Origin: a virus
Virus record (IMG/VR): IMGVR_UViG_3300030451_003515
Coordinates: 1-27,992 of that record
DNA length: 27,992 bases
Direction: 5' to 3' (one strand)
Below the pieces are notes generated by a model. It was not told where the DNA came from and did not search any database. It was given only the letters and a program-made list of their open reading frames with translations. A program made the translations under genes and the position numbers. Position 1 is the stretch's first letter. The number at the start of each line of letters is the position of its first letter. Of the stretch, positions 1 through 27,992 are shown one piece after another.

Positions 1-159
1 TTGTACATCTGGCTCATTTAATGAAGGTGGTAATGGTGTTCCTGGTGTACCAGGTAACTCTGTCATATCAGTTCTCTGATTAGCACCAGTACCAAAAATC
101 CCTTGGGGTCTTGCGACACCATCGGGTACTCTTGCACCACCTCGATTTTCAGTGGCCAT
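1..159 (-). CDS. small Pro/Gly-rich head-module protein (partial, runs off left edge)
   Basis: The minus-strand frame opens at ATG 159 and stays open for 53 codons to the window edge, so only the N-terminus is visible. It begins MATENRGGARVPDGVARPQG and continues with a Pro/Gly/Thr-rich stretch (GTPGTPLPPS). The start overlaps the stop of the preceding 58-aa gene as TAATG, which suggests coupled translation. Small disordered proteins with a similar GGAR...RTD composition are, as I recall, often found just after the portal gene in marine phages, but their role is unknown to me. I infer a head-assembly or minor structural protein from position only. Confidence 0.7.
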   Translation of the reverse strand, partial: MATENRGGARVPDGVARPQGIFGTGANQRTDMTELPGTPGTPLPPSLNEPDVQ

Positions 160-335
160 TACTTCTTACCTATGCTGACATTTTTACCATGTTTATTGTT
201 CTTTACACCTGGTTTGCCGCCCACATGATGAGCTGGTGTTCCATCATTATTAGGCATAATTTTAATATTGCCTGCTCCTGATGGTACGCCTTTTTGGCCT
301 CCATTTTTAGGTGTATATCCCATTCCTTTTGGCAT
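159..335 (-). CDS. 58-aa basic Gly/Lys/Asn-rich hypothetical protein
   Basis: This is a complete short gene directly after the portal gene. The junction is TAAATG and the ribosome-binding site GGAGG lies inside the last portal codons (CTA GGA GGA TAA), so it is probably translated together with portal. The product begins MPKGMGYTPKNGGQKG, is strongly basic and low in complexity, and has no membrane segment or recognisable domain. It ends in a TAATG overlap with the next gene. Its place in the terminase-portal module suggests a minor head protein or assembly factor. I do not recognise the family. Confidence 0.7.
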   Translation of the reverse strand: MPKGMGYTPKNGGQKGVPSGAGNIKIMPNNDGTPAHHVGGKPGVKNNKHGKNVSIGKK

Positions 336-2027
336 TTATCCTCCTAGTTGTTGTAATATACTTTGTGGTGACGGAGCAGGTACTGGACCACTTTGAGGGG
401 GTAGTGGTGGTCCCTCTGGTCCAGCTACTTGCTCAGGCACTTCTGGAGAAGGCAATGGATTATCAGATAACCATTCCCATGGATCTGTTCCACCTTCTAT
501 TGCTTTCCTCCATTGAATTAAATGATTTGTCATTGGTGTAGGTGCTCCTCCACCAGTCATTTCAAAAATAATTGTTTCTAATCGGTCTATCATAATTTTT
601 CTACGAGTATCTGACACCGATTTAATCCATGGCATTTGTTCCATAACAGTTTGCTCATCGATTAAACCCTGGGCTGAAAGTTGCATTAATTCTACGAAGC
701 CTTCTGAGCCACCAACTCCAACACCAAAGTCAATAGACACACTATGTTGTCCTTTTATAACTTTTGATGGTGAGTATGAGCTTTCAAAGGATTCACCTTT
801 AATTCTACCAGTCATTGGTTTAGTCAATCCACCGTATAATTTCTCATCAAGTATTAAGGCACTTGATTTGAGGTATTCAATATCAGGTTTCATCTTTTGC
901 CAGTATTCTTGAACAGTTGAGGAAACATCTCTATTTAATTCTTGTAATCCTCTACCTGTTGCTACTGATGAAGGGCTTTCACCTCTCATTGGTTCAGTAT
1001 CATGGTTCATTATTCTGATAAGTTGGTCTAACATTTCTAAATCTCTCTCAGCTTGTAATTCAGCCGGAGGAGCCAAGAAATCAGCAGAACCATCTCTATC
1101 CATAATCTCAATGACACGATTAGATTGGTCAACATTAGCTAGACCCCTCATTACTAACCAAGGCCACACTAAGTTCTCATTGTAAGTGAGTTTTTGGTTA
1201 AGTACCTTCATGAAAGATAGTACCAACCCAATGTTTTGCTCAAATAAGGATTGTCCGCCTAATTGGTCTGGTACTGTAATCGTTGTGTACCTAAATGGTA
1301 CGAAACCTAAATTATGTTCTATTTCTTTTAAAATCACATCCTCAAAAACTACTATCCAATGTTCTTTGTCCATGTAAGTAATGAGTTTCTTTGGTGATGA
1401 TAAAGGATCACCATCTCCACCTAGTTTTGTAATTAATTCTTTGTCATCTGGAAACATACCGTGAACTAAACTTAGGTTAACGGATTCATTGATGATGATT
1501 GATTCCATACTTTGTGATTGCACAACTGGTGTTGCTATTGTTGAATAAGCTGTTGATGTAGCAGAACCAGATCCTGCACCTGGAAAAGTTAAAACTGTTC
1601 TTGGGTCTTTTGTTACAAATCTTGGTCCCTTAGAAACAGGGTCAGGCATAACACCGATACATGCGGCTCCTAATCCAACTAAGTTCCATGCGTAATCATA
1701 CATAACTTGGTTCATGTTTGAAACTTGGTCATAGTGAGCTAAAATCTTTTCTATCTCATCGGAGTTCTTTTGTTGTTTACGAGATAAGTTGGTTGGAGTA
1801 ACATGATGAGTTGGTACTTTACCAATCATACGAGCATATCTATCCCATGCTACTTTTATCCAGTTTGCAACAACTGGGGTCTCACCCCTTCTAAAAGATT
1901 CCGGATATACTTTTTGAAAGTTACCGTGATAGACTTCAATTAAGTCATCATACCTTTTTTGAGCAGGTCCCCAATAGGTTTCTCCATATTGTTTTAACTG
2001 TAAAATTTCATCTACTGATTTTTTCAA
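336..2027 (-). CDS. phage portal protein
   Basis: This 563-aa protein would form the dodecameric ring at the head vertex through which DNA is packaged. It lies two genes after the terminase, has the usual length, and has portal-like features: an N-terminal helical region (YWGPAQKRYDDLIEVYHGNF), a central mixed region ending in VPFRYTTI, a long helical crown region with ESPSSVATGRGLQELNRDV, and a Pro-rich disordered tail (about residues 520-563). The start is TTG at 2027, overlapping the upstream stop as TTGA, with GGAAGAG about 8 nt upstream; there is no nearby in-frame ATG. It most resembles SPP1 gp6-type portals. The call rests on domain pattern and gene order. Confidence 0.9.
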   Translation of the reverse strand: MKKSVDEILQLKQYGETYWGPAQKRYDDLIEVYHGNFQKVYPESFRRGETPVVANWIKVAWDRYARMIGKVPTHHVTPTNLSRKQQKNSDEIEKILAHYDQVSNMNQVMYDYAWNLVGLGAACIGVMPDPVSKGPRFVTKDPRTVLTFPGAGSGSATSTAYSTIATPVVQSQSMESIIINESVNLSLVHGMFPDDKELITKLGGDGDPLSSPKKLITYMDKEHWIVVFEDVILKEIEHNLGFVPFRYTTITVPDQLGGQSLFEQNIGLVLSFMKVLNQKLTYNENLVWPWLVMRGLANVDQSNRVIEIMDRDGSADFLAPPAELQAERDLEMLDQLIRIMNHDTEPMRGESPSSVATGRGLQELNRDVSSTVQEYWQKMKPDIEYLKSSALILDEKLYGGLTKPMTGRIKGESFESSYSPSKVIKGQHSVSIDFGVGVGGSEGFVELMQLSAQGLIDEQTVMEQMPWIKSVSDTRRKIMIDRLETIIFEMTGGGAPTPMTNHLIQWRKAIEGGTDPWEWLSDNPLPSPEVPEQVAGPEGPPLPPQSGPVPAPSPQSILQQLGG

Positions 2028-2320
2028 CTTAACACTCTTCCTTTAACCAATACGGTTACACTAGCTGTGCTACTGGCTACTATACCATATAATCTGTCAT
2101 TTGTCGACCCAGTTAGGGATTTTGAGGCTTCATCGCCTGGTTCAAAAGTAGATCCATCTGTTAATTGGTATCCAGCGGTTGCTCCAGAAGTAGTTACATC
2201 TGAGCCACCTATAAAAACTGTAGCACCTGATTTATTTTGAATTATGAAATTTGGAAATTCTGTACCTACTAAAGCTGTAGCAGAAGTACTCACAGAGGTT
2301 GTTCTGTGTTTATAAGCCAT
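2024..2320 (-). CDS. 98-aa small virion protein between terminase and portal
   Basis: The protein is rich in Ser, Thr, Gly and Val and begins MAYKHRTTSVSTSATALVGT. It contains VFIGGSDVTTSGATAGYQLTDG, a pattern I associate with small beta-sandwich phage structural proteins, and ends in an alternating hydrophobic strand (SVTVLVKGRVLS). It overlaps the terminase end by 11 nt and its stop overlaps the portal TTG. No signal peptide or membrane segment is visible. A capsid decoration, head-completion or virion surface protein is plausible, but that is inference from composition and position. Confidence 0.75.
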   Translation of the reverse strand: MAYKHRTTSVSTSATALVGTEFPNFIIQNKSGATVFIGGSDVTTSGATAGYQLTDGSTFEPGDEASKSLTGSTNDRLYGIVASSTASVTVLVKGRVLS

Positions 2321-4505
2321 CGTAATTTTCTCTTAGTTTTTCTGGCATAGTATCTCCATAAGGGTGTTCTAATTCTCTTGTTATATTTTTACCAACTGTT
2401 AGAGATGATGGTAGCGAATATCTGTTAAAATGCAAGAACCAATGCCCCATAACCATGTCAGTTGTTAAACCATCAGGATACTCCATTAATTCTGTTTTAA
2501 ATTCATTTACTACCACTCTTGTTTTTAATGATTGGTCTGAGTAAGGTAAATCTACTAAACCTTGTTTATATCTTGGTCCAAGTGTTTCAACACCAAATTC
2601 AGGATCCGTTTTGTTTCTTGAAGTTTCATGACCCTTAATCAAAGTCTTATGTTTTTTCATCCACTCTTGCACAAATCGATATTGTAATAAATATCTCTGA
2701 GCGCCGTTCTGTTCAATAATCCATAATGAAACAGGCCATCCCATTTCCTCACTTCTCTTTTGCCACTCTTCCATTATTCCACTAAAAGCCTGTGTGTTTT
2801 TATTCCACTCTAAAAAGTTACCAGCTTGTAATCTTATTCTTAAAAGGTCAACTAAATAATCTTTGTCATTTCGTTCATCATAAATCCACCACTGAATAGA
2901 CCACCAGTTATTTGCAGATGGGTCGACTGTTACCAAAGAGTAACAATCCTCTCTATCTATACCTTCTGGAAATTCTAATAATTCTCTATTGTAATTAAAA
3001 CAGCCAGGTAATAATAAACCATCTTTATCCATTCCACCTGTTAGCCATACTTCTTTAACTAAGGATGATACTGTTTCATCATCTAACTGTTGGTATGTCA
3101 ATGCGAATTTTCTAGGATCCGAGGCTTGTACTTTTTGTATATGTCTAAATGTAAATCTCTGAGGATCCAACACACATCCGATATGGTCCTCGTTTTTTAA
3201 TGAGTTTGGGTTCTCACACTTATCCTCATCATGTGCAGGAAATCTTGCATACTTGTAGATAGAGGTTTGTTTTCTTTCTGACTTCTCATAATCCTCACCA
3301 TACTTAATGGCCATTAATTTTTCAGCTTCCTCTTTTGCGGCTTTAATCTGGTCAGGGGTCATATTAGCCGATATGTTTGACATAATCATTTCATCAAGGT
3401 CATCATCAGTTGAATAAACTAAATCCTTACAATGTCTATACAAATCATACTTACCAAATCTTGTACCAATCAATGCTACAATTCCACCTGGCTCACAACG
3501 GGATTCTGCTTCTGCGTGCCACCATTCTGTTAAACTTTCTCTTTGTTCTGCACTTCTTGAATTGGACCTATCACAAAGGTCGTCCCATAAGTTCACTTCA
3601 AAACGACCACCTAAGAAACCCATATCTTGTGATAAGGCAGAACATGTTGGTTCTTTTTCACCTGTTACGAATACACTTTCTAATTGTTTTAAGATGTCAT
3701 GGATATCATCCTCAGGGTCCTCTAGTCTTTTTATGACTTCTGGGCTCTCAGGATCAAAGCCAGCCATCGATAATTTATAATGTAATGAGGCTGCGTGACC
3801 TTCTACACCATCTACAACAAAGGCATCCTTTCTCCAGAGTTCTGGCTCTAATGGTTTAAATCGTCCATACTCTAAATTTAATAAAACATTTTTCTCTAAT
3901 GTGGTTCTTGCTCGGCGAACATACTTTTCACTCTGACCGGTAGTTCTTGAACCTAGTCCTATACGAACATTTCTATTTCTACATATCAGCCATATCACAA
4001 AGTCGTGTGTAATTGTTGTAGTCTTACCACCTCCAGGTGGCGTATTAATAATACCTTTGATTACTTCAGGTAAGCCGGCTTCCTTGGATTCTTGTCCAGT
4101 TTCTATCCATTTCATAAGAATATCGCACATCTCTACTTGCCATGGAATATGGCGTCTATTGAAATATCTTTGTCGAAAATAAGCGAAATCATCATGGGCT
4201 CTCTGAGCCGCCTTGTTTAACTCCTCATACTTCTTTGGGTCAGGGAAATCGTTCTCATCTTGTGATGGAATCTCACCTGTAGCTAAAGCCTCTGCTACTT
4301 CTGTGGGTGTCTGTTCTTTTGATTGATTAGACATGTCATCAAGGAGGCGCCTAACCAAGCTCCTTCTTATACCCATAAGTTCACCTGCTTGATAAGGGTT
4401 CATACCTTTTCGGACCTTTTCGTAAAAGTAATTTTTTACATCAGGTTCTTTATCTATATGAACACCTTTCTGGTGTTGGGGTATATTTGTTGCTTTCTGT
4501 CCCAT
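2310..4505 (-). CDS. terL: terminase large subunit (packaging ATPase and nuclease)
   Basis: This 731-aa motor protein cuts and pumps DNA into the prohead. An N-terminal extension carries an HTH-like stretch (NPYQAGELMGIRRSLVRRLL, about 36-55), possibly doing the DNA recognition normally left to a small terminase; no separate terS is seen. The ATPase has Walker A PPGGGKTTT (about 156-164), a Walker B region around VNLWDDLCDR, and a coupling-like motif GTRFGKYD. The nuclease domain begins near VTVDPSANN, with IIEQNGAQRY as a likely second acidic motif. There is no convincing Shine-Dalgarno before the ATG. Instead TATTAT sits at -13 to -8, so the transcript could be leaderless. It is the first gene of the leftward late operon. 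Confidence 0.95.
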   Translation of the reverse strand: MGQKATNIPQHQKGVHIDKEPDVKNYFYEKVRKGMNPYQAGELMGIRRSLVRRLLDDMSNQSKEQTPTEVAEALATGEIPSQDENDFPDPKKYEELNKAAQRAHDDFAYFRQRYFNRRHIPWQVEMCDILMKWIETGQESKEAGLPEVIKGIINTPPGGGKTTTITHDFVIWLICRNRNVRIGLGSRTTGQSEKYVRRARTTLEKNVLLNLEYGRFKPLEPELWRKDAFVVDGVEGHAASLHYKLSMAGFDPESPEVIKRLEDPEDDIHDILKQLESVFVTGEKEPTCSALSQDMGFLGGRFEVNLWDDLCDRSNSRSAEQRESLTEWWHAEAESRCEPGGIVALIGTRFGKYDLYRHCKDLVYSTDDDLDEMIMSNISANMTPDQIKAAKEEAEKLMAIKYGEDYEKSERKQTSIYKYARFPAHDEDKCENPNSLKNEDHIGCVLDPQRFTFRHIQKVQASDPRKFALTYQQLDDETVSSLVKEVWLTGGMDKDGLLLPGCFNYNRELLEFPEGIDREDCYSLVTVDPSANNWWSIQWWIYDERNDKDYLVDLLRIRLQAGNFLEWNKNTQAFSGIMEEWQKRSEEMGWPVSLWIIEQNGAQRYLLQYRFVQEWMKKHKTLIKGHETSRNKTDPEFGVETLGPRYKQGLVDLPYSDQSLKTRVVVNEFKTELMEYPDGLTTDMVMGHWFLHFNRYSLPSSLTVGKNITRELEHPYGDTMPEKLRENYDGL

Positions 4506-4517
4506 ATATGTTATAAT
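4490..4517 (+). promoter_or_regulatory. candidate rightward promoter inside the terL start
   Basis: A perfect TATAAT (4512-4517) is preceded by TTGCTT (4490-4495) with a 16-nt spacer, reading rightward out of the 5' end of terL. Transcription would start near 4524 and run into the structured region to 4717. The same AT-rich block read on the other strand gives TATTAT for terL, so the two promoters would overlap. Confidence 0.45.
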
Positions 4518-4518
4518 A
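4513..4518 (-). promoter_or_regulatory. candidate -10 box for a leaderless terL transcript
   Basis: On the minus strand TATTAT ends 7 nt before the A of the terL ATG, so the expected transcription start is at or next to the initiation codon. No Shine-Dalgarno is found between. The -35 region is weak (TGAGAG at a 17-nt spacer). Confidence 0.35.
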
Positions 4519-4523
4519 TTGAT

Positions 4524-4717
4524 AGTAGCTTTTCTCTCTCACTTTCTTTTATTTGAGAAAGCTATGAGAGGATAAGTCCTACTATACTAGCAATAGCTTA
4601 GTAGGCACCTCGCTATATGTCAACCAAAATCCAGGATCTACCCCGAGGCTGATACAGTTAGCCTACACTAAAAGAAATTTAAAAGCTTAGTCAAAACTAA
4701 AGTCTTAGCTGTTTTTT
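4524..4717 (+). ncRNA. candidate structured RNA or long leader in the divergent control region
   Basis: The 346 bases between terL and the first rightward gene hold no convincing ORF but several nested inverted repeats. Stem 1 pairs 4526-4536 with 4555-4564 (one bulge). Stem 2 pairs CCTACTA 4578-4584 with TAGTAGG 4599-4605, closed by GAGG 4568-4571 with CCTC 4608-4611. Stem 3 pairs AGGCT 4646-4650 with AGCCT 4660-4664. A last stem pairs 4684-4690 with 4704-4710 and is followed by six T (4712-4717), like an intrinsic terminator. A rightward promoter ends just before. This could be a small RNA or an attenuated leader. It does not fit a tRNA, and I do not recognise a family. Confidence 0.4.
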
Positions 4718-4814
4718 CTGCTGATAAATCAAAAGTTTTTTTGAACATTCTGAAAAACATAATCAACTTAAAGAAAATAAATTATAAATTATATTTGCAA
4801 TTCTGTAGGTATGA

Positions 4815-4844
4815 TATGATTAATTAAGAGAAAAAGAAAGTGAG
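4815..4844 (+). promoter_or_regulatory. -10-like box and shared leader block upstream of the 20-aa ORF
   Basis: TATGAT (4815-4820) is followed at the same distance as at 5650-5680 by the 12-mer AAAGAAAGTGAG (4833-4844), which also supplies a GAAAGTGAG ribosome-binding site for ATG 4852. The -35 is poor: TTGCAA at 4795 is too close. The similarity to the 5650 leader suggests duplicated control DNA. Confidence 0.4.
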
Positions 4845-4851
4845 AATTAAA

Positions 4852-4914
4852 ATGAAAAAACTAATTATCTTTTCTTTCGCTCTTGCTATCTATAACCCAG
4901 TGAAACAGAAGTAA
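4852..4914 (+). CDS. 20-aa leader-like peptide ORF
   Basis: This short ORF encodes MKKLIIFSFALAIYNPVKQK. It has a good ribosome-binding region (AAAGTGAG) and the shared leader block upstream. The peptide looks like a truncated signal sequence, with two Lys followed by a hydrophobic core. It ends 18 nt before the next gene, which has its own weaker GAAAGAG signal. It may be a leader peptide, a tiny membrane peptide, or the remnant of a longer gene. Too short to assign a function. Confidence 0.35.
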   Translation: MKKLIIFSFALAIYNPVKQK

Positions 4915-4932
4915 CTGGTAGAAAGAGTAGTT

Positions 4933-5109
4933 ATGTCTAAACTAACTGCTACTGTTCTAGCCGAACAGTTAGAGATTAGTCCTAAGACATTGCGTGCCTA
5001 TCTGCGTAGAAATCATACTCGTAACTTGGAGAATAAGTCCAAGTCATGGGATGAGTTCTTAACTGCGAAAGTAGTTGCAGATGTGCGTAAGCACTTCGTT
5101 AAGAAGTAG
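4933..5109 (+). CDS. 58-aa mini-HTH DNA-binding protein, paralogue of the 5689 gene
   Basis: The product is a single small helix-turn-helix unit: VLAEQLEISPKTLRAYLRRN followed by HTRNL, then a basic wing-like segment and a final helix (VVADVRKHFVKK). It aligns over most of its length with the 79-aa protein encoded at 5689 (LAEELDISPKSLRAWLRTN), so the two are clear paralogues. The pattern resembles MerR/excisionase-type winged helices and is probably DNA-binding. The start is ATG 4933, with GAAAGAG upstream. The two paralogues flank the phased GGTTCC array, making that array an obvious candidate target. Early regulator or replication-control factor is inferred. Confidence 0.7.
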   Translation: MSKLTATVLAEQLEISPKTLRAYLRRNHTRNLENKSKSWDEFLTAKVVADVRKHFVKK

Positions 5110-5214
5110 CGCCGTCTAAGGACTGACTGACTAAGCCTCCGAGTTGTGTGTGTTGACTTGTGAACAGAACTAACACACTCCTTATGTATAAGCTATCTAT
5201 TGAAAGGAGTTCTC

Positions 5215-5304
5215 ATGGATGTATTAATTTATGAGATGGTCATGGTAGATGTGATATGGTTCCTCCTAGGTGCCAACACATGGGCCATGCTATTCCGCAG
5301 GTAA
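5215..5304 (+). CDS. 29-aa single-span membrane peptide (putative)
   Basis: The ORF begins MDVLIYEMVMVDVIWFLLGA and ends WAMLFRR. It has a strong AAAGGAG ribosome-binding site 8 nt before ATG 5215. A hydrophobic stretch (about residues 9-26) with positive residues only at the C-terminus suggests an N-out single-pass peptide. Such tiny early membrane peptides occur in many phages. Function is unknown. The first GGTTCC copy (5258) lies inside it. Confidence 0.45.
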   Translation: MDVLIYEMVMVDVIWFLLGANTWAMLFRR

Positions 5305-5322
5305 ATGATTAAGAAGGAGGGT

Positions 5323-5498
5323 GGTTCCTTACGGTTCCATCCTCTTTCTTTTTGTGGTGGGCGGTTCCTCCCGGTTTCGATGATACGGCAGGTTCCATAC
5401 GGTTCCGTGCGGTACCTATCTATTCCTTTCAAAGAGCATGATACGGCCAGCCACAAGGAACCTGACCCAATGTATTCCGGGTGGTACCTCAAGGATCC
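5323..5498. repeat. helically phased GGTTCC-like hexamer array (iteron or operator cluster)
   Basis: GGTTCC occurs at 5323, 5333, 5363, 5391 and 5401, with relatives GGTTTC 5373, GGTACC 5411, TATTCC 5421, TATTCC 5473, GGTACC 5483 and GGATCC 5493. Within each cluster neighbouring copies start exactly 10 bp apart: 5323/5333, 5363/5373, 5391/5401/5411/5421, 5473/5483/5493. One helical turn per unit puts all copies on one face of the DNA. Because 10 is not a multiple of 3, coding for a peptide repeat is unlikely. Another GGTTCC lies at 5258 and a reverse copy, GGAACC, at 5457. The 384 bases from 5305 to 5688 hold this array, an inverted repeat and the next promoter, but no gene I can support. Confidence 0.7.
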
Positions 5499-5542
5499 GC
5501 CTATGCTCACGAAATACCACAATGGCTTATAGAATAACAGGT

Positions 5543-5575
5543 ATTCAGGAATCGTATGCAGGTGCATTCCTGGAT
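5543..5575. repeat. 10-bp inverted repeat with one mismatch
   Basis: ATTCAGGAAT (5543-5552) faces ATTCCTGGAT (5566-5575) across a 13-nt loop. No T-run follows, so this is more likely an operator or RNA hairpin than a terminator. Confidence 0.45.
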
Positions 5576-5626
5576 GAGGCATGCCAAAAGCCTGGATAAA
5601 AATCATCAAATAAGGCTGCCATTTAG

Positions 5627-5655
5627 TTGCATTAGGCGCCTTGGTGTGTTATAAT
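5627..5655 (+). promoter_or_regulatory. strong sigma70-type promoter for the 79-aa mini-HTH gene
   Basis: TTGCAT (5627-5632), a 17-nt spacer and TATAAT (5650-5655) form the best promoter in the window. The spacer contains the 8-bp palindrome AGGCGCCT (5634-5641), a possible operator. The leader downstream carries AAAGAAAGTGAG (5669-5680) and then AGGTGA as ribosome-binding site. Confidence 0.75.
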
Positions 5656-5688
5656 TATACCATAGAATAAAGAAAGTGAGGTGAATCC

Positions 5689-5928
5689 ATGAACGCAACC
5701 GCAGTTAAGGCAAAAGCACCTGTTAAAAAAGCCGCAGAAGGCACAATGACAGGAGTTACGCCAACAGATTTAGCTGAGGAATTGGATATAAGTCCTAAAA
5801 GTCTCCGTGCTTGGTTACGAACCAATTACACAAGACCTTTAGACGCCAAGAACTCTAGGTGGTACTTGACCGACAAGCAAGTCAAGGCAGCCAAAGACCA
5901 CTATATCAAGCCTAAAAAGGCTGAATAG
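5689..5928 (+). CDS. 79-aa mini-HTH DNA-binding protein
   Basis: The N-terminal 20 residues are a basic Ala/Lys-rich tail (AVKAKAPVKKAAEG), of the kind that binds DNA non-specifically. Residues about 25-50 form the HTH (TDLAEELDISPKSLRAWLRT), followed by YTRPLDAKNSRWYLTDKQ and a final helix and basic end. It is the longer paralogue of the 58-aa protein at 4933. The gene has its own strong promoter, a good AGGTGA ribosome-binding site, and is followed by a long hairpin, so it forms a one-gene transcription unit. An abundant early regulator or nucoid-type protein is inferred. It is not a WhiB protein, having no cysteines, nor a full Lsr2. Confidence 0.8.
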   Translation: MNATAVKAKAPVKKAAEGTMTGVTPTDLAEELDISPKSLRAWLRTNYTRPLDAKNSRWYLTDKQVKAAKDHYIKPKKAE

Positions 5929-5934
5929 ATAGCA

Positions 5935-5988
5935 AGAGTGAGGCTGGAGGTGAACAGCCCTGTTGATAAATACCTCCAGCCAAACTCT
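5935..5988. terminator. long stem-loop after the mini-HTH gene
   Basis: AGAGT/ACTCT (5935-5939 with 5984-5988) and GGCTGGAGGT/ACCTCCAGCC (5942-5951 with 5972-5981) form a 15-bp stem with a 2x2 internal loop. Inside the loop AACA/TGTT can pair again. The T-run after it is weak (GTTTCT), so it may be a terminator, an RNA stabiliser or a structured regulatory element. The remaining bases to 6070 show nothing else clear. Confidence 0.55.
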
Positions 5989-6074
5989 GTTTCTAAAATG
6001 ATCCTGTGAGTGGAGTATATCGCCGATACGGTGAGCCCTAATTATTTAAGGTAGCGAGGACTGACCAAATCTGC

Positions 6075-6080
6075 TATAAT
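6075..6080 (+). promoter_or_regulatory. -10 box upstream of the zinc-ribbon operon
   Basis: TATAAT lies 30 nt before ATG 6111. The leader contains GAGAGAGAAAGAAGG, which supplies a ribosome-binding site. The -35 region is weak (TAGCGA at a 17-nt spacer). Confidence 0.5.
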
Positions 6081-6110
6081 GGTAGTATAAGAGAGAGAAA
6101 GAAGGTAGTT

Positions 6111-6269
6111 ATGCCAGATTGTCCGCAATGTGCGACTGGTACCCTATTCAATTTAGGTATCATGTCCAATGCCAAATCAAAAACTATGGTAATGGTACAT
6201 TGTAATCGTTGTACCTACGGTACAGTACGAGTTAAGCCAGTTAAACCCAAGAGTAATCACCATGCGTAG
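6111..6269 (+). CDS. 52-aa zinc-ribbon protein
   Basis: The product has two CxxC knuckles, CPQC (residues 4-7) and CNRC (31-34), with a beta-like strand between (KSKTMVMVH) and a basic Pro/Lys tail. This is the layout of a treble-clef or zinc ribbon that would bind one zinc and probably nucleic acid or a partner protein. The start ATG has AGAAGG upstream and a promoter 30 nt away. It overlaps the next gene by 8 nt. Function unknown; it heads an operon of small early genes. Confidence 0.65.
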   Translation: MPDCPQCATGTLFNLGIMSNAKSKTMVMVHCNRCTYGTVRVKPVKPKSNHHA

Positions 6270-6471
6270 GTCATGTAACTGTTACTCCTGCGATTTATAC
6301 CGTAAATCGCCCATTCGACCTGCACAAGCAAGGAAGATGATGAAATCAAGAAAAGCCAGCAAGGATGAACATAAGCAACGCCTTGCACACACCGATAAAA
6401 CAGGTTTTGCTGCCATAAGAGCGGTACAAAGAGAATATAACCGAAGGAATTTGTATGAAAGCAGTGGCTAA
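6262..6471 (+). CDS. 69-aa basic Cys-containing hypothetical protein
   Basis: The gene starts within the end of the preceding one (8-nt overlap). The N-terminus MRRSCNCYSCDLYRKS has a compact C-x-C-x2-C cluster, and the rest is Lys/Arg-rich and predicted helical (ARKMMKSRKASKDEHKQRLA). It could bind metal and nucleic acid. I do not recognise the family. Overlap at both ends supports it being real. Confidence 0.6.
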   Translation: MRRSCNCYSCDLYRKSPIRPAQARKMMKSRKASKDEHKQRLAHTDKTGFAAIRAVQREYNRRNLYESSG

Positions 6472-6595
6472 AAGGTGTCGTAGGTGTAATGCACCTATTT
6501 ATGAAGCTTTACTAGGGTTTGGTATCTATCGAACCTTATGTAATGCCTGCGAAGTTGACCTTAGCAGGTATAGTTATAAGATTGGAGGGAGGTGA
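6455..6595 (+). CDS. 46-aa zinc-ribbon protein
   Basis: CRRC (residues 8-11) and CNAC (29-32) form a four-Cys zinc site in a very short protein. It overlaps the upstream ORF by 17 nt and ends 3 nt before the next ATG. Its last codons (GGA GGG AGG TGA) provide the Shine-Dalgarno for the next gene. Function unknown. Confidence 0.6.
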   Translation: MKAVAKRCRRCNAPIYEALLGFGIYRTLCNACEVDLSRYSYKIGGR

Positions 6596-6598
6596 TAT

Positions 6599-6916
6599 AT
6601 GAACTCCAGTGAAATTAAGGATGCGATCCTTCAACTTACCGATATGCAGGAAGTCCGAGAGATGAATAAAACGGCTTTTAACCATTTGAAAGTCCTTGAG
6701 GCTGCCCATAAGAAAAGCTTGAAGGTTGGTGATCCTTGCGTAGTTTCGGGTGATGGTGATTTGGTGATGTATGCCAGAATTACTAAGAAAAACCCTAAAA
6801 CGATCCAGATTATGGTGACCGATAGCGACAGCAACCCTGAGGAATACAGAGGTGTCAGAGCTACGGTGAATCCATTTCAGGTAAGAGTTGTCGAGCCACT
6901 CGATTCCGGGAGATAG
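6599..6916 (+). CDS. 105-aa small phage protein with N-terminal helix and beta-barrel-like half
   Basis: An excellent GGAGGGAGGTGA precedes ATG 6599. The N-terminal half is helical (EIKDAILQLTDMQEVREMNK...LKVLEAAHKK). The C-terminal half reads as a small barrel (LKVGDPCVVSGDGDLVMYARITKKNPKTIQIMV...FQVRVVEPL). The pattern of a helical region followed by a VGD...G.V.K..RKTI. unit is common in small phage proteins of unknown role, and it vaguely resembles SH3/KOW-type nucleic-acid binders. No firm assignment. Confidence 0.75.
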   Translation: MNSSEIKDAILQLTDMQEVREMNKTAFNHLKVLEAAHKKSLKVGDPCVVSGDGDLVMYARITKKNPKTIQIMVTDSDSNPEEYRGVRATVNPFQVRVVEPLDSGR

Positions 6917-6922
6917 AATCCT

Positions 6923-7093
6923 ATGAATTTGGTTAATCGCAATTTTAAGCATGGGATCACCCTAGCACCCATGGATTTGTTTGTCAAGTTTATCGACCGC
7001 ACCAAATCTATGAAACTCGGCAGGGTTGAAGTTATATATCCCTATAGGGATATAACTTCCCCTACCGTGTTGAGTTTGGTGAATTGCCGATGA
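6923..7093 (+). CDS. 56-aa hypothetical protein carrying an internal palindrome
   Basis: The frame ATG 6923 to TGA 7093 encodes MNLVNRNFKHGITLAPMDLF and so on, ending in an ATGA overlap with the next gene. It has no recognised domain and no strong ribosome-binding site. A 15-bp imperfect palindrome (7028-7059) lies within it, so the DNA or RNA may matter as much as the peptide. Moderate confidence only. Confidence 0.45.
   Translation: MNLVNRNFKHGITLAPMDLFVKFIDRTKSMKLGRVEVIYPYRDITSPTVLSLVNCR
7028..7059. repeat. imperfect palindrome within the 56-aa ORF
   Basis: The core (7038-7051) is a perfect 14-bp palindrome, ATCCCTATAGGGAT. It extends outward by GAAGTTAT (7028-7035) against ATAACTTC (7052-7059), with a 2-nt bulge at 7036-7037. 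Further out, AAACTC (7013-7018) and GAGTTT (7072-7077) can also pair. There is no T-run; operator or RNA hairpin is possible. Confidence 0.65.
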
Positions 7094-7413
7094 GTATGGA
7101 GATCCGGTTAATAACGACCGATAAAGAGGTGATATTTACAGAATATTACCACGATGGCCCTTATGTTACCGAGTTTTTATGCTCAGAGGCATTTGATGAA
7201 ACTTTCCATGATAGGGAATCAGGAGTAACGATTATTCCTGTTGAAACTATGGAAAATAGGTTGAGACCTAGTCTTGACCTGCTGAAAAACACCCAGCGAA
7301 AGGTGTACGGAAAAGTCATACCAAGTGATATCAAGGCACTAAAACGGTTAGTCGCCGAGTATCGCCTTGCGACAGACGGTGAAAAAATGCCGGTTTTAAA
7401 GGTGTTTTACTAA
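7090..7413 (+). CDS. 107-aa hypothetical early protein
   Basis: I start it at ATG 7090 because this overlaps the upstream stop as ATGA; a TTG six bases earlier is possible. The product begins MSMEIRLITTDKEVIFTEYY and has an alternating beta pattern in the first half, then helices (LRPSLDLLKNTQRKVYG, DIKALKRLVAEYRLA). It is acidic overall, with no membrane segment or known motif. Unknown function. Confidence 0.65.
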   Translation: MSMEIRLITTDKEVIFTEYYHDGPYVTEFLCSEAFDETFHDRESGVTIIPVETMENRLRPSLDLLKNTQRKVYGKVIPSDIKALKRLVAEYRLATDGEKMPVLKVFY

Positions 7414-7461
7414 ATGCCTGATGACACGCCGAGTATGACCTGATTAGAGAGGAGTATAGTT

Positions 7462-7686
7462 ATGAAAAGGAACTATGCCATCATCCGACTAACAAATTGG
7501 ATGGACGGAGATATAAAAGTCTCCCTACAGATGGAGTTTATCGAGGAAGCTACTGCCCGCTCTGAGTTCGACCTATTTATAGATAATGAGGACTTAGATA
7601 GTGGTATATACATCCTTGTAAATATCCAAAACGGCGACACAATCGCCAAGCACAATACCTTAGACGCCCAAGTCGAGGTATCGTGA
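7462..7686 (+). CDS. 74-aa acidic hypothetical protein
   Basis: A good GAGAGGAG ribosome-binding site lies before ATG 7462. The product (MKRNYAIIRLTNWMDGDIKV...) is an acidic, mostly beta protein with ARSEFDLFIDNEDLDSGIYI in the middle. The stop overlaps the next GTG as GTGA. Not recognised. It might be an inhibitor or adaptor, but nothing visible proves that. Confidence 0.65.
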   Translation: MKRNYAIIRLTNWMDGDIKVSLQMEFIEEATARSEFDLFIDNEDLDSGIYILVNIQNGDTIAKHNTLDAQVEVS

Positions 7687-8114
7687 AAATAGATAAGGCG
7701 AAAGCTTTGGCTCTGATTTCTCAAGGGCCAAAGAACGCCCTTATCTTTGGTAGTGGTCACGACTTATTCTCATTAAAGGACTATGTCCGTTGGGGATCAG
7801 TCATTGGCTTAAAGGATTCTGATATAGAACACCTAAATCAACGCCATTATAGTGGTGGAGATTATAAGTCTACCATATTTATTGATGGTGAGGCAGTCGA
7901 ACACATGGATGCTATTGATAACAAGGATATGTTAATGTGGATGGCAGGCAATATAAATGCTGACATCGGACAACATAGCTGGATATCAGGTAGAGGTACA
8001 TGGGCGAGAGCTGTTACCGCCACTATTTACGAGAAGTTAGCCGAGATAGCCGAGATTTCACAAGAGGAAGCTACACAGCTGAGAGAAGAAGGCATTAAGG
8101 CTGAGGAGGAATAA
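7683..8114 (+). CDS. 143-aa hypothetical protein
   Basis: The start is GTG 7683 in a GTGA overlap with the upstream gene. The protein has an N-terminal helix (KIDKAKALALISQG), a region with short motifs (LKDYVRWGSVIGLKDSDIEHLNQRHYSGGDYKS), then IFIDGEAVEHMDAIDN and an acidic C-terminal helix (AEIAEISQEEATQLREE). I do not recognise it. The acidic tail may mediate protein contacts. The next gene starts within its stop (TAATG). Confidence 0.7.
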   Translation: MKIDKAKALALISQGPKNALIFGSGHDLFSLKDYVRWGSVIGLKDSDIEHLNQRHYSGGDYKSTIFIDGEAVEHMDAIDNKDMLMWMAGNINADIGQHSWISGRGTWARAVTATIYEKLAEIAEISQEEATQLREEGIKAEEE

Positions 8115-8251
8115 TGACAATCCGACAAAATGGCGAAGTTTGGGAGATTGTCAATAAGAAATCCGCAAACTATGAGTATAAGGTTATACAGGACTTAATG
8201 GAGTTATGTATTAGGCAAAATATATTCGTAGAACTTGTGGAGAAGGATTAG
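8114..8251 (+). CDS. 45-aa hypothetical protein
   Basis: It starts at ATG 8114 in a TAATG overlap, with GAGGAGGA just upstream inside the previous gene. The product begins MTIRQNGEVWEIVNKKSANY and ends in an acidic helix. No known domain. Tight overlap and a strong ribosome-binding site support expression. Confidence 0.6.
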   Translation: MTIRQNGEVWEIVNKKSANYEYKVIQDLMELCIRQNIFVELVEKD

Positions 8252-8253
8252 GC

Positions 8254-8364
8254 ATGAGCTACAGTAAACGGTATTATGAGGACCGTACATGTAGGCAATG
8301 CCATCAAGTAAAGCCTATCGATAGGGATAGGCTTTGCTTTGATTGTAATAGAGGAGATATATAA
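8254..8364 (+). CDS. 36-aa zinc-ribbon protein
   Basis: CRQC (residues 13-16) and CFDC (28-31) make a minimal four-Cys zinc knuckle. The gene begins 2 nt after the preceding stop and overlaps the next ATG as TAATG. Its last codons contain AGAGGAGA, the ribosome-binding site of the next gene. A perfect 10-bp hairpin lies between the two Cys pairs (8310-8335). Confidence 0.6.
   Translation: MSYSKRYYEDRTCRQCHQVKPIDRDRLCFDCNRGDI
8310..8335. repeat. perfect 10-bp stem-loop inside the zinc-ribbon gene
   Basis: AAAGCCTATC (8310-8319) and GATAGGCTTT (8326-8335) pair fully around the 6-nt loop GATAGG. Some T follow, but the run is interrupted (GCTTTG). It may slow translation or act as an RNA processing or regulatory hairpin. 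Confidence 0.6.
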
Positions 8365-8624
8365 TGTATGGAATATGGATACATGAAAACAACACCGCTA
8401 GAAGGGCCAAATCTAAAAAAGAGATTAAGGAACACTTAAAAAGCGGTGGTGAAGTTGGCATGGAAGCCACAAGTATGTTCGGAAACGAATTTACAGGTCC
8501 AGCAACAAAGGAAAATGTAGAACTATATGGACCGTTTCTTTTCGTAGGGCCAAACCCTTATGAGAAAAGAAATTTTTATGGTTCTATCAAATTAAACAGG
8601 AAAGGTGAGGTCACTTGTGAGTGA
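8364..8624 (+). CDS. 86-aa conserved phage protein of unknown function
   Basis: The sequence MYGIWIHENNTARRAKSKKE and the block GGEVGMEATSMFGNEFTG match, as I recall, a small family common in actinobacteriophages and marine phages. It appears to be a compact alpha/beta protein without metal or membrane motifs. It is expressed in the early operon with a good internal ribosome-binding site and overlaps the next gene by 8 nt. Function unknown. Confidence 0.75.
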   Translation: MYGIWIHENNTARRAKSKKEIKEHLKSGGEVGMEATSMFGNEFTGPATKENVELYGPFLFVGPNPYEKRNFYGSIKLNRKGEVTCE

Positions 8625-8847
8625 ACAACCAAAGAAAAATGAGGACGGTAAAATATTGATCCCGACCAATGTCTTAGCCAGTTTAACAACGGTAAGAGAT
8701 TCCGGCGTAATCAATATGGCCGATAGAAAAGGTATTAAAGATTTAGTACCTACAGAAGTCGGACAATGGATGGATGAAAACCCTGAACTATATATGGAGG
8801 GTTTCTTTATAGGATTTGCTGATAGCGGCGAAAACTATCCAGCCTAA
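8617..8847 (+). CDS. 76-aa DUF5049-like protein
   Basis: The start is GTG 8617, chosen because AGGTGAGG ends 6 nt before it; an upstream GTG at 8605 lies inside that ribosome-binding site. The core LTTVRDSGVINMADRKGIKD...PELYMEGFFIGF matches the pattern I know for DUF5049 (L..VR.SG..NM.D...V...G......W......Y...I.G). The family occurs in phages and mobile elements and has no settled function. It is the last gene before an intrinsic terminator. Confidence 0.65.
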   Translation: MSEQPKKNEDGKILIPTNVLASLTTVRDSGVINMADRKGIKDLVPTEVGQWMDENPELYMEGFFIGFADSGENYPA

Positions 8848-8852
8848 TATTT

Positions 8853-8886
8853 AAGAGAGGTACTTAATTGTGCCTCTCTTTTTTAT
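8853..8886 (+). terminator. Rho-independent terminator of the early small-gene operon
   Basis: AAGAGAGGTAC (8853-8863) pairs with GTGCCTCTCTT (8870-8880), with one G-U pair and a 6-nt loop, and is followed by TTTT and further T-rich sequence. It ends the 6111-8847 operon. Confidence 0.85.
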
Positions 8887-8925
8887 TTATCTTATCCAGA
8901 GGTCGGGATATATGATACGGTTAGC

Positions 8926-8931
8926 TATACT
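8926..8931 (+). promoter_or_regulatory. -10 box giving a leaderless start at 8938
   Basis: TATACT ends 7 nt before the A of ATG 8938, so transcription should begin at the start codon. No Shine-Dalgarno is present. Another TATGAT lies at 8911-8916. The -35 is weak (TCGGGA at 17 nt). Confidence 0.5.
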
Positions 8932-8937
8932 ACGAAT

Positions 8938-9240
8938 ATGGCAGGTGTCAGAGTAGAAGCAACAGGCGATAGGTCAAATAAAGCTGTAACAAGAACGGGT
9001 ACAGAAAGAGGATCAGCCTATCTCAATACATGGAAGTATGGCTTAGAAATAATCATGCACTCGGACAATAGGTTCGAGATCCTTATCAAAGATGAGATAA
9101 CCAACGAGAGATTTACCATGATAAGAGCGGATGGTAATATGATTGATTGGATTATGCACAACTTTAAACCTGAAAGTGAACCAGTTATCGAACCGTATGA
9201 ATTTGATGATGGCTGGGATCCTGAAGCTCCATGGCTTTAG
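8938..9240 (+). CDS. 100-aa hypothetical protein, likely leaderless
   Basis: It stands alone between a terminator and a promoter. The product begins MAGVRVEATGDRSNKAVTRT and continues GTERGSAYLNTWKYGLEIIM, then a beta-rich part and an acidic end (EPYEFDDGWDPEAPWL). I faintly recall similar VRVEATGD.SNKAVTR openings in marine phage proteins but know no function. The lack of a ribosome-binding site and the precisely placed -10 box suggest leaderless translation. Strong early expression is possible. Confidence 0.7.
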   Translation: MAGVRVEATGDRSNKAVTRTGTERGSAYLNTWKYGLEIIMHSDNRFEILIKDEITNERFTMIRADGNMIDWIMHNFKPESEPVIEPYEFDDGWDPEAPWL

Positions 9241-9243
9241 TGT

Positions 9244-9271
9244 TTGCATAAATAATCCAATATAGTAGAAT
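9244..9271 (+). promoter_or_regulatory. promoter of the replication operon
   Basis: TTGCAT (9244-9249), a 16-nt spacer and TAGAAT (9266-9271) match the -35 used at 5627. A long hairpin leader follows. Confidence 0.6.
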
Positions 9272-9297
9272 TATTTTATCTGATATTTTCAGATGGC

Positions 9298-9342
9298 GCA
9301 GTAATAGCCTAGTCTAAGCTCCACTTATTCTAGGCTATCTGC
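9298..9342 (+). promoter_or_regulatory. leader hairpin before the primase-helicase gene
   Basis: GCAG plus ATAGCCTAG (9298-9301, 9304-9312) pairs with CTAGGCTAT plus CTGC (9330-9342): 13 bp with a 2-nt bulge and a 17-nt loop. A smaller hairpin, ATCTGA/TCAGAT (9278-9294), precedes it. No T-run follows, so it is more likely a leader structure than a terminator. Confidence 0.55.
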
Positions 9343-9357
9343 TACAAGAGGAGAATT

Positions 9358-11244
9358 ATGAACCAAGAATTTTTATCGAAAGTTTGGGCTTTCAATAAGG
9401 GTCAAACTTTTATACCTTACATGCTAAATGGCACATGGCATGAACAATTATCCGGAGAAATGCAACGGATCCCAGATGGTGCCGATATATATTTTTCAGT
9501 ATTAAGTTTCAGTGGCGCAAGGCGAAAAGAAAATGCTTTACCAGGTAAATGGTTATGGGCTGATTTGGACGAAGTGTCTCCTTTGGACTTATCTAACGAA
9601 ATCAGACCAACCATTGCCTGGCAAAGCAGTCCTGGTAGATACCAAGCATTATGGGAGTTAAGTCAAGAGATGGCTGTTAAATCCTTAGAGAGAACCAATC
9701 AATTATTAACATATAAGATAGGTGCAGATAAAGGTGGCTGGTCTGTTACAAAAGTTCTAAGGATACCAGGCACAAAGAATTATAAATATGAGGATACACC
9801 CGATGTAAAACTCTTGTGGGATGATGGCCCAGTTCATGATATAGGTAAGATATGGAAGTATGTAGGTTACATTGATGATGAGGGTAAGACACTTGACCAT
9901 GATGATAATACACCACCTCCTGCTGAGGATTATGTAAAGGAAAGTGTCATACAAAAGGCGTATGCCTTACTTGATCCAAGAGGTAGAAGGTTATTAATAG
10001 CAAAAGAGGCATGGGGTGATAGAAGCCAGAGATTATGGGAATTAGAAAATATGCTGTTGGAAGTAGGCATGGCAAAGGAAGATGTATATATTACGGTGTA
10101 TTACACAGTATGGAATAAATTTAAAGATAGACCTGATGGAGATAAGATTTTGTGGAACGAAGTACAAAAAGCGGCTAGAACAGTAGAACAGGATCCGAAT
10201 CCCCCTTTGGATACTGCGTATAAGAAATCGAAACCGTTACTCGTAACTTATGGTGAGTTACTTGGTTCGGTTATCGATGAACCTCAATGGTTAGTTGAGG
10301 ACTGGTGGACGATGGGTAGTCATGGTATTATAGCAGGATTACCCAAGTCCTACAAATCATTAATTACCACAGATATAGCTTTATCCATTGCAACAGGTAC
10401 ACCATTTATGAATAAGTTTGAGGTCAATGAGAAGGGTGTAGGGCCTACTTTGGTGGTTCAAGTTGAAAATTCTCCCGCCCTTCTCAAAGACCGAATTGTC
10501 AAGATGGCAAACTCGAAAGGGTTATTGAAAGGAGCATTTAATTTAGATAAGGACAATACTCTCTCGGTTACTTGGCCTACTAATGTACCCATGTTCTTTT
10601 ATAATGACTTCGGGTTTGACATGACACAACAGGATTCACGCACGGCGATTGAACAGATAATCAGTAGGGAGGGGATCAAGCTCGTAGTTTTTGACCCTCT
10701 CTATCTGATGATGGGAGCAGTAGATGAAAACTCCTCTCATGAAATAAGACCAATATTAAGTTGGTTATTAGGTTTAAGAAATAACTATGATGTGGCGGTC
10801 ATGGTTGTTCATCACTGGGGTAAAGGCTCTAGTGATAAGAAAGGTAGAAAGCAAGGCGGTGTAAAACTGCTTGGCTCTACAACTATCTATGGTTGGTTAG
10901 AGAGTGCATTATATTTAGAGGCAACTCCAAATGATGATGGCTCATCAACTATTGTGGTAGAACGGGAGTTTAGAGAGAGGCTAGCCCCTCCACCACAAGC
11001 CTTTAAGCTCACTATGGGTGATATAGGTGAGATAGATTATAGCTGGGATGCGGAAGGAGTAGTTGGATCTGAAGCCAAAGTCTTTTCGCTCCTAGCTTCA
11101 AAACCAATGTCTATGACTGAATTAAAAGTGGCGTCAGGCATGGGCGAAAAGAAATTAAGACAACTTATGACCAAGTTACTTGCTGATGGTACAGTAACTA
11201 TGGAACAAGAAGGAAAGAGTAAGATATTCCGAATTAACGGATAG
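9358..11244 (+). CDS. bifunctional primase and RepA-like hexameric helicase
   Basis: This 628-aa replication protein combines three parts. Residues about 1-170 resemble an archaeo-eukaryotic-type primase domain, with WADLDE (D69, D71) as the metal-binding pair, then SSPGRYQALWEL and RIPGTKNYKY. Residues about 310-540 are a RecA-fold ATPase: Walker A GLPKSYKS (327-334), Walker B VVFDPLYLM (D446), then VMVVHHWGKG and a GST element, as in RepA/AAA_25 helicases. The C-terminus is a winged helix (VFSLLASKPMSMTELKVASG). AGAGGAG precedes ATG 9358. It probably loads at the origin, unwinds it and makes primers. A related plasmid-type replication initiator is the main alternative reading. Confidence 0.88.
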   Translation: MNQEFLSKVWAFNKGQTFIPYMLNGTWHEQLSGEMQRIPDGADIYFSVLSFSGARRKENALPGKWLWADLDEVSPLDLSNEIRPTIAWQSSPGRYQALWELSQEMAVKSLERTNQLLTYKIGADKGGWSVTKVLRIPGTKNYKYEDTPDVKLLWDDGPVHDIGKIWKYVGYIDDEGKTLDHDDNTPPPAEDYVKESVIQKAYALLDPRGRRLLIAKEAWGDRSQRLWELENMLLEVGMAKEDVYITVYYTVWNKFKDRPDGDKILWNEVQKAARTVEQDPNPPLDTAYKKSKPLLVTYGELLGSVIDEPQWLVEDWWTMGSHGIIAGLPKSYKSLITTDIALSIATGTPFMNKFEVNEKGVGPTLVVQVENSPALLKDRIVKMANSKGLLKGAFNLDKDNTLSVTWPTNVPMFFYNDFGFDMTQQDSRTAIEQIISREGIKLVVFDPLYLMMGAVDENSSHEIRPILSWLLGLRNNYDVAVMVVHHWGKGSSDKKGRKQGGVKLLGSTTIYGWLESALYLEATPNDDGSSTIVVEREFRERLAPPPQAFKLTMGDIGEIDYSWDAEGVVGSEAKVFSLLASKPMSMTELKVASGMGEKKLRQLMTKLLADGTVTMEQEGKSKIFRING

Positions 11245-11258
11245 AAAGAGAGAGAACA

Positions 11259-11438
11259 ATGACTACCGCTTATTCAAGCGAGGAAAAAACTGAAATAATA
11301 ATGCAGTTGTGGTATTGCCTTCAAAATGGCTATAGCTATGATGAAGCCAAAATACACATGCAGGCTTTTCAAAACGGTAAAACTACCGTGATAGAAAGGC
11401 AAGTCAAAGTTATAGAAACCCGTGATAGATATGCTTAG
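11259..11438 (+). CDS. 59-aa helical hypothetical protein
   Basis: AAAGAGAGAGAA precedes ATG 11259. The product (MTTAYSSEEKTEIIMQLWYC...) looks like three short helices with a GYSYDEAKIHMQAF turn and could be a small DNA-binding fold, but no known family is evident. It overlaps the next ORF. Confidence 0.6.
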   Translation: MTTAYSSEEKTEIIMQLWYCLQNGYSYDEAKIHMQAFQNGKTTVIERQVKVIETRDRYA

Positions 11439-11649
11439 AGAAATTAGTGTAGAAACACCACCTTGTATTATGTGCAAAGAAACTGGTATTGTCAAAGGCG
11501 TAAAAGAAAATGATTGGCGTAGATGGCAACGAAATCCCAGACCACTCATACAAGATATATTTCCTTATCTGGATCCAGATGAGAGAGAACAAATAATGAC
11601 GGGTACTCACCCGAAATGTTGGGAGGAGATGTTTGATGGTATGGAATAA
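11431..11649 (+). CDS. 72-aa conserved phage zinc-binding protein
   Basis: The family is recognisable from its spacing: CIMC near the N-terminus, then WRRWQRNPRPLIQDIFPYLDPDEREQIMTGTHPKCWEEMF. Related phage proteins, as I recall, read R.W..G.LIQ..LP.L...ERELLISG.C..CF..MF, with two CxxC pairs; here the third ligand is His (HPKC). The start is ATG 11431 (8-nt overlap); a GTG at 11422 is possible. The function of the family is unknown. Confidence 0.75.
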   Translation: MLREISVETPPCIMCKETGIVKGVKENDWRRWQRNPRPLIQDIFPYLDPDEREQIMTGTHPKCWEEMFDGME

Positions 11650-11830
11650 TACAGGTGTTAAACCAAAAGTAAAAAGGTATAAAGACAGAAAGTTTGCGGC
11701 GTTACATGCCAATATATGTATTCGGTGTGATAGCGAACACCTATCTGATTTTGTAGTATGTTGGTCTTGTGTAAGACCTTATCATGAAAGGATTGCTAAT
11801 TACTATGGTAGGTATGGTTATACCAGATGA
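11636..11830 (+). CDS. 64-aa zinc-ribbon protein
   Basis: ATG 11636 is chosen because GGGAGGAG ends 7 nt upstream. CIRC and CWSC form the zinc site, with a basic N-terminal tail (KPKVKRYKDRKFAALH) and an aromatic, basic end (YYGRYGYTR), which suggests RNA or DNA binding. It overlaps the helicase gene by 4 nt (ATGA). Confidence 0.65.
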   Translation: MVWNNTGVKPKVKRYKDRKFAALHANICIRCDSEHLSDFVVCWSCVRPYHERIANYYGRYGYTR

Positions 11831-13302
11831 AATACGAGTTTAAAACAAAACCGTATCAACATCAGGCTAACGCCTTGAAAAAGATATTTAATTCTGAACA
11901 AGGCCATGCTTTATTTATGGATCCCGGTACTGGTAAGACAAAGATAGCCGTAGATACTGTTGGTGCATTTCATCAAAGAGACCAGATTAAAAAGATATTG
12001 GTGTTGTGTCCTATCAATGCTTTATCTGTTTGGCCAAAAGAGTTTAGAAATCACAGTCCTAATGTAGCAGATATATGGGTGAGACCAGATACTGGTACTT
12101 CACTTGATAAAGCGAAGGCATTTGCTGACTGGGTAGAGACCACAAAACAAGGTAATCATTTTTATGAAGTAGATATAGCGGTATTTAATTATGAGGCTAT
12201 TATTCGTAGAAATGGTACTCAACCTATCTTTGATGAACTTAAAAAGTGGGATCCAGATTTAATCATATTAGATGAAAGCCAGAAAGTTAAGACAGCTACC
12301 GCACAAAGAAGTAGGCAGGCACACAAGTTATGTGCTGAAGCCAAGTTTGTATTGCTATTAACTGGTACACCAATTGGTAAGAACTTATTAGATTTATATA
12401 GCCAACTTAAATGTATTAGCCCAGAGATATGGGACGGTGAAAGTTGGACAAAGTTTAGACATAGATATGGTATATTTGGTGGTAAGTCTGGCTATGAACT
12501 ACTTGGTTATAGAAATGCTGATGAGTTAGGTGAGAGATATAAACCTTATGTATCAACCGCAAGAAAAGAGGATTGTTTAGATTTACCAAAAGTAACAGAT
12601 ATTAAAATACCAATAGTTTGGGATCCAACTGCATGGGCAAGTTATGAAAGATTTAGTCAGGATGGTATGGTGGTACACAATAGGCAACTCATATTTGCTA
12701 ATATTGTGCTAACCAAATTACTTCGTATGCAACAGATGACTGGCCATACTACAGCAGATGAGAATGGTAATCCAGTTTTATTCAATGAGAGAAAGGTTGA
12801 ATACACAAAAGATTTGGCTGAAAATCTAACAGAGGCAGGACAACCTGTCATTATATTTGCTAGATTTAAAGCCGAAATACAAGCATTACAAGAGGCGTTT
12901 AATACACCTTATGTAATTAAGGGTGGCGTATCAGCTAAAAGGCGCGGTGAAATATCAAAGAGTTGGAAAGGTGAGAAGCCTTTAATAATTCAGATAGCCT
13001 CAGCAGAGGCATTAGATGGTTTACAACATGTTTGTAATCATGCCATTTTCTTTTCTACCGACTTTAGTTGGATTCACTACTTCCAAGCACGAGGTAGAAT
13101 AGATAGAGAGGGTCAGAAAAACCCTGTTACTTTCTATCACATGTGTATGGAAAAGAGTGTAGATTATCTGGTTATAGACACCCTGAAAGAAAAGCAGGAT
13201 CTGGAAAAATTAATAAAAGACAATCCGGCTTTGCTCGTTGTAACCAGAGAAAATAATGATACAATTAATAAACAAGATATAATACTAGAGGAGGTAGAGT
13301 GA
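11827..13302 (+). CDS. SNF2/DEAD-type superfamily 2 helicase
   Basis: All SF2 landmarks are present in this 491-aa protein: the Q-like opening KPYQHQANALKKI, Walker A MDPGTGKTK (31-39), motif II DESQ (149-152), motif III LLLTGTPIGKN, and motif VI QARGRIDREGQ (about 420-430). It is a minimal SNF2-family ATPase without accessory domains, as found in many phages, where it is thought to aid replication, recombination or remodelling of branched DNA. It overlaps the following kinase gene as GTGA. Assignment to the superfamily is firm; the exact role is inferred. Confidence 0.92.
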   Translation: MKYEFKTKPYQHQANALKKIFNSEQGHALFMDPGTGKTKIAVDTVGAFHQRDQIKKILVLCPINALSVWPKEFRNHSPNVADIWVRPDTGTSLDKAKAFADWVETTKQGNHFYEVDIAVFNYEAIIRRNGTQPIFDELKKWDPDLIILDESQKVKTATAQRSRQAHKLCAEAKFVLLLTGTPIGKNLLDLYSQLKCISPEIWDGESWTKFRHRYGIFGGKSGYELLGYRNADELGERYKPYVSTARKEDCLDLPKVTDIKIPIVWDPTAWASYERFSQDGMVVHNRQLIFANIVLTKLLRMQQMTGHTTADENGNPVLFNERKVEYTKDLAENLTEAGQPVIIFARFKAEIQALQEAFNTPYVIKGGVSAKRRGEISKSWKGEKPLIIQIASAEALDGLQHVCNHAIFFSTDFSWIHYFQARGRIDREGQKNPVTFYHMCMEKSVDYLVIDTLKEKQDLEKLIKDNPALLVVTRENNDTINKQDIILEEVE

Positions 13303-13943
13303 TTGTTCTTGAAGGTCCCGATAATTCGGGTAAATCAACACTAGCCAATGCAGTACAGAATTGGTTAGGTTCAGATGTAGTCCATATAGTTAAATCCCCG
13401 GCTTCAGTTTCTAAAGGCTGGCAAGATGAGTGGGAGTATTGGCTACTAGACCATTGGCATGAGGAAGAGAAAGAGGGTATTCTATACATATTAGATAGAA
13501 CACCAGAAATCTCTGAACCAATTTATGCAAGTATATTTAGAAACGGTGAGATTAGAAATTCTAAATTTGCGGATCAATGGATAAAATTCAGAGAATATGA
13601 TAACCTATTCTTTTTATTCTGTTTGCAAGAAGGCCCTGTTGTTAAAGGTGTTGAACTAACACCAGATGGTAGTGATACTGCCATGCAAAATGACATGTTA
13701 GTTATGAGTTATGCCTTAATGTATAGACTTATGGCTACCATCTTAAATTCAGGTGATCCACAATCATGGGCTCAATTTAAAGTTGCACCTTATAGTTATA
13801 AAGGTAGCACTAATGACTTTGTGGAAAGATATATAAAGAAATGTATAGGTATAAATAACGAACACTACCATAATATGCCTGAGATTATTGCACCATTTAT
13901 TTGGCCAAGTAATCTTAGCGAAGGAGAGATAATAGATGGTTAA
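13299..13943 (+). CDS. P-loop (deoxy)nucleoside monophosphate kinase, thymidylate-kinase-like
   Basis: The 214-aa protein begins IVLEGPDNSGKSTLANAVQN, a P-loop (GPDNSGKST, residues 6-14) typical of thymidylate-kinase-like enzymes, and has the DRTPEISEPIYAS segment (about residues 66-78) expected for substrate binding. It probably phosphorylates dTMP or a modified dNMP. The start is GTG 13299 in a GTGA overlap. Its place directly before a dUTPase/dCTPase-like gene and two TS-fold genes makes a T4 gp1-like role, converting modified dCMP to the diphosphate, attractive but unproven. A 5-hydroxymethyl-pyrimidine DNA kinase is a further possibility. Confidence 0.8.
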   Translation: MIVLEGPDNSGKSTLANAVQNWLGSDVVHIVKSPASVSKGWQDEWEYWLLDHWHEEEKEGILYILDRTPEISEPIYASIFRNGEIRNSKFADQWIKFREYDNLFFLFCLQEGPVVKGVELTPDGSDTAMQNDMLVMSYALMYRLMATILNSGDPQSWAQFKVAPYSYKGSTNDFVERYIKKCIGINNEHYHNMPEIIAPFIWPSNLSEGEIIDG

Positions 13944-14376
13944 TGTAAATGATTTTCAGGATGTAGACCTGGAAATAATTAAGGAAGAGTATGGTGGAGA
14001 CTTATTAGAAGCCATGTTCAATAGACAAAAGATCCTTATGAATAAATATGAGGAAATTGAAGCTAAGAACGGTGGTAATGTAGTCTTACCAGAAAACTTT
14101 GGTGAACTAAATGACAGGTTAGTACAAATGCGACTAAAGGAGTGTGCTTATAGAGTAGTTGAGGAACTATCTGAAGCCACCAACTGTTTAAAGAATAAAC
14201 CATGGAAAAGTGATGCAGTTGAAACTGATGAAGTCCACTATAAAGAGGAGTTAGCAGACACCTTCCACTTTTTCCTAGAATTATTAATAACTTCCGGCTT
14301 TGATTTTGATAGCTTTGCGGAGTATTACTTTAGAAAGGCTGAAGTTAATAAGTTCAGACAGGACAGTGGATATTAG
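13936..14376 (+). CDS. all-alpha NTP pyrophosphatase (dimeric dUTPase/dCTPase/MazG-like)
   Basis: The metal-binding signature is clear: EELSE (76-80) and EELAD (104-108) on helical segments, followed by TFHFFLELLITSGFDFDSF and YYFRKAEVNKFRQDSGY. This is the ExxE...ExxD layout of dimeric dUTPases, MazG-like enzymes and the T4 dCTPase-dUTPase gp56. It would hydrolyse dUTP and/or dCTP to the monophosphate plus pyrophosphate, feeding the TS-fold enzymes encoded next. The start ATG 13936 has AAGGAGA upstream and overlaps the kinase gene by 8 nt. Which base it prefers cannot be read from the sequence. Confidence 0.85.
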   Translation: MVNVNDFQDVDLEIIKEEYGGDLLEAMFNRQKILMNKYEEIEAKNGGNVVLPENFGELNDRLVQMRLKECAYRVVEELSEATNCLKNKPWKSDAVETDEVHYKEELADTFHFFLELLITSGFDFDSFAEYYFRKAEVNKFRQDSGY

Positions 14377-15166
14377 AGTAGATGAGGCAAGTGCCTTACA
14401 TTATATGGCAACCAAAACCCATATCTTAGAACCTGAAGTAGGTCATAGTATGGGAATTGGTACAAATATGTATGATGTAACCCTAAGAGCCAATAGGTTA
14501 ATGAACACATTTGATATTGGTCATAAGCTATGGTTCTTACAAGGTAGATGGACTAATCTTATTCGTAGCTATCTGGATCCCGAAGTAACTTCTCGGTTTA
14601 TTCGGGCTGCCAGAGAAATATATTTTAATGTAGGTGCGAATGGAATTGTAACTGAAATGCAATTCCGAAGTAATAAAAGGTCGGCTAAGAAACACAAATG
14701 GGGTAACTGTCTGTTATCAGCTACCTTTAGAGGTCAGTTGGATTCACACATTAAACCTACCCTAGTGTTTCATAGCCGTGTTACTTATATAGGTTACATA
14801 TCTGGCTTAGACATAGCATTAGCTACGGCTTTAGCCAATGAAATAGGTAATCCAAATAATATAAGTTTTGTATGGAAAATAGATGTGGCACAGGTACATG
14901 CTTTTAAAACATTACCTTGGTTATATTCTGAACCTTTTTTGTTTGAACAGGTTTTAGAATTAAATACACCCACAGCTAAAAGAATACAAAAATGGCATGA
15001 CACGGTTTTACGATATGAAAGAGAAGGTAAAACTATAGAGGAAGAAATCTATGGGCCTTTTCGTAGAGTAAGAACAATGTGGGATTTATCACAGAGAGGT
15101 GAGCAAAAGCCTAGCCTTCAAGTGAATAATCTAACATTAGATAAATTAGAAGGATTGGATGTATGA
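14366..15166 (+). CDS. thymidylate-synthase-fold protein 1 (pyrimidine methylase or hydroxymethylase-like)
   Basis: I start it at GTG 14366 (266 aa), which overlaps the previous gene by 11 nt. Within it, GNCLLSATFRG supplies the expected catalytic Cys (115), LVFHSRVTYIGYISGLDIALA corresponds to the phosphate-binding Arg loop and the dUMP-reading segment, and QVHAFKTLPWL matches the C-terminal His region. At the place of the Asn that recognises dUMP in ThyA the residue appears to be Asp (149), as in dCMP-specific enzymes. It is highly divergent from ThyA and shares the fold with the second homologue at 15364. It may act on dCMP or dUMP, or form a heteromer with the second protein. Confidence 0.72.
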   Translation: MDIRVDEASALHYMATKTHILEPEVGHSMGIGTNMYDVTLRANRLMNTFDIGHKLWFLQGRWTNLIRSYLDPEVTSRFIRAAREIYFNVGANGIVTEMQFRSNKRSAKKHKWGNCLLSATFRGQLDSHIKPTLVFHSRVTYIGYISGLDIALATALANEIGNPNNISFVWKIDVAQVHAFKTLPWLYSEPFLFEQVLELNTPTAKRIQKWHDTVLRYEREGKTIEEEIYGPFRRVRTMWDLSQRGEQKPSLQVNNLTLDKLEGLDV

Positions 15167-15261
15167 TTTGTGATAGGTGTTTCAATTATTGGGATCCTAA
15201 ATGGGAATTCTGCAAACATTGTTTCTATGAGATGAAGGAGGAAAATGAGATACCTTCATGA
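15163..15261 (+). CDS. 32-aa zinc-ribbon peptide
   Basis: The ORF starts in an ATGA overlap with the TS-fold gene and encodes MICDRCFNYWDPKWEFCKHC plus an acidic tail. CDRC and CKHC are separated by 11 residues, a minimal zinc knuckle. Its end overlaps the next ORF by 17 nt and contains the GAAGGAGGA ribosome-binding site for it. Real by context, function unknown. Confidence 0.6.
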   Translation: MICDRCFNYWDPKWEFCKHCFYEMKEENEIPS

Positions 15262-15367
15262 ATGGTTAGATGAGATAGACAAGGTTGATGATGAGGAAAA
15301 ACTAATCGACATCCAAGTCTATGTAGAAGCCAGATTAATTAAATTAAAATCGAAGGAGGAAAGATGA
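15245..15367 (+). CDS. 40-aa helical hypothetical protein
   Basis: ATG 15245 lies just after AAGGAGGA. The product (MRYLHEWLDEIDKVDDEEKL...) is one or two charged amphipathic helices. It ends with ATGA overlapping the second TS-fold gene, and its last codons hold the AAGGAGG for that gene. Position suggests an accessory or coupling peptide. Confidence 0.6.
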   Translation: MRYLHEWLDEIDKVDDEEKLIDIQVYVEARLIKLKSKEER

Positions 15368-16071
15368 GATATTTTATATCTATCGACCAAGCTCAGAACG
15401 AGATAACTAGAGACCTAAAAGAATTGGCTTTAATTTATCAATCCAAATCTGTACAAGATATGGATGTGAGCAAAGACAAAGGTTATATGACCCACGAGTT
15501 ATTAAACTACCAGTATAGCATTAGCCATAAAAATATGGGTAGTGATATATGGAAGTTTGGTTTAGATAACTTAGATGGTGATTATCTAAAAGAGGAATTG
15601 TTTGAGAGATTAAATACAGGTGGTAATCCTGGTAATGCTTATAAACATGATGAGGAATACTGGTCACAGTTTATTCATGGTGGTAAGTTCTCTTATTCAT
15701 ATCCTGAAAGATTAGAGTATAACATGGATAGAATAGTTGCGGCGGCTACTAAGAATAGAGATAGCCGACAACTATACATACCAATTTGGTGGCCCCAAGA
15801 TACAGACAGTAGAAAAGATGGTAAAAGAGTGCCTTGTTCTATTGGTTATCACATGGCTATTAGGTATGACAAATTATATATGAATTATATAATGAGGTCT
15901 TGTGATTTTTATAAACACTGGGCCAAAGATGTTGTATTGGCAGTAGCTTATGGAAGTAAGTTTATGTTGGAATACAACAAACAAAATAAAGATAATATAA
16001 AATGGGGATCTTTTACCCATACCATATTTTCTTTACATGGTTTTGCTAAAGATATGGAAGGAGTATTTTAA
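15364..16071 (+). CDS. thymidylate-synthase-fold protein 2 (candidate dCMP hydroxymethylase/methylase)
   Basis: This 235-aa protein has clear TS-superfamily landmarks in order: SRQLYIPIWWPQD (134-146; Arg for phosphate), RVPCSIGYHMAIR with the catalytic Cys158, YIMRSCD (175-181), and SLHGFAKD with His225. Counting eight residues after RSCD gives Asp189, where ThyA has Asn177 (RSCDVFLGLPFN). Asp at this site is the known mark of dCMP recognition, as in T4 gp42. The ribosome-binding site AAGGAGG and ATGA overlap are good. It is shorter than bacterial ThyA (264 aa) and lacks the canonical N-terminus. With the kinase and pyrophosphatase upstream it fits a modified-cytosine pathway, but its product is inferred. 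Confidence 0.82.
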   Translation: MRYFISIDQAQNEITRDLKELALIYQSKSVQDMDVSKDKGYMTHELLNYQYSISHKNMGSDIWKFGLDNLDGDYLKEELFERLNTGGNPGNAYKHDEEYWSQFIHGGKFSYSYPERLEYNMDRIVAAATKNRDSRQLYIPIWWPQDTDSRKDGKRVPCSIGYHMAIRYDKLYMNYIMRSCDFYKHWAKDVVLAVAYGSKFMLEYNKQNKDNIKWGSFTHTIFSLHGFAKDMEGVF

Positions 16072-16415
16072 TGCCAAAACGACAAATGATGTTAACCAAA
16101 AAGATATTAAAAGATACACCTGAATTAGGTTATGGTGATAACTTATCAATGGAAGAACAGACTGTTACAGCCAAGTTCTTTGATCCAACAGGTAGTTTTA
16201 CTTGGTATCTTATGGAGTTAGATAAAGATGAGGATAGAGCTTATGGCTTTGTTCGTTCTCAAATGGTACCAGATGGTGAGTTCGGTCCATTTAGCATGAA
16301 CGAGCTAAGGGATTTAGACTTACCTTTTGGTTTATATATTGAGAGGGATAAGTTCTTTAAGCCTATGAATTTGAAAACCCTGTATGACAAAGTACAGAAA
16401 GGAATACATGTCTAA
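16071..16415 (+). CDS. DUF2958 domain protein
   Basis: After a short basic start (MPKRQMMLTKKILKDTPELG) the sequence follows DUF2958 closely: QTVTAKFFDPTGSFTWYLME, DEDRAYGFV, EFGPFSMNELRDL and PFGLYIERDKFF. The family is frequent in phages, plasmids and integrative elements, and its biochemical role is not established. It starts in a TAATG overlap with TS-fold protein 2 and overlaps the polymerase gene by 8 nt, so it is co-expressed with nucleotide metabolism and replication genes. Confidence 0.85.
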   Translation: MPKRQMMLTKKILKDTPELGYGDNLSMEEQTVTAKFFDPTGSFTWYLMELDKDEDRAYGFVRSQMVPDGEFGPFSMNELRDLDLPFGLYIERDKFFKPMNLKTLYDKVQKGIHV

Positions 16416-18249
16416 TACCATAGTTATAGATAGTGTTTCCAAAGTTTATGAAGCCCAACAGGCATTTAAAAAGACTGCGGCTTTAGATGTAGAAACCACA
16501 ACTGATAACAAGAAAAGATTAGGTGATTACTTTAATCCTTCTTTTAACATTGTGACCATACAATTTAGTTTTGATGGTGAAACTGCATTTGTGCTACCTT
16601 TATATCACCAAGATTATAAGTACCAAATGCAACACAGTTACTGGGAAATGGTATATCCTATTTTAGATAAAGTAGAATACTGGATTATGCAGAACGGTAA
16701 GTTTGATTATAAAGCCATCAAAGCTAAGTATGGTAAAGAATACTTTCCTAGTTTTGATACGATGGGTGCTGAATATGTCCTTGATGAAAATGTCAAGAAA
16801 GATTTAGAAACCTTGGCTATTAAATACTTAGGTGCAGAGCCATGGAAACATTTGATGAAATCAAAAGATCCTTATGAAATGACTAAGGAAGAACTATTTG
16901 AATATGGTGCTTATGATGTGCTATACACTTACCAAATATGGTTAGCACAAAGAAATCTTATAGGTAGTGAATCCAATAGAGGTAATCATCATATATCTAA
17001 TCCATTATATTTTGATATATTAATGCCAGCTTATAGAAACTTGGCTGATATGGAAATTAATGGTATGCCAGTAGATAGTACCAAGTTTCACAATAGGCAA
17101 GATGAAACTTTAGAACAAGTGGAAAGAGTTAAGACTGACCTAATGAATATTATAGGTTATGAAGTTAACCCTCGTAGTCCTAAACAATTAGGTAATCTAT
17201 TGTATAAAGAGTTAGGTTTACCTATGTTAGAGAGTACAAAATCTGGTTCACCTTCTACTGCTGAATCCGTATTGTTAAGACTATTGGATATGGATCAATC
17301 AGGTGTAGTTGATAAGGTGTTAGAGTTTAGACATTGGGCTGGCTATAAATCAAGATACTTTGATAATTGGTCAGAAAGAATGGATAGTAATTATCGTTTA
17401 CATACCAATTTTAAACCATTTCATACTGTAACTGGGCGACTATCTAGTTCGGATCCTAACTTACAACAAGTACCTAGAGATGAATTTATCCGTGGTCTTA
17501 TTGGTGGGGTCAAAGATTATAAGGTTATTGAAGTTGATTATTCACAAGTAGAACTGCGTTTAGTGGCGCATTACAGCAACGATAAGGCACTTTTAAGCGC
17601 CTTTCATAGTAATGCTGACATACATACGATAACTGCACAAGCCATGACTGGTAAAGAATTTCCAGAAAAAGAGGAAAGAAAGAAAGCTAAAGCGGTTAAC
17701 TTTGGTTTTGTTTATGGTATGGGTGCTGAGAAGTTTAAGGTATATGCAAGAGATAATTTTGGTCTAAGTATATCGTTGGAAGAAGCAAAAGAAACCAGAA
17801 AGAAATTCTTTAACACTTATCCAGCTTTACTTGAATGGCACCAAAGGCAGAGAGATACAGTCAAACGCAGAGGTTATGTAATGAATCCATTAGGTAGATT
17901 GAGAGTATTAAATGACATCCATTCTTCCAATGAATATTATAGAGCCCAAGCTGAAAGGCAGGCTATCAACTCACCAGTTCAATCGTTGGCGAGTGACCTA
18001 ATGTTAATGACCTTAAATGAATTAAGAGATGATTTCCTAAACAATTTGATAGGGACAGTCCATGATTCCTTACTACTTCTTATTCACGAATCCCAAGTTA
18101 ATGAATCCATAGAGAAAATAGTAAGAATTATGGAAAACCCTATCATAGAACCTTATGACTTTGAACTCAGAGTACCTATTGTGGCTGATGTTCAAGTAGG
18201 TGACTATTGGTCAGAAGGTGCAGAAACTTTACAAATAGTCCGAACATAG
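16408..18249 (+). CDS. polA: family A DNA polymerase with 3'-5' exonuclease
   Basis: I start it at ATG 16408 (613 aa), preceded by AGAAAGGA; an earlier in-frame ATG at 16384 lies deeper in the upstream gene. The exonuclease has ALDVETTT (D27, E29), NGKFDYKAI and a YGAYDVLYTY box. The polymerase has motif A VDYSQVELR (D377), motif B KKAKAVNFGFVYG with Phe432 at the position of E. coli Phe762, and motif C VHDS (552-554 HDS). The usual motif C is HDE, so the second acidic residue is replaced by Ser. There is no 5' nuclease domain. It should be the replicative polymerase. Phe at the 762 site has been linked to lytic phages. Confidence 0.96.
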   Translation: MSNTIVIDSVSKVYEAQQAFKKTAALDVETTTDNKKRLGDYFNPSFNIVTIQFSFDGETAFVLPLYHQDYKYQMQHSYWEMVYPILDKVEYWIMQNGKFDYKAIKAKYGKEYFPSFDTMGAEYVLDENVKKDLETLAIKYLGAEPWKHLMKSKDPYEMTKEELFEYGAYDVLYTYQIWLAQRNLIGSESNRGNHHISNPLYFDILMPAYRNLADMEINGMPVDSTKFHNRQDETLEQVERVKTDLMNIIGYEVNPRSPKQLGNLLYKELGLPMLESTKSGSPSTAESVLLRLLDMDQSGVVDKVLEFRHWAGYKSRYFDNWSERMDSNYRLHTNFKPFHTVTGRLSSSDPNLQQVPRDEFIRGLIGGVKDYKVIEVDYSQVELRLVAHYSNDKALLSAFHSNADIHTITAQAMTGKEFPEKEERKKAKAVNFGFVYGMGAEKFKVYARDNFGLSISLEEAKETRKKFFNTYPALLEWHQRQRDTVKRRGYVMNPLGRLRVLNDIHSSNEYYRAQAERQAINSPVQSLASDLMLMTLNELRDDFLNNLIGTVHDSLLLLIHESQVNESIEKIVRIMENPIIEPYDFELRVPIVADVQVGDYWSEGAETLQIVRT

Positions 18250-18274
18250 TATAATAGATTTAGAGGAGGTAGTG

Positions 18275-19240
18275 ATGAATATATCACAATCTAAATTAAA
18301 GACCTTTAGGCGCTGTCCTAAACAATATGAATATAAATATATTGAGGGATTAGAGCCGGTTAGAAAATCAGTACCATTAGCTTTAGGTAATTGGATCCAC
18401 TCTATGTTGGAAGCACATTACAAAGGTGAGGATTGGTTAGAAACTTATGGTGAATTAACACACAAGTTTAATGGTTTTCTAACTGAGGAAAAAGAACACT
18501 ATGGTGATTTACCTGGTATCTCTGCTAGATTAATGAATGGTTATATGGACTTCTGGGAAGAGGAAGACAAGAACCTAGAAATTATATCAGTAGAGGAAGA
18601 GTTTGAAGTAACCATTACTGGTGGTTTAAATTTTAAATTCAAACCAGATATGATTGTAAGAGATAAGAGAGATGGTACAGTTAGTTGCTGGGACCATAAA
18701 TCTAATAAAACTTTACCAGATACTGAGTGGCGAAATACAGATATACAATCCACATTATATTTGTGGGCGTTAAATGAATTGGATATAAAAGTAGACCAAT
18801 TTATATTTAATTATATTCGTACTAAACCACCTACAGTACCTCGTATGACCAAGTCTGGTCGTATGTCTAAGGTAAAGATAGAAACAGATTATCCTACTCT
18901 TAAAAATTTTATAGAGGAAAATGATTTGGAGATGACAGATGAGTTAGCCGCATGGTTAGAAAGTCTTAAATCCAGTTCTAACTTTTATAAGAGGATAACT
19001 ATATCTAAGCCAAAGTTAGTTACTGATACCATGATAAGTGAATTATATAGCACGGCTACAATGATTAACTTTATGGATAGTAAAGATGACTTGGCTTATT
19101 TTAGAGTTCTTTCCAAAGCTTGTGATTGGGATTGCTCATTTCAGGATTTATGTAATGCTGATTTGATGGGATCACCACAAGCAGGTCAGATAAGAAAACA
19201 AAGATATAACACCAAGGAGGTGAAAGATGGACGAAGCTAG
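18275..19240 (+). CDS. Cas4/RecB-like PD-(D/E)XK nuclease
   Basis: ATG 18275 is 5 nt after GGAGG; a GTG at 18272 is too close to it. The 321-aa protein opens with ISQSKLKTFRRCPKQYEYKY and has GNWIHSMLEAHY, FKPDMIVRD and CWDHKSN (the D...EXK-type core, here D-x-K), IQSTLYLWAL, and a C-terminal Cys cluster (CDWDCSFQDLC), as in Fe-S Cas4/AddB nucleases. It likely resects DNA ends to feed the Sak4-type ATPase encoded next. It overlaps that gene by 14 nt. Involvement in recombination-dependent replication is inferred; there is no CRISPR array here. Confidence 0.88.
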   Translation: MNISQSKLKTFRRCPKQYEYKYIEGLEPVRKSVPLALGNWIHSMLEAHYKGEDWLETYGELTHKFNGFLTEEKEHYGDLPGISARLMNGYMDFWEEEDKNLEIISVEEEFEVTITGGLNFKFKPDMIVRDKRDGTVSCWDHKSNKTLPDTEWRNTDIQSTLYLWALNELDIKVDQFIFNYIRTKPPTVPRMTKSGRMSKVKIETDYPTLKNFIEENDLEMTDELAAWLESLKSSSNFYKRITISKPKLVTDTMISELYSTATMINFMDSKDDLAYFRVLSKACDWDCSFQDLCNADLMGSPQAGQIRKQRYNTKEVKDGRS

Positions 19241-20027
19241 ATTAGCCGAAATACAAGGACAAGTATCTACAGTAGATAAAGTTGGCCAATCATTACACAT
19301 GTGTGTATATGGTCAGCAGAAAACTGGTAAGACTAGATTTGCTTGTTCTGGTCCAAAACCAATTCTGTTTATGGCTGAACCAGGTATGATGACGGTAAGA
19401 GATATACCAGATTTACAACTGTTTCCCGTAGATAAGAAAGGTAAACCTCAGAAAGTTACATGGGCAAATGCCTATGACTTTTTGTATTACCTAAAGTATG
19501 GTGACCACGATAGAAAGACAGTGGTTATTGATACAGTAACAGCATTGGCCCGTACTTGTATGAGATACATCCTTAAAGATGAGGAAAGTAGAGATACAGA
19601 ACGCATGCCAAACAATCCAACTATGCAAAGTTGGGGTAGATTAGGTCAATCCATGAACGAGTTTATGGAAGAACTATCTGCAACATGTAGGACAAAAGGT
19701 ATGAACTTAATATATGTAGCACAAGAAAGGTACTTGAAGGAAGATAAAGACTTCACAGGTCCTGACATTGTGCCAGATGTGTCGCCCTCAATTAGGTCAA
19801 CACTCTGCGAAATGCCAGATATTATAGCCAGAACTTTTGTTGAAGAAGGTGATATACCAGCAGGCGCACCAATAGATGCAGTACCAGATGTAATGTATGG
19901 TATGGAATTTAGAAGTGCAAGAGCCTTAGTAGGTGAAAGACTTACAACTGGTGATGATCCTGTATTGCCTAACCAGGCATACAATGTAACAGTTCCAAAG
20001 ATACTTAACAAATTAGGAGGTAAGTAA
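19227..20027 (+). CDS. Sak4-like RecA-fold recombinase ATPase
   Basis: The 266-aa protein has Walker A GQQKTGKT (29-36) near the N-terminus, a Walker B-type VVIDTVTAL, and MNLIYVAQERYLKED before a C-terminal beta region. This single-domain RecA core is the Sak4/AAA_24 type of phage ssDNA-annealing or strand-exchange ATPase. AAGGAGG precedes ATG 19227. Placement between the Cas4-like nuclease and an ssDNA-binding protein is the usual Sak4 setting. Confidence 0.88.
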   Translation: MDEARLAEIQGQVSTVDKVGQSLHMCVYGQQKTGKTRFACSGPKPILFMAEPGMMTVRDIPDLQLFPVDKKGKPQKVTWANAYDFLYYLKYGDHDRKTVVIDTVTALARTCMRYILKDEESRDTERMPNNPTMQSWGRLGQSMNEFMEELSATCRTKGMNLIYVAQERYLKEDKDFTGPDIVPDVSPSIRSTLCEMPDIIARTFVEEGDIPAGAPIDAVPDVMYGMEFRSARALVGERLTTGDDPVLPNQAYNVTVPKILNKLGGK

Positions 20028-20477
20028 ATGGGAGAAGTAAATATTCAAAGCGAGAAAAAACTATCCGTAGATTTTACTGGCGTTGAAGGAAAAAAGAAAG
20101 TCGTAATACCTGAAGGTAATTACCCTGCCAAAGTAGTAGAGGCTAAAGCTGAAACTTCTAAAGCTGGTAACCCAATGGTAGTATGGGTATTTCAAATAGA
20201 CGGAGGCGAATTTAATGGACAGAAGTTCTTTTATAATACCGTCTTATTACCACAATCATTGTGGAATTTTAGAAATACTTTAGAAGCATGTGGTGTACCT
20301 ATTAACGGCGAAGGTGCAATGGATATACCATTAGATAAATTAAATGGTAGAACATGTGCTTTATCTATAGTTGATGGTGAATGGGATAATCAAAAAAGGT
20401 CCGAAGTTAATGATGTATTTAGCAGGGATTTATTATCTGAAACACCAGTTGACAATAGTCCAAGTATAGAGTTATAA
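20028..20477 (+). CDS. DUF669-type single-stranded DNA-binding protein
   Basis: The 149-aa protein has the OB-fold pattern of phage DUF669 proteins: VVIPEGNYPAKVVEAKAETS, NPMVVWVFQIDGGEFNGQKF, and LNGRTCALSIVDGEWDNQKR, with an acidic C-terminal tail ending in PSIEL, as in SSB tails that recruit partners. It starts immediately after the Sak4 stop with TAGGAGG upstream. It should coat ssDNA during replication and recombination. It is the end of the main replication operon. Confidence 0.85.
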   Translation: MGEVNIQSEKKLSVDFTGVEGKKKVVIPEGNYPAKVVEAKAETSKAGNPMVVWVFQIDGGEFNGQKFFYNTVLLPQSLWNFRNTLEACGVPINGEGAMDIPLDKLNGRTCALSIVDGEWDNQKRSEVNDVFSRDLLSETPVDNSPSIEL

Positions 20478-20479
20478 TT

Positions 20480-20509
20480 ATATTGCTACCTCCTCTCTCG
20501 TAGCAATAT
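20480..20509 (+). repeat. 10-bp perfect stem-loop after the ssDNA-binding gene
   Basis: ATATTGCTAC (20480-20489) pairs with GTAGCAATAT (20500-20509) around a 10-nt pyrimidine-rich loop. It directly precedes a second, terminator-like hairpin, so the two may act in tandem. Confidence 0.7.
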
Positions 20510-20510
20510 T

Positions 20511-20546
20511 AGAGTGGGTTACATGCGCCAAGTAACCCACTCTTTT
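20511..20546 (+). terminator. Rho-independent terminator
   Basis: AGAGTGGGTTAC (20511-20522) pairs perfectly with GTAACCCACTCT (20532-20543), 12 bp with a 9-nt loop, then TTTC follows. It probably terminates or attenuates the replication operon before the last two genes. Confidence 0.8.
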
Positions 20547-20553
20547 CACTTAA

Positions 20554-20697
20554 AGGGGGTTTAAATTAAGAAACTGCAAAGGTTGTAAACAACCACTCAA
20601 AATAATTGAATTTGAAAACTCCAAACAAGCCATGTGTGTAAGCCCCTCGCACAGGTGTGAGTTATCCCTTAAAACATTTATGATAAAGGAGAAATAA
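20554..20697 (+). CDS. zinc-ribbon ORF without a normal start codon
   Basis: The frame is open from 20554 to TAA 20697 and encodes NCKGCKQPLKIIEF, then MCV and HRC further on: four Cys in a zinc-ribbon layout. AAAGGGGG (20552-20559) is a good ribosome-binding site, but no ATG, GTG or TTG follows at the right distance in this frame; the nearest in-frame codon is TTA 20566. The stop overlaps the next ATG as TAATG, as for real genes here. One missing A near 20571-20573 would join it to an ATT codon at 20565. A non-canonical start, a sequencing error or a decayed gene are all possible. Confidence 0.35.
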   Translation, partial: RGFKLRNCKGCKQPLKIIEFENSKQAMCVSPSHRCELSLKTFMIKEK

Positions 20698-20990
20698 TGG
20701 GTGCAAGAGAAAGTGTAATCCATAGAGCTATACTATCCACACTTAGAGAGTATGGTGGTACATGGATTAAAATACATGGTAATGCTACACAAGGTGGTGG
20801 TATATCTGATATAATAGGATGTATCTCTGGGAGATTTGTGGCTTTTGAAGTTAAAAGACATGATGGTACTCATGGCCTTAGTCCTAAACAAGAATTATTT
20901 TTAGATAGGATTACTGCTGACGGCGGGATCTCTGCTGTAATTACATCACCGGAAGAGGCGATTGTAACTTTAGCTAAACACGGTTTATAG
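20697..20990 (+). CDS. VRR-NUC nuclease (Holliday-junction-resolvase-like)
   Basis: The 97-aa protein has the compact VRR-NUC fold: REsVIHRAILSTLREYG at the N-terminus (a metal-ligand Glu near residue 4), GGGISDIIGCISGRFVAFEVKR with the D...ExK core, and LSPKQELFLDRI with a Gln-containing helix, ending in PEEAIVTLAKHGL. AAAGGAG precedes ATG 20697. It probably cuts branched DNA during replication or packaging. It is the last rightward gene before the convergent terminator. Confidence 0.88.
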   Translation: MGARESVIHRAILSTLREYGGTWIKIHGNATQGGGISDIIGCISGRFVAFEVKRHDGTHGLSPKQELFLDRITADGGISAVITSPEEAIVTLAKHGL

Positions 20991-21017
20991 AAAAGCCCCA
21001 ATTAAGGGGCCTTTCTT
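20991..21017. terminator. bidirectional terminator between convergent operons
   Basis: GCCCC (20995-20999) pairs with GGGGC (21006-21010) around a short AT loop. It is flanked by AAAA on the left (TTTT for leftward transcripts) and CTTTCTT on the right. It sits exactly where rightward and leftward genes meet. Confidence 0.75.
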
Positions 21018-21051
21018 AATATCGTTTCTTTTTCTTTTTCTTTTTTGGCAT
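21016..21051 (-). CDS. 11-aa poly-lysine peptide ORF
   Basis: ATG 21051 overlaps the holin stop as TAATG, and the frame encodes MPKKKKKKKRY, then TAA. Seven Lys codons alternate AAA and AAG (AAA AAG AAA AAG AAA AAG AAA), not a plain A homopolymer. The strict coupling to holin and the basic composition suggest a genuinely translated micro-peptide, perhaps acting on membranes or RNA. Too short to prove from sequence alone; it could be the disordered remnant of a longer gene. Confidence 0.4.
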   Translation of the reverse strand: MPKKKKKKKRY

Positions 21052-21233
21052 TAGGAAATCTTTGCTTTGGCAAATTCCTTAACGACAACAAGTGCCGCAC
21101 CTGCTCCAGATATAGCAGCCAATTGTATTGTTTCAGCTTCTACACCTACGAGAGGAGCAACGACTAAAGCACCAATGAACGCCTCCACGAAGGTCCATAG
21201 TGTTTTTTCTAACATGTCTTTATATTCAACCAT
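21051..21233 (-). CDS. holin, r1t-like
   Basis: The 60-aa protein begins MVEYKDMLEKTLWTFVEAFI and has two hydrophobic segments: about 12-30 (LWTFVEAFIGALVVAPLVG) and about 37-52 (LAAISGAGAALVVVKEF), with a charged, Lys-containing C-terminus. The TLWTF.EAF...AAISG..AAL pattern fits the small r1t holin family, which times lysis by permeabilising the inner membrane. AAGGGGGTGA precedes ATG 21233. It is the last full gene of the leftward operon. Confidence 0.82.
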   Translation of the reverse strand: MVEYKDMLEKTLWTFVEAFIGALVVAPLVGVEAETIQLAAISGAGAALVVVKEFAKAKIS

Positions 21234-21245
21234 TATTTCACCCCC

Positions 21246-22334
21246 TTAAATAACCTCAATCTTACTGACCTTATTTTTAGTAACTAAGAAAGTCAATGTT
21301 CCGGGATCCGAAACTAAAGCATGAGTATTCTCAGCCCATCTACTACCCCCATCCATAGACGGTGCTTGTAGAAATAAGGTATTATATTCTTGTACCACAG
21401 ACAAATGGTGAAAGTGACCTGATAAGATTACATCACAACCATCTGAAGGTAGTTTGGCTAATGACTGTAAAGCCAACCACTTCTTTTGTTTATCAAAACT
21501 ATTTGTACCACCAGCTCTAAACTGATGACCATGTGCAAATACAAATTTGTTTCCTCGTATCTTTGTTACCATAACTAATTCATCGTTAGGTATTTCAAAC
21601 TTAACATGACCATAAGCTTTTTTGTTCTGGGATAATACAGCCTCTAGTATTTCAAATACATGGACATCCCAGTTATCACCGAAAGTAGTAAAGGCTTTTC
21701 CGTTCCTTCTTACTTCCCCATGATTTCCTGGTACACATGATACCCTTATATCATTTACTAAAGGTGACCATGCCTCTAAGCATTTGATAAGTAGTTGCCA
21801 AGCTAATCTAACTTGGCTTCTCATATCTAGGTCAACTGAGAAAGTCTGCATGTCATAATGACCTTCGCAACCTTCTACTATATCCCCTAATCCTACAATA
21901 TATAACTCATCAATCTTTTCGCCAGAGTTTCTGAGTTCCTCTATTTGTTTAGTTACACCATCTATCATGGCTAGTATTCTTTTGGTAATCATCTTTGTAC
22001 CTTTACCATCAGATTTACCTAATTGCCAATCAGATAAGGCAACCACAAATGTGGAATCACCTTTAGCAACTTTCTTTGTAGGCTTATGGGTTTTTACTTG
22101 TTTGATTAAATCATCATAGTAATCCTTTTTCTCTGGGATTTTTCTGATTAATTTAAGTTTGTAATAATGTAGGCGTTCTACACTATCACCCATATTTGTA
22201 TCCCAGCTTCTTACTTCAACTGGGTCTAAAATATGGTAGTCTTTTGGATCCAGACCTAGACTTTTTATATGTTCATCTATATCTGGACTTGTACTCTGTG
22301 GAGTACTTAGGATTCTTCCTTCATCACCACTAAT
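21246..22334 (-). CDS. calcineurin-like metallophosphoesterase, probable AUU start
   Basis: The catalytic core is clear: SDWQLGK, GLGDIVEG, PGNHGE, FAHGHQF and LSGHFHHLS, a two-metal phosphoesterase in which the first motif is DxQ rather than DxH. The first ATG (22193) gives 315 aa, but the same frame is open for 47 codons further and encodes SPDIDEHIKSLGLDPKDYHI, a segment I recognise from related phage phosphoesterases. At its head is ATT 22334-22332, 6 nt after a perfect AGGAGG (22341-22346), with no ATG, GTG or TTG between. I therefore extend it to 362 aa, overlapping the upstream gene by 28 nt. The substrate is unknown; nucleic acid is likely. Confidence 0.8.
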   Translation of the reverse strand: MSGDEGRILSTPQSTSPDIDEHIKSLGLDPKDYHILDPVEVRSWDTNMGDSVERLHYYKLKLIRKIPEKKDYYDDLIKQVKTHKPTKKVAKGDSTFVVALSDWQLGKSDGKGTKMITKRILAMIDGVTKQIEELRNSGEKIDELYIVGLGDIVEGCEGHYDMQTFSVDLDMRSQVRLAWQLLIKCLEAWSPLVNDIRVSCVPGNHGEVRRNGKAFTTFGDNWDVHVFEILEAVLSQNKKAYGHVKFEIPNDELVMVTKIRGNKFVFAHGHQFRAGGTNSFDKQKKWLALQSLAKLPSDGCDVILSGHFHHLSVVQEYNTLFLQAPSMDGGSRWAENTHALVSDPGTLTFLVTKNKVSKIEVI

Positions 22335-24250
22335 GCTATACCTCCTGGTCCTTCATATCCGCTCGGTGGCGCCCACGATTTGAATTGTAAATCCTCAATT
22401 CTCACCGTCACCGATGGTGTGCCGTTAGGTAAATGACTTCCGGGATCTTGGAATTGTATTCTTTTACCATTCCTATAGATATTCGTAAGTTCATTTAACT
22501 TTTCTTGGCTATAGCCAGCATAACCAAATGCTTGGCCATTGTTCCCTATCATTGTATCATATAACATTATAGGAACAAAGTACCTATACCTTCCCTGTAC
22601 TTTAGGTTCACCTCTTGAACGCCACTCTAATAACTTAGGTGTGGCAGTAGAAACTAAAGTTTTTAGGGTTAGTTTTAATTCAAACCTTGATATATCATCA
22701 TCTAAATTTTGTTCAATAATACCGTAAACTCGGTCGGTTACTTCTATGTCAGCTTCCCAGTTAGATACAATATTAGTATAGGATCCAGTTATATCTGCTT
22801 TTAAATCCACATCTAATAAACCATTACCTTTTAACATGGCGTCAAAATATCTTAGGGTCTTAACTTCAAATGTACCGTATCTGATTTCGCCTGTTTCTAA
22901 TTCACCAGTACCCACATAGTTAGTGGCATGCTCTTTAATAACTCTACTGTGGCCACTACTTGGTACATTATTTACAGAGAATAATAACCTTCCACCAAAC
23001 TGAGCTATGCTGGTTACATCACCTTGAATAGCATACATTAAATGGCTAGAGAAAGCCGTAGTAGATAAATCAATTTTACCTATACCAGAATAAGTGCTAT
23101 CATATTTAGTCCATCCAAAGTAAGCATAGTCACCATCTAATTCTATAGATTTAACTGGGTTAGATAAACCTTCATCACTTGATACCAATAAAGAACTAAC
23201 TTCTAATCCACCAGTTTCACTAATGATTGAAGCTAACCTTATACCTTTACTTGTACCAATTACTAAAGCTTTACCTAAGTAACCCTTAATAGTATGTATA
23301 ACTTCTCCCTCTGGTGCTTTATATACACTTACAGGAGCACCTAGAGTACTTACACTTGCATAAGCTAAGTCTTGACTATCCAATCTTGTGGCGTAAATCT
23401 CTGAAGTTTCACCTGCATAACCAGACACATAAATAGCTGGACCAGCCTCAGTTATTGAAGTCCATGTCCATTCTGTAGTTCTATGTTTAAAGAAAGGATC
23501 TGGCTCATCTGTAGTAGTTAAATCTACCTCATATAATTTTTCATCTTTACCAGCAATCAACCTACCTTTAACAAAACCTATTACTTCAGGGTCTAAGTTA
23601 TTAGCTAAAGATCCTTCACTAGACCAGCTACCGGAATCTATATCTGCTTTCCTTATATTATTTGCACCTGTCCAACATACATAAACGAATTGACCATCAG
23701 TAGTGATTGAAGTTATATCTTGACCACTACCAGGCCCACCTAAATCTGTTGCAGTAAAACTACCATCAACTGTTGTGCCTCTATATAATGAACCATCTTT
23801 ACTATAAAATAGATAGCCACCAGCCACAAACCAATTTAAGTCATCACCGGTACTATTAGCTACACTATCGGTATCTTTCAATAAACTTATCTGACCTTCT
23901 GTCCATATATCTACACCTCTACTTGACCTAAAAGAAAATCGATTAGAACCTGGGGCGTCAAATACATCTTGACCTGCACCTTCATGGAAAGAGTGTTGGG
24001 CTCTAGTCCACCATTGCTCAAATGTTTGTTCACCTGGCTCAGCAGAAGTATCTATTTTTTGTTTCTGAGTTGGTATAGACTGAACTGTATAAGCCCTATA
24101 ATCAAATGGTGCTTCATCCTCTAATGTGGATAACATATATCCAGTTCCGTCTATACCTACTGACCATAAACCACCAATACCAGTAGCTTTTTGGAATTGT
24201 TCTAAAGATAAATCATAAGGTATCTTTTGGTTTATTTCTGATTTAGCCAT
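22307..24250 (-). CDS. beta-propeller-like virion (minor tail) protein
   Basis: The 647-aa protein has repeated blade-like units with aromatic and Gly/Asp turns: WFVAGGYLFYSKDGSLYRGT, ITSITTDGQFVYVCWTG, GFVKGRLIAGKDEKLYEVDL, and DGDYAYFGWTKYDSTYSGIG. This is typical of a WD-like propeller in phage tail or virion proteins. The C-terminal part (about 440-647) is a beta-sandwich-like region. No signal peptide or catalytic motif is seen. It starts in a TAATG overlap with the DUF5675 gene. Receptor- or polysaccharide-binding is inferred. It sits among lysis genes, as late virion genes sometimes do. Confidence 0.7.
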   Translation of the reverse strand: MAKSEINQKIPYDLSLEQFQKATGIGGLWSVGIDGTGYMLSTLEDEAPFDYRAYTVQSIPTQKQKIDTSAEPGEQTFEQWWTRAQHSFHEGAGQDVFDAPGSNRFSFRSSRGVDIWTEGQISLLKDTDSVANSTGDDLNWFVAGGYLFYSKDGSLYRGTTVDGSFTATDLGGPGSGQDITSITTDGQFVYVCWTGANNIRKADIDSGSWSSEGSLANNLDPEVIGFVKGRLIAGKDEKLYEVDLTTTDEPDPFFKHRTTEWTWTSITEAGPAIYVSGYAGETSEIYATRLDSQDLAYASVSTLGAPVSVYKAPEGEVIHTIKGYLGKALVIGTSKGIRLASIISETGGLEVSSLLVSSDEGLSNPVKSIELDGDYAYFGWTKYDSTYSGIGKIDLSTTAFSSHLMYAIQGDVTSIAQFGGRLLFSVNNVPSSGHSRVIKEHATNYVGTGELETGEIRYGTFEVKTLRYFDAMLKGNGLLDVDLKADITGSYTNIVSNWEADIEVTDRVYGIIEQNLDDDISRFELKLTLKTLVSTATPKLLEWRSRGEPKVQGRYRYFVPIMLYDTMIGNNGQAFGYAGYSQEKLNELTNIYRNGKRIQFQDPGSHLPNGTPSVTVRIEDLQFKSWAPPSGYEGPGGIALVVMKEES

Positions 24251-24789
24251 TAGATAGGCCTACTAAAAAATCTACGAGTAGGTGCTTTTGTTTTACAACT
24301 AGCTGAACAATGGGTATTGGTATCATAGTCTATATAAGTAACTTCTGCTCCACCTTCTTGAATAGCTTTTGCTATTACTGGGTAGACATACTTATATGCC
24401 GAAACACTGGATCCCACAAATCCGTCTGGCTTTATTAAGTTACTTGTTTGAGATTGTCCTATTATAAGACACCCTGCGGTATGCTCATCAGTATTGCCTG
24501 TATGCCAAAGTATAAATTCAAACCCAGGTACATCTTTTACCCAAATCATCCCCTTGTGCATAGAACCATATTTCTTTACATATCGACTATGGAAACCACC
24601 TTCAGTACGAAGCTCTAACTTATATGTACCTGCTGGTATTCTTGTTTCACCCCATACCTTAGTATCTCTATGTTCATCCTCTAATGTATAACACATGAAA
24701 GATTTAGTTCCATCATCATTAATTGAGAATAAAACACCTGAGGTACTATCAGCTTGACTGCTTAACCTTACTACTTGGAATTTTTTCAT
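24250..24789 (-). CDS. DUF5675 family protein, possible lysis-associated enzyme
   Basis: The 179-aa protein contains ETRIPAGTYKLELR, DVPGFEFILWHTGNTDEHTA and GCLIIGQSQ, the hallmark block of DUF5675 (HxGN..xxT.GC.L.G). His and Cys are arranged much as in L,D-transpeptidase-like domains, although the activity of the family is not settled. The family is common in phages beside lysis genes. A C-terminal tail with CSASC and basic residues (about 160-179) is extra compared with the core. TTAGGAG precedes the ATG. I infer a cell-wall related role from context. Confidence 0.75.
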   Translation of the reverse strand: MKKFQVVRLSSQADSTSGVLFSINDDGTKSFMCYTLEDEHRDTKVWGETRIPAGTYKLELRTEGGFHSRYVKKYGSMHKGMIWVKDVPGFEFILWHTGNTDEHTAGCLIIGQSQTSNLIKPDGFVGSSVSAYKYVYPVIAKAIQEGGAEVTYIDYDTNTHCSASCKTKAPTRRFFSRPI

Positions 24790-24797
24790 TATTACTC

Positions 24798-24902
24798 CTA
24801 ATGTTTTGGGTATTTACAATTACAAATAGATACATTAGTGTACCCATTTGGGTGTTTATATGTCCGACACTTTACTTTCGGAAGCTTATCGTTAGTAACC
24901 AT
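24798..24902 (-). CDS. 34-aa basic Cys-containing peptide ORF (putative)
   Basis: The ORF opens at ATG 24902, within the last codons of the upstream membrane-protein gene (31-nt overlap). It encodes MVTNDKLPKVKCRTYKHPNG and ends with CNCKYPKH. The three Cys and several His/Lys could bind metal. The ribosome-binding site is weak. It fills the gap to the DUF5675 gene, leaving 8 nt. A longer reading of the frame overlaps the upstream gene further and is less likely. Confidence 0.4.
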   Translation of the reverse strand: MVTNDKLPKVKCRTYKHPNGYTNVSICNCKYPKH

Positions 24903-25054
24903 ATACCTAATGTTATTATAGTAGCTAATCCAGTAACTTGCTGGGCAGAGCCTGTTAAGGTAAGTGTGGCTATAACTAAACCAACCAAAGTCCAACTAAG
25001 GTTGAGTGTTTCTTTTATAGCTTCAACAAACCAATTCCACAATTTACTTATCAT
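24872..25054 (-). CDS. 60-aa membrane protein (holin-like)
   Basis: After an amphipathic start (MISKLWNWFVEAIKETLN) there are two hydrophobic segments, SWTLVGLVIATLTLTG and LATIITLGIWLLTISF, ending in RK. This layout fits a small holin-like or pinholin-type protein. It starts in an ATGA overlap with the Thr/Glu-rich gene, with AGGAAG upstream. The window thus has two holin-like proteins (this and 21051) and an XhlA-like one. Confidence 0.7.
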   Translation of the reverse strand: MISKLWNWFVEAIKETLNLSWTLVGLVIATLTLTGSAQQVTGLATIITLGIWLLTISFRK

Positions 25055-27117
25055 ATAGTCTTCCTAAATATAAAAGCCGACATACTAGCTATTCTAGTCA
25101 AAATTACAGGAACCACAACTTCCTGGGCTTTTTCTTTTTGGTCTTGGGTCATGTCATCTCCTATTGTGCTTATACTTATTTCCTCTAAATCTATATCTAC
25201 AAATGTTTCTATTGGGTTGTCTAAGAAGGTCTCAAACTGCACCTCTGTAACAACATCAGCAAGGGTATAATTCTCTACATCCTTATTTTCTATGGCTCTT
25301 TCAACATATTCCTCTACTGCTTCCGCTACTACTTCATCATCTTTTACAGCCTCTGCAATAATTTCAACATCCTCACTCTCTTCCAAATTTAAAACCTCAG
25401 CTACGACTTCTATTTGTTCCTCAGTAAGATCCTCTACATCCTCAATAGCTTCCTCTACTACTGCCTGTATAACTTCTTGTACTTCCTCTGTAGCTTGGTC
25501 TAAGTTTTCTATACCAACTTCTACAACTTCTTCCAATACTTCTACAACTTCCTCGGGTTCGAGTTCTTGCACATATACTTCAATGGCCTCTTCAACTTCC
25601 TCATCTGATAAATCTTCCTCTATTTCTATTTCGATTACTTCCTCTAATTCCTCAATCTTTTCCTCAACCACAATATCAAGAATTTCCTCCTCATCTTTTT
25701 CGATAGGTATTTCTGTTTCGATAATTTCCTCAACAAATTCATCTTCCTCTATTTCCTCAAACTCTGTGTCCCAATCATCAATATCCTCTTCCTCTGTGAT
25801 TATTTCGATTTCATCAGGTATTTCTAGTATAATAACTTCTTCCTCAAAATCATCAAACTCCTCTAAGAATTCCTCAATCTCAACATAGGTTTCAATAAAT
25901 TCCTCAATCTCCTCTTCATTTTCAAATTCCAAGATTTCAAGTTCATCTTCCAATTCCAGCTTTTTATCTTCAAGTTCCATTTCTTTTTCAAGTTCAAGGA
26001 TCTCTTCCTCAGTAAGCTCAATAAACTCTTCCTCCTCATATTCATTTTCCACAAAGTCAGGTATATCAACATCATCAAAAAACTCGTCTCCGATTTCTTC
26101 CATATCTTCCTCAATAATTTCGACATCACAATCTCCTCGTTCTATTTGTTCGTCCGTTAATGCACAACCATAAGTATCTAAATTAGCCTGTCTTTGGTTA
26201 TCCCTTTCAACAGTACCATCATCTATTTCATGTTGTTGATATTCAGCTTCAGAACCATCATCCAATATTACTACAAAAGTTTCGGGTTCAGGAGGTGGAG
26301 GAGGTGGGGGTGGAGGAGGTGGTGGTAAAGTTGTAGTTGTTGTAGTAGTAGTGGTAGTAGTTGTAGGCATAACATATTTAAAAGATATGTCATCCAACAA
26401 TGACCAGTCATTAATGGTTATTGTAAAACTTTCTATGAAGGTGTCTAGTGTATCGTAAATATTATAAACCACTGTTTCAAGCATGGTTTGTAAGTTAGAA
26501 TTACTTTGGGCGTCTAAGACATTTTCTTGGGTTGTTTCATCTGTATGAGTATAGGTAACTGTACCTTCATTATTTAATGCACCTATTGTAAAACCTACTT
26601 CATATATCTCTATATCTAGTTCTTCCTCATCTACTGTGGTTGTTTCTGGTAATATAAATGTATAATCCTCACTATCGTTACCGTGTTGCATATAGTGTAA
26701 GTTCATACAAAAATCTGTACAACCAAATTGACCATCATAATGATTATTAATTACTATATTGTTTTCCACTTCATCACCATTAATATCTAATTGATCCTCA
26801 GGTAAATCTATATCTGTGGCTTGTTCATAAGTAGGCACAGTTGTAGTCGTAGTAGAAGTGGTAGTAGTAGTTGTTGTACCTGTAGTTTCCTCAGTTTCTT
26901 CCTCTACTTCTTCCTCTAAAGGCCCGTCAAAAGTTTCTACTTCCTCGGTTTCTCCTGGGATAGTCGTAGTAGTAGTAGTAGGTACAGTAGTGGTAGTAGT
27001 AGTACCAGTATCTCCTTCATTAGCATATACCGGTAATGGATATATTAAACATACGGCGGCTAAAATTCTTAAATACTTACTTATCCCCCGTTGTTGCAAC
27101 ACCCGTTTCCACAGCAA
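25051..27117 (-). CDS. large secreted Thr-/Glu-rich low-complexity protein in the lysis cassette
   Basis: About 688 aa. A signal peptide is likely (YLRILAAVCLIYPLPVYA, residues 15-32). Then come Thr-rich linkers (TTTTTTVPTTTTTTIP), a beta-like domain with Cys and aromatic residues (about 97-250), a 12-Thr run and a 12-Pro run, a short unit GSEAEYQQHEIDDG...GCALTDEQIERGDC, a very acidic Glu/Ile/Val region (about 340-560), a helical region (EEQIEVVAEVLNLEESEDVE), and a hydrophobic end (VVVPVILTRIASMSAFIF). TTG 27117 is used as start but is uncertain: it overlaps the Cys-rich micro-ORF and lacks a well-spaced ribosome-binding site. A surface-anchored or exported protein of actinobacterial style is inferred; function unknown. 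Confidence 0.8.
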   Translation of the reverse strand: MLWKRVLQQRGISKYLRILAAVCLIYPLPVYANEGDTGTTTTTTVPTTTTTTIPGETEEVETFDGPLEEEVEEETEETTGTTTTTTTSTTTTTVPTYEQATDIDLPEDQLDINGDEVENNIVINNHYDGQFGCTDFCMNLHYMQHGNDSEDYTFILPETTTVDEEELDIEIYEVGFTIGALNNEGTVTYTHTDETTQENVLDAQSNSNLQTMLETVVYNIYDTLDTFIESFTITINDWSLLDDISFKYVMPTTTTTTTTTTTTLPPPPPPPPPPPPEPETFVVILDDGSEAEYQQHEIDDGTVERDNQRQANLDTYGCALTDEQIERGDCDVEIIEEDMEEIGDEFFDDVDIPDFVENEYEEEEFIELTEEEILELEKEMELEDKKLELEDELEILEFENEEEIEEFIETYVEIEEFLEEFDDFEEEVIILEIPDEIEIITEEEDIDDWDTEFEEIEEDEFVEEIIETEIPIEKDEEEILDIVVEEKIEELEEVIEIEIEEDLSDEEVEEAIEVYVQELEPEEVVEVLEEVVEVGIENLDQATEEVQEVIQAVVEEAIEDVEDLTEEQIEVVAEVLNLEESEDVEIIAEAVKDDEVVAEAVEEYVERAIENKDVENYTLADVVTEVQFETFLDNPIETFVDIDLEEISISTIGDDMTQDQKEKAQEVVVPVILTRIASMSAFIFRKTI

Positions 27118-27122
27118 TCCAT
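27081..27122 (-). CDS. 13-aa Cys-rich micro-ORF
   Basis: ATG 27122 is 8 nt after AAAGGAGA, the best ribosome-binding site at this junction, and encodes MDCCGNGCCNNGG before TAA. The doubled CC-x3-CC motif could bind metal. It lies in another frame inside the 5' end of the 688-aa gene. It may be a translated micro-peptide coupled to that gene, or the true start region linked by a frameshift. Confidence 0.4.
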   Translation of the reverse strand: MDCCGNGCCNNGG

Positions 27123-27135
27123 ATTAATGTCTCCT

Positions 27136-27321
27136 TTACATTAAGTTAGTAACCAGTGCAGATAAGGCACCTATAGCTACTATCCAACCGAATAATTCTT
27201 GTCTTGATACTTTAGCATTAACTTTTTCATGAAGCAAGTCAATCCTTTCATTTAATTCTTTTTGCCCCTCAATAATCATTAGTAACATTTCCTTTTGGGT
27301 AAATCCGTTAGGGTTTGTCAT
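27136..27321 (-). CDS. 61-aa XhlA-like coiled-coil membrane protein
   Basis: The start is ATG 27321 in an ATGA overlap with the upstream gene; a TTG 15 nt earlier is less likely. The N-terminus (NGFTQKEMLLMIIEGQKELN) leads into a coiled-coil segment (ERIDLLHEKVNAKVSRQEL), and residues about 42-60 are one hydrophobic span (FGWIVAIGALSALVTNLM). This matches the layout of XhlA/haemolysin-type lysis accessory proteins, which sit in the membrane beside holin. Confidence 0.7.
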   Translation of the reverse strand: MTNPNGFTQKEMLLMIIEGQKELNERIDLLHEKVNAKVSRQELFGWIVAIGALSALVTNLM

Positions 27322-27449
27322 TTTATCCAATCCCAATCTTCCTCTGAATAATGGTCAGGAATTTCTATCAAATCTTGACCTAGTTTATCTAAGTATCTAA
27401 AAAATTTAGGCAAGAAATAGCCAAATAGAAAACCTATGAAGTAATCCAT
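27318..27449 (-). CDS. 43-aa small membrane-associated protein
   Basis: The ORF opens at ATG 27449 (TAATG overlap) and encodes MDYFIGFLFGYFLPKFFRYL, then an acidic part ending in HYSEEDWDWIK. An aromatic hydrophobic N-terminus suggests a membrane anchor. It closes the gap between the tail-associated gene and the XhlA-like gene, overlapping both. Function unknown. Confidence 0.65.
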   Translation of the reverse strand: MDYFIGFLFGYFLPKFFRYLDKLGQDLIEIPDHYSEEDWDWIK

Positions 27450-27778
27450 TATGGCTTAGGGTTGTCGTCTTTAACTTTTTTAATATCTTTATACCACTCG
27501 CCTGTTTCATCTAATTTATTGGCGGTAATATCATGGTAAATTTTATCTAACTGTTCTGCAATTTGGGGGTAAGCAAATGCCCTATCCATTTTATAACCAT
27601 TTTCTTGGGCATTAAATTTTCTTTTACCTATTTTGGTTATGAGATTATCATATTCGTCCTCTGTGAATTCCCTTCTTGAATCCGAAAACTGAGCCCATTT
27701 ACCATCACCACCATTAGCGGTTTTAATTTTGTCTATATCTGTTTTAGCCTGTGCTGTAAATTCTTCCAAACTAGGCAT
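27449..27778 (-). CDS. 109-aa conserved tail-module protein
   Basis: The N-terminal half is helical and charged (LEEFTAQAKTDIDKIKTANG...). The C-terminal half, YPQIAEQLDKIYHDITANKL followed by WYKDIKKVKDDNPKP, matches a motif I know from small proteins encoded straight after tail-fibre genes in many marine phages (P....QLD.I..D...GKL......W...I..VK..NPKP). Its role, possibly as fibre chaperone or tail component, is not established. It overlaps the upstream gene by 8 nt. A long gene-start region without other candidate starts supports ATG 27778. Confidence 0.75.
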   Translation of the reverse strand: MPSLEEFTAQAKTDIDKIKTANGGDGKWAQFSDSRREFTEDEYDNLITKIGKRKFNAQENGYKMDRAFAYPQIAEQLDKIYHDITANKLDETGEWYKDIKKVKDDNPKP

Positions 27779-27992
27779 ATTTTACTCCATACATAGAAAA
27801 TTTTCCCCCTGCTATATCTCCACCGGCAGATCCCCCGGCCTCTAATTTAAAACCCGTTGCATCTACAGTTCCATATCTCATACCCCATATTGTATAACCA
27901 TTTGTATCACCATTATTTGTGCTTGAAACATTAATATTTGTTCCTATACAGGTAGATATGCCTGTTGTACCATCACAAAATGTAATATCAAA
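27771..27992 (-). CDS. C-terminal end of a tail-fibre-like protein (partial, runs off right edge)
   Basis: Seventy-three codons and the TAG are visible. The sequence (FDITFCDGTTGISTCIGTNI...) is rich in Gly, Thr, Asn and Ser and ends GGDIAGGKFSMYGVKYA. That glycine-rich, beta-strand ending (GKF.MYG) is typical of phage tail fibres or receptor-binding proteins. The next gene is the small protein that usually follows fibre genes, which supports the call. The N-terminal part lies outside the window. Confidence 0.7.
   Translation of the reverse strand, partial: FDITFCDGTTGISTCIGTNINVSSTNNGDTNGYTIWGMRYGTVDATGFKLEAGGSAGGDIAGGKFSMYGVKYA

Follow-up and report, generated by a model that had tools for sequence, protein, structure and literature searches.

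Between the genes for two paralogous mini-HTH proteins, here called HTH1 and HTH2, an uncultivated virus carries an array of GGTTCC-like hexamers stepped at 10 bp, which we lean towards reading as an operator, or other nucleoprotein site, for cooperative binding by small winged helix-turn-helix (wHTH) proteins, most likely HTH1 and/or HTH2, that would control the early region, because this class includes proteins that occupy direct repeats cooperatively at a spacing of one helical turn. The window analysed here, a stretch of 27,992 nucleotides, is part of a 29,374-base record of the virus. Sequence-level support for the operator comes from the phased repeats, which relatives retain as 10-bp doublets in register with a second motif, from the conserved gene pair, the apparently non-coding nature of the array and the predicted fold class of the proteins, from which we infer that HTH1 and HTH2 would be the binders, that they would bind cooperatively, and that transcriptional control would be the outcome.

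Layout of the locus

Leftward from the terminase gene (4505) run the late genes; the early genes start at HTH1 (4933) and run rightward, and the array is flanked by HTH1 and HTH2. HTH1 (4933–5109; plus strand, like the other features of the locus unless stated) is an ORF for a 58-aa MerR/Xis-like mini-HTH protein with weak MerR/HTH matches, kept in relatives. Between it and the array, an ORF for a 29-aa hydrophobic peptide with a strong ribosome-binding site, GAAAGGAG, can be read off the sequence at 5215–5304; a similar peptide occupies the same place in two of the relatives introduced below (L002 and L147) and is absent in another (L131). There follows an intrinsic-terminator-like hairpin (5311–5350; −24.7 kcal/mol, z −4.8) that holds the first GGTTCC doublet (5323–5338, step 10 bp) in its arms and is followed by TTTTT. 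The next 10-bp doublet, GGTTCC/GGTTTC (5363–5378), lies 24 and 14 bp ahead of the GG of a second motif, RCGGYMAG or motif B, present at 5385–5392 in the variant form ACGGCAGG. Then comes a four-member 10-bp run of GGTTCC, GGTTCC, GGTACC and TATTCC (5391–5426), whose members stand 54, 44, 34 and 24 bp ahead of the GG of the next motif B, ACGGCCAG (5443–5450). An inverted GGTTCC on the minus strand (5457–5462), present also in L001 and L142, precedes the last doublet, GGTACC/GGATCC (5483–5498), which reads GCGGATCCTTGAGG on the minus strand and is conserved at the end of the array in all relatives, as CCTNNAGG. About 130 bp downstream, without overlapping the array, is a promoter-like site for HTH2, TTGCAT and TATAAT separated by 17 bp (5627–5655), called from its conservation in alignments of relatives and not from a sigma-70 scan, in which promoters did not rise above chance. 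HTH2 itself (5689–5928) encodes a 79-aa paralogue with basic tails, characterised below through a structural model and its fold matches.

Directly 3′ of HTH2, at 5940–5990, is a hairpin whose stem varies between relatives yet remains paired (GGCTGGAGGT/ACCTCCAGCC, CTAGGTCCTT/AAGGACCTAG, GAGGCAGAC/GTCTGCCTC and GAGGCACTA/TAGTGCCTC) around a retained loop word, AGCCCTGTT. Elsewhere in the window, the minus strand at 25051–27117 encodes a 688-aa protein that has long runs of threonine and proline and is very acidic and rich in glutamate in its middle part.

This layout also bears on the origin with short iterons that the preliminary description had offered as one option. As worked out here, HTH proteins or the primase-helicase would bind the array as the iteron part of a replication origin and open an AT-rich stretch at 4680–4860. 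The array occurs at a single locus per genome, at a sign change of gene direction and GC skew and about 500 bp from the AT-rich stretch (17–27% GC), and the virus encodes a primase-helicase and a family A polymerase. However, the skew does not single out an origin, since it tracks gene direction at both turning points, the AT-rich stretch does not adjoin the array, 4500–5700 holds no mismatch-free DnaA-like box, and iterons are usually much longer than these motif units. An origin role is a possible but unlikely one, with position in its favour and no further positive evidence gained.

Phasing and clustering of the hexamers

The preliminary description had listed eleven array members, all at exact coordinates, and had placed five exact GGTTCC copies in 84 bp, a span that we verified as 5323–5406 (starts at 5323, 5333, 5363, 5391 and 5401). 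The near copies are GGTTTC at 5373, GGTACC at 5411 and 5483, and GGATCC at 5493, but the members at 5421 and 5473 are merely TATTCC, weak matches to GGTTCC. It had overlooked an additional GGTTCC at 5258, inside the small ORF, the inverted copy at 5457, motif B at 5385 and 5443, and the identity of the first doublet with the terminator stem.

The number of GGTTCC copies in the window is not above chance (8 against 9.75 expected), but seven of the eight fall at 5258–5462, and it is this clustering, together with the phasing, and not the total, that is unusual. Counting both GGTTCC and GGAACC, seven copies occur in 205 bp, as against at most three in 200 shuffles. Across 5300–5510, identity at lag 10 has a z of 4.6, a value reached in none of 1000 dinucleotide shuffles, and GGNNCC pairs exactly 10 apart number four, against 0.115 expected in the whole window. 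The observation of a GGTTCC array that exceeds chance is thus confirmed.

A similar regularity links the hexamers with motif B. Doublets of the form GGNNYC-N4-GGNNYC number 10 pairs in the branch of relatives that includes the window (0.12 expected) and four pairs in L002 and L131 (0.10 expected), with 0 of 1000 shuffles as high in either case; these significances are to be read in the light of motif definitions made after the arrays had been viewed and of relatives that are not independent within a branch, the 10-bp step itself having been taken from the preliminary description before the relatives were known. Motif B lies downstream of the doublets, and in seven of nine strict RCGGYMAG copies a GGNNYC stands upstream at a distance of exactly 24 bp, whereas pooled shuffles gave at most one such pair at any single distance. 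Taking all distances from GGNNYC to RCGGYMAG, 21 of 27 equal 4 modulo 10 (14, 24, 34, 44, 54). RCGGY cores all lie on one strand in the window (6 to 0), and almost all do in relatives. Operators of MerR/BldC/Xis-type wHTH proteins present direct repeats that share an orientation and are spaced by about one helical turn, and the array has both properties.

Scans of the window's record and of the available DNA of two further genomes (G001 and G004) found the composite unit at this locus only. Across the collection, a GGTTCCN4GGTTCCN4GGT triple was considered as a signature and rejected: it occurs in at least 120 stretches, and alone it is no signature because the loci inspected all lack the HTH pair. 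The composite pattern GCGGTTCCT-N15-RCGGYMAG returned 44 stretches, about the chance level by rough estimate, with the HTH pair in the known relatives only.

Conservation among relatives

Relatives are IMG/VR contigs with the same locus, found through HTH2, terminase and HTH profiles, and they form two branches, one with the window, L001 and L135 (on the same contig as L142), the other with L002, L003, L004 and L131 (on the same contig as L146, with L138/L145 a near copy). In both, the order is HTH1, terminator, array, promoter and HTH2, and wherever relatives have the composite array it lies between HTH1 and HTH2. Alignment shows the array of L001 to be 20 bp, or two rungs, shorter than that of the window, and L135 to have one further rung fewer, which gives a 10-bp rung series of one (L135), two (L001) and four (window). 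From end doublet to end doublet the distance is 139–183 bp among relatives, and the helical phase is not fixed.

The preliminary description had held that related phages lacking the 10-bp phasing would speak against the array, and here the outcome is divided: the long run at 5391–5421 belongs to this virus alone and is lost in relatives, but doublets are kept in both branches. Raw autocorrelation at lag 10 is 5.0 in the window, 2.6 in L001 and 2.8 in L135, and absent in the L002/L131 branch; the conclusion from such simple autocorrelation that this branch is without phasing was rejected, as motif-pair counts reveal its doublets.

In distant relatives (44–48 kb), HTH pairs flank an intergenic region with other repeats and without GGTTCC, for example CTGACTGAGRWCCCAC in L147/L166, with a related form in L168. 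If the operator reading is right, protein and site must have co-evolved. Around HTH2 of L166 (6361–7258) there are three copies of a GGCCNACTGACTGAGRWCCCAC-like repeat, different from that of the window, and L168 has two copies of a related one, 30 bp apart. One contig (3300010883_007862, L129/L148) has a terminase 86% identical and a retained HTH1, followed by two other genes, with no array or HTH2 in the DNA scanned.

Coding and RNA readings

A 75-aa ORF across the array (5305–5532) was rejected as coding, its L001 homologue being broken by the 20-bp difference and no frame being kept in the other relatives. Codon conservation, which the preliminary description had named as evidence against its reading of the array, is thus not found, and in relatives the array is, judging by its reading frames, non-coding.

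That the repeats act in RNA, as terminator or attenuator hairpins, is a reading to which we give little credence. The first doublet is indeed the terminator stem, and the stem is conserved with compensating changes: an equivalent hairpin and T-run occur in L001, L142, L002, L003 and L146, with stems altered yet still paired, and the word GGCGGWTCC is retained in the 5′ arm in L142, L002 and L146. GGNNCC-N4-GGNNCC could, moreover, form a short hairpin. Beyond the terminator, however, neither strand of the array (5361–5520) is more stably folded than its shuffles (z −0.53 and −0.76), and the inner bases of the doublets are identical in 15 of 28 cases and complementary in 6 of 28, so that the doublets are more likely protein sites than hairpins. 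A structured RNA over the whole array was rejected, since the excess stability is confined to the terminator and the array has no match in Rfam.

The mini-HTH proteins

Both proteins look like MerR/BldC/Xis-type winged helices, a resemblance, based on profiles and a predicted model, that speaks to class only and not to function. Matches of HTH1 and HTH2 to MerR, MerR_1 and HTH_17 are many and consistent but weak (the best Pfam match has E 0.00025, and none reaches the curated cut-offs), and a profile search of PDB sequences returned two MerR chains only (E 0.96), with BldC not among them. In a Foldseek search with the AlphaFold2 model of HTH2 (mean pLDDT 75), RacA ranks first, the best matches also include pSK1 Par, BldC and Pukovnik Xis, and these consistent but weak matches all fall short of significance (E 0.18 or worse). 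VIA-align places pSK1 Par first (Z 5.9 over 52 residues) and, lower down, IF2 domains and numerous MerR proteins. Among cultured phages, HTH2, the terminase and the HTH of a soil relative found no match, and HTH1 of L147 found weak ones only (E 0.4 or worse); a single genome-contig scan gave only partial, 22-residue matches in Actinobacteria assemblies. By these sequence searches, none of the cultured phages covered closely matches the virus group.

The likeness to pSK1 Par, whose DNA-binding domain on centromere DNA is the structure matched, and the first rank of RacA suggest a possible partition role, with the array a centromere-like or architectural site (partition, nucleoid organisation) bound by the mini-HTH proteins; the single array per genome and the basic tails of HTH2 would suit it. 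Yet fold similarity does not show function, the HTH proteins are too small for a coiled coil, and a ParA-type ATPase (PF13614) is absent in nine records (eight relatives of 44.8–48.1 kb and the window's own), so that we find this quite improbable. pSK1 Par is larger and has further domains, and here, as far as the PF13614 search tells, there is no sign of partition genes.

A packaging role is also possible, with the array as part of a packaging start (cos/pac) and the mini-HTH in the role that the wHTH domain of gpNu1 has in lambda, and its probability seems low to us. The gene for the terminase large subunit is 0.8–1 kb from the locus, the structural matches include the gpNu1 domain (Z 3.2), and there are weak PHROG matches to small terminase families, but the HTH genes are directed away from the terminase, and L147 has a separate small-terminase-like gene beyond the HTH pair (judged by eye). 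A better packaging-site candidate is an ultra-conserved non-coding element at 4580–4700, between terminase and HTH1. This element is nearly invariant in nine relatives, more conserved than their terminases (82–86% identical), and consists of a hairpin, CCTACTATACTAGCAATAGCNTAGTAGG, then AAATCCAGGAT...CCCC.AG...GCTTAGTCAAAA; it has no match in Rfam, is too invariant for a covariation test, and is itself a candidate packaging site, origin or RNA.

Comparison with known systems and proposed mechanism

Cooperative, head-to-tail binding to direct repeats at a spacing of one helical turn is known for lambda Xis, Pukovnik Xis and Apl (PMC7498355) and for BldC, of 68 aa, which lines up in this way on variable numbers of repeats (PMC5859096). 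Apl of phage 186, at its pR-pL operator, offers a close parallel, a small DNA-binding protein on several direct repeats 10–11 bp apart in a phage control region (PMC7498355); unlike there, the site here is putative, no integrase was found, the doublets are locked to a second motif, and two paralogous proteins are present. BldC of Streptomyces, at the whiI and smeA-ssfA operators, is a MerR-like wHTH protein without effector domain that binds same-orientation repeats about one turn apart (PMC5859096), but its sites consist of AT-rich repeats (AATT core), at whiI with a step of 9 bp, in contrast to GC-rich GGTTCC at 10 bp, and no sequence match between it and the HTH proteins was detected. Xis of mycobacteriophage Pukovnik, also a structural match of HTH2, is a small wHTH protein that binds head to tail to tandem repeats spaced by one turn (cited in PMC7498355), but acts at an attachment site with an integrase, and no integrase was found here.

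Phasing and fold class would agree with HTH proteins that are recombination directionality factors, such as Apl and Pukovnik Xis, the array then being an attachment-site arm. Tyrosine integrase (PF00589) and serine recombinase (PF00239) are, however, absent in 17 related records, eight of them of 44.8–48.1 kb and all possible fragments in which a gene could be missed, while controls gave matches. Since these possibly fragmentary records show neither integrase nor resolvase, nor the nine records above a ParA family, an excision role appears unlikely, and the attachment-site reading as a whole very improbable.

For the cooperative operator, we propose that HTH1/HTH2 protomers would occupy the repeats all facing one way, one to each turn of the helix, and align head to tail, bending or coating the DNA. 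The bound array would regulate the early region immediately downstream, where the HTH2 promoter lies, and the bound proteins may form a roadblock at the terminator that closes the HTH1 unit. The interpretation in the preliminary description is partly supported: the doublets in both branches, the ORF that is not kept and the lack of folding outside the terminator favour a DNA-level site, and the protein fold class fits an operator or filament site. Against the operator reading count the weakness of the family and fold matches, an HTH2 promoter that the array does not overlap, the variable array length without fixed helical phase, and the other intergenic motifs of distant relatives that have the same gene pair. 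A more specific version, which we offer as an unlikely conjecture, would have HTH1 and HTH2 each read one motif, the GGTTCC ladder or RCGGYMAG, in a mixed, phase-locked filament, with a ladder that varies in 10-bp steps between relatives, one rung inside the terminator, and a virus group without integrase.

For this group of uncultured viruses the array constitutes a compact, conserved and easily tested candidate regulatory site, and the natural series of one, two and four rungs may help to show how the strength of cooperative wHTH binding depends on the number of rungs and on helical phase.
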